A stretch of DNA of 63,335 nt, taken from NCBI GenBank assembly GCA_027623325.1, contig JAQBXY010000019.1, forward strand, positions 1-63,335, written 5' to 3'. Position 1 is the stretch's first letter; each line of letters opens with the position of its first letter. The notes under the pieces were generated by a model that was not told the origin of the DNA, did not search any database, and worked only from the letters and a program-made list of their open reading frames with translations. Positions 1-63,335 of this stretch are shown here, in pieces. The position numbers were made by a program, and so were the translations under genes. This DNA is from Gemmatimonadota bacterium. Lineage in GTDB: Bacteria; Gemmatimonadota; Gemmatimonadetes; Longimicrobiales; Gaopeijiaceae.

Positions 1-975
1 TGTTCGTGGTCGAAAAGGCGGGTCGGATCTTGGTTCTTCACGACGACGTCCCCCACCCCCTTCCTCGACATCTCGACATCCGTGAGTTCGAACGGCGAGC
101 GCGGGCTGCTCAGCGTGGCCTTTCATCCGGACTACGCCTCGAACGGCTTCTTCTTCGTGAACTACACGGATGGCGCCGGCGACACTCGGATCGTGCGCTA
201 CACAGTGTCCGTCGATCCCGATCGCGCCGAAGGCGGCTCTGCATCGGCCGTACTGACGGTTCCCCAACCTTTTTCGAATCACAACGGCGGGCAGATCGCG
301 TTCGGTCCCGATGGCATGTTGTACGTCGGCCTCGGGGACGGAGGCTCGGGGGGCGACCCACAGGGACATGGTCAAAACCCACTCACTCTGCTCGGATCCA
401 TGCTGCGCATCGACGTCGATGGAGGCATGCCCTATTCGATCCCCGCGTCGAATCCGTTCGTCGGCGACGCAGGCGCTGCCCCTGAGAGTTGGGCCGTCGG
501 CCTTCGCAATCCATGGCGCTTCTCGTTTGATCGACAGACGGGCGACCTCTACATCGCGGACGTGGGTCAGAGCGAGATCGAGGAGATCTCCGTACAGAGG
601 GCCGGCAGCGGCGGCGGCGAGAACTACGGCTGGAACACGATGGAAGGGAGCCGTTGCTTCGCCACCGCGAGTTGTGACATGACGGGCCTTGTTCTGCCCG
701 GGTTCGAATACACACACGCAGAGGGCTGCTCCGTGACCGGCGGGTACGTGTATCGCGGACAGGCGATCCCCTCGCTGCGCGGCCGATATCTTTTCGCCGA
801 CTTCTGCAGCCCCTGGATCCGGTCGCTCGATACGGCTTCCGGATCGCTCACCGACCTGTTCGACCACACCCCGGACTTCGGGCCTGTGTCACGCATCGTC
901 TCTTTCGGTGAGGATCATCGCGGCGAACTCTACGTGATCAGTCTCGATGGGGTCGTCTACCGGATCGTGGAGTAG
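1..975 (+). CDS. PQQ-dependent sugar dehydrogenase (GSDH), 5' partial, frameshifted
   Basis: Glucose/sorbosone dehydrogenase-type beta-propeller. The family oxidises sugars outside the cytoplasm using PQQ. The 5' end lies outside the window. Seen: bases 3-50 read FVVEKAGRILVLHDDV in one frame, then the family sequence continues in the next frame as TPFLDIS and NGERGLLSVAFHPDY. Removing one C from the run at 50-54 joins the two parts perfectly. Downstream family blocks include GLGDGGSGGDP, VGLRNPWRFSFD and ENYGWNTMEG, and four cysteines lie in the C-terminal third. No second disruption occurs before the TAG at 973-975. The shift is either a sequencing or assembly indel in a C-rich tract (AC runs 50-60) or a real mutation. 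The gene converges on the DinB-like gene, with 38 bases between them. Confidence 0.85.
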   Translation, partial: CSWSKRRVGSWFFTTTSPTPFLDISTSVSSNGERGLLSVAFHPDYASNGFFFVNYTDGAGDTRIVRYTVSVDPDRAEGGSASAVLTVPQPFSNHNGGQIAFGPDGMLYVGLGDGGSGGDPQGHGQNPLTLLGSMLRIDVDGGMPYSIPASNPFVGDAGAAPESWAVGLRNPWRFSFDRQTGDLYIADVGQSEIEEISVQRAGSGGGENYGWNTMEGSRCFATASCDMTGLVLPGFEYTHAEGCSVTGGYVYRGQAIPSLRGRYLFADFCSPWIRSLDTASGSLTDLFDHTPDFGPVSRIVSFGEDHRGELYVISLDGVVYRIVE

Positions 976-1013
976 CGGGCCGCCTCGGACGTGCAGGAAC
1001 GCGAAGGGCCGAG

Positions 1014-1535
1014 CTAACTCTTCTCGAGGGTCGGGTTCGCGTTGTAGGCTGCCGTCCCGCCGGGCGGGATGCTCAGGTAGGTCCACTCCGATCCCTTCAG
1101 CATCTTGGCCAAGAAGGTGATCTGGCCAACATGGGAACTGGTGTGCGCGAGCGATCGGTGCAGCGCCTCGGTCACGGTCAGATCCACGCCTCGAATCCTC
1201 ACGGTCCGCTCGAGGTCCATGTCCGTCAATTCATCCAAGGCCGCCATCAGCACCTCCCATCCGCGATCCCATTTGGCGGACAACTCGGCTGGCTCCACCT
1301 GGCGGGCCGCAAACTCCTCACGCTCCCTCCAGGGCTTCTCACCGTCCTCGGTCAAGAAGTCGGTGAAGCGGGACGTCAGGTTGCCTGAGACGTGCCAAAC
1401 GATGGTCGCGATCGAATTACTTTCAGGAGAAGGCTGGGCTGCGAGCTGAAGTGCCGTCAGCTGGGCCATGGCGTCGGAGCCGAGCTTCCGGTACCGGCGA
1501 TACTCGCCCTCGATGGAACCGACGATGTGTCGCAT
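1014..1535 (-). CDS. DinB/DUF1572-like four-helix metal-binding protein
   Basis: A 173-residue protein of the DinB-like superfamily, whose members are four-helix bundles binding a divalent metal through three histidines; many act as thiol-dependent transferases. Seen: His48 in IVWHVSGN, and a second pair in AHTSSHVGQI near residues 131-136, matching the usual His triad. The C-terminal signature WTYLSIPPGG followed by AAYN is typical of the DUF1572 subgroup. The ATG is preceded by GGAG at 5-base spacing. It is divergent from the acylase at 1621, so the 85-base gap must hold both promoters. The specific substrate is unknown. In a genome that encodes BshA, a bacillithiol-dependent role is conceivable, but that is inference only. 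Confidence 0.8.
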   Translation of the reverse strand: MRHIVGSIEGEYRRYRKLGSDAMAQLTALQLAAQPSPESNSIATIVWHVSGNLTSRFTDFLTEDGEKPWREREEFAARQVEPAELSAKWDRGWEVLMAALDELTDMDLERTVRIRGVDLTVTEALHRSLAHTSSHVGQITFLAKMLKGSEWTYLSIPPGGTAAYNANPTLEKS

Positions 1536-1620
1536 GGGGGCTCCGGTGGCAGAGGTCTGCGGTGAGGCACTAGAATGCCGAACCGCATCGGGTCGCGCAT
1601 CCCCTATCGATCGTCATCAT

Positions 1621-3798
1621 ATGAAAAAGCTGCTCGTCTTCGCCGTCCTCACTTCCCTTGCGTGCGCTCCTTCGGACCCGGACGTGGCCCGATGGGAGGC
1701 TCGTGCTGAGAACGTCACGATCAAGCGCGATGACTGGGGCATCGCGCACATACACGGCCCGACCGACGCCGACGCGGTGTTCGGGATGATGTACGCGCAA
1801 GCGGAAGACGACTTCAACCGCATCGAAGTCAACTTCCTGAACTCGCAGGGGCGACTCGCCGAGGCGGAAGGAGAGGCGGAGGTCTGGCGGGATTTGCGCA
1901 TGAAGCTCTTTATCGACCCGAACGACATGCGACGGATGTACGCTGAAAGTCCACTCTGGCTGAAGGACCTGATGGACGCCTGGGCCGATGGGCTGAACTA
2001 CTTCCTGCACACCCATCCAGAGGTTCAGCCGCGTGTGTTGACCCACTTCGAGCCGTGGATGGCCCTCACCTTCAGCGAGGGGAGCATCGGAGGAGATATC
2101 GAGCGGGTCAATCTCGAGCAGCTCGCAGCATTTTACGATGAAGGGCCTGCGGGCACGGCGATGGCCGAAGTCTCACTACCGGACGCACCCGACAGCTGGG
2201 AAGAGCCGACCGGCTCAAACGGGTTCGCGATAGCGCCGGCCAATAGCGCGACGGGCAACGCTCTGCTCCTGATCAACCCCCACACATCGTTTTTCTTTCG
2301 ATCCGAACTCCATGTTTCGAGCGATGAAGGGCTGAACGCCTACGGCGCCTCGACCTGGGGACAGTTCTTCATCTACCAGGGCTTCAACGAAGACGCCGGG
2401 TGGATGCACACATCGAGCGGTGTAGACAATATCGACGAGTACCTCGAAACCGTCGTGGACCGCGACGGGCAATTCTTCTACCTCTTCGACGGCGAGGAAC
2501 GTCCGGTGAGCTCGCGGACGATCGTCGTGCCCTATCGCACGGAGTCGGGGACAGCGGAGCGAACCTTCACGGTCTTCGATACGCACCACGGGCCGATCGT
2601 ACGGGCGGCCGACGGCAAGTGGGTCGCCGTGAGCCTGATGAACGAGCCGTTGTCGGCGCTCATGCAATCCTACGGACGCACCAAGGCGCGTTCCCTCGCG
2701 GACTACCGCGAGAACATGGACATGCATACGAACTCGTCGAACAACACGGTCTATGCCGACTCGGAAGGCAACATCGCGTACTGGCATTCGAACTTCGTGC
2801 CGGAACGGGATCCCCGGATCGACTGGACCCAACCGGTCGACGGGAGCACGTCGGCCACGGCCTGGGGGCCCCCTCACTCCATCGACGAGACCCCGAACGT
2901 GTTCAACCCCTCCGTAGGCTGGATCCAAAACACCAACAATTGGCCCTTCACCGCCGCCGGCCGAGACAGCCCCCGGCAGGCCGACTACCCGGCGTACTTT
3001 CAGCGCAGCGGCGAGAACGCGCGAGGGGTCCACGCCATCATGGTCCTCAAGGACACGAGGGACTTCACGCTCGAGACGCTCATCGAGGCGGCTTACGACA
3101 GTTATCTGACGGCCTTCGAGCCCTTGATTCCACCGCTGGTTCGCGCCTGGGATCGCGCTCCGGCCTCCGACCCGCACAAGGCCGGGCTCGCGGAGCAGAT
3201 CGCTGTCCTGCGCGATTGGGATTTGCGCTGGGGCGTCGAATCGGTCGGGACGTCGCTGGCGACCTACTGGGCGGACGATCTCCTTCGGCAGGTCGGGAGC
3301 GACGCCCGCTCGGCCGGGCTTTCGAACGAGGACTACGCGGCGCGCCGGGCGACTCCGGCCCAGCTCCTGGGTTCCCTCTCGGTGGCGAGCACGAAGCTCG
3401 AAAGCGACTTCGGCTCCTGGCGTACGCCCTGGGGTGAAATCAACCGGTACCAGCGACTGACGGCAGACATCGTGCAACGGTTCGACGACGACGCACCGAG
3501 CCTGCCGGTCGGCTTCACATCGTCGCGCTGGGGCTCGCTGGCCTCGTTCGGGGCCCGCAGCTACCCCGGTACGGTCCGGCAGTACGGCACGAGCGGAAAC
3601 AGCTTCGTCGCGGTCGTGGAGTTCGGCGATCGCGTGCGTGCGCTCGCCGTGACCGCGGGAGGTGAAAGCGGAGACCCGTCGTCACCCCATTTCAACGATC
3701 AGGCGCAGCGGTACGCCGACGGTGACCTGCGGGCCGTCTATTACTACCCGGAGGACCTCGCCGGACACATCGAGCGGGAGTATCGGCCCGGAGGCTGA
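1621..3798 (+). CDS. Penicillin acylase family (S45) exported amidohydrolase
   Basis: A 725-residue Ntn-hydrolase of the penicillin/acyl-homoserine-lactone acylase family, which hydrolyses amide bonds in beta-lactams, acyl-homoserine lactones or lipopeptides after autoproteolysis into two chains. Seen: an N-terminal signal MKKLLVFAVLTSLAC followed by APSDP, which looks like a lipoprotein or secreted signal (the lipobox is weak, SLAC). RDDWGIAHIHG and a FGMMYAQAEDD block are typical of the alpha chain. TGSNGFAIAP places the probable nucleophile at Ser199, the first residue of the beta chain. Late blocks include NNTVYADSEGNIAYW and GWIQNTNNWPF. The start at 1621 was chosen because it begins the signal peptide; the frame stays open upstream to 1468. 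The substrate cannot be told from sequence. Confidence 0.9.
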   Translation: MKKLLVFAVLTSLACAPSDPDVARWEARAENVTIKRDDWGIAHIHGPTDADAVFGMMYAQAEDDFNRIEVNFLNSQGRLAEAEGEAEVWRDLRMKLFIDPNDMRRMYAESPLWLKDLMDAWADGLNYFLHTHPEVQPRVLTHFEPWMALTFSEGSIGGDIERVNLEQLAAFYDEGPAGTAMAEVSLPDAPDSWEEPTGSNGFAIAPANSATGNALLLINPHTSFFFRSELHVSSDEGLNAYGASTWGQFFIYQGFNEDAGWMHTSSGVDNIDEYLETVVDRDGQFFYLFDGEERPVSSRTIVVPYRTESGTAERTFTVFDTHHGPIVRAADGKWVAVSLMNEPLSALMQSYGRTKARSLADYRENMDMHTNSSNNTVYADSEGNIAYWHSNFVPERDPRIDWTQPVDGSTSATAWGPPHSIDETPNVFNPSVGWIQNTNNWPFTAAGRDSPRQADYPAYFQRSGENARGVHAIMVLKDTRDFTLETLIEAAYDSYLTAFEPLIPPLVRAWDRAPASDPHKAGLAEQIAVLRDWDLRWGVESVGTSLATYWADDLLRQVGSDARSAGLSNEDYAARRATPAQLLGSLSVASTKLESDFGSWRTPWGEINRYQRLTADIVQRFDDDAPSLPVGFTSSRWGSLASFGARSYPGTVRQYGTSGNSFVAVVEFGDRVRALAVTAGGESGDPSSPHFNDQAQRYADGDLRAVYYYPEDLAGHIEREYRPGG

Positions 3799-3848
3799 GT
3801 CGTTCCGAGCGGCCATGCCGAGGAGTGGTCATGACATGAAAAAGAAGA

Positions 3849-3878
3849 CGGCCCGGCCACCCAAAGGTGACCGGGCCG
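3849..3878. terminator. Bidirectional intrinsic terminator, acylase/groEL
   Basis: An inverted repeat of 13 bases (3849-3861 and 3866-3878, one mismatch) encloses a CAAA loop. On the minus strand the stem is followed by CTTCTTTTT (T-rich), which suits groEL. On the plus strand it is followed by CTTTTCC, which suits the acylase. It sits between the two convergent genes. Confidence 0.8.
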
Positions 3879-3904
3879 CTTTTCCATCGCGGAGCGACGG
3901 GTGA

Positions 3905-5542
3905 CTACATCATGCCACCCATGCCGCCGCCGCCACCCATACCGCCCATGTCCGGACCATCCTTCGAAGGCAGGTCCACAACCACGGCTTCCGTGGTCAG
4001 GAGCAGGCCCGCGATCGACGCGGCGTTCTGGAGCGCCGTCCGCACCACCTTGGTCGGGTCGATGACTCCGGCCTTCACCAGGTCCTCGTACTCGTCGGTC
4101 TGGGCGTTGTAGCCGAAGCCGCCCTTCCCGTTGCGTACTTTCTCGACGACGATGCTGCCTTCGACACCGGCGTTGATCGCGATCTGGCGAATCGGATGTT
4201 CCAACGCACGGAACAGGATCTGCACCCCGATCTGCTCGTCCTCACTGTCCAGCTTGAGACCGTTGAGCTTGGCCTGGCACCGGAGCAGCGCAACGCCGCC
4301 ACCGGGGACGATGCCCTCTTCGACAGCTGCGCGCGTGGCGTGCAGCGCGTCCTCGACGAGCGCCTTCTTCTCCTTCATCTCCGTCTCGGTCGCTGCCCCG
4401 ACGTTGATGACGGCAACTCCGCCGGCCAACTTGGCGAGACGCTCCTGGAGCTTCTCGCGGTCGTAGTCCGACGTGCTCTTGTCGATCGCCACACGGATCT
4501 CTTCGATCCGACCCTTGATGAGAGCGGCCGTGCCCCCGCCGTCGATGATCGTCGTGTTGTCCTTGTCGATCACGATGCGCTTGGCCTGACCGAGGTCACT
4601 CGCCATCGTGTTCTCGAGCTTGAAGCCGACCTCCTCCGAGATCACCTGGCCGCCGGTCAGGACAGCGATGTCCTGCAGCATGGCCTTCCGGCGATCACCG
4701 AAGCCCGGAGCCTTCACGGCCGCGACCTTCAGGGTGCCACGGAGCTTGTTCACCACGAGCGTCGCGAGCGCCTCACCTTCGACGTCCTCCGACACGATCA
4801 GGAGCGGGCGCCCAGTCTGGGCCACCTTCTCGAGGATCGGTAGAAGATCCTTCATCGAGCCGATCTTCTTGTCGTGGATGAGGATCATCGCATCCTCGAG
4901 GACCGCTTCCATCCGCTCCGGGTCCGTCACGAAGTACGGGGAAAGGTAGCCGCGATCGAACTGCATGCCGTCGACGGTCTCCATCGTCGTCTCGAGGCCG
5001 CGAGCTTCCTCGACCGTGATGACGCCATCCTTTCCGACCTTCTCCATCGCGTCCGAGATCAGCTCGCCGATCTCGAGATTGTTGTTCGCAGAAATCGCGC
5101 CGACCTGGGCGATTTCCTTCTTGCCCTGCGTGTTCGTCGACAGCTTGCCCAACTCCGCGATGACAAGCGCGACGCCCTTGTCGATACCGCGGCGAATTCC
5201 CATCGGATTCGTGCCGGCAGTGACGTTCTTCAGGCCTTCGCCGAAGATCGCCTGGGCGAGGATCGTCGCGGTCGTCGTGCCGTCACCAGCAGCGTCCGAC
5301 GTCTTGGTCGCGACTTCCTTGACCATCTGCGCTCCCATGTTCTCCACGGCATCCTCGAGCTCGATCTCTTTCGCCACGGAAACACCATCCTTGGTGACCG
5401 TGGGTGAGCCGAACTTCCGATCCAGTACCACGTTGCGACCCTTCGGGCCCAGCGTGACCTTCACGGCCGATGCGAGCTTGTCGACACCCCTCTTGAGGCG
5501 CGCACGCGCCTCGACGTCGTATACGAGCTCTTTGGCTGACAT
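3905..5542 (-). CDS. groL: Chaperonin GroEL (60 kDa)
   Basis: A 545-residue Hsp60 that folds client proteins in an ATP-driven double ring capped by GroES. Seen: the N-terminal [11 protein letters not shown], the ATP-site block [11 protein letters not shown], the apical-domain stretch with [20 protein letters not shown], and the usual C-terminal Gly-Met tail ([14 protein letters not shown]). Length is standard. It lies 32 bases downstream of groES and starts at ATG with AGGAGA upstream. Its expression should follow the CIRCE-controlled promoter in front of groES. It ends against a bidirectional terminator. Confidence 0.99.
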
Positions 5543-5574
5543 TGTTCGTATCTCCTAGTCGATTGCGATTGCGC

Positions 5575-5871
5575 TTACGGAACGATTGCTAGGATGTCGG
5601 ACTCGCGGAGGATCAAAAAATCCTTTCCATCGAGCGTCACATCCGTACCGCTGTACTTGCCGTAGAGGACCTTGTCACCAACGGACACGTCCATCTTCAG
5701 CCGCGTACCTTCGTCCGAGAGCTTGCCGGGGCCAACAGCCACGACTTCACCCTGGGATGGCTTTTCTTTTGCGGTGTCCGGGATATACAGGCCACCACGC
5801 ATCTGCTCAGCTTCGTCGAGCGGCTTTACCACGACGCGATCGGCGAGCGGCTTGACCTTCTTTGCACCCAT
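5575..5871 (-). CDS. groS: Co-chaperonin GroES (10 kDa)
   Basis: A 98-residue GroES that forms the seven-membered lid on the GroEL ring. Seen: the N-terminal [16 protein letters not shown], the mobile loop containing [16 protein letters not shown] (family consensus GGI.LP..A.EKP..G), and the C-terminal [15 protein letters not shown]. Length is normal. First gene of the groES-groEL operon, with a CIRCE element and a TTGACA-type promoter directly upstream. Confidence 0.99.
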
Positions 5872-5915
5872 CAGACCTCTCCTGCGTGCTGGGGTCAGTT
5901 ACTTGGAAGACATCG

Positions 5916-5942
5916 CTGGCACTCACTCGTGGTGAGTGCTAG
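5916..5942 (-). promoter_or_regulatory. CIRCE operator (HrcA site) of groESL
   Basis: The plus strand reads CTGGCACTC, nine bases, then GAGTGCTAG. This matches the CIRCE consensus TTAGCACTC-N9-GAGTGCTAA at 7 of 9 and 8 of 9 positions. It lies about 45 bases upstream of groES, just after the predicted promoter. CIRCE is bound by HrcA, so heat-inducible repression is expected; hrcA is not in this window. Confidence 0.9.
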
Positions 5943-5949
5943 CGAGGCG

Positions 5950-5979
5950 CTAATCTCTAAGATTTATGCGGCATGTCAA
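5950..5979 (-). promoter_or_regulatory. Probable groESL promoter
   Basis: On the minus strand a perfect TTGACA (5979-5974) is followed after 18 bases by GATTAG (5955-5950), a weak -10. The CIRCE element begins a few bases downstream, the usual place for an HrcA operator. The -35 is convincing; the exact -10 is not. Confidence 0.55.
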
Positions 5980-6015
5980 GGAACCGGGGTCCGGCTCGAA
6001 GAGCCTCCGACCCGC

Positions 6016-7104
6016 TCAGCCTGCGTCGACGGCCTGCTCGGCGAGCGTCTCCATCCGGGTGACTCCTTCCAACCCGACGATGGCGTGAACCACCTCGTCG
6101 GCGAGCGCCGGGTCGAACCAATGTCCGAGCGCCGCCAGGCCCGCAAAGGCTGAACGGGCCTCACGATACGCTCGTTCGAGCACCGCACGCGCGGAGTCCC
6201 GGAAGAGGCTCTCGACCGCTCCGGGCGGGACCTCGGCCCCGGCCCAAAGGGGCGCCAGAGCAGCCTGCTCCGCTTCGGACCCTAAGTGGTGGATCTGAGA
6301 GACCAAAAGGTTGTGCGTCCGACGCTGGACGTCGAACTCGAAGTCCGTCAGGTCGTCTACGATCTGAAAAGCCGTCCCCAATTGGGCGATCGAACGCTCT
6401 GCGGCGGCCATCTTCTCCTGCAGCGAGCCACTTTCCAGTACCGAGGGGGCAGCGAACGCCAGCGCAAACAGCGAGCCCCCACGCACGCGGTGGACTGCCT
6501 CGACCATGACGTCGGGATGGGGAATCTCATGCACCCCGCCCTCCTCCGAACCCTCGAGCACACCGATCGACGCCATGCGATCCATCAAGGTTCGCTGGAC
6601 CGCTGCGCATTTCTCTGCCGGGACGATCCCGGACTGGGCGGCTCGATCCAAAACGTTCCGCAGCAGTCGCTCGAAGGACATGAGCTGCAGAATCGACATG
6701 AAGCGGGAGCCCGCGTGATCGGCCAGGGGCAAGAGGCTCTTCGCCTGGTCGTCGAACAGATTATCGGCGGCCGTGACTGTGCCCTTGATGCAGAAGTTCA
6801 ACTCCGTATACGTCTGCAGCCGATCCTCGGGAACCCCGAGCGATCCGAAGATCGAGCGGAAGAGAATCAGGAAGAAATACTCCTGAAGGAAGTGCAGCCC
6901 CTCGGGGGTGGTGACCTCGGCCGCAGTGGGAACATGCGGCTCTGCGGTACGGAAGCGTTCGTCGATGAGCCCCTCGAAATCCGTGTACACACGGCGCACG
7001 GCTTCGGAAAGCGCCACCATGTCCGGCGCGAGTCGCCGCCAGACTCCCTGCTCTGCCAGGAGTTGCACGGCGCTCGGCGAGCGAAAGACGGGAGAAAGCG
7101 TCAT
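6016..7104 (-). CDS. Divergent class I isoprenoid (polyprenyl) synthase-like protein
   Basis: A 362-residue, mostly helical protein of the trans-isoprenyl-diphosphate-synthase fold. Seen: a first Asp-rich motif DNLFDDQ (residues 114-120) and a second, canonical one, QIVDDLTD (D250, D251, D254). These bind Mg-diphosphate in the family. The first motif is not the classic DDxxD, and the usual FARM Lys/Arg patches are hard to place, so chain length and substrate cannot be called. Family possibilities are a prenyl chain elongase or a squalene/terpene-type synthase. It follows coaX by 69 bases, as the last gene of the secD...uppP...coaX run. The uppP gene in the same run handles undecaprenyl diphosphate, so a lipid-carrier role is tempting but unproven. 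Confidence 0.6.
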   Translation of the reverse strand: MTLSPVFRSPSAVQLLAEQGVWRRLAPDMVALSEAVRRVYTDFEGLIDERFRTAEPHVPTAAEVTTPEGLHFLQEYFFLILFRSIFGSLGVPEDRLQTYTELNFCIKGTVTAADNLFDDQAKSLLPLADHAGSRFMSILQLMSFERLLRNVLDRAAQSGIVPAEKCAAVQRTLMDRMASIGVLEGSEEGGVHEIPHPDVMVEAVHRVRGGSLFALAFAAPSVLESGSLQEKMAAAERSIAQLGTAFQIVDDLTDFEFDVQRRTHNLLVSQIHHLGSEAEQAALAPLWAGAEVPPGAVESLFRDSARAVLERAYREARSAFAGLAALGHWFDPALADEVVHAIVGLEGVTRMETLAEQAVDAG

Positions 7105-7173
7105 GGATGAGCGGTTGGCGCGATTCGGGTATCGAGACGGCTAATGTAGTGATGAGTCACTCGAAGGCTACAG

Positions 7174-7962
7174 TCAGGGGGACTCAGCCGTCCGTCCCAG
7201 ATGCTCTCCCGCCATGGCCAGGCCGTACAGAGTCAGGAACGGCTCGATCTCGTCGACTGTGGTGAGGTACGGCGCGATGGAATGCGCGAACCCTCCTGTT
7301 GCAACCACATATGCATCCGGCCGGTCCCACTCGACTTTGATCCGCCGCACGATCCCGTCGATCGCTTCGATGGCCGAGAAGAACACGCCGCTCTGGATGC
7401 ACGTCTCGGTCCGCCGTCCGATAACCAGGTCCGGGGGCTGAAGCTCAACGCGGGGCAACTTCGCTGTCCGAGCGGAAAGCCAATCGAGTCCAGCCCGAAG
7501 GCCCGGTGAAATCACGCCACCCATGAACACACCGTCCCCTGTGATGCAGTCGAAGGTCGTTGCCGTTCCGAGGTCCACGGCGATCGTGTCACGGTGGTAG
7601 AGCTCGCGGGCCGCCAGGGTATTTACGATGCGGTCCGCTCCCACCGACAGCGGCTCTTCCACATCCAATCGGATCGGCAGCTTCGACTCGGGTCCGACGG
7701 ACACAACGTCCGCGCCGGAAATGGTGCGCAGCGTCTTGGACCACACGTAGTTCACCGATGGAACGACCGACCCGACGACGCCCTGGACGATGCTCTTCTC
7801 GTCGATCGAGGCTCCCGCGAGGAACGCCCGGATCAGGACCGTCAGTTCGTCGGCCGTTCGAGGCACGCTGGAACTGATGCGCCAATCAGCGACGAGTTGA
7901 GTCGGGCTCGAAGCGACACCCACTACGGTCTCGGTGTTGCCGACATCCACCACGAGTTGCAC
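7174..7962 (-). CDS. coaX: Type III pantothenate kinase
   Basis: A 262-residue enzyme phosphorylating pantothenate, the first step of CoA synthesis; the type III form is feedback-resistant. Seen: the N-terminal phosphate loop DVGNTETVVGV, a second acidic motif AVDLGTATTFDCI, and GGVISPGLRAGLDWL. The GTG start at 7962 was chosen because it opens the DVGNT block and has AGGAG eight bases upstream; the frame runs on to 8106 without any sensible sequence. It follows birA by 26 bases. Pairing of birA with coaX is common in bacteria. Confidence 0.95.
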   Translation of the reverse strand: MQLVVDVGNTETVVGVASSPTQLVADWRISSSVPRTADELTVLIRAFLAGASIDEKSIVQGVVGSVVPSVNYVWSKTLRTISGADVVSVGPESKLPIRLDVEEPLSVGADRIVNTLAARELYHRDTIAVDLGTATTFDCITGDGVFMGGVISPGLRAGLDWLSARTAKLPRVELQPPDLVIGRRTETCIQSGVFFSAIEAIDGIVRRIKVEWDRPDAYVVATGGFAHSIAPYLTTVDEIEPFLTLYGLAMAGEHLGRTAESP

Positions 7963-7988
7963 CGAAGAGTCTCCTGTTGGGGCCAGTT

Positions 7989-8753
7989 CTAGTGAACGTC
8001 CAAAAGGCGAACGCTGCCCGAGATCACTCGTACCCGCGTCGTGTCGGGGCGCTCCACGACCAAGGCTCCGGAAGCGTCGATCCCCCGGGCAATACCGGGT
8101 CCACATCGCTCCGCCATCACCCCCCGCCCCGACAGAACGTCGCGAGCCTCGAGCCGCGGCAGCGCTGAGGCAAACGCGCCCTCCCCGACGAGAATCTCTC
8201 GAAGAGAGCGGAGAATCGTTCCCGCTAACGCACTACGCAATAGGGTCTTACCACTCTCTGCTTCAAGTGATATCGCGATCATTGAAAGAGCGGCCTCGAA
8301 CCCGCCCCCCGGTGTCCGCAGGTTGATTCCGATGCCCGCCACGACCGTCTCCTCGGCACGTTCGCACAGGACCCCTCCGACCTTCCGTCCTGCCAGGAAC
8401 AGGTCATTGGGCCATTTAAGTCCGATGCGCACGCCATCCAGATGCTTCTCGATCGCTTCCGCACACGCAAGACCTACGAGAAGGGGTAGCTGCGGCAGGG
8501 CCCGTCGATCTCCGAGGAGCACAGACATCCACAGGCCAGACCCCGGAGGAGAGAACCACGAATCCCCACGGCGGCCGCGACCCGCGGTCTGCTCGTTCGC
8601 CACGACGACGGTCCACGCAGGAGCGCCATCCCGAGCGAGCTCCGCAGCGCGATCGTTGGTGGAGCCGACACTCTCGTGGGTATCGACCAGAGGCACATCC
8701 CACTGCCTCGAGAGCTCGTTCGGGAGGCAGCCATCCCACCTCGCACCCGTCAC
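7989..8753 (-). CDS. birA: Biotin--[acetyl-CoA carboxylase] ligase, class I
   Basis: A 254-residue biotin protein ligase that adenylates biotin and transfers it to the carboxyl carrier protein. Seen: GSTNDRAAELA, the ATP/biotin loop GRGRRGDSWFSPPGSGLW, LKWPNDLFLAGRKVGGVL and a short C-terminal cap domain. There is no N-terminal winged helix, so this is the class I form without repressor function. The GTG start at 8753 overlaps the uppP stop as GTGA, implying translational coupling. Confidence 0.93.
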   Translation of the reverse strand: MTGARWDGCLPNELSRQWDVPLVDTHESVGSTNDRAAELARDGAPAWTVVVANEQTAGRGRRGDSWFSPPGSGLWMSVLLGDRRALPQLPLLVGLACAEAIEKHLDGVRIGLKWPNDLFLAGRKVGGVLCERAEETVVAGIGINLRTPGGGFEAALSMIAISLEAESGKTLLRSALAGTILRSLREILVGEGAFASALPRLEARDVLSGRGVMAERCGPGIARGIDASGALVVERPDTTRVRVISGSVRLLDVH

Positions 8754-9532
8754 CGCAGCACGAGGAAGGCAAGGTACGCCGCCCCAACCGCCCAGCAGTA
8801 GGGTGCGAAGAAGTGGAACGAGCGTCGCGCGAGCACGGCCACGAAGGTTCGGATCGCCAAGACACCCGTCACGGCTGCTACAACCCCTCCAACCAGGAGG
8901 ACGGTCATCGGCAGGCCACCGCCGCCCGTCAGTTCGGGAAGCTGCAGGATCGCAGCGCCGCCGATCGCGGGAATCGCCATCATGAACGAAAACGCGGCAG
9001 CCTCCCTCGCCTCGAGCCCGAGCCAAAGGGCCGCCACAACCGTGGCTCCGGACCTGGAGATCCCAGGAATGAGGGCAAAGGCCTGGGCGAGTCCGATCAG
9101 AACAGCCGCCACCCACGTCGGGCTCTTGGCCCCGGATTCGGGAGCCGTCGCCTTACTGCTCCACAGGAAGGCACCCGTAGCCAAGAGGGCGAACCCCGGA
9201 GCGTACGGATTGTCGAAGAGCGCTTCGATCCTGTCGCGCGCCAGGACTCCCAGCAGTCCCGCCGGTATCGTCGCGACCACGAGCAGACCCAAATACCGAT
9301 ACGAGTCGCGATCACCCGAGAGAGCACCCCGCACCAGCTCCAGGACCCGCGAACGATAGAAGAACACGATGGAGATCAATGTCGCCAGGTGGACCGCGAC
9401 CTCGAACGCGACACCCGGGACCTGGATCTCGAGCAGTGCCTGAGCGATGACGAGGTGCCCCGAGCTCGACACCGGCAGGAACTCGGTCGCCCCTTGTACA
9501 AAACCGAGAACGAGTGCTTCCCAGAGTTCCAC
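8750..9532 (-). CDS. uppP: Undecaprenyl-diphosphate phosphatase (BacA/UppP)
   Basis: A 260-residue integral membrane enzyme that recycles undecaprenyl pyrophosphate to the monophosphate carrier used for peptidoglycan; it confers bacitracin resistance when overexpressed. Seen: the first signature GATEFLPVSSSGHL near the N terminus and the second, PGISRSGATV, with about eight hydrophobic segments. It starts with GTG at 9532, sharing one base with the bshA stop (TAGTG), and its own stop overlaps birA. Confidence 0.97.
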   Translation of the reverse strand: MELWEALVLGFVQGATEFLPVSSSGHLVIAQALLEIQVPGVAFEVAVHLATLISIVFFYRSRVLELVRGALSGDRDSYRYLGLLVVATIPAGLLGVLARDRIEALFDNPYAPGFALLATGAFLWSSKATAPESGAKSPTWVAAVLIGLAQAFALIPGISRSGATVVAALWLGLEAREAAAFSFMMAIPAIGGAAILQLPELTGGGGLPMTVLLVGGVVAAVTGVLAIRTFVAVLARRSFHFFAPYCWAVGAAYLAFLVLR

Positions 9533-10662
9533 TAACGGGCTCCAATGACGCGCTCGTACAGCGCCTCATAGAGCGGCACGACCACATCCACCGAATAGCG
9601 CTCCTTGGCGACCCTCCGTCCGGCCTCAGCCAGTGAACGATGAAGTGCCTCGTCCGTCAGAATCCGCACACCGGCCTCGGCCATCTGGTCGACCGCGCCG
9701 ATGTCGAAGAGGAAGCCCGTCACGCCGTCGTCGACGACTTCGGGCAACCCGCCCACTCGGGACGCCACCACCGGAGCTCCGCACGCCATGGCCTCCAGCG
9801 CAGCCAGGCCGAACGACTCGGAGCCGGAAGGAAGTAAGAAGAGGTCCGCGCACGACAGAAGTTCATCGACCGACGCGTGCTTTCCGAGGAAGAGCACTTG
9901 GTCCTGCACTCCCAAATCGACCGCTCTCTGGAGCACGCGGGGCCGATCCGGGCCGTCCCCGACGAGGACGAGCCGCGACGGCACCTTCTGGACGATCCGA
10001 CTGAAGATTTCGACGGCGTCAGAGACGCGCTTCACGGCCCTAAAATTCGAGACGTGCATGATGATCTTCTCGCCCCCGGGGGCCAGCTTCGCTCGATGGC
10101 ACGGCTCCCGGTCGGGACGCCACAACTCGGTGTCGATGAAGTTCGGTATGACGTCGATCCGGTTCTTCGGAACCGAGAAGCCACGAACGGTTTCATCGCG
10201 AAGGTACTCGGACACCGCGCTGAGACCGTCCGATTCCAGGATCGAGAAGCGAGTAATCGCGTGAAACGAAGGGTGGACGCCCACCAGCGTGATGTCGGTC
10301 CCGTGAAGCGTCGTGACAATCTTGAGGGGACGTTCAGGGGCGAGCATCTGCTTCGCCAGATAAGCCGAAGCCGCGTGCGGTATCGCGTAATGCATGTGGA
10401 CCACGTCCAACTGGTGCTTCCTCGCCGTGTCATGGAGCGCGACGGCGAGCGCCAGCGTGTAGGGAGGGTGCTCGAAGAGCGGGTAGTCGTCCATTTCGAC
10501 TTCGTGGAAGAAGACCCGTTCCCGGAAGCCCCTCAAGCGAAACGGCTGGTCGTACGAAATGAAGTGGATCTCATGCCCCCGCTCGGCCAGGGCCAATCCC
10601 AGCTCGGTCGCCACGGCACCGGAGCCACCATATGTCGGATAACACGTAATCCCTATCTTCAC
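9532..10662 (-). CDS. bshA: N-acetyl-alpha-D-glucosaminyl L-malate synthase (bacillithiol)
   Basis: A 376-residue GT4 glycosyltransferase transferring GlcNAc from UDP-GlcNAc to L-malate, the first step of bacillithiol synthesis. Seen: the diagnostic N terminus KIGITCYPTYGGSGAVATEL, GHEIHFISYDQPFRL, HMHYAIPHAASAYLA, TTLHGTDITLVG, and the donor-site block LLPSGSESFGLAALEAMACG. The agreement with BshA is along the whole protein and not only over the general GT4 core. bshB and bshC are not in this window. It sits four bases after miaA in the same run. Confidence 0.92.
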   Translation of the reverse strand: MKIGITCYPTYGGSGAVATELGLALAERGHEIHFISYDQPFRLRGFRERVFFHEVEMDDYPLFEHPPYTLALAVALHDTARKHQLDVVHMHYAIPHAASAYLAKQMLAPERPLKIVTTLHGTDITLVGVHPSFHAITRFSILESDGLSAVSEYLRDETVRGFSVPKNRIDVIPNFIDTELWRPDREPCHRAKLAPGGEKIIMHVSNFRAVKRVSDAVEIFSRIVQKVPSRLVLVGDGPDRPRVLQRAVDLGVQDQVLFLGKHASVDELLSCADLFLLPSGSESFGLAALEAMACGAPVVASRVGGLPEVVDDGVTGFLFDIGAVDQMAEAGVRILTDEALHRSLAEAGRRVAKERYSVDVVVPLYEALYERVIGAR

Positions 10663-10666
10663 TTCG

Positions 10667-11644
10667 TTACCGCCCGCTCTGGGAGTCGGTCATAGGGGTC
10701 GCGATACCGGCATCGGACATCGCCTCTAATGCGAGATCGACCTGGGTGTCCAAAGGCTGCATCGCGTCGATTCTCGTGGCAGAAATGGGGAGCTGATTTC
10801 GAAACCACGTAAGCTGGCGCCTCGCGTAGCGCCGGGTATTGCGGCGAATGTCTTCGATCGCGTCGTCTAGCGCCGTGTCGCCGCTCACATAGGCGGCAAT
10901 CTCGCGGTAGCCGGTTCCACTCATGCCGGGGTCCGTGACGACGTACCCCGCGTCGAGAAGCCCCTGAACCTCGGCCACGAGTCCCCGTTCGATCATACGA
11001 TCCACCCGGTCATCGATGCGCCGGTCCATTTCGTCCTTGGGAAGATCGAGAACGAGAACGACGCCGGGTAGTCCGATCGCCTCGACCGGGGCATCCCGGT
11101 GCCATCGTGAGAGCGCGACGCCAGAAAGGAGCGCCACCTCGATGGTCCGGCTCATCCGTTGCGGCCCCCCCGCGATGGCGACCTCGGCTCGATCGGGGTC
11201 CAGCGCTGTGACGAAGCGTGCGAGGCTCTCGGGGGTCTGTCCGGCCAAATAGGCGCGCAGCGCGCGCAGCCGTGTCTCGTCCAGCCGTGGCTCGGCGAAA
11301 ATCGGATCCGTCACGGCCCTGAGGAAGAAGCCTGTGCCACCGACGAGCGTGGGCAGCGCACCCCGTCCTTCGATCTGTGCCACCCATTCCCGGACATCAC
11401 GCCCGAAGTGGCCGGCCGAGTACCGCTGGTCGGGCCGCACGAGGTCGAGCCCGTGGTGCGGTACGGCCTCACGAGCCGTGGGCTCCACTTTGTCGGTGCC
11501 AATGTCCATCCCCAGGTACACCTGCCTCGAATCCATGGAGATGATCTCGACGGGGTGGACCTTCGCGATGGCGAGCGAAAGATCCGTCTTTCCCGATGCC
11601 GTCGTTCCGGTGATGGCCAGGAAACGCTTCCGCTCGGCGTTCAC
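10667..11644 (-). CDS. miaA: tRNA dimethylallyltransferase
   Basis: A 325-residue enzyme that adds a dimethylallyl group to A37 of tRNAs reading UNN codons. Seen: P-loop GTTASGKTDL near residue 12, ISMDSRQVYLGMDIGTDK, the GGTGFFLRA block and GYREIAAYVSG with the C-terminal RRYARRQLTWFRN. The start is GTG at 11644, four bases overlapping the mutL stop (GTGA); the frame stays open upstream but reads as mutL shadow. Neighbour of mutL, as in many bacteria. Confidence 0.96.
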   Translation of the reverse strand: MNAERKRFLAITGTTASGKTDLSLAIAKVHPVEIISMDSRQVYLGMDIGTDKVEPTAREAVPHHGLDLVRPDQRYSAGHFGRDVREWVAQIEGRGALPTLVGGTGFFLRAVTDPIFAEPRLDETRLRALRAYLAGQTPESLARFVTALDPDRAEVAIAGGPQRMSRTIEVALLSGVALSRWHRDAPVEAIGLPGVVLVLDLPKDEMDRRIDDRVDRMIERGLVAEVQGLLDAGYVVTDPGMSGTGYREIAAYVSGDTALDDAIEDIRRNTRRYARRQLTWFRNQLPISATRIDAMQPLDTQVDLALEAMSDAGIATPMTDSQSGR

Positions 11645-13398
11645 GAGCGGCCGAACTTCCGTGCCAACTCGGACGAGGACAGTCGGACCACGGTCGGTCG
11701 GCCATGAACATCGTGGTGGGGAAGCTCTGTCGCGAAGAGCTGATCGAAGAGCTCCTGCATTTCTGCGTCGGAGAGCTTCTGGCCCGCCTTGATGGCGCTT
11801 TTGCACGCGAAGGTCATCGCGATTCTTTCGTGCTGATTGCGGGCCGATCGAACGAGTTCGGAGCCGTGCGTGAGCTCGTGCACCATTTCGCGGAAGGCTC
11901 GCTCCGCGTCGAAGTACCGATGAGGGTTGGGCGTCGCGTGAACGATGACGGTGTCCCCGCCGAAGCCTTCCACCTCGAAGCCGGCCCGGGACAGAAGCCC
12001 CCCGAGATCCTCGATGAGGGAGACCTCCGGCGCGGTCAGGCGCAACGTCAGCGGGAAGAGCAGCCGTTGGCTATCCTGTCCGCCCGTCTCGAACCCGTTC
12101 ATCAGGCGCTGGAAAAGGATCCGCTCGTGCGCGGAGTGTTGATCGACGATGAGGATCCCATCGCGAGTCTCCGCAAGCACATAGGTGTTCAGCGCCTGCC
12201 AAAGCCGGGGACGCCGAGCCCCTGGGTCCGGTAGCTCCACGGGCTTCACGTCCGACTGCCCCGAAGTGTCGGTGCTCGTCATGAAGAGGGCCATCTGGGC
12301 CTCGGCCACTCGGGGCGCGCTCCCGTGCGGCTCGCCCCGGTCACGCTCGCGAACCGCGGCGGGCGCCACGCTCCCCCGCGGGGTGAGGTCGAACGTCGCC
12401 GAACTCGACTCCCCGTCGAGCGCCCTTCGTACTGCCGCTTCGACGAGCGCCTCCACTTGGTCGGGATCACGAAACCGGACCTCCGCTTTCGCGGGGTGAA
12501 CGTTGACGTCGACCCGGTCCCCGGGAACCCGGAGGTACAGAAACAACCACGGACGAACCCCGTGCGGAATCGTGGTGCGATAGCCCCGCTCTACCGCTCG
12601 CACGAGACTCGAGGCCCGAAACGGACGCCCATTCACGAACAGATAGCTCCGCCGGACTCCCGGCTTGGCGGCGTCAGGGCGTTGAATCAGACCCCGGACT
12701 TCGAGCCCATCCTCGGCGCCGAGTGCCCCAATCAGCGTCGCGCCCTGTTCGGGTCCCCACAGCTGAGTGACCCGAGTCGCGGCGTCAGTGGCCGCTGGGA
12801 CCTCTAGTAGCGTGCGGTCATCCGAAGTGAGCAGGAAACCCACGTGCGGGTTGGCCAACGCGAGCGCCATTACGACTTCGTGAATCGCTCGCGTCTCGGC
12901 GCTGACCGACTTGAGAAACTTGGCTCGAACGGGTGCGTTGAAGAACAGATTGCGCACCTCGATCGTGGTTCCGCGCCGACGGGCGAAGTCCGACACGTCG
13001 TTGATCCGCCCACCGTCGACCGTGACGCGGGTGCCCGCCTCACCCTCGCCGTCCCAGCTCTCGATGGTCATTCGCGAGACCGCCGCGATCGAAGGCATGG
13101 CTTCGCCCCGGAAACCGAAGGTGCGGACCCCGCTCAGGTCGCGGGCTTCGAGGATCTTGCTCGTGGCGTGCCGATCCAGGCACAGCAGGCAATCCTCCCG
13201 GCCCATCCCCCCCCCGTCGTCGCTGACCCGGATCCGCCGCTTTCCGCCCCGCTCGACGCCGACTTCCACCCGCGTGGCGTGAGCGTCGAGCGCATTCTCG
13301 ACGAGCTCCTTCACGACGGATGCGGGTCGTTCGACCGCTTCGCCGGCCGCGATCTGGTTTGCCACGGCGTCCGGCAGAACCTGGATTCGTCGAGTCAT
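11641..13398 (-). CDS. mutL: DNA mismatch repair protein MutL
   Basis: A 585-residue GHKL ATPase coordinating mismatch repair. Seen: N-terminal ATPase motifs NQIAAGEAVERPASVVKEL, DDGGGMG and GFRGEAMPSI; a linker; and a C-terminal dimerisation domain. The nuclease motif is partly kept: DQHSAHERILFQ begins at Asp419 (consensus DQHAxxExxxxE, with the last Glu replaced by Gln). ACKSAIKAG is present, but the last metal motif reads DVHGRPT and lacks the usual Cys of CPHGRP. Latent endonuclease activity is therefore doubtful. It lies 28 bases from tatD and overlaps miaA. Confidence 0.96.
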   Translation of the reverse strand: MTRRIQVLPDAVANQIAAGEAVERPASVVKELVENALDAHATRVEVGVERGGKRRIRVSDDGGGMGREDCLLCLDRHATSKILEARDLSGVRTFGFRGEAMPSIAAVSRMTIESWDGEGEAGTRVTVDGGRINDVSDFARRRGTTIEVRNLFFNAPVRAKFLKSVSAETRAIHEVVMALALANPHVGFLLTSDDRTLLEVPAATDAATRVTQLWGPEQGATLIGALGAEDGLEVRGLIQRPDAAKPGVRRSYLFVNGRPFRASSLVRAVERGYRTTIPHGVRPWLFLYLRVPGDRVDVNVHPAKAEVRFRDPDQVEALVEAAVRRALDGESSSATFDLTPRGSVAPAAVRERDRGEPHGSAPRVAEAQMALFMTSTDTSGQSDVKPVELPDPGARRPRLWQALNTYVLAETRDGILIVDQHSAHERILFQRLMNGFETGGQDSQRLLFPLTLRLTAPEVSLIEDLGGLLSRAGFEVEGFGGDTVIVHATPNPHRYFDAERAFREMVHELTHGSELVRSARNQHERIAMTFACKSAIKAGQKLSDAEMQELFDQLFATELPHHDVHGRPTVVRLSSSELARKFGRS

Positions 13399-13426
13399 GA
13401 GAGTCGGAGTGGGGGGGCGTCGTGGA

Positions 13427-14197
13427 TCAGGCTACCCCATAGAATCGACAGGCGTTCTCAGTGGTTCGAGCGGCGACTTCAGTGGAGTCCATCCCCAGGT
13501 GCGCGGCAACGGCGCCCGCAACAAGCACCACGTGGGCCGGCTCGTTCCGACGTCCCCGTTTGGGCACTGGGGAAAGATAGGGTGAGTCCGTCTCGATCAG
13601 GAGTCGGGTGAGCGGCACCTGCCTCAACAGTTCGATCGGTTCGAAGGACTTGAAGGACGCGATGCCGGAGAACGAGACGTACCAGTCCGCCGCCATGGCT
13701 TCTTCGAAGGCCCGATCACCTCCTGTGAAGCAGTGAAGGACGCCCGAGGTGCCTCGCGGCATAGCACGGAGGGCTGCTGCGATGTCTTCGTCGGCCTCTC
13801 TCGCATGTACGACGACCGGAAGGTCGAGCTCGGCCGCGAGCCCTAGATGGGCCTCGAACAACGAACGCTGTACAGGCCTCGGCGAGCTGTCGTAGTGGTA
13901 GTCGAGACCCGTCTCCCCAATGGCGACCACCTGGGGATGCCCTACCGCGAGAGCCCGGATTTCGTCAAGTGCTTCCGGGGGTGCCTCGCCGGCGGCATGC
14001 GGATGAACACCCGCGGAGCACCAGACACCGGCACGGTGCACCGCCAACTCCAGCGCTTCACGGGCGTCGGAGAGATGGGAAGCGATCGAAACGAGGCGAG
14101 TGACGCCGGCCTCTGTGGCCCTACGAAATACCGCCTCCCGGTCATCCCGGAAGGCGGCGTCAGTCAGATGGCAGTGACTGTCGAAGTATTCGATCAC
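13427..14197 (-). CDS. tatD: TatD family metal-dependent hydrolase (DNase)
   Basis: A 256-residue TIM-barrel hydrolase; TatD proteins are 3'-exonucleases or quality-control nucleases. Seen: metal ligands in DSHCHL (residues 6-11), AIGETGLDYHY, the VVVHAREAD block, GVLHCFTGG and the C-terminal LLIETDSPYLSPVP. GTG start at 14197 overlaps the secF stop as GTGA. Confidence 0.94.
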   Translation of the reverse strand: MIEYFDSHCHLTDAAFRDDREAVFRRATEAGVTRLVSIASHLSDAREALELAVHRAGVWCSAGVHPHAAGEAPPEALDEIRALAVGHPQVVAIGETGLDYHYDSSPRPVQRSLFEAHLGLAAELDLPVVVHAREADEDIAAALRAMPRGTSGVLHCFTGGDRAFEEAMAADWYVSFSGIASFKSFEPIELLRQVPLTRLLIETDSPYLSPVPKRGRRNEPAHVVLVAGAVAAHLGMDSTEVAARTTENACRFYGVA

Positions 14198-15156
14198 ACC
14201 GTCGCGGGTTCGGGGCGCGGCTTCTTCTCACCCGCCGTCCCGACGCCGAAGCGCTTCTGAATCTCGATCAGCGACGGCGAGGCGACGAAGATCGACGAGT
14301 AGGTGCCGACGACGACCCCGAGAATCAGGACGACCGTGAAGTCGCGGATCACGGCCCCACCCAGAATCAGGAGTGCGGACAACACCGCCAACGTCGTGCC
14401 CGATGTCAGGATGGTGCGCGGCAACGTCTCGTTGATCGACTGGTTCACGAGGTCGATGGGATCGCGCTTGCGAGCGCCCTTCTGATGCAGGTTCTCACGA
14501 ATGCGATCGAACACGACGATCGTGTCGTTCAACGAATATCCGAGAATCGTCAGGATCGCCGCCACGGTCGGAAGCGCGATCTCGACTTGGAAGAGAGCCA
14601 GAAAACCCAAAGTGATGAGAATGTCGTGTAGCGTCGCCACCACGGCTGCGAGTCCGAAGCGGACCTCGAAGCGGATGGCCAGATAGGTCAGAGTCAGCAA
14701 GAAGGAGAACAACACGGCGAAGACTGCCTTCTGCTGCAGCTCCCCTCCGACCTTCGCTCCCACGAGTTCGGTCCGCTCCACCTCGAAGCCGCGTCCCGGC
14801 AAGCTGGCCGCGATCATGGTCTCGATCTGCTCGGCGACCTCGGTGATCGAGGCGTCATCCGCGAGCGGAGCGCGGATCACGAACTCGTTGTCACCCTCCC
14901 CGCCGAACCGAGTGATCGTCACCGATGTCGAGCCGCCCATCGCATCGCGGAGTTCGCCCACCGTGAAGGCCTCGTCGAACCGAACCTGGACGAGTGACCC
15001 GCCGAGGAAGTCCACGCCGTAATTCTGCCAACTGCCGAGGGTGATGAGGTTCCTGCCCATCCCGCCGAGGCCCACCAGAAGGACGACGGCTGAGACGACG
15101 TATGCGGTCTTGCGCTTCTCGATGAAGCGGTATGACGCGTTGGTGAAGAGTTTCAT
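14194..15156 (-). CDS. secF: Protein translocase subunit SecF
   Basis: A 320-residue membrane subunit of the SecDF accessory complex, which uses the proton-motive force to pull secreted proteins across the inner membrane. Seen: an N-terminal helix after the RFIEKRKTAY segment, a periplasmic domain starting GVDFLGGSLVQVRF, then five transmembrane segments including the conserved GYSLNDTIVVFDRIREN. It is ten bases downstream of secD. Confidence 0.97.
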   Translation of the reverse strand: MKLFTNASYRFIEKRKTAYVVSAVVLLVGLGGMGRNLITLGSWQNYGVDFLGGSLVQVRFDEAFTVGELRDAMGGSTSVTITRFGGEGDNEFVIRAPLADDASITEVAEQIETMIAASLPGRGFEVERTELVGAKVGGELQQKAVFAVLFSFLLTLTYLAIRFEVRFGLAAVVATLHDILITLGFLALFQVEIALPTVAAILTILGYSLNDTIVVFDRIRENLHQKGARKRDPIDLVNQSINETLPRTILTSGTTLAVLSALLILGGAVIRDFTVVLILGVVVGTYSSIFVASPSLIEIQKRFGVGTAGEKKPRPEPATV

Positions 15157-15166
15157 GCTTCCGGGG

Positions 15167-16789
15167 TCAGATGCTGATCGGATCGGAAGGCTTCTTGCCT
15201 GCCAAATAGGCCAGGAAGAAGGACCGGGTCACGAACAGCGCGGAGAAGAACGAGGCGACGATACCAATGGACAGTGTCACGGCGAAGCCACGCACCGGAC
15301 CCGTTCCGAACTGGAAAAGAATCAACGCCGTGATGAGCGTCGTGATGTTGGCGTCGACGATGGCCGACAACGCGTGTTGGAACCCCTCGTCGACCGCGGT
15401 GCGGGTCGCGCGACCTGCCGCGAGTTCTTCGCGAATTCGCTCGAAGATCAGCACGTTGGCGTCCACGGCCATGCCGATGGACAAGATCAGTCCCGCGATA
15501 CCCGGAACCGTGAGCGTCGCGTTCATTCCTGCCAGGCCACCCAGCACCAGGAGCACGTAGACACCGAGCGCCCCGACCGCGAGAAAACCCGCCGTGCCGT
15601 AGTAGGAGATCATGATCACGACGACCAGACCGATGCCCACGAGGCCTGCGATCCGCCCCTGGTCGATCGAGTCCTGACCGAGGGAAGGTCCGACCGTCCG
15701 TTCCTCGATGATGTTGATCCGCACCGGAAGTGCACCGGCACGCAGCACGAGCGCCAAGTCACGCGCTTCCTCGAGGGGAGTACCCTGCCCCATTTCGATC
15801 TGGCCGCGCGCACCGATCCGATCCCGGATCACGGGTGCGCTCATGACTTCATCGTCGAGCACAACCGCCAGGTAGCGACCGACGTTCGCACCACTGAACC
15901 GGGCGAACTGACGCCCCCCGGCCCGAGACAGCTCGAACTGCACTTGGGATTGATTGAACTGCGGGTCCCGGCCTGCCGTCGCGTCCTCGAGTTGGTCACC
16001 CGTGAGGAACGGCTCATCGTCGAGCACGTAGAGGCGGAGGTAGTTGCGGGCCGCCTGGCCAACGATGTCGGAGCCCCAACGGAGAGCTTGATCTCTGGGC
16101 AGAGCCCGCTGTACTTCGGGTAGTCCCAAAAAGTGATCCACGACGGGCCGGTCCTCGACCGCGACGAGGAACGTGCCTTCGACGTCCCCATACGAGAGGA
16201 TCGATGAAAAAGGAAGCAGCGCGTCCTCTGCAGCCTGCGCCGAATCGGCGGCTGCGTCGGTCTGTACCGCTGACGTATCGCTCCCGAAGAGGAGGTCTTG
16301 GAGGTTGTCACCCTCGGACGTGATATCGCGACCCATGGCGCGAATAGAGTCCACCCCGAGAGCGGTCACGATCGCGCGGTCGATGCGCGGAAGGGACGCC
16401 TGCAGGTCGCTGATGGGCTGAACGAGCCGGAACTCGAGGTAGGCGTTGCGCTGGACGATGCTCTTGGCCTGATCCTCGTCATCGACCCCGGCGAGCTCCA
16501 CGATGAGGCGCTCACCGCCGACCTTCTGGATGAGAGGCTCCTCGACGCCGAACTCGTCGATGCGGGTCCGGATGATGCGATCGACCTGATCGATCATGCC
16601 CGACTTCGCTTCCGACGTCATCGTCCCATCCGGGTCGTCGACTTCCAGAACGAGGTGCATCCCGCCCTGAAGGTCGAGGCCGAGCTTCAGCCACTCACCC
16701 GTCTCGGACTTGTGTGTGTACAGCTGCCAACCGGCCATCACCATGACGATCGCGACAGTGATCAGGCGACCCCGAACAGTCTTGAACAT
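15167..16789 (-). CDS. secD: Protein translocase subunit SecD
   Basis: A 540-residue partner of SecF. Seen: one N-terminal helix, the P1 periplasmic region starting LGLDLQGGMHLVLEVD, and the C-terminal membrane half with GAGALPVRINI-type LRAGALPV, AGLILSIGMAVDANVLIFERIREEL and VTLSIGIVASFFSALFVTR. First gene of the minus-strand run that continues to coaX; no yajC precedes it. A terminator hairpin for the upstream porin lies 20 bases before the start. Confidence 0.97.
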   Translation of the reverse strand: MFKTVRGRLITVAIVMVMAGWQLYTHKSETGEWLKLGLDLQGGMHLVLEVDDPDGTMTSEAKSGMIDQVDRIIRTRIDEFGVEEPLIQKVGGERLIVELAGVDDEDQAKSIVQRNAYLEFRLVQPISDLQASLPRIDRAIVTALGVDSIRAMGRDITSEGDNLQDLLFGSDTSAVQTDAAADSAQAAEDALLPFSSILSYGDVEGTFLVAVEDRPVVDHFLGLPEVQRALPRDQALRWGSDIVGQAARNYLRLYVLDDEPFLTGDQLEDATAGRDPQFNQSQVQFELSRAGGRQFARFSGANVGRYLAVVLDDEVMSAPVIRDRIGARGQIEMGQGTPLEEARDLALVLRAGALPVRINIIEERTVGPSLGQDSIDQGRIAGLVGIGLVVVIMISYYGTAGFLAVGALGVYVLLVLGGLAGMNATLTVPGIAGLILSIGMAVDANVLIFERIREELAAGRATRTAVDEGFQHALSAIVDANITTLITALILFQFGTGPVRGFAVTLSIGIVASFFSALFVTRSFFLAYLAGKKPSDPISI

Positions 16790-16808
16790 TTCAGTATTGG
16801 GTTCAACG

Positions 16809-16830
16809 AAAAAACGGCCCCGAAGGGGCC
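16809..16830 (-). terminator. Intrinsic terminator downstream of the porin gene
   Basis: On the minus strand GGCCCC, loop TTC, GGGGCC is followed by GTTTTTT. It ends transcription from the porin about 190 bases after its stop and lies just before secD. The rest of 16831-17017 shows no gene; a short self-complementary CGGGTCGAGACCCG (17001-17014) has no T-run. Confidence 0.75.
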
Positions 16831-17017
16831 ACTGGTCCGACGGCGTCGGCGCAGGGCACGACAGCCCGTAAAGCTGCCGTAGCCCCTATGGCGTGTCAAT
16901 CGAAGCGGGCTACTGCAGCACATGCCCAGGATTGCCGTGCACTTCATACTCGGGCACGGGGGTTGGAGGTTCCCTCCCTGGGAGAACGCCAGTCACGCCG
17001 CGGGTCGAGACCCGTCC

Positions 17018-18073
17018 CTAGAAGTAGAGGAAGGTCCCCACCCGGAAGGAAAACTCCGAATCCCCGGTCTGCGGCAGGTAGTAGTCCAGATTGATGCCGA
17101 CCTTGTTCTTGCCCATCAGGTAGAACATGACGCCCGGAGTGAGCAGGGTCCCACCGTCCTCGAGTGAACCGGATGGGTCGGCGATACTCACGCGGGCCAA
17201 AGGCTCAATCCCGACCAGGCGTTCTCCGTCCAGCGTGTGGTAGTACGAGGCGATCGCCTGTGCGGCGAGGAATTGACCAGGTGCGCCGCCGACGTCCAAG
17301 GCTTTCCAGTTGTCCCCACCGGCAACGGCCGCCTGCACGAGTAGGCCGTCCCTCCATGTGCCGATCTGGATGTCGCCACCCCACGCAACGGCGTGAGCCG
17401 TCTCCATCGTCGGATCCAGGTAGTCGTGTACGCCGATGTGACCAGACACCACGACGTTGTCGGTCGCGTCGACCGATGCCCGCCCCGAGAAAGACTTGCC
17501 GTCGTTCTCGTCGGAGGTGCCAACGCCTGTTCCGTTCGTGAGGGTGGCTTGGTAGCCGAAGGTTCCGGACGAACCCTCGACCTTCAGGCCCGCGTCGCGG
17601 CCGGCGTACTCGAGGCTCTCCGTCAACTGGCTGTAGGAGCACACCGAGCCCACGCCCGTGCACGCCGAATATCCGACGATCTTTCCCGTCCGCTCGATCA
17701 CGGACAGGTCCGTCGAGCTGACGAGTTCGAAAAGGTCGAATGATCGCTTCAATTGGCCGACGGAGAGGCGAAACTCGTCGCTGAAGTTCATGCGCACGTA
17801 GGCGTCGAGGAGCGTGGCCCTACCGGAGGCGAAGTCGGTCAGCACTTTACCGTCGAAAAAATCGTTGAACGTCATATCGACGTTCAAGCGCGCACGCCGG
17901 ATGAAGAAGTCGCTCGTGGCACCGTCGACCGACGACGCCTGGTACTGGGCGTGGAGTCGCCCACCCAGGGTGAGTGTCGCGCCACGCGCCGAGATCGTGG
18001 TCTGAGCTTGCGCAGTCTGAAGGGGTGCGAGGCATAACAGGACAAGGCCCAGGAAGGCTGCGGATCGTGCCAT
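17018..18073 (-). CDS. Outer-membrane porin, OprO/OprP-like
   Basis: A 351-residue beta-barrel porin of the phosphate-selective OprO/OprP type; the actual solute is unknown. Seen: a signal peptide (MARSAAFLGLVLLCLAPLQ, cleavage near QAQ), an N-terminal strand with LGGRLHAQYQ, FFIRRARLNVD, and alternating strands ending in aromatic FRVGTFLYF, the usual C-terminal Phe for BAM recognition. ATG at 18073 has AGGAG five bases upstream. Two cysteines occur in one loop (SACTGVGSVCS). The 43 bases upstream abut the truncated gspE-like gene, so its promoter must lie within that remnant. Confidence 0.85.
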   Translation of the reverse strand: MARSAAFLGLVLLCLAPLQTAQAQTTISARGATLTLGGRLHAQYQASSVDGATSDFFIRRARLNVDMTFNDFFDGKVLTDFASGRATLLDAYVRMNFSDEFRLSVGQLKRSFDLFELVSSTDLSVIERTGKIVGYSACTGVGSVCSYSQLTESLEYAGRDAGLKVEGSSGTFGYQATLTNGTGVGTSDENDGKSFSGRASVDATDNVVVSGHIGVHDYLDPTMETAHAVAWGGDIQIGTWRDGLLVQAAVAGGDNWKALDVGGAPGQFLAAQAIASYYHTLDGERLVGIEPLARVSIADPSGSLEDGGTLLTPGVMFYLMGKNKVGINLDYYLPQTGDSEFSFRVGTFLYF

Positions 18074-18116
18074 CGGGTCTCCTCGGATCAGAGAGTGGAG
18101 GTCGGCGCGGACGTAC

Positions 18117-19139
18117 TCAAGCGGATGCCGGAATTTGACTCGCCGGTGACGCCCACTCAACACCGCGAGAGGGAAACATGATGTTCACCTTGCCGTCCGC
18201 CAACTCCCTCAGCGCCCCGTACAAGGTCGTCGTCTTCCCCGAACCGGTCGGACCGGTCACGATGACGACCCCGTCGCGGTGTGTCAGCAACTCGCGAAGG
18301 CGCTCGAGCTCGATCTTCGGAATCTCGAGGTCATCGAGCGAGAGCGAGGCACTTGAATCGAGCACGCGGATCACGCACTTCTCCGCCCCTCCAGCGGGGA
18401 GCGTAGACACGCGGAGATCGTAGCCCCGACTCTTTACCTGGACCCGCGCCTTTCCGTCCTGTGGACGCAGCCGGTCGGCGATGTCGAGCTTGGCCAGAAC
18501 CTTGATCCGGAAGATGATCCGATTGAGCGCGGCCATCGGAAGGTCCATGTGCTTCCGAAGAACGCCGTCCACCCGGTAGCGCACCGCACCCAGCTTACGG
18601 CCCGGCTCGATGTGGATGTCGCTGGCGCCCTGAGTGATGGCGTCGCGAATGATCAAGTTCGTCAACTTCACGACCGGCGTAGCAGAGATCTCATCCTCAG
18701 AAATGGACTCCGGGCCCATTTCCTCGACGAGCGTTACCGCGTCCTCGCTGATGTCGTCGGTGAGGCCACCGAGGAGGGCGTCTACCGCCTTCTCCGGAGA
18801 GAACCGATCGTCGAGCGCGTCCTGAATGGCTCCGGGTGACGCGACCTCGAAGAGAGGGGTCCGTCCGGTGCTGAAGCCGATGGCACGCTCCGCCTCGACG
18901 TTGGTCGGGTCACACGTGGCGACCACGAAGGTGCGGTCGTCTTCGTAGAGCGGGAAGACCCGGTGCTTCCGAGCCATGGTCTCAGAAATCAACAGCGACG
19001 CGTTCGGGTCCGCTTTCGCGAGATCGGCCACGTTCAGCCTGAAATACTCTGCTACGAGCCCAGCGAGCTGGTGGTCGGACAGTTTGTAGGCCCTAGTCAC
19101 TTCGGACCACGCGTCCTGAGCTCCGCTACCAGCGAGCAA
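18117..19139 (-). pseudogene. GspE/PilB-type secretion ATPase, truncated after Walker A
   Basis: GspE/PilB ATPases drive type II secretion or type IV pilus extension and are about 550-600 residues long. Here 340 residues remain. Seen: an N-terminal T2SSE_N-like domain, the linker ATPVVKLTNLIIRDAI, ASDIHIEPG, RYRVDGVLR, and Walker A GPTGSGKTTTLYGAL near residues 296-310. Homology runs to DGKVNIM (about residue 321) and then changes to an unrelated 19-residue tail ending at 18117. The Asp box, Walker B and Cys-rich zinc motif are absent, so ATPase function is not expected. The start is uncertain: TTG at 19139, with the frame open a little further upstream. No other half lies in the window. Confidence 0.85.
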
Positions 19140-19219
19140 TTCGGGCCGGTCGGTCTCCCCGTGCCCTGCACGCTCCGCGATGCGAACGAGTCAGTGAACC
19201 GATCCCCCGCTGCCCCCGT

Positions 19220-20122
19220 TCATGGTCCCCTCAAGGACGACGGCCGCTTGCCGTGCTTTTCGCGATACATAGCCGCGTCGGCCTCGGCCACGAGATCCTC
19301 GAGCCGCATCCTCGGATCGTCGTCGTGGTGGACCATGCCGATGCTAACCGAAAGCTGGTACGGCTCAGGACTCGACTCATTGAAGTCGACGACCCGCTCC
19401 CTGAGGCGCTCGACCAAGGTCTCCGCGCTCTCATCCGCCGCCTCCAGCGCCAAAACACCGAACTCGTCGCCCCCGAGGCGTGCGATGATGTCCGACCGCC
19501 GGAAGGCAGCCCGGAGGATGTCAGCGACCTTGAGCAAGGCCCGATCGCCCACGTGATGGCCGAGCGAGTCATTGATCGTCTTGAAGCGATCCAAGTCCAG
19601 GTAGACCATGGTCACACCCCGGCCCGAGCGGCGCGCGAGCTTGAGGTACTGCTCGCCCAGATCCGCGAACCCGCGCCGATTGTATAGGCCGGTCAGGTCG
19701 TCGATGAGGGATAGACTCCGAAGAGCGGAAAAAAGCCTGTGGCGTTCGATCGCATGGCGGACCGATCGCACGAGGAGGGATGCACTGACTTCGCTCTTGA
19801 CCAGATAGTCCTGGGCCCCAGCCTGAACCGTGGAAACAGCAGCCTCTTCGTCGGGCTCGTCGGCGATCACGATAATGGGAACGTCCGGCGCGAAGGCGAA
19901 CGCCCGGTCGAACGTGACCATTCCATGGCTATCCGGAAGATCAAGGGACAGCAGTATGGCGTCGAAGCCACCCTGGGTCAGGCGAGCAAGCGCCTGACTC
20001 AGTTCGCTCACCCATTCGAGTTGCAGCACACCTGCGTGCGCGCTCCCCAATCCGTCCTGGAGCTCGTCGATGTAGTCCTCATCGGACTCGACGAGAAGGA
20101 TTTTGATCGGCCGGTGCTGCAA
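19220..20122 (-). CDS. Response regulator with GGDEF diguanylate cyclase domain
   Basis: A 300-residue protein predicted to make cyclic di-GMP when phosphorylated. Seen: a receiver domain (acidic pocket in LLVESDED, phosphoacceptor Asp in SLDLPDSHG, Lys in DYLVKSE), then a GGDEF domain with LDLDRFKTINDSLGHHVGD, the active-site RLGGDEFGV, and SVSIGMVHHD. No RxxD inhibitory site is evident in front of GGDEF. A TTG start at 20122 was chosen for its AAGGAG eight bases upstream; an ATG at 20155 is the alternative. It lies 80 bases upstream of the truncated gspE-like gene. GspE-type ATPases often bind c-di-GMP, so a former functional link is plausible. Confidence 0.9.
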   Translation of the reverse strand: MQHRPIKILLVESDEDYIDELQDGLGSAHAGVLQLEWVSELSQALARLTQGGFDAILLSLDLPDSHGMVTFDRAFAFAPDVPIIVIADEPDEEAAVSTVQAGAQDYLVKSEVSASLLVRSVRHAIERHRLFSALRSLSLIDDLTGLYNRRGFADLGEQYLKLARRSGRGVTMVYLDLDRFKTINDSLGHHVGDRALLKVADILRAAFRRSDIIARLGGDEFGVLALEAADESAETLVERLRERVVDFNESSPEPYQLSVSIGMVHHDDDPRMRLEDLVAEADAAMYREKHGKRPSSLRGP

Positions 20123-20307
20123 GAATGCCGCTCCTTGGTAGGCCGTCGGGGACATTGAACCTGGGCAAGCTCGAGGCGTCACCCGTCACCCGGATGCCCT
20201 CTGCCGCGGCAAAGGTAACCCTCGACACCACCCCAGGACCACAGGAAAATCGAACGGACGGACCCTTGGTTCGGGCCCGCCCGCCGTCCTCCGCTGACCC
20301 GTTTGAT

Positions 20308-20544
20308 CTACCGGATTCGGCCCAGGAGGATATCCTCGAAAAAGCGTACGACTCGTTCGTCGTCGGACTGAGCGAGCCAGAACATCGCCGTGCGCCGTGT
20401 CTCGGCCTGATTTCCCGCGCGAGCCACCTCCATCAATGAGGGAATGGCCTCGTTGTCCGGACGCTGTGAGAGGGAGAAGATCGCCGCGTTTCGGATGTCC
20501 TGGTCCTCGTCCGGGTCCATAGCCACATCCGAGAGGCCTTCCGT
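20308..20544 (-). pseudogene. HEAT-repeat protein, C-terminal remnant
   Basis: About 75 codons of a HEAT-repeat (PBS-lyase-like) protein without a proper start. Seen: [17 protein letters not shown] then [12 protein letters not shown], and AMFWLAQSDDERVVRFFEDI, which are two alpha-helical repeat units and a natural-looking end at 20308. Upstream, reading is lost at about 20544, where a peptidase M61 sequence begins in another frame. The internal ATG/GTG near 20526 could allow a 72-residue product, but this looks like the tail of a longer gene. Nothing is recognisable in the 185 bases between this stop and the GGDEF gene. Confidence 0.65.
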
Positions 20545-20834
20545 TGATGATTGTCGGGTTGTGTGACCTGGACCGCACGCCCTCCTTCGCCCGTGGCACG
20601 GACGTTGTACACGTTCTTGGCGAACTCGTGGAGCGCGTATCGGCCCGGTGAAGTTCGACTCATGCGTACCTCGAGCGGACCCGACGGGAGATCGTCGAAG
20701 GTCACCGTGATCTCCGCTTCGTGGTGGGCACGGTTGTCAAAGGAGATTTCGTACCGGATCGGACTCGCCGACTGCGCCTCGCCACATCCACTCAACAGCG
20801 CTACAGCCAAACCGGAAAGCACAAATGCTCGCAT
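20433..20834 (-). pseudogene. Peptidase M61-type lipoprotein, N-terminal remnant
   Basis: The first about 97 residues match the N-terminal beta domain of M61 glycyl aminopeptidases (PDZ-containing, exported). Seen: lipoprotein signal [17 protein letters not shown] with lipobox [21 protein letters not shown], and [20 protein letters not shown] ending in VTQPDNHQ. The catalytic HExxH and PDZ regions are absent. After about 20544 the frame continues into a basic low-complexity string (RTRTRTSE) that is the wrong frame of the HEAT remnant, and stops at 20433. The gene has therefore lost its 3' part. It is divergent from murB with 99 bases between. Confidence 0.75.
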
Positions 20835-20933
20835 CTAGGCACCCCTCGAATGTCCGAAACTCGATCATGACCGGGCCGAAACTAGTACGCCCATGGCCAC
20901 CGGACTATCTTCTGCGATGACGCCGCCCCTGAC

Positions 20934-21881
20934 ATGATAGACGTGCCCGAAATGCGCGCCGAACTCGAGCGTGTGCTGGGTGAAGGCCGCATCGAAGAAA
21001 ACGTCCCGCTCGCCCCGCTCACGACCTTCCGTATCGGCGGGCCCGCGGACCTCTTTTACCGCGCCCGAACACCGGACGAACTCGCAGACGCGATCACGTG
21101 CGCCCGGCGTCTCGGGGTTCCCCACTTCCTCCTCGGCCGAGGCGCCAACGTTCTGGTTGGCGATCATGGCTTTCGTGGCCTCGTCATCCGATCCGAGGTC
21201 GGAGGAATCGAGTTCCTCGGCCACGGACGGGTACGCGTGGGCTCCGGCGTACAGACCTTCCCCGACCTCATCGAACTAACCGTGGAACGGGGACTGGGAG
21301 GGCTCCACCATTTCGTCGGAATTCCGAGTACGGTGGGGGGTGCCCTCTGGCAAAACCTGCATTTCCTCTCCCCGGCGCCGGAACGGAGTCGCACGGTCTT
21401 CATCGAAGAAGTGCTCGAGTCCGCAGATATCCTGGATGAGTCCGGCCGCAGACGCACGGTAGGTGTCGCGTACTTCGAGTTCGGCTATGACGAGAGCATT
21501 CTGCACCATCGCGCCGATATCGTTTTGGGAGCCACCTTCCGCCTCCGACCGACACCGGTCGAAGAGCTCCGCAAGGTCATACGTGAGAATCTCGAGTGGC
21601 GTGACGAGCGACACCCCGACCTATGGCTCTACCCGTGCGCCGGTTCGATTTTCAAGAAGATCGACGGGATCGGTGCCGGGCGACTCATCGATGAGTGCGG
21701 ATTGAAGGGGCTCACGAACGGTGGCGCGGGCATCTTCCACAAACATGCCAACATCATCGTGAACTTCGGCGGGGCGACCGCGACTGAGGTGTGTGAACTC
21801 ATCGAGCGCGCCCGAGAGACCGTCGCACGGGAGACGGGCCACGAACTCCAGACCGAGATCGCCCTCGTGGGCGAGTTCTGA
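20934..21881 (+). CDS. murB: UDP-N-acetylmuramate dehydrogenase
   Basis: A 315-residue FAD enzyme reducing UDP-GlcNAc-enolpyruvate to UDP-MurNAc in peptidoglycan synthesis. Seen: FAD-binding blocks LTTFRIGGPADLF, LLGRGANVLVGDHGFRG and GIPSTVGGALWQN. The catalytic proton-donor Ser lies in PCAGSIFKKI and the late Glu in LQTEIALVGEF. The loop after ALWQN is typical of the shorter type II enzymes. Start ATG at 20934 gives the normal N terminus. It converges on an esterase gene 14 bases away. Confidence 0.95.
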   Translation: MIDVPEMRAELERVLGEGRIEENVPLAPLTTFRIGGPADLFYRARTPDELADAITCARRLGVPHFLLGRGANVLVGDHGFRGLVIRSEVGGIEFLGHGRVRVGSGVQTFPDLIELTVERGLGGLHHFVGIPSTVGGALWQNLHFLSPAPERSRTVFIEEVLESADILDESGRRRTVGVAYFEFGYDESILHHRADIVLGATFRLRPTPVEELRKVIRENLEWRDERHPDLWLYPCAGSIFKKIDGIGAGRLIDECGLKGLTNGGAGIFHKHANIIVNFGGATATEVCELIERARETVARETGHELQTEIALVGEF

Positions 21882-21895
21882 CCGCCTGGATAGAT

Positions 21896-22597
21896 TCAGC
21901 CGCCGCGCACGAGCGAAGCTAGTGTCGCCTCGTCGATGTCGTGGCCGCCTGGGTAGTTCACGGTCCGAACGTTGATTCCGGCGCCGTGCAGGCGTTCCCT
22001 ATCGTCCTCCACGAGTCGGGGAGACAGCGCCGCGTCCTGATCGCCGCGGACGAGGACGAGGTCGATGCCGCTGAGCGCCTCCGCTGCACGTTCGAGCGCC
22101 AGGTCGGGTGGCGTGACATCACCCCATAGAATCAGCCGTTCGGGCAAGATCGATCCCATCGTCACCCAGCGGGTGGCCGTCGCGACGCCTTGCGAGAAGC
22201 CCAGGACCGTGGTGGGAAGTTGCTTCCCCGTGGCCCCCGACACCCTCTCGGCGAGGCGATCCAGATACCCGATGTAGTCCTCGATCTCGGCGTGGCGATC
22301 CTCCCTCGTCATCCAGGTGGCCCCCACCGCGGAGGTCGGGCCGTGTCGTCCCGCCTCCTGCCCAATGTAGAATCGCGAAAGGGCTTCGGGCGCGACGATC
22401 AGCCGACGGCCGTCGTCGATCGTTTCGAATCGGCGCAGAAAACGTCTCGCGAGTTGCTTGTACCCGTGGAGGACGAACCAGACCTCCTCCGCGCGGGTCG
22501 CGTCTCCCAGGGTCCAATACCGGGCCGTCTTCGTGATCTGTAGATGATGGCTCTCGGCCTCGCGAAGCACGGGTGTTTCCTCAGAGTCCATGTTCAT
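21896..22597 (-). CDS. Alpha/beta-hydrolase, predicted serine esterase
   Basis: A 233-residue cytosolic alpha/beta-hydrolase of the phospholipase/carboxylesterase type. Seen: VWFVLHGYKQLA (oxyanion region), the nucleophile elbow LGFSQGVATA, an acid-loop VLVRGDQDAAL and the catalytic His in YPGGHDID. Its start overlaps the MATE stop by 17 bases (or 11 if the second ATG at 22591 is used), so the two are probably co-transcribed. The substrate is unknown. Confidence 0.85.
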   Translation of the reverse strand: MNMDSEETPVLREAESHHLQITKTARYWTLGDATRAEEVWFVLHGYKQLARRFLRRFETIDDGRRLIVAPEALSRFYIGQEAGRHGPTSAVGATWMTREDRHAEIEDYIGYLDRLAERVSGATGKQLPTTVLGFSQGVATATRWVTMGSILPERLILWGDVTPPDLALERAAEALSGIDLVLVRGDQDAALSPRLVEDDRERLHGAGINVRTVNYPGGHDIDEATLASLVRGG

Positions 22598-23981
22598 CCA
22601 TGACCAATCGCCGCAACTCCCGGCCGAATCTACGACGGACGCGGAACAGGAGCAGGATGCCGACCACCCCGATCCCGATCGCGAGGCCCCACCACACTCC
22701 CTGTGAACCCAGGCCGAGCCCGAATCCGAGCCCCACGGACACAGGCAGCCCCACGACCCAAAACCCCAGAAGGATCAAGATCATCGGGACCCGTGTGTCG
22801 CCCACACCACGCAGCGCCCCGGCCGCCGCGACTTGAATACCGTCGAAGACCTGGAAGACCCCCGCGATAGGCAGTAGGAGCGCCGTCGCCGCGACGACGG
22901 CCGGGTCGGTACTGAACAGCCTCGCGAGCGGCATCGGGACGGTCAGGAACATCACCGCGGTAACAGTCATGAACCCCGCCGCCGCGATCATGCCTGCTCC
23001 CACGGCTCGGCGCGCACCGTGCGGGTCGCCCCGACCCACGGCCTGACCGACCACTACGCTCGTGGCCTGCGCGACACCCACGGGAATCATGAAGGTGATG
23101 GCTGCAAGCTGGAGTGCCACTTGGTGCCCCGCGACCGGGACTGTGCCCATCAGCCCCACCAAGAGTCCGGCCGCGCCGAAGACACCGAACTCCAGCCACT
23201 GTTGAGCCCCGATCGGAACTCCGATGCGGAGGAAGTGGATGAGAGGTCGGAGAGAGAGTGAGTCGCGTCGTAACGGTCGCAACGCGGGCTTTAGGGCGCT
23301 CCATCCGACCCCAACAAGCACCACGAGCATGAACCAGCGACTAAGGCTCGTGGCCCAGGCGGAACCCACGGCCCCAAGCCTCGGCAGGCCAAATTTGCCG
23401 AAAATGAGGCCCCAGTTCAGGAAGAAGTTCACGACGTTCGCCGCCAAGACCGTGAGTACGATCGGGCGGACACGCCCCATGGCTTGAAGGCTTTGGCGAA
23501 GCACGACGAACGCATAGAACGCGAACACCCCGGGGATGAGTCCGCGCGCGTACCCTGCCGCCACGGGAATAACTTCCGCTGGCTGACGGGTCAACGTGAG
23601 AAAGGGAGCGGCCGGGAGCAGTAGGACCATGGCCAATAGAGTCAGCACGATGGCCAACACCCCACCGCGCTGAACCCCCCGGGCGATACCGGCGGAATCA
23701 TTCGCCCCTACGGACTGAGCGATGACGGGATCGAGCGCCAGCAGCACGCCCATTCCGAAGACGGCGACACCGAAGAAGTAGAGGTTCCCAATCGCAACGG
23801 CCGCCAGATCCGCGGCCGAGACCCGTCCGACCATGATGGTGTCCAGCGCGCCCATCGACATCAGGCCGACTTGTACGAGCGTTACCGGGGCAGCAAGGCG
23901 CACGAGCACGACCAGATCCGGCCGCAGCGGGCGATATGCCGCGAGAGGAACCCGAGGAAGTGCTGGGAGCCGATCGTTCAC
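22581..23981 (-). CDS. MATE family multidrug/cation antiporter
   Basis: A 466-residue inner-membrane exporter of the NorM/DinF family with twelve predicted helices, expelling cationic compounds in exchange for Na+ or H+. Seen: MSMGALDTIMVGRVSAADLAA, ALDPVIAQSVGAND, the second-half mirror GVAQATSVVVGQAVGRGD, and RLGAVGSAWATSLS. GTG start at 23981. It overlaps the esterase gene and follows a small membrane protein by 39 bases. Confidence 0.94.
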   Translation of the reverse strand: MNDRLPALPRVPLAAYRPLRPDLVVLVRLAAPVTLVQVGLMSMGALDTIMVGRVSAADLAAVAIGNLYFFGVAVFGMGVLLALDPVIAQSVGANDSAGIARGVQRGGVLAIVLTLLAMVLLLPAAPFLTLTRQPAEVIPVAAGYARGLIPGVFAFYAFVVLRQSLQAMGRVRPIVLTVLAANVVNFFLNWGLIFGKFGLPRLGAVGSAWATSLSRWFMLVVLVGVGWSALKPALRPLRRDSLSLRPLIHFLRIGVPIGAQQWLEFGVFGAAGLLVGLMGTVPVAGHQVALQLAAITFMIPVGVAQATSVVVGQAVGRGDPHGARRAVGAGMIAAAGFMTVTAVMFLTVPMPLARLFSTDPAVVAATALLLPIAGVFQVFDGIQVAAAGALRGVGDTRVPMILILLGFWVVGLPVSVGLGFGLGLGSQGVWWGLAIGIGVVGILLLFRVRRRFGRELRRLVMDEHGL

Positions 23982-24020
23982 GAAGGGCCCGCCACTGGAG
24001 CGCGGCGGGGACCGGGGACC

Positions 24021-24341
24021 TCAGGCGTCCGGCATTCCTCCCAACTCGCCTTCCCCGAGAAGCGCCCGAGACTCGCGATCGTGCCGAATTTCGGCGAGCA
24101 AGGTATGGTCATCGTCGTCCGGCAACGGATGGAAGGAGGGTCGCTGGCCCTCGCGGACGGCGAAGAGCGAGATCCACGTCGTCGGCGTGCCGGCCCAGAA
24201 AGCCGCGAACCTCGTGAAGCCGTGGATTCCCTTACGCCTCAAATCGACGTACACGACGTTCGCCACAATCCACACAATCGCGCCGATCAACGCTTCGAGG
24301 AAGGGGGACAGGATCGGGCTCCTTAGGGGAAGACGGCGCAC
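24021..24341 (-). CDS. Small single-helix membrane protein, unknown function
   Basis: About 106 residues. Seen: one hydrophobic helix (ALIGAIVWIVANVVYVDL), a short second hydrophobic patch (FAAFWAGTPTTWISLF), then an acidic, charged C-terminal tail rich in Asp/Glu (PDDDDHTLLAEIRHDRES). No recognised domain. The start is uncertain: GTG at 24341 has no good ribosome-binding site; AAGGAG lies seven bases before a CTG at about 24319, which may be the true start; the frame stays open to 24488. It lies between MATE and the divergent DUF4442-like gene. Confidence 0.55.
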   Translation of the reverse strand: MRRLPLRSPILSPFLEALIGAIVWIVANVVYVDLRRKGIHGFTRFAAFWAGTPTTWISLFAVREGQRPSFHPLPDDDDHTLLAEIRHDRESRALLGEGELGGMPDA

Positions 24342-24466
24342 ATCAGCGAGCCAGGAGAAGGCACGTTTCGAATACGGCCGTGCTACCCGTTTCCTTCGCC
24401 GACGTTGCCCCCGCCCCGCCCCGACCCGCACATTCGCTCGGCACTCTACCCCCTCCACGGAAGCGG

Positions 24467-24967
24467 ATGTCACACCCAGTCGAGTCACCCGGCGCGAGGA
24501 TTCGCACCTATTGGGAACGACTCTCGCCTCTGCCCGGAGGACGACGGCTGTTCAGCCTGATCATCGGTCAGATGGTGCCGTACACGGGGTCGATGGGCTC
24601 GATCGTGGAGACCCTCGAGACGGGATACGCGAAGGTCCGGCTCCCCGATCGTAGACGGGTCCGCAATCATCTTCGGTCTGTGCACGCGATCGCTCTCGCC
24701 AATCTGGGCGAGTTCGCGACCGGCCTCGCGCTCGTCGGCGCTCTGGGCCCCGAAGTGCGAGCGATTCTCACGGGCCTCGAGATGCGGTATGTGAAGAAGG
24801 CACGTGGAGTTCTGACCGCCGAGGCGAGGTGCACCATCCCGCACGTCACTGCGAGCGTCGACTATCGAGTCGAGGCCGAGATCCGCGACGTTCAGGGCGA
24901 CCTGGTGGCTGTCGCGACCGCGCTATGGCGTCTCTCGCCGGTCCCCATGGTGGGTGGCCGGAGTTGA
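24467..24967 (+). CDS. DUF4442 hotdog-fold thioesterase-like protein
   Basis: A 166-residue protein of the DUF4442 family, hotdog folds related to acyl-CoA thioesterases. Seen: IGQMVPYTGSMGSIVETLE, the helix-spanning NHLRSVHAIALANLGEFATG and the YVKKARGVLTAEA strand, all in family order. ATG at 24467 was chosen; upstream in-frame sequence is proline/arginine-rich and unlikely. Its stop overlaps the next gene's TTG start (TTGA), so the three plus-strand genes to 26888 form an operon. Confidence 0.8.
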   Translation: MSHPVESPGARIRTYWERLSPLPGGRRLFSLIIGQMVPYTGSMGSIVETLETGYAKVRLPDRRRVRNHLRSVHAIALANLGEFATGLALVGALGPEVRAILTGLEMRYVKKARGVLTAEARCTIPHVTASVDYRVEAEIRDVQGDLVAVATALWRLSPVPMVGGRS

Positions 24968-25974
24968 CCGCACTCGAGACTCGACTCACGGACGACGCAG
25001 GTGTCACGGTACCCCTCATCTGTGGTCCGATGTATCCGTGCTCAAATCCTGAACTGGTTGCCGCCGTATCGGAGGCGGGCGGACTCGGCGTCTTCCAGCC
25101 GGTGACGCTCACGTATGTCTTCGGGTACGACTTCCGCGAGGGTATTCGGCGAGTCCGTTCGCTCACGGACCGGCCCGTGGGCATGAACGCGCTCATCGAG
25201 GCGTCGTCCAAGACCTACGAGAAGCGGATGTCGGAATGGATGGACATCGCGCTCGAGGAGGGGGTTCGCTTCTTCATCACCTCCCTCGGCAAACCGAAGT
25301 GGATCGTCGACCGCGTCGCGCAAGTCGGTGGGGTCGTCTACCACGACGTGACCGAACGCAAATGGGCGCTCAAGGCTGTCGACTCCGGTGTGCACGGGCT
25401 CATCGCGGTGAACCGCCGAGCCGGAGGGCATGCAGGCCCCCTCGGCATGGACCAACTGATGGCCGAAGTCGGCGACCTCGGCCTTCCCGTCGTGTGTGCG
25501 GGCGGAGTCGGATCAGAGGCCGATTTCGTCGAGGCGCTCAACCTCGGGTACGCCGGCGTCCAGATGGGGACTCGCTTCATCGCGACGCACGAGTGCTTGG
25601 CAGGCGAGCCGTACAAGAAGGCGATCGTAGACGCTCGCGAAGAGGACATCGTCCTGACGGAGCGGCTCACCGGCGTCCCCGTGGCCGTAATCAACACCCC
25701 CTATGTCCGACGCCTGGGACTACGAACGGGCCCCATCGGCAGGCGCTTGCTTCGGGGCCGAAAGACGAAGCATCTCATGAGGGGCTTCTACGCGCTCAAG
25801 TCTGCGTGGACCCTGAAGCGGACCGCCTTGGACGCCCAGGGATCGACCGAATACTGGCAGGCGGGTCGCTCCGTGGCGGGCATACACGAGATCCTCCATG
25901 CCGACCATATCGTTCGTGACTTCGCCGCGGCGGCACGCGCGGCCCGACTCCATCCCCCGGATACCACACCATGA
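24964..25974 (+). CDS. Nitronate monooxygenase (2-nitropropane dioxygenase-like)
   Basis: A 336-residue FMN TIM-barrel enzyme that oxidises alkyl nitronates, detoxifying propionate-3-nitronate-like compounds. Seen: PLICGPMYPCSNPELVAAVS, the His-containing flavin loop NRRAGGHAGPLG, and the phosphate-binding CAGGVGSEADFVEALNLGYAGV-type region with VQMGTRFIATHE. TTG at 24964 overlaps the upstream stop by four bases; ATG at 24925 is the alternative. Its stop overlaps the M55 start as ATGA. Confidence 0.88.
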   Translation: MTALETRLTDDAGVTVPLICGPMYPCSNPELVAAVSEAGGLGVFQPVTLTYVFGYDFREGIRRVRSLTDRPVGMNALIEASSKTYEKRMSEWMDIALEEGVRFFITSLGKPKWIVDRVAQVGGVVYHDVTERKWALKAVDSGVHGLIAVNRRAGGHAGPLGMDQLMAEVGDLGLPVVCAGGVGSEADFVEALNLGYAGVQMGTRFIATHECLAGEPYKKAIVDAREEDIVLTERLTGVPVAVINTPYVRRLGLRTGPIGRRLLRGRKTKHLMRGFYALKSAWTLKRTALDAQGSTEYWQAGRSVAGIHEILHADHIVRDFAAAARAARLHPPDTTP

Positions 25975-26888
25975 TTCGACGCATCGCGCTTCACTCGACA
26001 CTGGCGGCCCTCGTGATCGTTGGCCTGGCACTTCCCGGCACGGACGCCGACGCGCAGGAGGGACTCAAGGTCTATATTTCAGCGGATATGGAGGGAGTCG
26101 TGGGGGTCGTGTCGGGCGACCAACTCGGGCCGACCGGTTTCGAGTATGCGCGCTTCCGCCAGATCATGACGAACGAGGTCAACGCGGCCATCGAGGCCGC
26201 GCGCGAGATGGGCGCGACGGAGATTCTCGTCTCGGATTCCCATGGCAACGGCGAGAACCTCCTCATCGAGCAGCTGCCTGCCGACATCCAACTCATTCGT
26301 TCCTGGCCACGCCCTCTGATGATGATGGAGGGGATCGACGCGTCGTTCGATGCAGCGATCTTCATCGGCTACCACTCGAGCACTTCGAACACTCAGGGTG
26401 TTCGTGCCCACACGATTTCGAGTGCCAACCTCACCTCGGTGCGCATCAATGGCGTCGAGATGATGGAGGCCAGCATCAACGCCGCGATCGCGGGTGACTT
26501 CGGGGTGCCCGTGGTCATGATTTCGGGTGACGACGCCACGATCGACGAGGCCCATCGCATCATCGGTGACATGGAGGGCGCGGTAGTCAAGTGGAGCCTC
26601 GGCTTCCACTCCGCCCGCACGATCATGCCTGAGGCTTCCTATGCGCTCATCGGGGACCGAGTCCGCACCGCACTCCGTCGGCTCGACGATTTCCAGCCGT
26701 ACCGGATGTCGGGCCCGGTGACGCTGGAGATCTCGTTCAAGAACTACATGCCTGCGGAGGTGATGGCGTATCTGCCCAACGTCGATCGGGTCGATGCGCA
26801 CACAATCCGGTTCATCGGAAAGGACATGACCGAGGTCTCGAAGTTCATCGAGTTCACCACCAACTACGCGGTGAACATCACACCCTGA
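25971..26888 (+). CDS. M55 family D-aminopeptidase (DppA-like), exported
   Basis: A 305-residue zinc peptidase of family M55, whose model member is the D-aminopeptidase DppA that releases D-alanine from short peptides. Seen: a cleavable signal (RIALHSTLAALVIVGLALPG, ending near ADAQ), then YISADMEGVVGV, EILVSDSHGNGENL, the metal-site IFIGYHSST, and VVMISGDDA. Most studied DppA proteins are cytoplasmic; the signal here points to the periplasm. Start ATG overlaps the NMO stop. It converges on the GNAT gene with no gap. Confidence 0.9.
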   Translation: MIRRIALHSTLAALVIVGLALPGTDADAQEGLKVYISADMEGVVGVVSGDQLGPTGFEYARFRQIMTNEVNAAIEAAREMGATEILVSDSHGNGENLLIEQLPADIQLIRSWPRPLMMMEGIDASFDAAIFIGYHSSTSNTQGVRAHTISSANLTSVRINGVEMMEASINAAIAGDFGVPVVMISGDDATIDEAHRIIGDMEGAVVKWSLGFHSARTIMPEASYALIGDRVRTALRRLDDFQPYRMSGPVTLEISFKNYMPAEVMAYLPNVDRVDAHTIRFIGKDMTEVSKFIEFTTNYAVNITP

Positions 26889-27386
26889 TCACTCGTCGGT
26901 CCCGACGACCTCGCTACGACGCTCCATGACCACGGTGTCCCGCCAGCGGCCATCGTGGAATCGACCGATGCGATCGCGCCGGCCGAGAACGCGAAAGCCA
27001 ACCCGCTCGTGCGCTCGGATCGAAGCAACGTTTTCCGGAAAGATGCTTGCCTGGAGAGTCCAGATACCCTCCGCTTCGCTGGAACTCACGAGTTCACTCA
27101 TGAGGCGTCCGCCCACACCGCGGCCTCGCGCCCGCTCGGCGACGTAGACCATGACCTCGGCGACGCCCGCGTAGACCTCTCGTTTCGAGATCGGGCTGAG
27201 GGCCGCGAAGCCAAGGATCTCGGCTTGCTCCGCCGCTACGATTCGACACGGTTCGAGTCGAGCAGCGTTCCAGGTCGTCCAATCGGGTAACGAACGCTCG
27301 AACGTCGCGTGGCCGCTCTCGATCCCCTCCCGGTAGATCGCGAGCACGGCCTCCCAGTCGGACGACTCGAGGGGGCGGAGGATCAC
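26889..27386 (-). CDS. GNAT N-acetyltransferase, phosphinothricin-acetyltransferase-like
   Basis: A 165-residue acetyl-CoA-dependent N-acetyltransferase. Seen: ILRPLESSDWEAVLAIYREGI, ATFERSLPDWTTWNA (the substrate-side pattern typical of PAT/Bar-like proteins), the acetyl-CoA loop ERARGRGVGGRLM, and ASIFPENVASIRAHERVGF. GTG at 27386 overlaps the upstream stop as GTGA. The specific acceptor amine is unknown. Confidence 0.85.
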   Translation of the reverse strand: MILRPLESSDWEAVLAIYREGIESGHATFERSLPDWTTWNAARLEPCRIVAAEQAEILGFAALSPISKREVYAGVAEVMVYVAERARGRGVGGRLMSELVSSSEAEGIWTLQASIFPENVASIRAHERVGFRVLGRRDRIGRFHDGRWRDTVVMERRSEVVGTDE

Positions 27387-27589
27387 GACTTCCCGATGTC
27401 GGGATAGTGCCAGGCCACCAGAGCGGCTACGGGGACCCCACCGATCACGCCCACGAGGAGCAGCGTAGAAAACAGTTCCGGCAGCGCGAGGGTTGTCGCG
27501 AACCAGTGGGCCGCCTTCCACACCGGCCATGCCGCCACCGCGTAGGCACCGAGTACCCATCCGACCCTGCGAAGGGCCGCATGCCTCAT
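27383..27589 (-). CDS. Two-helix membrane protein, orphan of a larger receptor-type domain
   Basis: A 68-residue protein with two hydrophobic helices joined by a short loop: VGWVLGAYAVAAWPVWKA and LFSTLLLVGVIGGVPVAALV followed by AWHYPD. This pattern (RRV..Y...AW, LP..., G.PVAL..AW.Y) is what I recognise from the membrane segment of TolB-like/TPR and kinase-linked sensors, where it connects to large periplasmic or cytosolic domains. Here nothing follows. ATGA overlap upstream and GTGA overlap downstream show it is translated as part of the S33-GNAT operon, so it is not a shadow. Confidence 0.65.
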   Translation of the reverse strand: MRHAALRRVGWVLGAYAVAAWPVWKAAHWFATTLALPELFSTLLLVGVIGGVPVAALVAWHYPDIGKS

Positions 27590-28530
27590 CGCCTCAGGCC
27601 AGCAAAGAACGCCGAGATCGCTGAAAGGAGTCCCGTTCGGTCCTCGACGAAGGGAAAGTGACCACTGTTCAGTACCTCGAAGCTGCCCAGTGGCAACGCT
27701 TCCGCAAGCTCCCGGGACATGTCGATCGGAGGGGTGTCGTATCGTCCGTGCAGCACCAAGGTCGGCACCCGAACATCTCCGAGCCGATCCCACCAATCCA
27801 CTTCGCCCAGGCTCGCACCCAGCAAGATCGCTACGCTCTGGCCATTCTCGGCCGTCGCGTCGGCGAGTTCCAGATCGAGCTGGTCGATGAGCGTCCGGTC
27901 GCGAAGGGTCTGCCGAAACGCCACCCGATAGGCCTGACTGAGCGTCGCCGCGTCACGCGCGGCAAACCCCTCTCTTCCCCGGAGTTCCGCCATCTCCGTC
28001 GAGTCCTCGACCGTGACTCTGGCCCGTTGTCGCTCGGCGGTCTCTTCGCGATAGCGCGAACCGGGTTCGACCGGATTCATCAGAATCAAGGACCGCAACG
28101 ACTCCGGGTAGCGCTCCGCGTACGCCAGTGCGATCAGTGTCCCGAACGAGTGCCCGAGCACACTCACTCGTTCGTAACCGAGGGCCTGACGCAGGGCGTC
28201 GATGTCGTCGACGAAGGCATCGATATTGATCGCGGACTCGACGAAGGCAGCGGTCGAACGACCGGTACCACGTTGGTCGTAGTAGACGACCGTGTTCAGC
28301 GTGGCCAGTGCATCAAGGCCCGGCTGAAGGTAGGCGTGATCGAGCCCTGGCCCCCCGTGCACGACGATGATCGGCTCCCCCGTTCCGACGACCTCATAGA
28401 ACAGGCGGGCGTCCTCCAGGCTCAACAGGCCCTGGCGAGCCCGCTGGGCGGAGACAGTGTCGGGAAGCCCGGCACCCGCACAACACGCGATGGCGGCGAT
28501 CACGACGTCCACTCTCGAAATACTTCTCAT
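27586..28530 (-). CDS. S33-type alpha/beta-hydrolase, exported (proline iminopeptidase-like)
   Basis: A 314-residue hydrolase with a signal peptide (VVIAAIACCAGAGLPDTVSA). Seen: oxyanion-site IIVVHGGPGLDH, YDQRGTGRS, the nucleophile elbow LGHSFGTLIAL, an acid in LHGRYDTPP and the catalytic His in NSGHFPFVED. The HGGPG plus DQRG combination is characteristic of prolyl aminopeptidases and related S33 enzymes. ATG at 28530 has GGAGG six bases upstream. First gene of the three-gene operon with the small membrane protein and the GNAT. Confidence 0.88.
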   Translation of the reverse strand: MRSISRVDVVIAAIACCAGAGLPDTVSAQRARQGLLSLEDARLFYEVVGTGEPIIVVHGGPGLDHAYLQPGLDALATLNTVVYYDQRGTGRSTAAFVESAINIDAFVDDIDALRQALGYERVSVLGHSFGTLIALAYAERYPESLRSLILMNPVEPGSRYREETAERQRARVTVEDSTEMAELRGREGFAARDAATLSQAYRVAFRQTLRDRTLIDQLDLELADATAENGQSVAILLGASLGEVDWWDRLGDVRVPTLVLHGRYDTPPIDMSRELAEALPLGSFEVLNSGHFPFVEDRTGLLSAISAFFAGLRR

Positions 28531-28656
28531 TCGAGTCCTCCCCTTCCATCCAGGTCCAGGGCTACGCCGCAAGTGTCCGTGCCAACCTCCACAATATCCA
28601 GCGGCTAACGCAAGAGTCGTACCCCTACCCGGACGACGAGATCGCTCGGTGGCGGA

Positions 28657-31600
28657 CTAGCCTGCTTCGGGCTGTGGGTCGAGCATGGTCCCGCCCATCT
28701 GTCGATGAGCGCCAACGGTCTCGGGTTCTTCCGCCGGGCGATTCGTCCGTAGTCTACGACCGCGCGCTGGAGCCCTTGGGTCGGACTCCGGTTCAGCGGT
28801 CTCTTCGAACGGGGCGTCCTCGTCACGCTGCACGAAGTGTCGTTCGAAGAACTCAGACGCGTCGTCGACCAGAGAGTACATCACCGGGACCAGGATGAGC
28901 GTCAGGAACGTGGCAAACAGAATACCAGCGATGATCGCGACCGCCATCGGACCCCACCACGCCGCCTGCTCCCCCCCCCAGTACAACTCCGGATCGAGCG
29001 CTCCGTACAGGCCGAAGAAGTCGAAGTTCAGCCCGATCGCCAATGGAACCATACCGAGCGCGGTCGTTAGCGCCGTCAGTAAGACCGGGCGAAGCCGTGT
29101 CCGGCCACCCTGAATGAGCGCCTCCCGGCGATTCATGCCGTCGCGTTGCCGCAACACGTCGATGTAGTCGATCAGGATGATCGCGTTGTTCACGACGATG
29201 CCCGCGAGCGAGATGATCCCGACACCCGTGTTGATGATGCCGAACGGCATGCGGAAGATCATCAACCCGATCAGCACACCCATCGTCGACATTACGACCG
29301 ACGAGAGAATGATTACCGGCTTGATCACCGAATTGAACTGACTGATGAGAATGAAGCCGATCAACAAGAGCGCGGTGAGGAAGGCCCCGCCCAGGAATGC
29401 TGTGGCCTCGTCCTGGTCCTGCGATTGGCCGGCGTACCGCATGGTGTAACCCACGGGGAGCGCCTGCTGGAAGCCCATCAACGTCGAGCGCACCTCTGCG
29501 AGCACGGCATTGTTGGTGTAGCCTGCCGCCACGTCCGAGGTGATGGTCGCCATCCGAGTTTGGTCCTTTCTCCGGATGGACCCGGCGCCCTCTCCCACCT
29601 CCCAGGTCGCCATCGCGACCAGGGGCACTTGTATGCCGCCTTCCGCCATGACCGTCAGTTCACGGAGACCTTCCAACTCATCCCTGAATTCCGGCGCCAG
29701 ACGGACGATGATGTCGTACTCGTCGTTGCCCGTCCGATACTTCGCCGCTTCGATCCCGTTGATCGCTCCGCGGACTGCCATCCCCACCTTCGACGTACTG
29801 AGGTCGTACAGGGCCGCCTTTTCGCGATCGACAGTGATCGAGAGTTCAGGACGCGCGACGTCCATGTCGCTCTCGAGACCGACGAGCTTCGGATACACCG
29901 CGGAAGCCTCGAGAATATCCAGAACCTCGTCGGCCAGGCGTTTCAGCTGAATCGGGTCCTCACCCACGAGTTCGACACTGACGGGCGCACCCTGCGCCGG
30001 ACCTTCCTCCACCTTTCCGACGCTCACCGTGGCACCGGCCACTTCCGTTCCCAGCGAAGCCTGCATCTCCGCGAGCGTCTCGAACGCATCGCGCTCGCGA
30101 TTCTGGAAGTCCACGAGTGAAATCGTCAGACGTCCACCTTCGGGCCCTGAGGGACCGCCACCCATCGGGTTACCACCACCGCCGCTGGAGCCGGTAACCG
30201 CCACGACCGATTCCCAGTCCGCGCGCCCGCCGACGCCGGTGAGCTCGCGCTCCAGGCGTTCCATGATCGAGTCTGTAACCGCGGCTCGCGTTCCGACGGG
30301 CGTCTCCACGTCGATGAGCAACTGGGGCGGCGGCATACCTTCCGGGAAGTACTCGACGCCTACACCTAGTGGGGTACCAACGTAGACCCAGCCGGTGAAG
30401 ACGAACGCGAAGACTGTCCCCGCGATGAGAATCCCGCGGTGGTTCAAGGACCAGCGCAGTCGTCGCTCGTAATCGTCCAGAATGCGTGGCAAGACCCCGT
30501 CCTGGAAGCGGCGAGCCAGGCCCGCGAGCACGAAGTGATGGAGGCTCCACAACCCTACGAACGTCGCCGCGAGTAGCCCGCCCGTGAGCGGATTCGCGCC
30601 GGCGACTCCCAAGAACACGAGCACCGTGAAGCCGATCAAGGACCAGCGCATGGCGGGGCGAGGCGGCGGAGCGGGCGTCCCATCGAGACGCATGTACATC
30701 GCACACAGCGTCGGAACGATGACCAGGGCGACGAAGAGTGAACTCGTCAACGTCACCATGAGCGTCTTGGGCATGTAGCCCATGAACGAGCCCACCTCGC
30801 CAGGCCAGAAGAGCAAGGGCGCGAAGGCTGCAAGTGTCGTCGCCGTAGCCGCAATAATGGGGACCGCGACCTCACCGGTCGCCTTCTTGGCGGCCTCGGT
30901 CCGATCCCAGCCCTCCTCGAGATATCGGTAGATGTTCTCGACAACCACGATCGCGTTGTCGACCAGCATGCCGAGCGCGAGGATGAGGCTGAACAGGACC
31001 ACCATGTTCATGGACAGGCCCATCACCTTGAGCACCATGAACGACAGGAACATCGACGACGGAATCGAGATGGCCACGAACATCGATGTCCGCGCGCCAA
31101 GGAAGAAGAACAGCACCGCGACGATCAGAATCAGGCCGCTGATGATGTTGTTCTCGAGGCTCGAAACCATGTCCTCGATCTGTTCGGACTGATCTGAGGT
31201 GATGACGATCTCCGTCGTCGGCGGCAGCAAGGGGCCCATCGCATCGACTTCACCGCGAACGGCCGCGGCGGTCTGAATGATGTTCTCCCCCGAACGCTTG
31301 ACGACGTCGAGCGTGACAACCGAGCGCCCATCCATCCGCGCGAAATTCGTGCGATCCGGAAAGCCGAAGTCGACGGTCGCGATATCGCGCACGTAGATCG
31401 GCCGCCCGTTCTCGATCGTGACCACGAGATCTCCGATCAAGGACGGGTCTTCGAACTCGCCATCGACGCGCACGAGATACTTGGCGTTGCCTACATCGAT
31501 CGATCCGCCGGGAATGTTGACGTTTTCGTCGCGGATCACATCGATCACGTCCTGAATCGCCACCCCGTAGTAATTCATTTTCGAGAGGTCGACATCGACC

Positions 31601-32211
31601 TGAACCTCGCGCTCGAGGCCGCCGCGCAGGTCTGCGCGCAGCACCGACGGAAGTGTCTCGAGGCGGTCCTGCAGATCCTCGGCGATCTCCTTCAGACGGA
31701 CCAGGCCGTACTCACCCGAGAGGTTCACTTGGAGAACTGGAATCTCGGAGAAGTTGAACTCGACGATCGTCGGCTCCTCGGCATCCTCCGGGAGATCGGC
31801 TTTGGCGAGGTCGACCTTCTCCCTCACCTTTTGGAGCGCCTCGTCCAGATTGATGGTCGTCCCAAACTCGGCGACCACGCTCGAGTACCCCTCGATCGAG
31901 GTGGACGTGAGCTCCTTGATGTCGCTGATGGTCGAGAGGTCTTCCTCGATCACGCGCGTGACCTGGCTCTCGACGTCGGCCGGCGAAACCCCGGGATAGA
32001 GCGTGTTGACCGCGATGATCGGAATCGCGAGTTCGGGAAACGACTCCTTCGGGGTGGCGCGATACGCGAGTGTGCCCATGAGCCCGATAATGAAGAGCAG
32101 AACCAGCACCGAGGTGCGATGACCGACGGCGAGGCTCGTCAAGGCGAACTCTTTGTATTGCCTGGGGTCCTTCGTCGTGCCGGGGTCCGTGCCGGTGGGA
32201 TCCTCGATCAT
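28657..32211 (-). CDS. RND efflux transporter permease (AcrB/HAE1-like)
   Basis: A 1184-residue inner-membrane RND pump driven by protons. Seen: N-terminal helix then YPGVSPADVESQVTRVIEEDL, TM4 proton-relay Asp in LALGMLVDNAIVVVENI, the second-half mirror with IISLAGIVVNNAIILIDYID, and GRTRLRPVLLTALTTALG. Two unusual parts: about 75 residues with two extra hydrophobic helices near residues 505-580 after TM6, and a charged, Pro/Arg-rich C-terminal extension. ATGA overlap with the fusion-protein gene. Confidence 0.93.
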   Translation of the reverse strand: MIEDPTGTDPGTTKDPRQYKEFALTSLAVGHRTSVLVLLFIIGLMGTLAYRATPKESFPELAIPIIAVNTLYPGVSPADVESQVTRVIEEDLSTISDIKELTSTSIEGYSSVVAEFGTTINLDEALQKVREKVDLAKADLPEDAEEPTIVEFNFSEIPVLQVNLSGEYGLVRLKEIAEDLQDRLETLPSVLRADLRGGLEREVQVDVDLSKMNYYGVAIQDVIDVIRDENVNIPGGSIDVGNAKYLVRVDGEFEDPSLIGDLVVTIENGRPIYVRDIATVDFGFPDRTNFARMDGRSVVTLDVVKRSGENIIQTAAAVRGEVDAMGPLLPPTTEIVITSDQSEQIEDMVSSLENNIISGLILIVAVLFFFLGARTSMFVAISIPSSMFLSFMVLKVMGLSMNMVVLFSLILALGMLVDNAIVVVENIYRYLEEGWDRTEAAKKATGEVAVPIIAATATTLAAFAPLLFWPGEVGSFMGYMPKTLMVTLTSSLFVALVIVPTLCAMYMRLDGTPAPPPRPAMRWSLIGFTVLVFLGVAGANPLTGGLLAATFVGLWSLHHFVLAGLARRFQDGVLPRILDDYERRLRWSLNHRGILIAGTVFAFVFTGWVYVGTPLGVGVEYFPEGMPPPQLLIDVETPVGTRAAVTDSIMERLERELTGVGGRADWESVVAVTGSSGGGGNPMGGGPSGPEGGRLTISLVDFQNRERDAFETLAEMQASLGTEVAGATVSVGKVEEGPAQGAPVSVELVGEDPIQLKRLADEVLDILEASAVYPKLVGLESDMDVARPELSITVDREKAALYDLSTSKVGMAVRGAINGIEAAKYRTGNDEYDIIVRLAPEFRDELEGLRELTVMAEGGIQVPLVAMATWEVGEGAGSIRRKDQTRMATITSDVAAGYTNNAVLAEVRSTLMGFQQALPVGYTMRYAGQSQDQDEATAFLGGAFLTALLLIGFILISQFNSVIKPVIILSSVVMSTMGVLIGLMIFRMPFGIINTGVGIISLAGIVVNNAIILIDYIDVLRQRDGMNRREALIQGGRTRLRPVLLTALTTALGMVPLAIGLNFDFFGLYGALDPELYWGGEQAAWWGPMAVAIIAGILFATFLTLILVPVMYSLVDDASEFFERHFVQRDEDAPFEETAEPESDPRAPARGRRLRTNRPAEEPETVGAHRQMGGTMLDPQPEAG

Positions 32212-33335
32212 CTTCCGCTGTCTCCTCGCCCGACGATGTTGATACGGTCGCCATTCGAGACCGACTTCTGGCCGACCACGATCAGCTGTTCACCGGGTAC
32301 CACCCCTGCCTCGACGACGACGAGATTCCGTCGCGTCGGTCCAAGCTCCACGGGCCGGACCTCGGCGAGCGAGTGCCCTCCCTGCTCGGAGACAACGAAG
32401 ACTACGTACCCGGCCTCGACCCGAACCAGCGCGTCCTGAGGGACCACGATCGCATCGTCCACCTGTCGACGCGTCACAGCCATGTTTGCCACCATTTGGG
32501 GCTTCACGTGGCCATTCCGGTTGGGCAGTTCGACTTCGACGGCGAAGGTCCGGTTCCCCGGATTGATCGCCGCAGCCACGTATCGGATCGGTGCGGTGAA
32601 GACCTCGGGTCCGAGGGCCTCGAACACCATCTGGGCGCTCGCCCCCACTCGGACATCCATCGCATAACGCTCCGGCACCCCGGCAAAGACCTTGATCGGA
32701 TCGAGGTCGACCAGTCTCCCGATCGTCTTTCCGGGTCCAACCATCGTCCCTACGTCGACGTGGCGTTCATCGAGGATTCCGGAGAAGGGTGCGCGAACCA
32801 CAGTGCGGGCCAAACGCTCTTCAAACCCCTGGAGCGCCGCCGCCGCCTGATCGGCAGCGTACCTGGCCTCCAGGTACGCCAGTTCGGAACCCACACGTTC
32901 CCCTTCCCACAGGCGTTGGCGCCGTTCCCACGTCTGAGCCGCCAAGTCGGCTGCCGCTCGCGCCTGGGCAACCTGCGTCACCAGAAGCCGGTCGTCGATC
33001 TTCGCCACGGCTTCGCCCGCGGATACACGGTCGCCTCGATCCACGAAGAGGGTTCGGATCACACCGCTCTCCTCCGCCTCCAACAGTACATCCTGGTTGG
33101 CCATGGCGACCGACGTAAGTCGAATCTCCTCGACGAACGTCTCGGCACGAATCTCGGCTACCTCGACGTTGATCACGCGAATGAACTTGCTCGCATCCGC
33201 CTGGTCGGTCCCGCCCGCCTCGGCCGAACCACAAGAGGCGATGGTGAGTCCCATCGCCAGAGCCATCGCACCCCCTCTACTCACCCACATATCTAAGGCC
33301 TCCGCGATCGTTCGCGTCGTTTTCATGTTGGTCAT
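32208..33335 (-). CDS. Membrane fusion protein (HlyD/AcrA-like) of RND pump
   Basis: A 375-residue periplasmic adaptor linking the RND permease with TolC. Seen: lipoprotein-like signal ending LTIASC, a lipoyl half-motif DVLLEAEESGVIRTLFVDRGD, a coiled-coil hairpin (VTQVAQARAAADLAAQTWE and following), the second lipoyl half RAPFSGILDERHVDVG, and the beta-barrel/MP domain with PQDALVRV. ATG overlaps the tolC stop; its stop overlaps the permease start. Confidence 0.92.
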   Translation of the reverse strand: MTNMKTTRTIAEALDMWVSRGGAMALAMGLTIASCGSAEAGGTDQADASKFIRVINVEVAEIRAETFVEEIRLTSVAMANQDVLLEAEESGVIRTLFVDRGDRVSAGEAVAKIDDRLLVTQVAQARAAADLAAQTWERRQRLWEGERVGSELAYLEARYAADQAAAALQGFEERLARTVVRAPFSGILDERHVDVGTMVGPGKTIGRLVDLDPIKVFAGVPERYAMDVRVGASAQMVFEALGPEVFTAPIRYVAAAINPGNRTFAVEVELPNRNGHVKPQMVANMAVTRRQVDDAIVVPQDALVRVEAGYVVFVVSEQGGHSLAEVRPVELGPTRRNLVVVEAGVVPGEQLIVVGQKSVSNGDRINIVGRGDSGR

Positions 33336-34843
33336 CGGTCACCCCTCCCTGCATCCGTTTCCACATCTACGTCGACGAGCGGCACCCTGCCGGTCGCCTC
33401 ATCGAGCTGAGCCCGGGCGACGAGGTAGTCGTACACGGCCTGCGCGTAGTTGAATTCACTCTGGCGTAACGCCACCTCGGCATCGGTCAATTCCAGTTGA
33501 CTCCCGAGGCCCTCCGAATACTGCGCGCTGGCGATTTCGAACCCGCGATGGGCCTGACCGACCGCCCGCTGCTGACCCCGAGCCCTCAGATACGCCTCCT
33601 CGACGCCCTCGGCGATCGTGCGGACCTGGCTCTGCGCGACTTCGACTCCCTGCGAGGTCATGGCCTGCGCCTGTCGCAGCGCGGCTCGCTTCTGATCGAT
33701 ACGAGCGTCACGTCGAAAGCCCTGGAAGACAGGAAGGCTCACGCGTAACCCGACCGCCTTCGAGTCGGCCCGTTGGCCGTCTCCGCGCCCGAAGAAGCTG
33801 GGCGAGCCGTTGTCTTGAGCGTTGATGACGTAGTTGCCGAACAGCGTGATCTCCGGCAGGTACGTCGCCTGTTCCGCTCTCATCTCCGTGTGCCGGAGCT
33901 CTTCGGTCAACTCGAGTTGACGAACGTCGGATCGCAGTTCACCCGAACGGGTAATCGCCTCTTCGAGGTCCTGAGTCAGCCCATCCGCCACGTCGATCTC
34001 GAGTCCGTTGAAGGCGAGGATCTCGCGATTGGCCGGGGTGTTTCGAGAAAGGTCGTCTAAGTCCATCTCGGCGAGAGATCCACTGACCTCGAGGGCCTCG
34101 TGGTCGGCGAGGTTGACCTGAATGGCCAGCTGACGGCGGGCCTGTAGGACCGCGTTGGTGGCCCGTCTCAGATTCGGCTCGAGGTTCGCGAGCTCCACTT
34201 CGAGCCGGAGCACATCGTAGTCCGAGGAAAGGCCCGCCGCATTGAGGGCCTTGGTTTCCTTGAGCGACTCGCGCACTCGGTTAACGGAGTTCTCCGTCAG
34301 GCGTGTCTGTTCCTGCGCGAGTAGGAGGACGTAGTATCCGGTCCGGATCTGGGTTACGAGGCTCTGCGCCCGTCCGCGAACCATCTCCCCTTGGAGATTC
34401 TCGTACCGGCTCGCCGCGCCGAGCGCGACAATCACGCCGGGCCGGAAGAGGGGCTGTTCCACCGAGATCGTCGAGTTCCAGACGTTGTCGGCTCCGAACT
34501 GAACCCCGATGTACTCGTCCGGTCCGGCTGTCGGGTCGAAAATCGCCGCGGGCAGGAAGTTCAACGCCGGCGCGATGTTACGCGTGTACGAGGCGTTGAA
34601 GTCGACGGAAGGCATCACATTGCTCCATGCCTCCGACACCTGTTCCTGCGCCGTCACATACGCTTCGCGGGCGGCGATCAGGTCGCGATTTCCGTCGAGC
34701 GCGGCGCGGACCAGAGTGGTTAGGTCGCGCGGCTCAACCGCCTGCGTTTGGGCTACGGCCGGAAGGACCTCGGTCCCCAAAGCCACCACCACCGCCCCGA
34801 CTGCTATGAATGGCCGCGTCGCGCGGCGCCGAGTCATGTTCAT
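33332..34843 (-). CDS. TolC-family outer-membrane efflux protein
   Basis: A 503-residue trimeric outer-membrane channel. Seen: signal peptide FIAVGAVVVALGTEVLPAVAQ; two OEP repeats, each with long coiled-coil helices (VNRVRESLKETKALNAAGLS, then later YSEGLGSQLELTDAEVALR), and beta-strand blocks such as FGADNVWNSTISVEQPLF. ATG at 34843 or 34837 (the second is better spaced from AGGAAGGG). It follows tetR by 41 bases. Confidence 0.9.
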   Translation of the reverse strand: MNMTRRRATRPFIAVGAVVVALGTEVLPAVAQTQAVEPRDLTTLVRAALDGNRDLIAAREAYVTAQEQVSEAWSNVMPSVDFNASYTRNIAPALNFLPAAIFDPTAGPDEYIGVQFGADNVWNSTISVEQPLFRPGVIVALGAASRYENLQGEMVRGRAQSLVTQIRTGYYVLLLAQEQTRLTENSVNRVRESLKETKALNAAGLSSDYDVLRLEVELANLEPNLRRATNAVLQARRQLAIQVNLADHEALEVSGSLAEMDLDDLSRNTPANREILAFNGLEIDVADGLTQDLEEAITRSGELRSDVRQLELTEELRHTEMRAEQATYLPEITLFGNYVINAQDNGSPSFFGRGDGQRADSKAVGLRVSLPVFQGFRRDARIDQKRAALRQAQAMTSQGVEVAQSQVRTIAEGVEEAYLRARGQQRAVGQAHRGFEIASAQYSEGLGSQLELTDAEVALRQSEFNYAQAVYDYLVARAQLDEATGRVPLVDVDVETDAGRGDR

Positions 34844-34884
34844 CCCTTCCTCGTTCCCGTCCAATTCGAAAGTGCCACTCCGGC

Positions 34885-35520
34885 TCAGGGAGCCGGCTGG
34901 TGTGCCTCGCTGCAGCGTTCCGCGAGATCGCGAGCGAACTCTTCGGTCGCGACCCCTGCCATCATCCTGGCTCCTGAGAGCTCGAACAGCTTCCGGAAGT
35001 CGTCGGGCCCCATTCGGAAGTGGCCCTGGTGGTACAACTGAACCATGCCGTGGGCATGAGCCCACATGGTCATGGACGTCTCGTCTGGATCGCCCTTCTT
35101 GAGAATCCCGGCGTCCATGCACTCGCGCACCCGATCGATCCAGAACTGATGGATCGAACAGCCCATCCGTTCGATATCCGCGGGCAGTACCTCGATGCCG
35201 AGGTTTTCGGGCGCCGTGAACAACATCCCGTACCAACGTGTGTGTTCGAACACGAAGTCGAGGTAACCCTCCCCGGCCCCGAAGAACCGTTCGAGCGGAG
35301 TGGGCGCACCCAGAGCGCGGTACAGGTACTCTGTGAACGTCTTCTGAGCCTCTCGCAACACGTCCGCGAGGACTTCTTCGCGCCCCGCGTAGTGGCGATA
35401 GATCGCGGGCGCCGTGACCCCCACGCCTTTCGCCAGCTTTCGCATGGTGAAGCCCTCCAGGCCATGCCTCAGATAGAGGTCACAGGCGCAGGCGAGTATC
35501 CGTTCACGTTGATCTGACAT
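34885..35520 (-). CDS. TetR/AcrR-family repressor of the efflux operon
   Basis: A 211-residue one-component repressor. Seen: an N-terminal helix-turn-helix (RERILACACDLYLRHG, MRKLAKGVGVTAPAIYRHYA, GREEVLADVL), then a helical ligand domain with two cysteines and the WAHAHGMVQLYHQGHF segment. First gene of tetR-tolC-MFP-RND, so it most likely controls its own operon. A TTGACG-17-TACGCT promoter ends six bases before the ATG, so the mRNA may have no leader. Confidence 0.9.
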   Translation of the reverse strand: MSDQRERILACACDLYLRHGLEGFTMRKLAKGVGVTAPAIYRHYAGREEVLADVLREAQKTFTEYLYRALGAPTPLERFFGAGEGYLDFVFEHTRWYGMLFTAPENLGIEVLPADIERMGCSIHQFWIDRVRECMDAGILKKGDPDETSMTMWAHAHGMVQLYHQGHFRMGPDDFRKLFELSGARMMAGVATEEFARDLAERCSEAHQPAP

Positions 35521-35526
35521 GTGAAC

Positions 35527-35555
35527 AGCGTAAACTAAGTGCTAAAGATCGTCAA
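35527..35555 (-). promoter_or_regulatory. Promoter of the tetR-efflux operon, probably leaderless
   Basis: On the minus strand TTGACG (35555-35550), 17 bases, TACGCT (35532-35527), then GTTCAC and ATG at 35520. A start site about seven bases after the -10 falls on the ATG itself. AT-rich CTTTAGCAC/TTAGTTTAC lies between the boxes and is a candidate operator, but I see no clear palindrome. Confidence 0.5.
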
Positions 35556-35646
35556 CAGGAGCATCGTATTTCTGGATAACGCCGTTTAGTGCGCAATGGT
35601 GCGATCGGAATTCGAGGCGGAGATGGACTTGGCCACGGGTGGGTCG

Positions 35647-36510
35647 TCAGCGCGCCGGATGGAGACGCATGAGGTGCAGGGTCGCAACCGCGATGATACC
35701 GCCGCCGAGCCATGTCCAGCCGTCCGGAACCTCGGAAAAGAGCACCCACCCCCAGCCGGCCGCGAAGAGGATTTGCAGATAGCCGACCGCCGAGGCCCGT
35801 CCCGCCCGCTCCATCCGAAATCCCCAGGTGATCCACAATTGGCCCACGTGAGTCGCGACGGCCATCACGATGATGATCCCCACCTCGCGGAGCGTAGGTG
35901 TCGTGAAGCCGAGAAGCAGGAAGGGGGCGGAGAGGAGTACCGTTACGGCTGAGAAGTAGAAGACGACCAGAAGGGGTGGGTCCCGCTGAATCTGGCGGAT
36001 CGTCACATACGCCGCGGCCGCAAAAAAAGCGGAGAGAATACCCAAAGCCACGGCGACCGGATCGAGCGCACGCTCCGCCCCAAAAAGAAACCCCGGACGA
36101 GCGACGAAGACCACGCCGATCAGGCTCAGCCCCACCAGGGCCACCTCCTTCCACCCCATGCGCTCGCGCAGAACTACGGCCGCGGCCAGCGCGGTGAGCA
36201 CAGGGTTCACGAAGTAGATGACCGTGGCGTCCGCCAACGGCAGGTGGATGACGGAGTAGAAGTAGCACGAAAGAGCGCAGAATCCGATGACGGCTCGGCG
36301 CAGAAGGAGGTGAGCGTCGATCCCCCGAAAGCTGTCCCCTCTCCGGTACAAAGCCGCACCGGCGATCATCGCGACGACCAGAGACCGTGCCGCCACGATC
36401 TCGAAGAGGGGGAGCCGCACGCCAACCAGCTTGGCGCCCGCAGACATCACCGAGAAGGAAAGTGCTCCGCCTGCCATGTATCGGAGTCCCTTGGGAACTC
36501 CGGCGCTCAA
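35647..36510 (-). CDS. EamA/DMT-superfamily transporter
   Basis: A 287-residue inner-membrane permease with ten predicted helices arranged as two EamA repeats, of the RhaT/RarD-like drug/metabolite group. Seen: GALSFSVMSAGAKLVGV, first-repeat end DATVIYFVNPVLTALAAAVVLRE with ERMGWKEVALVGLSLIGVV, and second-repeat end with RASAVGYLQILFAAGWGWVL-type FSEVPDGWTWLGGGII. TTG at 36510 overlaps the upstream stop (TTGA); ATG at about 36477 is the alternative. The substrate is unknown. Confidence 0.85.
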   Translation of the reverse strand: MSAGVPKGLRYMAGGALSFSVMSAGAKLVGVRLPLFEIVAARSLVVAMIAGAALYRRGDSFRGIDAHLLLRRAVIGFCALSCYFYSVIHLPLADATVIYFVNPVLTALAAAVVLRERMGWKEVALVGLSLIGVVFVARPGFLFGAERALDPVAVALGILSAFFAAAAYVTIRQIQRDPPLLVVFYFSAVTVLLSAPFLLLGFTTPTLREVGIIIVMAVATHVGQLWITWGFRMERAGRASAVGYLQILFAAGWGWVLFSEVPDGWTWLGGGIIAVATLHLMRLHPAR

Positions 36511-37037
36511 TGTCCTGGCAACTCGATCCGGATCCAGCCTACGCCCGGGCGAGCGCCCCCTACGATCGCACCCCCGATGCCCCCGGCGACCGCGCCGAAG
36601 CCGGCCCAGCGAAGCGTGTTGCCCATGATGAGGCTGGCGGGCCCATCCAGGTCGTCCGTGACTCCCGCAGAGTGCAGCGCTAGGCCGACGGCCGCCCCCG
36701 CGAACACGCCTGCCACGAAGCCCATGCCGAAGCCATAACGAAGGCCTTCGCGTGGAGTGCGTTCGTCGAGAACCTCCAGGCTGGCCATGTCGAAGACGGA
36801 GACAGGCCAACCCTGTGCGAGCCCAACGACCCTGAGCGTAATGACGTCATTCCGCACCTCCCCAACCGAGGCGTCGACGGTCAAGGCGCCGGGGAGGCGA
36901 AGGCGCACGCTGTCGCCTTCCTCGACCCTCGAGGCATCCGACTGGGCGAGGAGATCGCGGGCGCTCGCTCCCAAGAGTAGCCCGCACACGAGAAGCGCGG
37001 TGACCGGGAGTCGGTGCGGCGGTCGTGCGTGCGGCAT
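36507..37037 (-). CDS. Exported protein with glycine-rich helices, unknown function
   Basis: A 176-residue protein with a signal peptide (RLPVTALLVCGLLLGASARD). Seen: a small beta domain (GDSVRLRLPGALTVDASVGEV and following), with strands ending in FDMASLEVLDERT, then two glycine-zipper hydrophobic helices (GFGMGFVAGVFAGAAVGLAL and GFGAVAGGIGGAIVGGA). I recognise this layout from many uncharacterised Gemmatimonadota-type proteins. Coupled by TTGA to the EamA transporter. Confidence 0.7.
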   Translation of the reverse strand: MPHARPPHRLPVTALLVCGLLLGASARDLLAQSDASRVEEGDSVRLRLPGALTVDASVGEVRNDVITLRVVGLAQGWPVSVFDMASLEVLDERTPREGLRYGFGMGFVAGVFAGAAVGLALHSAGVTDDLDGPASLIMGNTLRWAGFGAVAGGIGGAIVGGARPGVGWIRIELPGH

Positions 37038-37124
37038 GACGATCGGACGACCCCCGAACGGGTTCCGCCGGACACGGTCGCACCGGCGGGCTCAAGAGTA
37101 TCGAGCACGCCTATATTGTGGATC

Positions 37125-39320
37125 TCAGACTACGGCGTCTAGATAGAAGTCGAGTCGGAACCGTTTTGGGGCTCGCATCCCGTAACCACCGTCGAGACGA
37201 ATCAGCCCGTCGATGAGAGAGATGCCAGCCCCGAGCGAATAGAAGCCGTCGTCGAGATCGATGGCCCCTCGGTCCCCCGCCCAGCCGAAATCGGAAAAGA
37301 GTGAGATCAAGCCGAACGAGAATCCGCGGGCAAGTTCAGTTCGTGCGCGCCCGAAACTTCCACCCACCGCGATTCGCGGATCGTAGCCCCGCAGGGTACG
37401 CGGTCCCCCGACCGACCAAAGCCGCTGGGTCGGTACCGACCCCCACGACGTGCCGGCACCGGCCTCGATCGCGAAGCGGAGGTCCGCGGGCAGGGGGAAC
37501 ACCACTCGACCCACGAAGGAGCTACGGAGGTAGTCTCCGATCCCCGCCCCGCCCTGCAGCGTAAGGTCCATGCCTCCCTGAACTCGTCTCGGATCGGTTC
37601 CCCACCAGGGAGACACCTCGAGAGAACCCCCGTACTCCCATCCCTCAGCGGCGACGGCGTTGGGTCGGTAGGCCCAGTCCTGCCAGAAGTGGAACAGAGA
37701 GAACTGCGTCTCGACGGTGGCTGCACGCTGGTACTCGGCGTAACCCCGAACTCGAAAGGTCCTACGCCCGGCACTCGGTGGCGTCCACTCGAGTGAAGCC
37801 CCAGACCTCCGGTAGTAGTCGCCGTCGTCACGGCCGAAGAACCCCGCCATGATCGAGTTCCCCAAACCCAGGTGCCGCGCACCCTCGTCCATCGCGGCCA
37901 ACTCGTTGAAGGCTCCGAACGTGACCCGGCGGCGGAGCGTCTCGCGCGTGAGGTCGATCCGCGCGTTGGGTTCCAAGTCCGCGTAGCCCAGTCGCGCCGT
38001 CGCGGTGATCGAGAGCGGACCGGTGAAGGTCTGCGGTCGAAGTTGGCCCCGAGCCCCGAGTGACAGGCCTTCGACGCGGTTGAATCGAACCAGATCGGGC
38101 CGCTGGAGGCCCCAACGCAGGGTGGCGGGCACTTGAGCGGCACGGGCCAGCGGTAGGCTGGCGAGGTTGTCGAACATCACCTGGAGCTCGGCTTCCGATG
38201 CGAAGCCCGGAGCCTCCTCCCAGATGGGCGGAGGTAGATGGGGACTTTCCTGCAGGAACGCACGGTCCTCGGGCACGAGAAAGTGAGTCCGCGTACCGTC
38301 GTCGTGTCTCGATCCGCGCTCGGTGGCAGCCGGCACCGCCGCCCCGAAGGCCCGTTCGTTCAAATAGGCCATCGCCTCGGCCCGGGTCGCAAAATGGACT
38401 TCAGGCAGGTCCTGGCTCGGGTCGTCGATTGCGAGACTCCGCTCCGTAATCACGGACTCCATTTCGTAGGAGTAGTCGACCGTGATCGGAGCCTTCAGAA
38501 TACCGGCCCCCACAACCCCGTCCATGCGCATGCTTCTCGGGAGCCAGACCTCGAACTCCCACAGGGAGTAGTCGACGGCGATCATGGAGATCTCCGCGGT
38601 CCATGGCTTCAGGATTCCGGGGATGAAGCGCAGATCCTCATCCTCCTCTTCCTTCAAGTCCGGAATGTCGCGGAATGCGTCGAAGACATCGGAGAGGCGG
38701 TACACGGCCCTCACGAGCGACCCACTCACGGGCTCGATCCAAAGCGAACCCGTCATCCGATGGACGTCGGCCTCCCTCGGCACGACCTGCAACTCGATCG
38801 CCAGAATCTGCCGTCCGTCCGGGAGCGCGAGTGCGATGGTGTCGCCACTGGAGAACAAGTAGCCATTCGTGTGTTCGGGATAGAGTGGGTGTTCGAACCA
38901 GAAGTCCTCGTCCAAGTCGTCGTTCGAGGCGAATCCGAAGAGAAGTCGGTCGTCGAGCGGATCGAACGACTCATCGAATCGGTCGACTTCGAACCCCTCC
39001 ATTCCCACACCGACCGGCGTCTGCTCTCGAAAGGCGAGGACCTGAACAAAATTGTCCCCGTCCCGATTCCAGAAGAGCCGGTGCGCCGACTCGGCTCGGT
39101 ACAGCGTTCGGTCCTTCAGGGGCATCCGGAGGGAGGCCCCGATGCGTTGGCGCACCACAGCCGTGTACCGAAGTAGTGAGTCGTCGAAGCGAGTGCGCGC
39201 CTCAACGGCGGACGCGTGCAGGGTAGCGGCGGTCGGATCGCGATAGCTGTCGGTCTGCGCGGACGCGGCGGTCGGCGCCGCGAGGAGGCACCCGAGGGCG
39301 AGCAGGATCCGTCGGGTCAT
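37125..39320 (-). CDS. Outer-membrane protein with Omp85-like C-terminal barrel
   Basis: A 731-residue exported protein. Seen: signal peptide ending AASAQ; a soluble region of about 360 residues rich in beta strands (HRMTGSLWIEPVSGSLVRAV, YSLWEFEVWLPRSMRMDGVV), then alternating amphipathic strands to the C terminus with the Omp85-superfamily signature VGGPRTLRGYDP in the last third and a final strand ending in FYLDAVV. No POTRA repeats are recognisable, unlike BamA, TamA or FhaC. It is coupled by ATGA to the triple-repeat protein before it, so the two probably work together at the outer membrane. Function unknown. Confidence 0.7.
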   Translation of the reverse strand: MTRRILLALGCLLAAPTAASAQTDSYRDPTAATLHASAVEARTRFDDSLLRYTAVVRQRIGASLRMPLKDRTLYRAESAHRLFWNRDGDNFVQVLAFREQTPVGVGMEGFEVDRFDESFDPLDDRLLFGFASNDDLDEDFWFEHPLYPEHTNGYLFSSGDTIALALPDGRQILAIELQVVPREADVHRMTGSLWIEPVSGSLVRAVYRLSDVFDAFRDIPDLKEEEDEDLRFIPGILKPWTAEISMIAVDYSLWEFEVWLPRSMRMDGVVGAGILKAPITVDYSYEMESVITERSLAIDDPSQDLPEVHFATRAEAMAYLNERAFGAAVPAATERGSRHDDGTRTHFLVPEDRAFLQESPHLPPPIWEEAPGFASEAELQVMFDNLASLPLARAAQVPATLRWGLQRPDLVRFNRVEGLSLGARGQLRPQTFTGPLSITATARLGYADLEPNARIDLTRETLRRRVTFGAFNELAAMDEGARHLGLGNSIMAGFFGRDDGDYYRRSGASLEWTPPSAGRRTFRVRGYAEYQRAATVETQFSLFHFWQDWAYRPNAVAAEGWEYGGSLEVSPWWGTDPRRVQGGMDLTLQGGAGIGDYLRSSFVGRVVFPLPADLRFAIEAGAGTSWGSVPTQRLWSVGGPRTLRGYDPRIAVGGSFGRARTELARGFSFGLISLFSDFGWAGDRGAIDLDDGFYSLGAGISLIDGLIRLDGGYGMRAPKRFRLDFYLDAVV

Positions 39321-40567
39321 CGCTGGAATTCCAGTCGATCGAAGTCGCGCCAGCGGACCAGCCGAGTGGCCCTTCCGTCCGGTTCCACGAAGATCCCCAT
39401 GTTGCTTTCGCCCACGTCGTCGGAGCTGTCCAGGTCGACGGTTCGACCGTCGATCAACGTAACCGTCACACCGCCGGACTCATTTCTCCCGACCGATCGA
39501 ATCGCGCCGAACTCGATCGCAAAGTCTACACCGTCCCTCCACCCGTCGAGCGTTTCCCACCCTGCCGTTGCGTCATTACCCCAGCGAATTCCGCCGGAAA
39601 TCGTACGTCCGTCGCGGGCGTACACGGTTCCCCGCAGAGGTCCAATATCCTGACCGGAAGCGGATACCGCGTCGATCCGCGGCGCAGAACGGAACTCGAC
39701 GGACTCGAACGCATCCCAAGGCACCGTCACGCGCCCAAACAGCCTGTCCGAGACGTCGATGCCTCGGTTGTCGCGATCCACGTCGTTCGTCCCGCGCAGC
39801 AGGAGTGCAGTGCCGTCGCGGAGCGTAACCCTGGAGGCACGTTCCCCATCGCGCACGATCGATACGATGTCCCCGAAGGGAATCTCATGATCCTCGCGGC
39901 CCTCTCGACCATCCAGAAGGTCGGAGAAGAGCACCTCGTCGAGGTCCCACCCGATGTCGCCCTCGAACTCCACCCCGCTCCGAGTGGTCACGGTGCCGTG
40001 AAGACGCTCCGCAGCCGGCGTCGACTCCGCGGGGGGGGGCAAGAAGTCGACCCTCTCCAACTGGCGCCATCTCACGGTCGCAGGCTCGGCGCTGGGGTCT
40101 TCGATGACGATACCACGCATGCCTCGGCCGAGGTCGGTGGAGACACCCGTGAGTCGGACCTCCTCGCCCGACGTCAAATGGACGAGCGCGCGACGTTCGT
40201 CCAGGACGGTCAACGAAACGATGTGGGAGAACCGAATGCTGGAAGGCACGGTGATCGGATCGTCGCCCTCGGCGAGATCCCAGGTGATCCTCACGCCGAA
40301 AGCCTCCAGACTCCGCGCCCGGCGCTGAGCGGCCGCGTACTCCGGATCGAGGCTCTCGGCCTCCCGAAGTTGCCCCAAGGGAAGCTCCTTGGCCCCGTCG
40401 AGGAAGTCCGACCCGCTGACCTCGTTCCTGTCCCAGCGCAGATATCCCTCCAAGACGACTCCGTCGGTCGTGTAGACACGACCGTAGAGCCGGTCCTGCG
40501 GAGGCTCGGTGCCAAAGCCCATCCCGAGCATCACCGCCAGCATGGCTCCGAGCTGCATGGCACCCAT
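39317..40567 (-). CDS. Exported protein with three tandem beta-rich repeats
   Basis: A 416-residue protein with a weak signal (MQLGAMLAVMLGMGFG) and three copies of one domain at about residues 27-175, 189-292 and 311-414. Each repeat has the order (L)xGxVxTxDGxxxxGxIxWD, then DLLDG or equivalent, FGxIxS, VxLxDGxxxxLxGxxD, GIxVxD, and VxWxxFxxVxF. The first copy carries an insertion of about 45 residues. The pattern suggests small beta-barrel units that bind something repetitive or each other. ATG at 40567 was chosen; the frame is open to 40762. Unknown family to me. Confidence 0.7.
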   Translation of the reverse strand: MGAMQLGAMLAVMLGMGFGTEPPQDRLYGRVYTTDGVVLEGYLRWDRNEVSGSDFLDGAKELPLGQLREAESLDPEYAAAQRRARSLEAFGVRITWDLAEGDDPITVPSSIRFSHIVSLTVLDERRALVHLTSGEEVRLTGVSTDLGRGMRGIVIEDPSAEPATVRWRQLERVDFLPPPAESTPAAERLHGTVTTRSGVEFEGDIGWDLDEVLFSDLLDGREGREDHEIPFGDIVSIVRDGERASRVTLRDGTALLLRGTNDVDRDNRGIDVSDRLFGRVTVPWDAFESVEFRSAPRIDAVSASGQDIGPLRGTVYARDGRTISGGIRWGNDATAGWETLDGWRDGVDFAIEFGAIRSVGRNESGGVTVTLIDGRTVDLDSSDDVGESNMGIFVEPDGRATRLVRWRDFDRLEFQR

Positions 40568-40687
40568 CGATGTCCCTGATCCGTGTGGACGACGTCGTCG
40601 GAGAATCCTACGGCCTCGTACGGACGGACGTTTCAGGCGTAGGGTCGACAGGATTCCGCTCCGGCCCAACCCCCTTACCTTCCCCAG

Positions 40688-41236
40688 ATGACTACCGTTC
40701 CTGCAGGTACATACTGCCATGCGGCTCAGGGCCACGAATTCCACGGGCCCTACCACGACCACGAGTATGGCTACCCGCTCGAGGGTGACGACGCGCTCTT
40801 CGAGCGCCTGGTGCTCGAGATCAATCAGGCCGGTCTGAGCTGGCTCACGATCCTCAAGAAGCGTGCAGGCTTCCGGGCAGCGTACGACGGCTTTTCGCTC
40901 GAGCGTGTGGCACGATATGGCGAGCGCGAGCGTGAGCGCCTCCTGAGTGACCCGGGCATCATACGCAATCGCCTCAAGGTCGACGCGGCCATCGAGAACG
41001 CTCGACGAATCCTGGACCTTCGTGCGTCACACGGTTCGTTCACGCTCTGGTTGGATGCACATCATCCCCGAGACAAAGCCGAGTGGGTACGACTCTTCAA
41101 GCAGACGTTTCGCTTCACCGGGGGTGAGATCACCGGCGAATTCCTGATGAGCACCGGGTACCTCGCAGGAGCGCATCACGAGGCGTGCCCCGTCTATCAT
41201 CGGATCGCCTCCCTCGGTCCGCGCTGGATGCAATGA
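40688..41236 (+). CDS. tag: DNA-3-methyladenine glycosylase I
   Basis: A 182-residue base-excision repair enzyme removing 3-methyladenine. Seen: N-terminal zinc half-site YCHAAQGHEFHGPYHDHEYG, QAGLSWLTILKKRAGFRAAYDGF, FRFTGGEITGEFLMSTGYL and the second zinc half-site AHHEACPVY. The N terminus is more His-rich than in E. coli Tag. Its stop overlaps the next gene as ATGA. Confidence 0.94.
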   Translation: MTTVPAGTYCHAAQGHEFHGPYHDHEYGYPLEGDDALFERLVLEINQAGLSWLTILKKRAGFRAAYDGFSLERVARYGERERERLLSDPGIIRNRLKVDAAIENARRILDLRASHGSFTLWLDAHHPRDKAEWVRLFKQTFRFTGGEITGEFLMSTGYLAGAHHEACPVYHRIASLGPRWMQ

Positions 41237-42240
41237 AGTCAGCGACCGTGCCCGATCTTCCGCCCTTTTCACCTGCGAGGTGGGCCCGGGGGCCGAACGC
41301 TCAGACGCTCTGCGCGCGTCTCCTGCGACCGAAGCCGACCATGGCCATGGAACGGGAGCGGTTGGAGACACCGGACGGGGACTTCATCGATGTGGATTGG
41401 GCAGCAGACGCCGGGCCGGGAAGTCCGATCGCGCTCGTCCTGCACGGCCTCGAGGGGTCGTCGACCCGCCGCTACATCCACAATCTGTGTCGACAGCTTG
41501 GAGGGCGGGGAGTCCGCACCGTAGCCATGAATTTCCGGGGATGCAGTGGCGCGCCGAACCGGGCCCTGCGCTTCTATCATTCCGGGGATACCGCAGACGC
41601 CGCGTGGCTGCTCGGCCGAATCCGGGAGCGCCATCCCCACAGCCGCATCGGGGCCATGGGCTTCTCGCTCGGGGGTAACGTCCTTCTGAAGCTGATGGGT
41701 GAACGGTCGGACGGAGGCGTAGGTCTGCTGGATGCCGCCGCGGTGATGTCCGTGCCCTACGATCTGTCCGCGGGGAGTACCGAACTCGAACGTACCCGCA
41801 TGGGTCGCGTCTACGCCGCGTACTTCCTTCGCTCGCTCCAGAAAAAGGTCGCCAGCAAATGGGAGCGGCTGGGCGCGGCACTCGACCTCGAGGCGGTTCG
41901 CCGGGTGCGTACGATCCGCGACTTCGACGAACGTGTCACGGCCCCCCTCAACGGCTTCGTCGATGCGGAGGACTACTATTCGCAGTCTTCGAGCGTCGGA
42001 TATCTGAACAAGATTCAGGTCCCTACGTTCCTCCTGCATGCGGAAGACGACCCGTTCCTGCCGCGCGCCTCGATTCCGACGGACCCCACCCAGATCAGTG
42101 CGTCGACGAGGCTCGTGCTAACGCACGCCGGAGGCCACGTCGGCTTCCTCGCGGGAAGTCCTCGGGCGCCGAATTTTTGGGGAGAGGCTGCCGTAGCCCG
42201 CTTCCTGGCTGACTCCTTGGTGGAGCCTTCCGGGAGGTAG
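41233..42240 (+). CDS. YheT/ABHD1-type alpha/beta-hydrolase
   Basis: A 335-residue hydrolase of the YheT group. Seen: N-terminal WARGPNAQTLCARLLRP, LVLHGLEGSSTRRYIHNL, MNFRGCSGAPNR, the nucleophile elbow MGFSLGGNVLLK, an acid in LHAEDDPFLP and the His in THAGGHVGFL. The combination GPNAQT plus NFRGCSG is specific for this family. Overlaps tag by ATGA. Substrate unknown. Confidence 0.9.
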   Translation: MKSATVPDLPPFSPARWARGPNAQTLCARLLRPKPTMAMERERLETPDGDFIDVDWAADAGPGSPIALVLHGLEGSSTRRYIHNLCRQLGGRGVRTVAMNFRGCSGAPNRALRFYHSGDTADAAWLLGRIRERHPHSRIGAMGFSLGGNVLLKLMGERSDGGVGLLDAAAVMSVPYDLSAGSTELERTRMGRVYAAYFLRSLQKKVASKWERLGAALDLEAVRRVRTIRDFDERVTAPLNGFVDAEDYYSQSSSVGYLNKIQVPTFLLHAEDDPFLPRASIPTDPTQISASTRLVLTHAGGHVGFLAGSPRAPNFWGEAAVARFLADSLVEPSGR

Positions 42241-42255
42241 TCGCCGCGTCCGCGC

Positions 42256-42753
42256 TCAGCTCGTGAAGAACGCCTTCCCGTGCCAACTCTCCGCCGCGGG
42301 CCGCTCGAGCGAACCGTTCCGCGCCTGTCCGACCGTCGTGAGCGTGGTGTCGAAGATCTGACTCGTGGGAGACACGACTCCTGCAGTCGCCAGGGCGCGG
42401 AACTCCGAGCGGGTAACCGTGCGCACCGAGGCCTCCTCTCGGAACCACACGGGAGCATGATCGATGAACGTCACGCCTAGCTCCTCGCCCAGTTCTCGGA
42501 GGCGACCCACGAGCGCGTCGATCGAACAGCCGGACGGCGCTTCGGCATCGACATCCACGCCGATCAGGAGGAAGCGGCCCTCGCGGACCACGCGAGCCGA
42601 GCGGAGCGCTACGCCGTGCGCGGCCCACTGATCGAGGAAGCCGTCGACCACCGCCATACACCGATCGCTCTCGTTGCCTACGAGATCCCGACTGAGGGGA
42701 AATACCCAAAGGCGACCGTGATCGGGAAGTTGTTCGAAGGTAACACGTGGCAC
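42256..42753 (-). CDS. Conserved protein of unknown function, WAAHG/SGCSID family
   Basis: A 165-residue soluble protein. Seen: FEQLPDHGRLWVFPLSR, DQWAAHGVALRSA, RFLLIGVDVDAEAPSGCSID, and FIDHAPVWFR then VTRSEFRALATAGVV. I recognise the same order from proteins of Bacteroidota that are often mislabelled 'ABC transporter ATPase', though no Walker motifs exist here. The conserved Cys in SGCSID and His in WAAHG could be functional. GTG start two bases after the AI-2E transporter stop, so the two are one operon. Confidence 0.65.
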   Translation of the reverse strand: MPRVTFEQLPDHGRLWVFPLSRDLVGNESDRCMAVVDGFLDQWAAHGVALRSARVVREGRFLLIGVDVDAEAPSGCSIDALVGRLRELGEELGVTFIDHAPVWFREEASVRTVTRSEFRALATAGVVSPTSQIFDTTLTTVGQARNGSLERPAAESWHGKAFFTS

Positions 42754-42754
42754 A

Positions 42755-43828
42755 TCAGTCTCCGGCGTTCGCGCCTGCCGCAGCGACAGGGGGCGGATTC
42801 TTGTCGAGCAAAATGGCGATCCAGCGAAGATCGGTCGTGTTCTCCAGCCAGATCTTCACCATGACAGTGAGCGGTACCGACAAGAGCGCGCCCAGAGGCC
42901 CCCATGTCCATCCCCAGAACAGGAGGGAAAGTATGACGACGAGCGTCGACAGGCCGAGACGACGCCCCATTAGGTTCGGCTCGAGAATGTTACCGAACAG
43001 CGTATTCACCGTCAGGTATCCGAGCGCGACCAGCAACGCGTGAGCCCATGACCCCACGAGGATGACGCTCAACAGCACCGCGGGAATCGCGGCGATAATC
43101 GATCCGACCGTCGGGATGTAGTTCAGCAGGAACGCCGTCAGCCCAAGCAGTACGGGGAAGTCCAGCCCCATGACGTACGACCACGTTCCGAGGAGCAGGC
43201 CGGTCGCCAGGGATATCACCGTCTTGATGCCGAGGTACGTTTGGACCTCACGTATGACCTTCGCGAGCCGATCCTCATCGGTTGGAGCGTGCCCCGTGAC
43301 GTAGCGGAACTTGTCTGGAAAGACGGTCGCCTCGGCCAGCATGAACGCCATGATGAGAAAGACGAGAAACGTCATCGACAGAAGTTGCGCGATCCGGCCG
43401 ACCGCACCTCTGGCGAATCCGATCACCGCCGCCGGATTGATGAGATCCATGGTGAAGTACTGCGTCAGCACGATGTCGGTGCGGGCTTCGATGGACTCGA
43501 CCCAGGAGGCCTGCAACTGCTGCAGGGTGGCCACGTAGGTCGGGAGGACCTTCTGCAGTTCGGAGAAGGACTGACTGACCACCAGAATGAGTAAGCCGAC
43601 CACCGCGACGTTGAGGAAGACCGGGATCACGACGGCCGAGGCCTTGGGTACGTGATGCCTCCTGAGCCACATCATGATCGGCAGGCTCAACACCGCGAGG
43701 AAGAGAGCGAGCGCGGCAGGCAACAGGATCGGTGCCGCAAACCGGAGCCCAAAGACGATGACGACGAGACAGGCAAGACTGAAGAGGACGTCTACGCCCG
43801 TGTTCTGGTCCGTGCGCTCGGGGATCAT
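42755..43828 (-). CDS. AI-2E family transporter (PerM-like)
   Basis: A 357-residue inner-membrane protein with about eight helices. Seen: N-terminal FAAPILLPAALALFLAVLSLPI, a central periplasmic-side helical region, GIKTVISLATGLLLGTWSYV, LLNYIPTVGSIIAAIPAVLL and the signature LEPNLMGRRLGLSTLVVILSLLFWGWTWG-type block with GPLGALLSVPLTVM. Members export AI-2 or act as Na+(H+) antiporters; the function here is open. ATG at 43828 has no visible ribosome-binding site. Confidence 0.9.
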   Translation of the reverse strand: MIPERTDQNTGVDVLFSLACLVVIVFGLRFAAPILLPAALALFLAVLSLPIMMWLRRHHVPKASAVVIPVFLNVAVVGLLILVVSQSFSELQKVLPTYVATLQQLQASWVESIEARTDIVLTQYFTMDLINPAAVIGFARGAVGRIAQLLSMTFLVFLIMAFMLAEATVFPDKFRYVTGHAPTDEDRLAKVIREVQTYLGIKTVISLATGLLLGTWSYVMGLDFPVLLGLTAFLLNYIPTVGSIIAAIPAVLLSVILVGSWAHALLVALGYLTVNTLFGNILEPNLMGRRLGLSTLVVILSLLFWGWTWGPLGALLSVPLTVMVKIWLENTTDLRWIAILLDKNPPPVAAAGANAGD

Positions 43829-43932
43829 GTAATCGGGTATCGATCGGGTGGTGGGCCGGCAAACAGTACCCACATCCCTGGACGAGTGCCATAGCTTAAC
43901 CCGTCAACCAGTGGCCATACGAGCGCTTTACG

Positions 43933-44295
43933 ATGACCGAAGAGAAGATCCACATCCCGGACGACGACGAGGCGCTGTTGGCGCAGTGTCGGGTTGAGAC
44001 GTTCCGTTCGGGCGGGCCCGGTGGCCAGCATCAGAACAAGACGGAGAGCGCGGTACGCCTCGTCCACCTGCCGACCGGAATCCGGGTCATCGCAAGGGAA
44101 GAGCGAAGCCAGCACCGGAACCGGGGCGTGGCTCTCCTGCGCCTCCGGGAGCGGCTCGCGAAGTTGAACCAGGTACAAGTGCCGAGGAAGTCGACCAAGG
44201 TGCCCCGAGCGGCGACGAAGAAACGGCTCGAGGCCAAGAAGCGGCAGGGTGAGGTCAAGCGATTGCGCAAGCCCCCGGACCCTGGGCGGGACTAG
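43933..44295 (+). CDS. RF-1-domain ribosome-rescue protein (ArfB/MTRFR-like)
   Basis: A 120-residue peptidyl-tRNA hydrolase consisting only of the GGQ domain of class I release factors. Seen: FRSGGPGGQHQNKTESAVRL with the catalytic GGQ near residue 33, ARERSQHRNRGVALLRLRERL-type region, and a Lys/Arg-rich tail (ATKKRLEAKKRQGEVKRLR). There is no stop-codon-reading domain, so a role in freeing stalled ribosomes is expected; the basic tail resembles the ArfB tail that enters the mRNA channel. A tRNA gene lies 67 bases downstream on the other strand. Confidence 0.85.
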   Translation: MTEEKIHIPDDDEALLAQCRVETFRSGGPGGQHQNKTESAVRLVHLPTGIRVIAREERSQHRNRGVALLRLRERLAKLNQVQVPRKSTKVPRAATKKRLEAKKRQGEVKRLRKPPDPGRD

Positions 44296-44362
44296 CGTCC
44301 ACCGCGGGTCGAACGAACGGGGGGCCGGCCTCGCCGCGCTCACGGGAGACCGACCCCTCGAG

Positions 44363-44436
44363 TGGGCCCGCCAGGACTTGAACCTGGGACCTACCGATTA
44401 TGAGTCGGCTGCTCTAACCAACTGAGCTACGGGCCC
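44363..44436 (-). tRNA. tRNA with CAU anticodon (Met or Ile2)
   Basis: A 74-base cloverleaf on the minus strand: acceptor GGGCCCG/CGGGCCC with discriminator A, D-arm containing TAGCTCAGTTGGTTAGAGCA, anticodon stem GCCGA/TCGGT closing loop CTCATAA (anticodon CAT), and T-arm with GGTTCAAGTCC. A G1-C72 pair rules out initiator tRNA. Elongator Met and lysidine-modified Ile2 share the loop; the stem resembles Ile2 somewhat, but the call is not safe. No CCA is encoded (CTC follows the A). Confidence 0.95.
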
Positions 44437-44446
44437 GATGTTTACG

Positions 44447-44470
44447 AAGATAGCCCCCGACCGCGCCTCC
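44447..44470 (-). promoter_or_regulatory. Possible tRNA promoter
   Basis: On the minus strand a -10-like TATCTT (44452-44447) lies ten bases before the tRNA 5' end, and a poor -35 (TGACGG) lies about 17 bases further up. Only the -10 is reasonable. Confidence 0.3.
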
Positions 44471-44583
44471 CGTCATCGGCCGGGGCTCTACTATGGACCT
44501 CACGCCACCCCCCGCTAATTTCTACCGTCGGCTCCGCCCGATCGGGACGGAGCACACGCGCACATAGCGGAGTGCGACACCGA

Positions 44584-45930
44584 ATGAGAGTGATCGTGGT
44601 CGGGGCGGGAGAGGTCGGATTCCACCTCGCCCAGCGCCTGTCCGAAGAACATCAGGACGTGGTCATCATCGAGTCCGACCCCGAGCGGGCGGACCACGCT
44701 GCTCAGCAACTCGACGTTCAAACGATCGTTGGCAACGGCGCGTCGCTCTCGGCCCTGGAAAAGGCTTCCGTGCGTCGGGCCAGCATGCTTCTCGCCGTCA
44801 CGAGCCGCGACGAGGTCAACCTGATCGCGTGTCTCGCGGCCAAGCGACTAGGCGTCGAATACACGGTCGCGCGGATCTCGAATCCCGACTACTACGAACA
44901 CGGCTCCGTGCTTTCGAGCGAGCAGATGGGTATCGACCTTATGGTCAACCCAGAGCGTGAATGCGCTCGGGAGACCTTTCTCTTGCTTCAAAACGACGCG
45001 TTCACGGAGGTCGCCGAGTTCGCCGATGGACGCGTGCAGCTCATCGGGCTGACCGTGAAGACCGGCGCTCCGGTGGCCGGCCGAACGATTCGTGACCTGC
45101 GGGCGGAGTTCTCCGGCGGCTACCACTATGTCACCGCAGCGATCGTACGCGATGGGGTGACGATGATCCCCAAGGCGGACTCCACCATCGAGGTGGGAGA
45201 CCACATCTACCTGCTGGCGCCTACCTCCGAGGTCGATGACATCCCACCCCTCGCCGGGTACGCCCGTTTTGACCTCCGGAGGGTCATGATCGCCGGTGGA
45301 AGTCTGGAGGGTCAATACATCGCGGAGCTCCTCGAGGCGCACGGCGTCGAGTGTACCGTGCTCGATCGGGACCGACGGCGCTGCATCGAGCTGGCCGAGA
45401 AGCTCACCCGCTCTCTTGTCCTGCACGCGGATGCGACCGACCTCGAACTCCTCGAGATGGAAGGTGTCAGCGGCATCGACGGCTTCGTTGCGGCGACCGG
45501 AAACGACGAGACCAATCTGCTCTCGAGCCTGCTCGCGAAGGAGGTCGGAGCGCGAAAGGTGCTCAGCCTCGTCCACAAGTTCGAGTACCTGAAGCTGGTG
45601 CCGGCCGTGGGAATAAGCGCCAGCATCTCGCCCCGGATTTCGACCGTCAACGCGATCCTGCGCCGTATCAGACGCGGACGGGTCATGACGGTCGCCTCAC
45701 TCTCGGGAATCAGCGCCGAGGTGATCGAATTCGAGGTGACGCACAAGTCACGAATCGCGGGCCAAGCCTTGCGGGACGTCGATTTTCCCAAGGGCGCCGT
45801 CATCGGGACGATCGTGCGGGGCGACGAGATCATTTTGCCGCGAGGTGAAGACGTTCTGCACGTCGGCGACGACGTCATCGTCTTCGCCATGCCTGAGGCC
45901 ATCGCTTCGGTGGGAGTCCTCTTCGACTGA
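44584..45930 (+). CDS. trkA: Trk potassium uptake, NAD-binding subunit TrkA
   Basis: A 448-residue cytosolic regulator of K+ uptake with two RCK repeats. Seen: first Rossmann motif VIVVGAGEVGFHLA with acidic ESDPERAD, GNGASLSALEKASV; second Rossmann VMIAGGSLEGQYIAELLE with LDRDRRRC and HADATDLELLEMEGV; and TrkA-C domains (APVAGRTIRDL, RIAGQALRDVDFPKGAVIG). ATG at 44584 was chosen since it starts directly before the first Rossmann strand; a GTG 12 bases upstream is in frame. It overlaps trkH as TGATG. Confidence 0.96.
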   Translation: MRVIVVGAGEVGFHLAQRLSEEHQDVVIIESDPERADHAAQQLDVQTIVGNGASLSALEKASVRRASMLLAVTSRDEVNLIACLAAKRLGVEYTVARISNPDYYEHGSVLSSEQMGIDLMVNPERECARETFLLLQNDAFTEVAEFADGRVQLIGLTVKTGAPVAGRTIRDLRAEFSGGYHYVTAAIVRDGVTMIPKADSTIEVGDHIYLLAPTSEVDDIPPLAGYARFDLRRVMIAGGSLEGQYIAELLEAHGVECTVLDRDRRRCIELAEKLTRSLVLHADATDLELLEMEGVSGIDGFVAATGNDETNLLSSLLAKEVGARKVLSLVHKFEYLKLVPAVGISASISPRISTVNAILRRIRRGRVMTVASLSGISAEVIEFEVTHKSRIAGQALRDVDFPKGAVIGTIVRGDEIILPRGEDVLHVGDDVIVFAMPEAIASVGVLFD

Positions 45931-47384
45931 TGTCGCTTCGAAAAATCGCCAACGTCGTCGGGCTGCTTCAAATGTTTGTCGCCCTATCGATGTTCCTCAC
46001 CGGGCTGGTCGCCCTCGCTTACGGTGACGGCGACGCGAGGGGCCTCTTCCTTTCCGGCGTCATCACCTTCGGGGTCGGCTGGATTGTCTACCTCTCCACA
46101 CGGTTCGACGGCGAGGTCACGATACGCGAAGGCTTCGCGATCGTCACCATGGCCTGGACCGCCACTGCGGCCTTCGGAGGACTTCCCTATCTGCTCACGG
46201 GATCCCTCACCTCCCCGATCGCAGCCATGTTCGAAGCGATGTCGGGGTTCACGACGACCGGTGCGACCGTCTTCTCAGACATCGAGGGACTCCCACATGG
46301 GGTCCTGCTGTGGCGGTCCCTCACGCACTGGCTCGGCGGCATGGGGATCATCGTGCTCGTGATCGCGGTCCTCCCGTATCTCGGCGTGGGCGGGATGCAG
46401 CTTTTTCGGGCGGAGGTACCCGGCCCTACCCCCGAGCGTTTGCGTCCTCGGATTGCCCAGACCGCGAAGCTCCTCTGGCTCGTGTATTTCGGCCTGACCG
46501 CCGCACTGACGGTCCTCTATCTGATCGGGGGCATGGGCCCGTTCGATGCGATCAATCACAGCTTCTCGACGCTGGCCACGGGTGGCTTCAGCACGAAAAA
46601 CACCTCCATGGTGGAGATGTCGCCCTTCATCCAGTGGGCGACGATTCTCTTCATGTACTTGGCTGGGGTGAACTACGCGCTGCATTTCCGGGCCGCGACG
46701 GGTCGCCTGGACTATTTCAAGGATGAGGAGTGGAAATTCTTCACCGTGGTGCTCGTGCTTTCCGCCACGGCGATCGTCATCCTCAATCTCCTCTCCGGCA
46801 CGCACTCCACGACCGAACCCGCGATCCGCGACGGACTCTTTCAGGTGCTCGCGATCACCACGACGACCGGATTTGTGAGTGCCGACTACGAACTCTGGGT
46901 ACCCGGCGCACGGATGGTTCTGTTTGCGCTCTTCTTCGTGGGAGGCATGGCGGGAAGCACGAGTGGTGGCATCAAAACGCTTCGGGTTCTGCTTCTGCTC
47001 AAACAGACGGGCAACGAACTCCGGAAACACCTGCACCCGAGAGCTGTGCTGGTCACACGCATCGGGTCGACCCCTGTAAAGGAAGAAGTCGGAGCACGAA
47101 TCGTGGGCTTCGTCATGCTCTACCTGTTGCTGTGCCTGGTCGGGGCCATGGCCCTTAGCCTCACGGGCGTCGACCCCTTCACGGCCATCGGCGGGAGCAT
47201 CGCGTCGGTGGGCAACGTCGGCCCTGCGTTCGCCGGACTCGGTCCGACGGACAACTACGGATGGATGTCGGGACCGGCGCTTGGAGTGCTGACCTTCCTC
47301 ATGCTGGTCGGCCGACTCGAGATCTACACGGTCCTTCTGCTCTTCCACCCGGAATTGTGGAAGGCTCGAGGGTCATTCCACTAG
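45930..47384 (+). CDS. trkH: Trk potassium uptake, membrane subunit TrkH
   Basis: A 484-residue K+ channel-like transporter subunit. Seen: four pore-loop repeats containing selectivity Gly residues (SGFTTTGATVFSD, LATGGFSTKN, TTTTGFVSADY, SVGNVGPAFAG), the gate-region MAGSTSGGIKTLRVLLLLK and about ten helices. Partner of trkA immediately upstream. It converges on upp with 18 bases between and no clear terminator. Confidence 0.97.
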   Translation: MSLRKIANVVGLLQMFVALSMFLTGLVALAYGDGDARGLFLSGVITFGVGWIVYLSTRFDGEVTIREGFAIVTMAWTATAAFGGLPYLLTGSLTSPIAAMFEAMSGFTTTGATVFSDIEGLPHGVLLWRSLTHWLGGMGIIVLVIAVLPYLGVGGMQLFRAEVPGPTPERLRPRIAQTAKLLWLVYFGLTAALTVLYLIGGMGPFDAINHSFSTLATGGFSTKNTSMVEMSPFIQWATILFMYLAGVNYALHFRAATGRLDYFKDEEWKFFTVVLVLSATAIVILNLLSGTHSTTEPAIRDGLFQVLAITTTTGFVSADYELWVPGARMVLFALFFVGGMAGSTSGGIKTLRVLLLLKQTGNELRKHLHPRAVLVTRIGSTPVKEEVGARIVGFVMLYLLLCLVGAMALSLTGVDPFTAIGGSIASVGNVGPAFAGLGPTDNYGWMSGPALGVLTFLMLVGRLEIYTVLLLFHPELWKARGSFH

Positions 47385-47402
47385 ACCGGGCCAGAACCGC
47401 GG

Positions 47403-48041
47403 TCAGGTCGTCCCGAACAGCCGATCCCCGGCATCCCCGAGACCGGGAACGATGTAGCCGATGTCGTTCAACTGCCGATCCAGCGCCGCTGCCGTGATGT
47501 GGACATCGGGGTGGCGCTGGCCGAGCGCCCGGACCCCTTCAGGCGCCGCCACCAGACACGCCATCCGAATCTGGCGGGCGCCTTTCATCTTGAGCCCATC
47601 GATGGTGGCCGCTGCAGAACCGCCCGTCGCAAGCATTGGATCGATGACGATCACCAAACGCGTTTCGAGCGACTCAGGCATGTTGAAATAGTACTCTTCG
47701 GGCTGCAGCGATTCCTCGTCCCTCCTCATGCCGACGTGCCCGACCCGAGCACTCGGTGTCACGCGGAGGAACCCGTCCACCATTCCGAGGCCGGCTCGAA
47801 GGACCGGAACCAGGACCAGTTTGCGTCCTGCTATTCGATGCCCCGTGGTGCGCTCGAGGGGGGTCTCGACTTCAACCTCCTCCTCCGGCAGGTCGCGGGT
47901 CACTTCGTAGGCCAGGAGTGTCGAAATCTCCGAAACCAGGTCCACAAAGAGCTTCTTGTGTGTGGTTTTCGAACGCAAAATGCCGAGCTTGTGACGAAGC
48001 AGAGGGTGGTCGACGACCGTCAGATTCGACAGATCGTTCAC
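47403..48041 (-). CDS. upp: Uracil phosphoribosyltransferase
   Basis: A 212-residue enzyme making UMP from uracil and PRPP. Seen: [29 protein letters not shown], the PRPP loop [14 protein letters not shown] and the C-terminal uracil-binding [16 protein letters not shown] start overlaps the pseudouridine synthase stop. PyrR, a second enzyme family able to salvage uracil, is at 53645. Confidence 0.97.
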
Positions 48042-48778
48042 AGCCGTTTCCGGCGCGGTCGTATGACCTTGTAGAGCGCGGTGCGCTCATCCCCGGCAAG
48101 CTCTCGGGCCGCGCCGAGTTCGAGACTACCGAGTCGGACCGGACCGAAGCGAATCCGGCGAAGCCGCAACACGGCATGGCCCACTGCGGCCATCAGCCGG
48201 CGCACCTCCCGCTTGCGTCCCTCCGTGAGGATGAGGGTCAGGGTAGACTTGATCTTGCCCGCCCCGATGAGGTCCACACGCCGGGGTTTGGCCAGCCCGT
48301 CCTCGAGCTCGACACCCCGCAGGAGCCGGTGCACGGTGTCCTTCGACACCGCACCCGCGACCTCGACCCAATATTCTCGTTCAACCTCGGTACTGGGATG
48401 CAGAAGCAAATTGGCCGCATCGCCGTCGTTCGTCAGCAACAGCAGCCCCTCGGCGTCGCGGTCGAGCCTTCCCACGTACTTGAGCCCCGACCATTTCTCG
48501 GGCAGATGGTCGTAGATGGTCTTTCCGCCGTGGGGGTCACTTCTCGTGGTCAGCACACCCGGAGGCTTGTTGAGGAGGACCCAGTGGGTCCGCTTCACAC
48601 CCACGGTCTGACCATCGATCTCGACCCGGTCGACTCCCGGCACAACTTTGGTGCCGAGCTCGGTCACCACGACGCCGTTGACGCTGACGCGCCCCTCGAG
48701 CATGAGTGCCTCCGCCCCCCGCCGGGACGCCTTCCCCGCTTGGGCAAGGAGTTTCTGCAGTCGGATCGCTTCAGCCAT
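48038..48778 (-). CDS. rRNA pseudouridine synthase (RluB/RsuA family)
   Basis: A 246-residue enzyme modifying 23S (RluB-like) or 16S (RsuA-like) rRNA. Seen: N-terminal S4 domain [20 protein letters not shown] with [20 protein letters not shown], the catalytic-Asp loop [19 protein letters not shown], and [19 protein letters not shown] at 48778 was chosen, overlapping the scpB stop by eight bases; in-frame sequence continues to 48802. The scpA-scpB-rluB order is common and favours RluB. Confidence 0.92.
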
Positions 48779-49481
48779 TCTGAGGGTCGTCCCGCTCGTC
48801 AAGCTCTGGGTCGTTTTCGACCTCGGCGCTTACTTGAGCCCCGACGGGTGCGGACGCGTCGTCGCCCGCCTGGGGCTCCGCTTCCGGCCATACCTCAGTC
48901 TGCGTTTCGTCTGCCGCCTCTTCCTGGACCGTCTCCTCTTCGAGCCCGAGAGGAATGCGCTCGCGGAGGACGATCGGGAGGTCCTCGGGACGCGGAAGAT
49001 CCTCGAGTGACTTGAAGCCGAAGTGCTCGAGGAAGTGTGGCGTCGTGCCGTACAGCAAGGGCCGGCCGAGACCCTCCGAACGCCCTACGACGTCGATCAG
49101 GCGGCGCTCCTGGAGCGTACGAATCACACCGGATGCCCCGACACCCCGGATGTACTCGACCTCGAGTCGCCCGATCGGCTGCCGGTAGGCGATAATCGCG
49201 AGGGTCTCGATGGCCGGGCTCGACAGACGGGTCTGTCGCGGGACGTTGTCGAAGCGTTCCAGGTACGGCGCATATTCGGGGCGCGTAAGCACCTGATACC
49301 CCTCGGCGAGCTCCACGATCTGGAAGGCTCGTCCGGCGTCGTCGTATTCCGCTTTGAGGAGTTGGAGTGCGTCTTCGACCTGATCCTCATCGAGCGCCTC
49401 GTCCGCGCGCGCGATCTCGTCAGCAGAAAGAGGCGCGTCCGAGGCGAAGAGTACGGCCTCGACGATCTGGTGCGGGTTCAA
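48771..49481 (-). CDS. scpB: Segregation and condensation protein B
   Basis: A 236-residue winged-helix kleisin partner that, with ScpA and SMC, forms condensin. Seen: [77 protein letters not shown] and [21 protein letters not shown]. The C-terminal 60 residues are an acidic, probably disordered tail. TTG start overlaps the scpA stop as TTGA. Confidence 0.95.
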
Positions 49482-50275
49482 GCTACGGCTCCTTCGTCCT
49501 CATCATGGGTGGGGGGTGGCTCCTCGGGAGACTCGTCGTCCCGTCGATAGATCCACAAATCCGAAAATGGTCGTGTCTGGCGAAGAAAGAGCATCCGCCG
49601 ACGCGTGAGCTCCAGCCCAGCCAGAAAGGTCATGACTCCGTGCGAGCGGTCCTGGAATCCTTGTATCAGACGGCTGAACTCCACCCGCGTGTTTTTCTTG
49701 AGCGCGTCCAGGATGAGTACGGCCTTTTCTTCCATGGTGACCGTTCGGGTCGTCACCCTATGCTCGCGCTCCGTCGGAATCGGCATCTTGACCAGGAGGG
49801 CCGCGGCGAAAACCTCGTCCCAGGTAGTCTCGAGAGGAAGGTCTGTCAGCTCCCTCTTCGGACGCGGCAACAGGTAGCCCTTGCCAAACCGGCGCCCGCG
49901 GTCCGCCTCGGCCGCCCGCATTCGCTGGGTCACGTCTCGGATCTGCTCATACTCCAACAGGCGCCGCACGAGTTCGGCTCGCGGATCCTCGTCCTCGGCG
50001 TCGGCCGGACGCGGCAGCAGTATCTGCGCCTTGATGTGGATGAGCGTGGCGGCCATTTCCAGAAACTCACCTGCTCCATCCAGGTCGGCCGCGTCCAGTC
50101 CACGGATCGCTAAGAGGAACTGGTTCGTGATCTTCGCGATCGGAATGTCGAAGACCTCGATGTCCTGTGTGCGAATGAGGTGCAACAGGAGGTCCAGCGG
50201 TCCCTGGAACCGGTCGATCTCGACGAGGAGGAAGCCCTCGCGCTCCGAGCCACGTCCCGTGAGCGTCAGATCCAC
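49478..50275 (-). CDS. scpA: Segregation and condensation protein A
   Basis: A 265-residue kleisin bridging SMC heads. Seen: DRFQGPLDLLLHLIRTQDIE, the block EFLEMAATLIHIKAQILLPR, and the C-terminal winged helix with FSRLIQGFQDRSHGVMTFLAGLEL. The GTG start at 50275, ten bases inside the M50 gene, was chosen; the frame is open to 50323. An acidic C-terminal tail follows the winged helix. Confidence 0.94.
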   Translation of the reverse strand: MDLTLTGRGSEREGFLLVEIDRFQGPLDLLLHLIRTQDIEVFDIPIAKITNQFLLAIRGLDAADLDGAGEFLEMAATLIHIKAQILLPRPADAEDEDPRAELVRRLLEYEQIRDVTQRMRAAEADRGRRFGKGYLLPRPKRELTDLPLETTWDEVFAAALLVKMPIPTEREHRVTTRTVTMEEKAVLILDALKKNTRVEFSRLIQGFQDRSHGVMTFLAGLELTRRRMLFLRQTRPFSDLWIYRRDDESPEEPPPTHDEDEGAVA

Positions 50276-50919
50276 AAGCGAATAAACCAGTCGGCGAGCC
50301 CTTGCAGGCGGAGTACCGGCCAAAGAACTACCGAGAATGCGCCCGGCACGAAGTACATGATGCCCATCAGAGCCAGCACGCCGTACTGACCGAAGTGCCG
50401 GTACCGCATGGCCAGATGTTCCGGCAGAAGGTGGGCCATGACGTGTGACCCATCGAGCGGAGGAATGGGGATCAAGTTGAAGAAAGCGAGAATGAGGTTG
50501 ATGAAGATACTGTAATTCAGGGCGATGAATGCCGGCTCGAGCGCACCGCCAAACGACCCGAACGTGCCTTGGATCTTCACGAGAATCGCGGTCAACACGG
50601 TCGCGATCAGGGCTAGACCGAGGTTGGATACGATGCCGGCCAGGGAGACGCGAATATCTCCGGCTACGTACTCTCGATAGTTGGCCGGATTCACGGGCAC
50701 GGGCTTGGCCCAGCCGAAAAGGAAGCCCGTGCCGGAGAAGTACAGCGCCACCGGAACGATGAGGGACCCCATGAGGTCCAGGTGAGGGAGCGGATTCAGC
50801 GTGATGCGTCCGAGCTTGTCGGCGGTGTCATCTCCTTCGCGCCGGGCCTGCCACGCATGGGCGACCTCGTGCACGACGATCGAAAACAAGAGGACGGTAA
50901 TGAGAAGAATGGCATCCAT
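50266..50919 (-). CDS. Site-2 protease family (M50) membrane metalloprotease
   Basis: A 217-residue intramembrane zinc protease of the short S2P/RseP-like group without PDZ. Seen: active-site HEVAH in the first helix (residues 16-20), GRITLNPLPHLDLMGS, WAKPVPVNP, and the second metal ligand in NLIPIPPLDGSHV. It is the usual neighbour of scpA; heads this minus-strand operon. Substrate unknown. Confidence 0.93.
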   Translation of the reverse strand: MDAILLITVLLFSIVVHEVAHAWQARREGDDTADKLGRITLNPLPHLDLMGSLIVPVALYFSGTGFLFGWAKPVPVNPANYREYVAGDIRVSLAGIVSNLGLALIATVLTAILVKIQGTFGSFGGALEPAFIALNYSIFINLILAFFNLIPIPPLDGSHVMAHLLPEHLAMRYRHFGQYGVLALMGIMYFVPGAFSVVLWPVLRLQGLADWFIRLWI

Positions 50920-50960
50920 GGCCGACTAACCTACCCTGCTGAGCGAAGAGCCCCTACCCG

Positions 50961-50989
50961 TTGATCCGAACCACCCTCTCATCTAGCTT
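50961..50989 (+). promoter_or_regulatory. Probable rpsT promoter
   Basis: TTGATC (50961-50966), 17 bases, TAGCTT (50984-50989), about 44 bases upstream of the rpsT ATG. Moderate match to sigma-70 consensus; correct spacing and location. Confidence 0.45.
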
Positions 50990-51033
50990 CCTTTGCTCAC
51001 AAGTCGTCGAAGAACCGCTCCACGAGCGAAGCA

Positions 51034-51288
51034 ATGCCCAATATCAAGAGTGCCAAGAAGCGGATGGAACTTAGCGGCGCGGCCCGGTTGAAGAACCGGT
51101 CCGAGCGCGGCCGTATCCGCACTGCCATCAAGAACGTGCGCGCCTCAGAGAGCGCGGAAGCAGGCACCGCCCGCCTTCGGGACGCGGTTGCCCTCCTCGA
51201 TCGCGCAGCGACCCGGAGACTCTATCACCCGAGTCGTGTCGCGCGCATCAAGAGTGGACTGGCCCGCTTCGTAAACACGCTGGCCTGA
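51034..51288 (+). CDS. rpsT: 30S ribosomal protein S20
   Basis: An 84-residue primary 16S rRNA-binding protein. Seen: N-terminal MPNIKSAKKRM, helices with AARLKNRSERGRIRTAIKNV, and LYHPSRVARIKSGLARFVNTL. Length and charge are standard. Monocistronic, with its own promoter and a strong terminator. Confidence 0.98.
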   Translation: MPNIKSAKKRMELSGAARLKNRSERGRIRTAIKNVRASESAEAGTARLRDAVALLDRAATRRLYHPSRVARIKSGLARFVNTLA

Positions 51289-51328
51289 CGGCAGCACCCG
51301 GGCGGGGCCTGACCCCGCCTGACGAAGT

Positions 51329-51364
51329 GAGACCCGGGAGGCTTCGAGCCCCCGGGTCTCTTTT
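51329..51364 (+). terminator. Intrinsic terminator of rpsT
   Basis: GAGACCCGGG (51329-51338) pairs perfectly with CCCGGGTCTC (51351-51360) across a 12-base loop and is followed by TTTTCG. Lies 41 bases after the rpsT stop. No T-run on the minus strand, so it does not serve pyrC. Confidence 0.88.
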
Positions 51365-51396
51365 CGTGTCTCCAAGCGCGAGTTCTGACCGTGTGC

Positions 51397-52680
51397 TCAG
51401 CCCTCCCACACGATGCGACCGCCCACGATCGTCCACTTGGGACGCCCTGTGAGCTCCCAACCCTCGAACGGTGTATTGCGGCTTTTCGACTTGAACCGCG
51501 CTGAATCCACCTTCCATTTTGCAGCGGGGTCGAACACGGTCACATCCGCCGGGCCGCCTTCCGTAAGGGTCCCACCCGGGAGGCTGAATACCCTCGCTGG
51601 CTGACAGCTCATCCGATCGACCATGGTGCTCAGGTCGATCACCCCTTCTCCGACGACGCGGGTAAGGATGAGGCCCAACGCCGTCTCGAGCCCTACGATC
51701 CCGTTGGGTGCGTCCGCGAACGCAGCTTCCTTCTCGTCGTAGTGATGCGGAGCGTGGTCCGTCGCAATCGTATCCAGGGTGCCGTCGGCGACACCGGCTC
51801 GAACCGCGTCGACGTCTTCCTGTGTCCGAAGCGGCGGATTCATCTTCGCCTCGGTGCGGTATCCCTCGACCGCCTCGTGCGTGAGAATCAAGTGGTGTGG
51901 GGATCCCTCCGCAGTCACCCGGACGCCACGCAGTTTGGCCTGACGGATCGACTCTACTCCGAACCGGGTGGAGACGTGCTGAAAGTGAATGTGCCCACCC
52001 GTCAGCTCGGCGAGCAGGAGGTCACGCACGATGTGGATGTCCTCCGACGCGTTGGGCTTTCCACCGAGTCCCAATCGCGCGGACACGATGCCCTCGTTCA
52101 TATGCCCAGACGCGGACAGCCCGAGGTCTTCAGGATGATCGGCGACCGGAATCCCGAAGGTCTGGGAGTATTCGAGGGCGAGGCGCATGAGCCCGGAATC
52201 CATGACCGGGCTCCCATCATCGGTAATCGCCACGGCTCCCGCGTCGACCATCTCGCCGATCAGAGCCAGGCGTTGGCCTGCGCGGCCCGCGGAAATGCAT
52301 CCGACCGGATACACGCGGGCGAATCCGGCCGCGCGCCCTCGTGAAAGCAGATAGCCGACAGCAGCCGGGTTATCAATCGGCGGATCCGTATTCGGCATGG
52401 CGCAAACGGCAGTGAAGCCACCCGCAGCCGCCGCCTCCGCTCCCGTGGCAATCGTCTCCTTGTGCTCACCCCCGGGCTCCCGAAGGTGAACGTGCACGTC
52501 GATAAGGCCCGGAGTGACCACAAGGCCGGCACAGTCGATCACGCGCGCGTCTTCTGGGGCACTCAGCTTCGTTCCCAAGGAAGCGATCACGCCATCGATC
52601 AAGAGAACGTCGCGAGTACCGTCGAGGTTCTGGCTCGGATCGACGACTCGCCCACCCTTCAGGAAGGTCTTTTCACTCAT
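51397..52680 (-). CDS. pyrC: Dihydroorotase
   Basis: A 427-residue class I (PyrC type) zinc amidohydrolase closing carbamoyl-aspartate to dihydroorotate. Seen: metal motif [45 protein letters not shown], the catalytic-Asp segment [18 protein letters not shown] overlaps the pyrB stop as ATGA. Third gene of pyrR-pyrB-pyrC. Confidence 0.96.
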
Positions 52681-53648
52681 GCTTCGGCTCCCTGCTTCGC
52701 CGCCTCTGCCGTCTCAGGCCGTCCGCCTGCCAGCAAGTAAAGCACGGCCATCCGGACGGCGACGCCGTTCGTGACCTGGTTGAGAATGACGGAGTGGGGT
52801 CCGTCCGCGACGTCGGAGTCGATCTCCACGCCTCGGTTCATCGGACCGGGATGAAGGACCAAAATGTCCCGCGGAGCAGCCTCGAGCCGCCGACTCGAGA
52901 CACCCCAGATGCGGTTGTACTCCCGGAGGCTCGGCACGAACCCGTTCTGCATCCTCTCGAGCTGCAGTCGGAGTACGTTGAGAACGTCCGCCCATTCGAT
53001 CGCTTCTTCAATGTGCCGGAAGACGATGCACCCCATCTCGTGAGGGGCGGGAGGCAGCAGCGTGCGCGGCCCACAGATCGCCACCTCGGCTCCGAGGGTG
53101 CGCAGCCCGTAGATATTGGATCGTGCGACTCGGGAGTGCAGAATATCGCCGACGATGCAGACCTTCAGACCCTTCAGGGGGCCGCGATGATCGCGGATCG
53201 TCAGGAGGTCGAGCAGTCCCTGGGTCGGGTGTTCGTGCCACCCATCGCCGGCATTAACGACGCTCGACGGAATACGTTCCGCCAGGAAGCGGGCCGCACC
53301 CGAGGCCGCGTGCCGAATGACCACCATGTCGATGCGCATCGCTTCGAGGTTGCGCGCCGTGTCCACCAGGGTTTCGCCCTTCGTAACGGACGATCCGGTG
53401 GAAGAGATGTTCACGGTGTCCGCGCTGAGTCGTTTCTCCGCGAACTCGAACGAAATCCGGGTCCGTGTCGAGGCCTCGAAAAAGAGGTTTACGATCGTCT
53501 TTCCACGGAGAACTGGTACCTTTTTGATGCGTCGCTCGGAGATTTCCTTGAACGGCTCCGCCGTGTCCAAAATGGTGAGAATCTGTTCGGCGGTGAGGTC
53601 TTCGAGGCCAATGAGGTCCTTGCCCAACCATGGCGCGGGCTCGCTCAC
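52677..53648 (-). CDS. pyrB: Aspartate carbamoyltransferase catalytic subunit
   Basis: A 323-residue enzyme joining carbamoyl phosphate with aspartate in pyrimidine synthesis. Seen: carbamoyl-phosphate loop [46 protein letters not shown], and [14 protein letters not shown]. No pyrI follows. GTG start overlaps pyrR as GTGA. Confidence 0.97.
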
Positions 53649-54205
53649 GGGGCGTCCTCCTCGACGCGAGTGATCTCGACTCCGAGTCGGCCGTCGAGTT
53701 CAGGCACCAAAACGTCCACGCGCTGTCGCGGCATCACCTGCACGGTCCGCCCGGTGATGTCGGGTTGGATCGGAAGTTCGCGACCGCCGCGGTCGACGAG
53801 CACGCACAGCAGGATCCGGCGAGGCCGTCCCCAGTCATTGAGCTCATTCAGCGCCGCTCGGCCCGTGCGACCCGTGTAGGCGACGTCGTCCACGATCACG
53901 ACACACTTGTCGTCGATCCCGCTCGGCGGCAGTTCGGTTCCACCGATGATCGGCCGAGGGCCGACCACGGCCAGGTCGTCTCGATAGAGCGTGATGTCGA
54001 GCGATCCCGCCAGAAGCTCGACATCCTCAGCGTTCTCGATCTCCTCCCGGAGCAGCGCGGCGATGTGCGTGCCTCGACGGTGAATTCCCATGAGGACCAA
54101 TCCTTCAGTCCCACCGTTTTGCTCCACGATTTCCCGCGCCATCCGCGCCACGGCACGCCGCACGTCGGCTTCGCTCATGACGTGAATGCGATTCTTATCG
54201 GGCAT
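53645..54205 (-). CDS. pyrR: PyrR regulator / uracil phosphoribosyltransferase
   Basis: A 186-residue protein; PyrR controls pyr operons by binding the mRNA in a UMP-dependent way and has UPRTase activity. Seen: [29 protein letters not shown], and the PRPP loop [23 protein letters not shown] at 54205 was chosen for the standard length; the frame is open to 54316. I looked for a PyrR-binding leader upstream; there is a stem CAGCCG...CGGCTG before the start but no anti-terminator/terminator pair that I can support. Confidence 0.93.
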
Positions 54206-54382
54206 AGGGCCGGATTCGAGGGCCTGCAGCCGGGGCCAAAGCCTGCGGCTGATGGGGGCGGCGGAAAGTTCGGGTGTCGGGCCGTCCGGGTCAACGACTG
54301 GGGGCGGGGGTGTCACGACGCCCCATCATTCCCCATTCTTCCGCCCGTCGAAGCCCGCGCCTTCTCCCGATCCAACCGCCTC

Positions 54383-56293
54383 ATGCGCCTCCATCTCCTC
54401 CTGGGTCTCGCAGTTTGCTGCCTCCTTCCAGCCCCTTCGGTCGCTCAGGAGGTACTCGATCCACCTTCCGTTCTCCTGAAGAATGTCCCGTTCGACATCA
54501 CTCTTCAGGGTGGAAACGCACCGGCGGCACGGTACGAAGTCCGAAGCGCTACGGGGGCAACGCTGGCATCCGGTACCCTCGAGGCGAATTCGAGCGTGAC
54601 CGCGCGTGGGCTCACGCTCTCGACGCGAGCCGAGCTGCCCCTGACGGTCGTGATCGGTGACACGACCCAAGAGTTGAGTCCCACACTCACCTCCGGTTGG
54701 TTCTCGATTCTCCCGCCGCTGATCGCAATCGCCCTCGCCCTGATCTTCCGCGAAGTGGTGACAGCACTCTTCGCGGGCGTCTGGCTCGGCGCCCTCGCCG
54801 TCGCCGGGTTCAATCCCTTCTCAGCGACCGCGCGGCTCATCGACACATTCGTGGTCCCGACGATGGCCAACGAGGATCACGCCGCCATTATGGCCTTCTC
54901 ACTACTCCTGGGCGGCATGGTGGGCCTCATCGCCCGGAACGGCGGAACACAGGGCATCGTCGAAGCGGTGGCTCCCTTCGCCCGCACCCCCCGGCGTGGA
55001 AAGGTCGCGACCTGGGCAGCCGGAATGGCCATCTTCTTCGACGACTATGCGAACACGCTCATCGTGGGCAACACGATGCGGCCGATCACGGATCGCCTGA
55101 AGATCTCGCGCGAAAAACTTGCCTACCTCGTCGACTCCACCGCCGCCCCCGTGGCAGCCCTCGTTCCGATTTCGACATGGGTGGGCTACGAAATCACCTT
55201 GATTGGCGACGGTGTGGCCGCCGCGGCGGAGCAAACCCCGGCGGGAGCCGAGGCACTTCTCGCGGTAAGCCCGTTCGGGATCTTCCTGCAGACGATCCCC
55301 TACCTCTTCTATCCGTTGCTCGCTCTGATCTTCGTGCTGATGACGTCGCTCCTCAATCGCGACCTCGGCCCGATGGCAGCGGCGGAGCGTCGAGCCTCCC
55401 GCGGAGAGGGGCTCTACCGACCGGGCGCTGTTCTGGCGGCCGACACCACGTCCTCCGCCATGGAACCCAAGGACGGCGTGCCCCATCGTTGGTGGAACGC
55501 GGCGATCCCGGTGGCCACAGTGGTACTCGTGGTATTGATCGGCCTTTACAGCACCGGGCGAGCCGAGACCGGTCCCGGCGCCAACCTGATGGACGTCTTC
55601 GGCGCCGCGAACCCCTTCTCGACGCTTCTCTGGGGCTCGCTGGCGGGTGTCCTCGTCGCCGTCGCCCTGTCGGCGGGGCAGCGTCTTCTGAGCTTGCAGG
55701 AGTGTATCGAGTCTCTGGTCGGCGGCATGCGCGCCATGATGATCGCGATGATCATCCTCGTGCTGGCGTGGTCGCTGGGGGACGTGACGGCCGCCGTTGG
55801 AACCTCGGACTTCCTCGCACTCCTCCTCTCGGACCGGGTCGCCGTTCCGCTGCTGCCGGTCATCGTCTTCATCACATCTGCTGCCATGGCATTCGCGACC
55901 GGGACTTCGTGGGGCACGATGGCCATCATGCTCCCCGTGGTCATTCCGCTCGTGGTGGCGCTCGGTGGACCGGACGTCCTCCCCGGCGGAAGTGCGGCCC
56001 CCATCTTCTTCGGGGGGATCGCCTCGGTGCTCGCAGGCTCCATTTTCGGAGACCACTGCTCTCCGATCTCGGACACGACCGTGCTGTCGTCGACCGCGTC
56101 GGCATGTGATCACGTCGATCACGTACGGACGCAGCTGCCCTACGCACTTCTGGTCGCAGCGGTCGCGATGGTCGTGGGCAACGTCGGGACCGCCTACGGC
56201 CTTTCGCCGTGGATCGCCCTCGCAATCGGCGTGGCGGTGCTCTTCGGCGTATTACGCGTCTTCGGAGCCCGCATGGACGAGGCCGAAGGCTAG
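54383..56293 (+). CDS. NhaC-family Na+/H+ antiporter with exported N-terminal domain
   Basis: A 636-residue membrane antiporter. Seen: signal peptide MRLHLLLGLAVCCLLPAPSV, an extra domain of about 90 residues made of beta strands (VPFDITLQGGNAPAARYEV, LPLTVVIGDTTQEL), then about twelve helices with NhaC signatures: FFDDYANTLIVGNTMRPITD, AFATGTSWGTMAIMLPVVIP, and GDHCSPISDTTVLSSTASAC. ATG at 54383 begins the signal; the frame is open far upstream over pyrR as shadow. Divergent from pyrR with 177 bases between. Confidence 0.9.
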   Translation: MRLHLLLGLAVCCLLPAPSVAQEVLDPPSVLLKNVPFDITLQGGNAPAARYEVRSATGATLASGTLEANSSVTARGLTLSTRAELPLTVVIGDTTQELSPTLTSGWFSILPPLIAIALALIFREVVTALFAGVWLGALAVAGFNPFSATARLIDTFVVPTMANEDHAAIMAFSLLLGGMVGLIARNGGTQGIVEAVAPFARTPRRGKVATWAAGMAIFFDDYANTLIVGNTMRPITDRLKISREKLAYLVDSTAAPVAALVPISTWVGYEITLIGDGVAAAAEQTPAGAEALLAVSPFGIFLQTIPYLFYPLLALIFVLMTSLLNRDLGPMAAAERRASRGEGLYRPGAVLAADTTSSAMEPKDGVPHRWWNAAIPVATVVLVVLIGLYSTGRAETGPGANLMDVFGAANPFSTLLWGSLAGVLVAVALSAGQRLLSLQECIESLVGGMRAMMIAMIILVLAWSLGDVTAAVGTSDFLALLLSDRVAVPLLPVIVFITSAAMAFATGTSWGTMAIMLPVVIPLVVALGGPDVLPGGSAAPIFFGGIASVLAGSIFGDHCSPISDTTVLSSTASACDHVDHVRTQLPYALLVAAVAMVVGNVGTAYGLSPWIALAIGVAVLFGVLRVFGARMDEAEG

Positions 56294-56305
56294 GCCCTCG
56301 GGTGT

Positions 56306-57637
56306 CTACCGGCCGAAGCGCCCTCGGCCGACTCGGGTAAGAAACGGGTTCGCGGGATCGCCCATCCCCTCGCCGATCGCCCAGTCGTAGGAGAACAGCA
56401 CGACGCCGCCCGCCCCTTCCGTGCGCGCGATATCGATCATTTCCATCGTTCCATCGGCCGTGTTCATATAGGCGCCGATCCCGGCCCACACCCGCTCCGG
56501 ACGACCCGCAGCTTCGCGAGCTACGCGCACCAAGGACTCGAAGCGGGCATCGTCCGGGGTGTATGCCATCGGCACGGCCACGTCGAGGATCCCGTCGCGA
56601 AGCCAGGCACGCCAATCCTGGAATCGATCTCCGTAGGCGAGTTCGGCATCCGCAATGACCGCCGCCGATACGACCAGGCGCGGCTTACGTGCCTTTATGT
56701 CACGATAGATCCTTTCGACCGTGCGCGTGACGTGTTCGCGCCGAAACTCGGCCCAACGATCCCTCTCAGCGTCGACGAAGGCATAAAGATCACGTTCGTA
56801 GGCACCGTCGAGTTCAGCGAACCGTGCCGGAGCCAGGTGCCCTCGCACCCACATCCGGAACCGCTCGAGTGCCCCGATCGAGTAGTCGTATTCACCAGAC
56901 GGAAATCGGATGTAATCGAAGTGAATCCCGTCCAGGTCGTAGCGCTCCGCCAAGTCCATCCACACAGCGTGAACCCGATCCTGCACGTCCGGATGCGAAG
57001 GACTCGAGTAGATCCCTTCGACGGTCCTCGAATTCTCCCGAGCGTTTTGACTCAGTCGACTCACGAAACGCGGATCGAAGGGATCCACGGCGACCAGCTC
57101 CTTGCCCAACCCTCGGGGCACGGAAAGCCAGTCAGGATGTGCGTTCACGAGGTGATCGGGGCTGGTGGGCAGTCCCGCGGGACCCCACACCAGATGGGTG
57201 TTTACCCAGGCGTGTACGGCCATGCCCCGTCGGTGGGCCTCCTGGATCGTGAGTTCGAGCGGGTCGAGGCCGCCTTCCCCCCTCATGGGCTCGGCGCGCG
57301 GCTCCAGCCCGGAGCGGTAGAACGCGTCCGCCCTACCCCGGACTTGCACGATCAGGGTGTTGATGCCCGCTCGCTCGGCCCGATCGACCATGTCGCGGAC
57401 CGTCGACTCGCTCGTCATCGTGTACCGCACGACCCAAAGCGCCCGAACCTCCGCGAATTCGCGCACAGGGCGCATGGAAGCATCGGGCACGGCCACCACA
57501 GGATCTCCCACGGGACGGGGCGTGACTCTCACCTCGGGTCGTGGACGTTCCACAGGCGTCGTGACCACGGTGCAGCCCCACGATCCCGCGAGAACCACAG
57601 CCGTCACGAGGCGCGCCACCGCGAGGCGACACCTCAT
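56306..57637 (-). CDS. GHL10-type glycoside-hydrolase-like lipoprotein
   Basis: A 443-residue exported protein of the 'family 10 glycosylhydrolase-like' (GHL10/DUF187) group, TIM-barrel proteins thought to act on cell-surface glycans. Seen: lipoprotein signal with WGC near residue 22, EVRALWVVRYTM, INTLIVQVRGRADAFY, the conserved LDGIHFDYIRFP, VVSAAVIAD and VAVPMAYTPDD. ATG overlaps the tadA stop. It converges on the NhaC gene. Confidence 0.87.
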   Translation of the reverse strand: MRCRLAVARLVTAVVLAGSWGCTVVTTPVERPRPEVRVTPRPVGDPVVAVPDASMRPVREFAEVRALWVVRYTMTSESTVRDMVDRAERAGINTLIVQVRGRADAFYRSGLEPRAEPMRGEGGLDPLELTIQEAHRRGMAVHAWVNTHLVWGPAGLPTSPDHLVNAHPDWLSVPRGLGKELVAVDPFDPRFVSRLSQNARENSRTVEGIYSSPSHPDVQDRVHAVWMDLAERYDLDGIHFDYIRFPSGEYDYSIGALERFRMWVRGHLAPARFAELDGAYERDLYAFVDAERDRWAEFRREHVTRTVERIYRDIKARKPRLVVSAAVIADAELAYGDRFQDWRAWLRDGILDVAVPMAYTPDDARFESLVRVAREAAGRPERVWAGIGAYMNTADGTMEMIDIARTEGAGGVVLFSYDWAIGEGMGDPANPFLTRVGRGRFGR

Positions 57638-58131
57638 CGACGAGCCTTGAAGAAAGCCCGGAGCATGGTCGCAGACTCGTCAGCGCGAACGCCGCTGTGA
57701 ACCTCGCATCGATGATTCAAGCGCACGTCCTGTAGAAGGTTGCCGAGCGACCCCGCCATCCCGGCCTTGGGGTCAGGTGTCGCGAACACGACTCTCGGAA
57801 TGCGGGCCAGCACAATCGCGCCGGCGCACATCGCGCAGGGCTCGAGCGAGACGTACAGGGTCGATTCGGTCAGGCGCCAGTCACCGATGCGGGACGTCGC
57901 GTCACGTATGGCGACGACCTCCGCGTGGGCCGTAGGGTCACTGTCTGCGACCGTACGATTGTGCCCGGATCCCACCACGTCTCCGTGCCGAACGATGATC
58001 GCTCCAACGGGGACCTCACCGACCGCCTCGGCGCGAGTAGCCAACTCAAGGGCACGATCCATCCAGGCAAGGTCGATCGACGCGAGTTCTGGGGATGGCT
58101 GCGGAGAAGAAGTCGACGGCAACTCGGCCAT
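57634..58131 (-). CDS. tadA: tRNA-specific adenosine deaminase
   Basis: A 165-residue zinc deaminase making inosine at position 34 of tRNA-Arg(ACG). Seen: the zinc/proton-shuttle motif PTAHAEVVAIRDA, the PCAMCAGAIVLARI motif with both Cys ligands, and the C-terminal NLLQDVRLNHR region. It follows the LexA-like gene by 14 bases and overlaps the GHL10 gene by four. Confidence 0.95.
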   Translation of the reverse strand: MAELPSTSSPQPSPELASIDLAWMDRALELATRAEAVGEVPVGAIIVRHGDVVGSGHNRTVADSDPTAHAEVVAIRDATSRIGDWRLTESTLYVSLEPCAMCAGAIVLARIPRVVFATPDPKAGMAGSLGNLLQDVRLNHRCEVHSGVRADESATMLRAFFKARR

Positions 58132-58145
58132 CGGCGTCGAACCGA

Positions 58146-58841
58146 TCAGTGCTGGGTCAGGTTGACCGCTCCGACCTCGTCCATCCGTCGGTAGAAGCCC
58201 GTGACCCGTCCGATGATACGCAGCGCATTCGCGTCTTCGACGAGCGTGATGCTCCCCCCGGGTTGCAGCGCCTCGAGGTAGATACCCTTTCCGTTCCGCG
58301 TGACGCGATGGAACGCCGAGGTATCCCCGACCTCGGCCGCGATCAGCGAACCATCTTCGACATCTTCAATCGCGGCGGGAGAGACGAGAACAAAATCGCC
58401 CTCCGCCACTCCGAGCACGGCCAGGTCACCCGGCGCCGCCCGAACGATGAAGGAGTCGTTCTGGCTACCGAACCTGCGATCGATCGAAACGTGCATGTCG
58501 GCCTTGCGGCCTGCGCCGGCCTCAGGCATGTGGGAGAAGCACGGTACAGCCACCGTGTCCGCGCTCAAGTCCACCCCAAGGATCTTCACGCCGCGCGAAC
58601 GCGAAGGATCGCGCTCGAGACATCCCTTGTCGGCTAGAGCCTGCAGGTGCTCCGAAACGGTCTTGGTGCTCTTGATGCCGAAGCGCTCGCCGATCTCACG
58701 GATGGAAGGTTGGTACGTGTTCGACCGGAGATACTGGACCATGAAGTCCAGGATCTTGCGTTCGATCTCCGTGAGCGGTTCGACCTGACGACTCGTCGTC
58801 GGGACATCACGCTGTGCAATCGCGTCGGTTCTGGCCAACAA
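58146..58841 (-). CDS. LexA-like repressor without the Ser-Lys self-cleavage dyad
   Basis: A 231-residue protein laid out like LexA: an N-terminal winged helix (TEIERKILDFMVQYLRS, QPSIREIGERFGIKSTKTVS, HLQALADKGCLERDPSRSRG) and a C-terminal S24-like beta domain. The linker keeps Ala-Gly pairs (residues 108-111) where LexA is cut. The usual catalytic Ser (in GDSM or GMSM) aligns with Asp139 in RAAPGDLAVLGVAEGDF, and the catalytic Lys aligns with His178 in SAFHRVTRNG. RecA-stimulated self-cleavage is therefore not expected. TTG at 58841 is the probable start. A TTGACA promoter with a palindrome at +1 lies upstream and suggests autoregulation. First gene before tadA and the GHL10 gene. Confidence 0.85.
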   Translation of the reverse strand: MLARTDAIAQRDVPTTSRQVEPLTEIERKILDFMVQYLRSNTYQPSIREIGERFGIKSTKTVSEHLQALADKGCLERDPSRSRGVKILGVDLSADTVAVPCFSHMPEAGAGRKADMHVSIDRRFGSQNDSFIVRAAPGDLAVLGVAEGDFVLVSPAAIEDVEDGSLIAAEVGDTSAFHRVTRNGKGIYLEALQPGGSITLVEDANALRIIGRVTGFYRRMDEVGAVNLTQH

Positions 58842-58871
58842 TCAACACCTGGAGGGGGGGCCAAGTAGCAC

Positions 58872-58886
58872 CCGATTTATGATCGG
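58872..58886 (-). promoter_or_regulatory. Candidate operator, CCGAT-N5-ATCGG
   Basis: A perfect 5-base inverted repeat CCGAT-TTATG-ATCGG directly downstream of the -10 box, covering the expected transcription start of the lexA-like gene. Position suits a self-repression site; it differs from the E. coli (CTGT-N8-ACAG) and Bacillus (CGAAC-N4-GTTCG) SOS boxes. Confidence 0.45.
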
Positions 58887-58890
58887 AGCT

Positions 58891-58920
58891 ATCCTAATGT
58901 GCGCGTCGGAAAGGTGTCAA
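58891..58920 (-). promoter_or_regulatory. Promoter of the lexA-like gene
   Basis: On the minus strand a perfect TTGACA (58920-58915), 18 bases, TAGGAT (58896-58891), located 50-80 bases upstream of the TTG start and just after the gltX stop. Confidence 0.65.
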
Positions 58921-58933
58921 GAAACCCTTTTCT

Positions 58934-60358
58934 TCAGAGGGCGCGAATACGCTCGATCGCCTGAGCGATTCGCGCCGCCGTGCGATCTCGTCCGAGGAGC
59001 ACGAGAACGTCGAATATGCCGGGGCTCGCCATGTTGCCTGTGAGGGCGACGCGAAGCGGATGAATCAGCTTACCCGCGCCCGTCCCCATCGCGGCAGCCA
59101 ATTCGCGAAGCGCCGTTTCGAGTCCATCGTGGCTCCAGTCGACGACGCCGAATATGCCTGCGAGACGCTCGAGACGCTCCACCGCCAGCGCGGGTTCCTT
59201 CCCCCAGTGCTTCGCGACGGCGTCCGGGTCGTAGACCACTTCCGCGCACACGAACGGACGAGCCTGGTCGGCGAGCTCGTCCAGGGTACGGGCGCGCACG
59301 GTGACGACCTCCAGCATGTGCTGCCGCCACGCTTCGTCCCCCATTCGCTCGACAGCCTCGGGCCCCAGCCGTTCCCCGATCGCGACACAGAGGTCGCCCG
59401 GGGACATCGCAGCCAGGTGGCGCCCGTTCAACCACGAGAGTTTGTCGGCGTCGAACACCGAGCTCTTCTTGAGAATCCTGGAGGGATCGAAGGCTTCGAT
59501 CAGTTCTGCGCGGGTCATGAACTCCCTGTCGTCGCCAGGACTCCATCCCAATAGAGAAAGGAAATTGACCATGGCGTCGGGGAGGACACCTTCGGAGGCG
59601 TAATCGCCGACTGCTGTCGCGCCGTGTCGTTTGGAGAGCCGCTTACCGTCGGTCCCGAGAATCAGGGGGACGTGCGCGAAGACCGGCTCGGGGAAGCCCA
59701 GCGCGCGATAGAGCAAGACCTGCTTGGGTGTATTGGAGAGGTGGTCATCCCCACGGATCACGTGGGTAATGCGCATGTCGGCGTCATCCGACACCACGGC
59801 GAGGTTGTAGACGGGCGTCCCGTCGCTTCGCAGAATGATCAGGTCGTCGACATCGTCGTTCCCGAATCGCATCTCACCGTGGACCATATCGGTGAAACGG
59901 GTTTCGCCGTCGGGCACACGGAAGCGGACGGCAAACATCTCGCCTGCGGTCGCCCGCCGCTCTGACTCCGGAGCGCCCAGCGCTTCCGCTTGCTCACGAG
60001 CCACCCGGCTCGGATGCATCCCGCGCTCCTGGGCTTCGGCGCGCACCTGATCCGGATCGGAGAAGTCGCGATAGGCCTTCCCCTCATCGAGAAGACGGAG
60101 CGCATCGCGCTTGTGACGCTCGATGCCTTCACTTTGAAAAATCGGCCCCTCGTCCCAGTCCAACCCCAGCCACGACATGCCGTCGAGGATGGCGCGAGTG
60201 TGTTCGTCGCTCGAACGCTCACGGTCCGTGTCCTCGATTCGGAGCACGAAGACCGCTCCCTCCTTTTTCGCCAGAAGCCAGTTGAAGATCGCCGTGCGGG
60301 CACCGCCTACGTGGAGATAGCCGGTCGGCGAGGGGGCGAAGCGCAAACGCATCGTCAC
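58934..60358 (-). CDS. gltX: Glutamate--tRNA ligase
   Basis: A 474-residue class I synthetase. Seen: HIGH-type motif FAPSPTGYLHVGGARTAIFN, VLRIEDTDRERS, LGTDGKRLSKRHGAT (KMSKS motif KRLSKR), LSLLGWSPGDD and the anticodon-binding helical end. GTG start overlaps the glnS stop as GTGA. With glnS next to it, direct glutaminylation of tRNA-Gln is available, so GltX may be discriminating. Confidence 0.96.
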   Translation of the reverse strand: MTMRLRFAPSPTGYLHVGGARTAIFNWLLAKKEGAVFVLRIEDTDRERSSDEHTRAILDGMSWLGLDWDEGPIFQSEGIERHKRDALRLLDEGKAYRDFSDPDQVRAEAQERGMHPSRVAREQAEALGAPESERRATAGEMFAVRFRVPDGETRFTDMVHGEMRFGNDDVDDLIILRSDGTPVYNLAVVSDDADMRITHVIRGDDHLSNTPKQVLLYRALGFPEPVFAHVPLILGTDGKRLSKRHGATAVGDYASEGVLPDAMVNFLSLLGWSPGDDREFMTRAELIEAFDPSRILKKSSVFDADKLSWLNGRHLAAMSPGDLCVAIGERLGPEAVERMGDEAWRQHMLEVVTVRARTLDELADQARPFVCAEVVYDPDAVAKHWGKEPALAVERLERLAGIFGVVDWSHDGLETALRELAAAMGTGAGKLIHPLRVALTGNMASPGIFDVLVLLGRDRTAARIAQAIERIRAL

Positions 60359-62724
60359 GAGTCGAGCCTTTGAGTGAGCAGTTTTCGAACGGCCTGCGGA
60401 TCGGCAGCTCCCCGAGTGGCCTTCATGACCTCACCGACAAAGAGCCCGAGCAAGTTCTTCTTGCCCGCACGGTACTCCTCCACCTTGTCGGGCCATGCCG
60501 CGAGCGTCGTCGCGATGACCTCGCCGAGCGCACCCTCGTCGGTGACCGCGCTAAGCCCCATCCGCTCGACGAGGGCCGCGGGGTCGCCACCGACCTCCGC
60601 CATGCGGGCGAGGACATCCTTCGCAGCAAGGCGAGAGACCTGTCCGCCCGCGACCAGTCCCGCGAGACGCCCGAGTTCTTTTCCCCCGAACGGGAGTTCG
60701 GTCAGCCCGCGATCTCCGAGAAGGCCGCGCACCTCCGTAACGATCCAGCCGGCGAGGGCGACCGCGTCGTCGTGGACGGTCAACGCGGCCTCGAACATAT
60801 CTCCCGCGGCTCGCGTACCCGTAAGAAGGTCCGCCTGCTCCGAAGTGAGACCGAGCTGCGACTGATACCGGTCGAAGCGAGCGGCCAGGTCGGGGTCCGC
60901 GGCCCGTGCCGCGATCCGCTCGTCACTGATCTGTGGCTTTACGCTTGGCGCGGGGGGTGCGGACGGCGGGCGATCGGCTCGGGCTGGCGGCACATCGGAT
61001 TCGACTTCGTCTCCCGCGCCAGTCGTCGCGGCCGGATCGCGATAGGTGCTCTTGAGCCCCACGATCCGATTGAAGACCAGTCGGTCGCCAACGGAGTCGA
61101 CGGGGTCGCGGCGGAAGTACCCGGTCCTCTCGAACTGATACCTCGTCTCGGGATCATCACCCGCGACCGACGGCTCGATCTTCACGCCCGAGAGCACGAT
61201 GAGCGAGTTCGGGTTGACGCGCTCCGTGATATCGATCTCTGGAGCGCCGTCGGGCAGGTCGGGGCTGTCGAGGAGGAGGGGCTCGAAGAGCCGGACCTCG
61301 GCTTCGAGCGCGTGCGAGGCCGAGACCCACTGGACGGTCCCTTTGACCTTGCGACCGTCCGAGACAGCCCCTCCTGAGGACGCGGTGTCATAGCTGCAGC
61401 GCAACTCGGTCACACGCCCATCGGCGTCCTTGACCACATCGTCACACCGAATGACGTAAGCATACCGCAGCCGCACTTCCCCGCCGGGGACGAGCCGCCG
61501 GAAGCCCTTGGGTGGACGCTCCGAGAAGTCGGTGCGCTCGATGTACAGTTCGCGAGAGAACGGTACGGAACGGGTACCTTCACCCGGGACGTCATGCGGA
61601 AAGTAGGGCGCGTCGAACACCTCGCCCGATCCGGCGGGGTAGTTGGTCACCACCACCTTCAGTGGGTCGAGGACCGCCATCACGCGGGGCGCAGTCGCGT
61701 TGAGGACCTCCCGCACCGCGAAGTCGAGCTTCGCTTCTTCCGTCCGGGCTCCAGACTTCGACACCCCAACCAGGTCGCTCAGAAGTCGCAGCGCCTCGGG
61801 CGGCACACCGCGCCGCCGAAACGCCGCGATGGTAGCGAGCCGGGGGTCGTCCCACCCAGTTACGAGACCGGCGTCGACGAGTGGCTTGATCGCTCGCTTG
61901 GAAAGGACCGCGTTCTCCAGGTCCAGCCCAGCCCACTCGTACTGGTGCGGGCGTGGCTCATCGAATCCAACGTTGTCCAGGACCCAGTCGTAGAGGGCTC
62001 GATTGTTGTCGAACTCGAGCGTGCACACGGAGTGGGTCACGTCCTCGAACGCATCCTCGAGGCAGTGGGCGTAGTCGTACAGCGGGTAGATGCACCACGC
62101 GTCGCCCTGCCGGTAATGATGCGCATGGCGAATCCGATACAGCACCGGATCGCGCAGGAGCATGTTCGGGGAAGCTAGGTCGATCTTGCCTCGAAGAACG
62201 TGGGCACCGTCCTCGAACTCCCCCCCACGCATCCGTCGGAAGAGGTCGAGGTTCTCCTCTACGGAACGATCTCGATACGGACTGGCGGTTCCGGGCTCCG
62301 TGACCGTGCCCCGACCCTCTCGAATCGCTTCGAGGGGCTGAGAGTCCACATACGCGAGACCCTTCTCGATGAGGACCTCGGCACACTCGTACATCCTCTC
62401 GAAGTAGTCCGAGGCGTAGTAGAGGTGCTCCCCCCAATCGAAGCCGAGCCATCGGATGTCGCGCTCCATCGATCGCGCGAACTCCTCGCTCTCCTTCTCC
62501 GGATTGGTGTCGTCGTAGCGGAGGTGGCACTGGCCCCCAAACTCTTCCGCGATACCGAAATTGAGGCAGATCGCCATGGCATGCCCCACATGGAGATAGC
62601 CGTTAGGCTCCGGAGGAAAACGCGTGACCACACGACCGCCGTAGCGACCGCTCTCGTTGTCGGTCGCTATCTGCCGGCGGATGAAATCCGTGCCTGAGCC
62701 CGTGGTGCCCTTCGTCTCGTCCAT
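60355..62724 (-). CDS. glnS: Glutamine--tRNA ligase with C-terminal YqeY/GatB-like domain
   Basis: A 789-residue fusion. Seen: residues about 1-560 are GlnRS with RFPPEPNGYLHVGHA (HIGH motif), LRYDDTNPEKE, the KMSKS-like VLSKRAIK, and two anticodon-binding beta-barrels (YIERTDFSERPPKGFRRL). After a Pro/Ala-rich linker (ADRPPSAPPAPSVKP) the last about 200 residues match the helical tail shared by GatB and YqeY, which grips the outer corner of tRNA. The same fusion is known from Deinococcus GlnRS. ATG at 62724 was chosen; a GTG at 62742 is in frame. No good ribosome-binding site is seen for either. Confidence 0.95.
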   Translation of the reverse strand: MDETKGTTGSGTDFIRRQIATDNESGRYGGRVVTRFPPEPNGYLHVGHAMAICLNFGIAEEFGGQCHLRYDDTNPEKESEEFARSMERDIRWLGFDWGEHLYYASDYFERMYECAEVLIEKGLAYVDSQPLEAIREGRGTVTEPGTASPYRDRSVEENLDLFRRMRGGEFEDGAHVLRGKIDLASPNMLLRDPVLYRIRHAHHYRQGDAWCIYPLYDYAHCLEDAFEDVTHSVCTLEFDNNRALYDWVLDNVGFDEPRPHQYEWAGLDLENAVLSKRAIKPLVDAGLVTGWDDPRLATIAAFRRRGVPPEALRLLSDLVGVSKSGARTEEAKLDFAVREVLNATAPRVMAVLDPLKVVVTNYPAGSGEVFDAPYFPHDVPGEGTRSVPFSRELYIERTDFSERPPKGFRRLVPGGEVRLRYAYVIRCDDVVKDADGRVTELRCSYDTASSGGAVSDGRKVKGTVQWVSASHALEAEVRLFEPLLLDSPDLPDGAPEIDITERVNPNSLIVLSGVKIEPSVAGDDPETRYQFERTGYFRRDPVDSVGDRLVFNRIVGLKSTYRDPAATTGAGDEVESDVPPARADRPPSAPPAPSVKPQISDERIAARAADPDLAARFDRYQSQLGLTSEQADLLTGTRAAGDMFEAALTVHDDAVALAGWIVTEVRGLLGDRGLTELPFGGKELGRLAGLVAGGQVSRLAAKDVLARMAEVGGDPAALVERMGLSAVTDEGALGEVIATTLAAWPDKVEEYRAGKKNLLGLFVGEVMKATRGAADPQAVRKLLTQRLDS

Positions 62725-62757
62725 AGCGAGAGAAGGTAGCACATGAGGGTGCGCCGA

Positions 62758-63335
62758 TCAGCCTCCGCCGGGGCGACGCTGGGCCCTGCGCGGAGGTGGG
62801 CTGTCGCCGCCGGAAGAACCGGATGACGAGCCCGCACTACCGCCATTGCCGCCACTCGAGTACGACGGCTCGGATCCACTTCGCGGCTGTGCCCCACCGC
62901 TCCCGGATCCACCGCTACCCTGGCTATAGCCACGTCCCTTGTACGCCCGTCCGCCCGAGGTCTGGGGACTGGGCCGGTAGTCGACGATGACCGACGCTGG
63001 CTGATATCCCCAGTAGCCACCGCCGCCGTAGCCCCAACCCGAGCCGTAGTAGGCGTAAGGACTATACATGTACCGAGAATTCATGGAGAACGGATTGTAC
63101 CCCATATAGCCCCGGTACCCGCCATAGCTGGCCATGGGGATCACGCGTCTCGGCCCTTCGAGCGATTCGACGGGGCCCGTCGGCTGGACCATGAACTTCT
63201 CGGGGTAGGTAACGGCGACCATCACGTCGATGACGCTCGCGGGCACGCCGCTGTCGGCGAGACGCGCGATCTCGGACCCGTTCAGCTCGAAGCGGTCCTG
63301 TTGTGCGGCCAGCCAAGTCTCGAGGACCTTGGAGT
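62758..63335 (-). CDS. Protein with Tyr/Gly-rich and Ser/Gly-rich tail, N terminus outside window
   Basis: At least 191 residues; the reading frame is open to the window edge. Seen: a charged helical part (WLAAQQDRFELNGSEIARLA) followed by DSGVPASVIDVMVAVTYPEKF, a pattern I know from uncharacterised Gemmatimonadota-type proteins (LAD.GVP..VIDVMVALSYP..F), then a Tyr/Gly-rich stretch (YGGYRGYMGYNPF, YYGSGWGYGGGGYWGY) and a Ser/Gly-rich, Arg/Pro-ended tail of about 70 residues. Function unknown. It precedes glnS by 33 bases and may be co-transcribed. Confidence 0.75.
   Translation of the reverse strand, partial: SKVLETWLAAQQDRFELNGSEIARLADSGVPASVIDVMVAVTYPEKFMVQPTGPVESLEGPRRVIPMASYGGYRGYMGYNPFSMNSRYMYSPYAYYGSGWGYGGGGYWGYQPASVIVDYRPSPQTSGGRAYKGRGYSQGSGGSGSGGAQPRSGSEPSYSSGGNGGSAGSSSGSSGGDSPPPRRAQRRPGGG

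Follow-up and report, generated by a model that had tools for sequence, protein, structure and literature searches.

The window, a 63,335-nucleotide stretch of DNA from a Gemmatimonadota bacterium, contains a gene for a protein that resembles the SOS repressor LexA but appears to carry Asp and His in place of the catalytic Ser and Lys, which raises the question of whether such a protein can still respond to DNA damage and, if not, what kind of regulator it may be. The open reading frame lies at 58146–58841 on the reverse strand and encodes 231 aa, comprising a winged-helix DNA-binding domain (wHTH, residues 21–90) followed by an S24/LexA fold (residues 96–220). Its start codon is a TTG, at 58841 or more likely 58838: the gene opens with TTG TTG (window 58838–58841), and since several sister species have a single TTG at the same spot, the second is probably the true start. 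A TTG start is common to most of the genus and to near genera.

The LexA domain order proposed in the first-pass annotation is borne out by profile matches to PF01726 (LexA_DNA_bind; residues 21–84, 6.3e-21, 74.4 bits) and PF00717 (Peptidase_S24; residues 116–213, 5.3e-8, 33–34.6 bits against a cutoff of 23.3), and by a marginal pass of the lexA equivalog TIGR00498 (115.9 bits against a cutoff of 110.95). LexA also ranks first in a profile search of PDB sequences, and LexA structures are the best VIA/Foldseek matches of an AlphaFold model based on a 44-sequence alignment (pLDDT 81), in which the C-terminal domain adopts the LexA/S24 fold (Z 13.0 and 2.9 Å against 8b0v; Z 12–13 against LexA C-terminal domains) and the DNA-binding domain matches 1lea with a Z of 10.3. 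By both domains and by its TIGR00498 score the protein is a member of the LexA family. Nor is its active site the product of a local frameshift or of pseudogene formation, because the gene is colinear with those of sister species, at 70–77% identity.

Aligned with E. coli LexA and more than 100 relatives, the protein has Asp139 at the position of Ser119 and His178 at that of Lys156, ungapped between conserved anchors; no alternative Ser or Lys occupies the aligned active-site positions. The placement originally made by eye is therefore the one given by a gap-free alignment, and the same Asp/His pair occurs in 23 distinct orthologous proteins; the Ser-Lys dyad of self-cleaving LexA is accordingly absent. 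The status of the Ala-Gly that had been pointed out in the linker is less clear: an AG is indeed present and may match A84-G85 of LexA, although the alignment is ambiguous here, and it is not a conserved site, since sister species carry EG, SG, QG, NG or DG in its place.

The same genome encodes a second LexA, a possibility that the first-pass annotation had raised. This protein, LexA1 (C60:84214–84837), has the Ala-Gly, Ser and Lys intact and scores 118.7 bits with Peptidase_S24 and 218.4 bits with TIGR00498. Its promoter carries two direct-repeat boxes of the form TTCGG-N6-TTCGG (G000 C60:84842–84882), a pattern with 17 matches in the genome compared to 4 for a reversed-pattern control. Two tandem boxes precede a gene with an IMS domain (ImuB-like) and one precedes a dnaE2-like gene (loci L168 and L169). 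RecA is present in the genome, and a box with one mismatch (TTCGCTTTATCTTCGG) is readable before recA (L221). A pattern search found no exact box on the window contig, and the interval between the window gene and the upstream gltX contains none even when two mismatches are allowed; the gene's own promoter thus lacks the SOS box of its genome. Because the boxes belong to the intact LexA1 and none lies at the window gene, LexA1 is very likely, on sequence grounds, the SOS repressor of this genome; given a normal LexA with SOS boxes of its own, we interpret the window protein as a second, ancient LexA paralogue, which we name LexA2.

Most genomes of the order Longimicrobiales, which comprises soil and marine bacteria, have an orthologue of LexA2; the named records among them are Gemmatimonadota, several labelled Longimicrobiales. 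The gene is absent from a few well-assembled relatives (G020, G026 and G029), in which it seems dispensable, as only LexA1 was found there. The Ser-Lys dyad is retained by 12 of the 107 distinct LexA2 proteins and missing from the other 95. The commonest replacement pairs are DH (23 proteins), DY (11), EY (10), EF (7), RF (6) and RY (5), with VF also represented; more than half of the dyad-less proteins have Asp or Glu at the Ser position, and in most of them the Lys is replaced by His, Tyr or Phe. Because relatives show so many other pairs, Asp139/His178 is to be taken as the state of one clade, not as a functional exchange or a new catalytic pair. An acidic residue at the Ser position might nonetheless be functional rather than fully random. 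The cleavage site follows the dyad: LexA1 has both the Ala-Gly and Ser-Lys in 20 of 20 proteins, and the aligned Ala-Gly is kept in all 12 LexA2 proteins of the order with an intact dyad and gone from nearly all others, an AG somewhere in the linker being found in 20 of the 95 dyad-less proteins, including that of the window.

Within the order the dyad is intact in the LexA2 of basal relatives, and its loss maps to a single change on the tree, compared to 46 changes for the exact residue pair; once the dyad was gone, the residues at both positions drifted. In the sister family f5 of the class, where LexA2 likewise adjoins gltX, 14 of 16 proteins keep Ser-Lys and the remaining two (T/R and A/R) represent independent losses, giving three changes of dyad state across the order and f5 together. 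The f5 and LexA1 groups have 100% bootstrap support; that for the dyad-less clade of the order is weaker (89/77).

These observations lend good support to the earlier proposal that RecA would not induce LexA2 to cleave itself: the protein has neither catalytic residue, 95 orthologues lack an intact dyad, the Ala-Gly is unconserved and a canonical LexA very likely handles SOS. Very probably, the usual signal of DNA damage is unable to switch LexA2 off.

The two domains of LexA2 have diverged to very different extents. Among dyad-less proteins the mean pairwise identity is 0.80 in the DNA-binding domain and 0.38 in the C-terminal domain, compared to 87% and 63% in LexA2 proteins with Ser-Lys and 0.79 and 0.74 in LexA1; as more genera are sampled among the dyad-less proteins than in the other groups, the safer comparison is between the two domains within one group. 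For close pairs dN/dS is far below 1 in both domains, reaching 0.05–0.33 in the C-terminal domain of dyad-less proteins. Taken together, the identities of 80% and 38% and the low dN/dS indicate that DNA recognition has been held constant and that the C-terminal half is relaxed yet under purifying selection. This pattern is consistent with a working DNA-binding protein that has no further need of its protease.

The neighbourhood of lexA2 is also conserved. As proposed at the outset, it is followed on the same strand by tadA (tRNA adenosine(34) deaminase; 57634–58131, reverse strand; NF008113, 5.5e-52) after a gap of 14 nt, and then by a gene for a GHL10 glycosyl-hydrolase-like lipoprotein (56306–57637, reverse strand; PF02638, 9.6e-36) that overlaps the stop of tadA by 4 nt. 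Upstream lies gltX (glutamyl-tRNA synthetase; 58934–60358, reverse strand), named by sequence similarity and translation. Across the order tadA follows lexA2 on the same strand at 125 of 126 loci, some of which come from a single genome listed under two handles, the sole exception being truncated at a contig end. gltX is the upstream neighbour at most loci, as in f5, and GHL10 is present at the locus in only part of the order. In family f2 an apparent tRNA-Gln gene, recognised by eye, lies between gltX and lexA2 (L044, L047 and L048).

The reading that we favour, and consider probable from these comparisons, is that LexA2 is a non-cleavable regulator of the LexA type, which has lost its ancestral self-cleavage and become uncoupled from RecA. 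The ancestral LexA2 of the class would have possessed the full machinery (Ala-Gly, Ser and Lys) downstream of gltX, and the dyad was then lost once on the branch to this genome. By homology, LexA2 would persist as a dimeric winged-helix DNA-binding regulator on the LexA/S24 scaffold, its C-terminal half serving only dimerisation and/or another input, with SOS control left to the intact LexA1. It would remain uncleaved upon DNA damage and would repress, or otherwise set the level of, a small set of targets, acting as a constitutive or level-controlled regulator and not as a proteolytic switch.

Several other explanations must be weighed against this. That LexA2 still cleaves itself, through Asp139/His178 or another Ser/Lys pair, draws on the kept fold and nothing more; as relatives replace Asp/His with EF, DY, EY, RF, VF and others, and the scissile Ala-Gly is unconserved in sister species, we find this scarcely credible. 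A decaying, non-functional relic would account for the mere 38% identity of the C-terminal domain among dyad-less proteins and for the absence of LexA2 from a few relatives, but is largely refuted by conservation, namely the 80% identity of the DNA-binding domain across many genera, the low dN/dS of both domains and an open frame and strong promoter kept across genera; we regard it as very improbable. It is also improbable, though less so, that a separate protease cleaves or degrades LexA2, as IrrE does DdrO. The logic is known from Deinococcus (PMC8072749), but the conserved neighbourhood of lexA2 (gltX, tadA and GHL10) includes no protease gene, and the linker varies in both length and sequence.

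The main rival is that LexA2 responds to a signal, either because the emptied cleft now acts as a pocket for sensing a ligand or redox state, or through control by modification. The C-terminal domain has stayed under purifying selection after loss of the dyad, the prevalence of Asp/Glu and of His/Tyr/Phe at the two vacated positions is compatible with such a pocket, and the proposed control of Synechocystis LexA by phosphorylation of Ser173 offers a precedent (PMC7567884). Against this, the residue pair is unconserved beyond one clade, as its 46 state changes indicate, and we found neither a ligand-binding motif nor a partner gene for LexA2; we consider a signal-responsive LexA2 possible, at perhaps a third of the weight of the favoured reading. 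A more specific proposal is that throughout the order LexA2 was once a repressor that destroyed itself when triggered by RecA and has since become a regulator, constitutive or controlled by a ligand, that is coupled to the translation genes gltX and tadA, its dead site reused as a sensing pocket; this we hold to be doubtful.

The first-pass annotation had also proposed an operator for lexA2. The promoter next to it is real and deeply conserved across genera: it is a sigma-70-type promoter with a TTGACA element, CTTTCTTGACAC-N13-CGCACATTAGGATAG (first bases TTTC here; 58889–58925, reverse strand), unique in the genome. Among 26 orthologous promoters, each from a different genome, the block has 17 invariant columns and a mean of 1.52 bits per column compared to 0.39–0.52 in the flanks, part of the invariance at the -10 end arising by construction because the promoters were chosen by their TTAG-AT-G core. 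The proposed operator itself, the palindrome CCGATTTATGATCGG (CCGAT-N5-ATCGG; 58872–58886, no strand assigned) just downstream of the -10 box, is not supported. It is absent or imperfect in orthologues, the stretch that holds it has a background information content of 0.39 bits per column, and shuffling the region gives a stem of this length about 8% of the time. Its 7 copies in the 3.35 Mb genome are close to the chance number (about 4 by a rough base-composition estimate; 1 for the reversed-pattern control).

The conserved promoter block fared no better as a shared operator: over the full pattern no other genomic site matches with up to three mismatches, and with GCACATTAGGATAG there are otherwise only two-mismatch matches, no more than in the control. 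The block has no strong dyad symmetry; an autoregulatory site may nevertheless overlap the lexA2 promoter. A hairpin in the 5' leader was also considered and rejected, the stems of orthologues being mostly no better than those of shuffled sequences. In one sister-family genus the spacer of the lexA2 promoter contains a perfect inverted repeat, GTACG-N4-CGTAC (L182, L183 and L188), which is possibly the operator of the Ser-Lys form; the case is unconvincing, as the repeat is no more frequent than its control and the second of the shared sites falls within a gene that looks, from its translation, like thymidine kinase. The palindrome, promoter-block and GTACG-N4-CGTAC searches thus yielded no LexA2 operator or target gene.

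A literature search, in which most subscription journals lay outside coverage, returned nothing relevant on LexA in Gemmatimonadota or on this LexA2, and comparison must be with better known systems. With LexA of the E. coli type (TIGR00498; PDB 1jhf, 3jso and 8trg) LexA2 shares the domain order, the wHTH and the S24/LexA C-terminal fold, but differs in its Asp/His for Ser/Lys, its unconserved cleavage site and a promoter of its own without a recognisable LexA1-type box. The closest precedent is LexA of Synechocystis sp. PCC 6803, a protein with neither the Ala-Gly site nor the dyad Ser, which regulates non-SOS genes and for which tuning by phosphorylation has been proposed (PMC7567884). LexA2 similarly lacks the dyad Ser (Asp139), although its linker does contain an AG, unconserved among sister species; unlike the Synechocystis protein, it is one of two paralogues, the other being an intact SOS LexA, belongs to a different phylum and has drifted at both sites since the loss. 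DdrO, cleaved by the separate protease IrrE and not by itself (PMC8072749), is a conceptual analogue. Like LexA2 it is a repressor type without self-cleavage, but no IrrE-like protease adjoins lexA2. DdrO is not known to belong to the LexA homologues that carry an S24 domain.

The class thus offers a natural series, of LexA with and then without its self-cleavage machinery while a paralogue retains the SOS role, that makes the function of the LexA C-terminal domain after loss of proteolysis testable. It also calls for caution in annotation: LexA2 still passes TIGR00498 and would therefore be annotated as a SOS repressor. Two LexA paralogues per genome, as here, are also found in Leptospira interrogans (LexA1 and LexA2) and Deinococcus radiodurans (LexA2). 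The Leptospira LexA2 keeps Ser130 and Lys166 and is apparently cleaved, to judge by a fragment seen upon UV irradiation (PMC3789691), unlike the LexA2 described here, which has lost the dyad and whose gene lies between gltX and tadA. Some f3 genomes have, in addition, a third short open reading frame (154–226 aa; L049, L050 and L051) that matches the LexA DNA-binding domain only.
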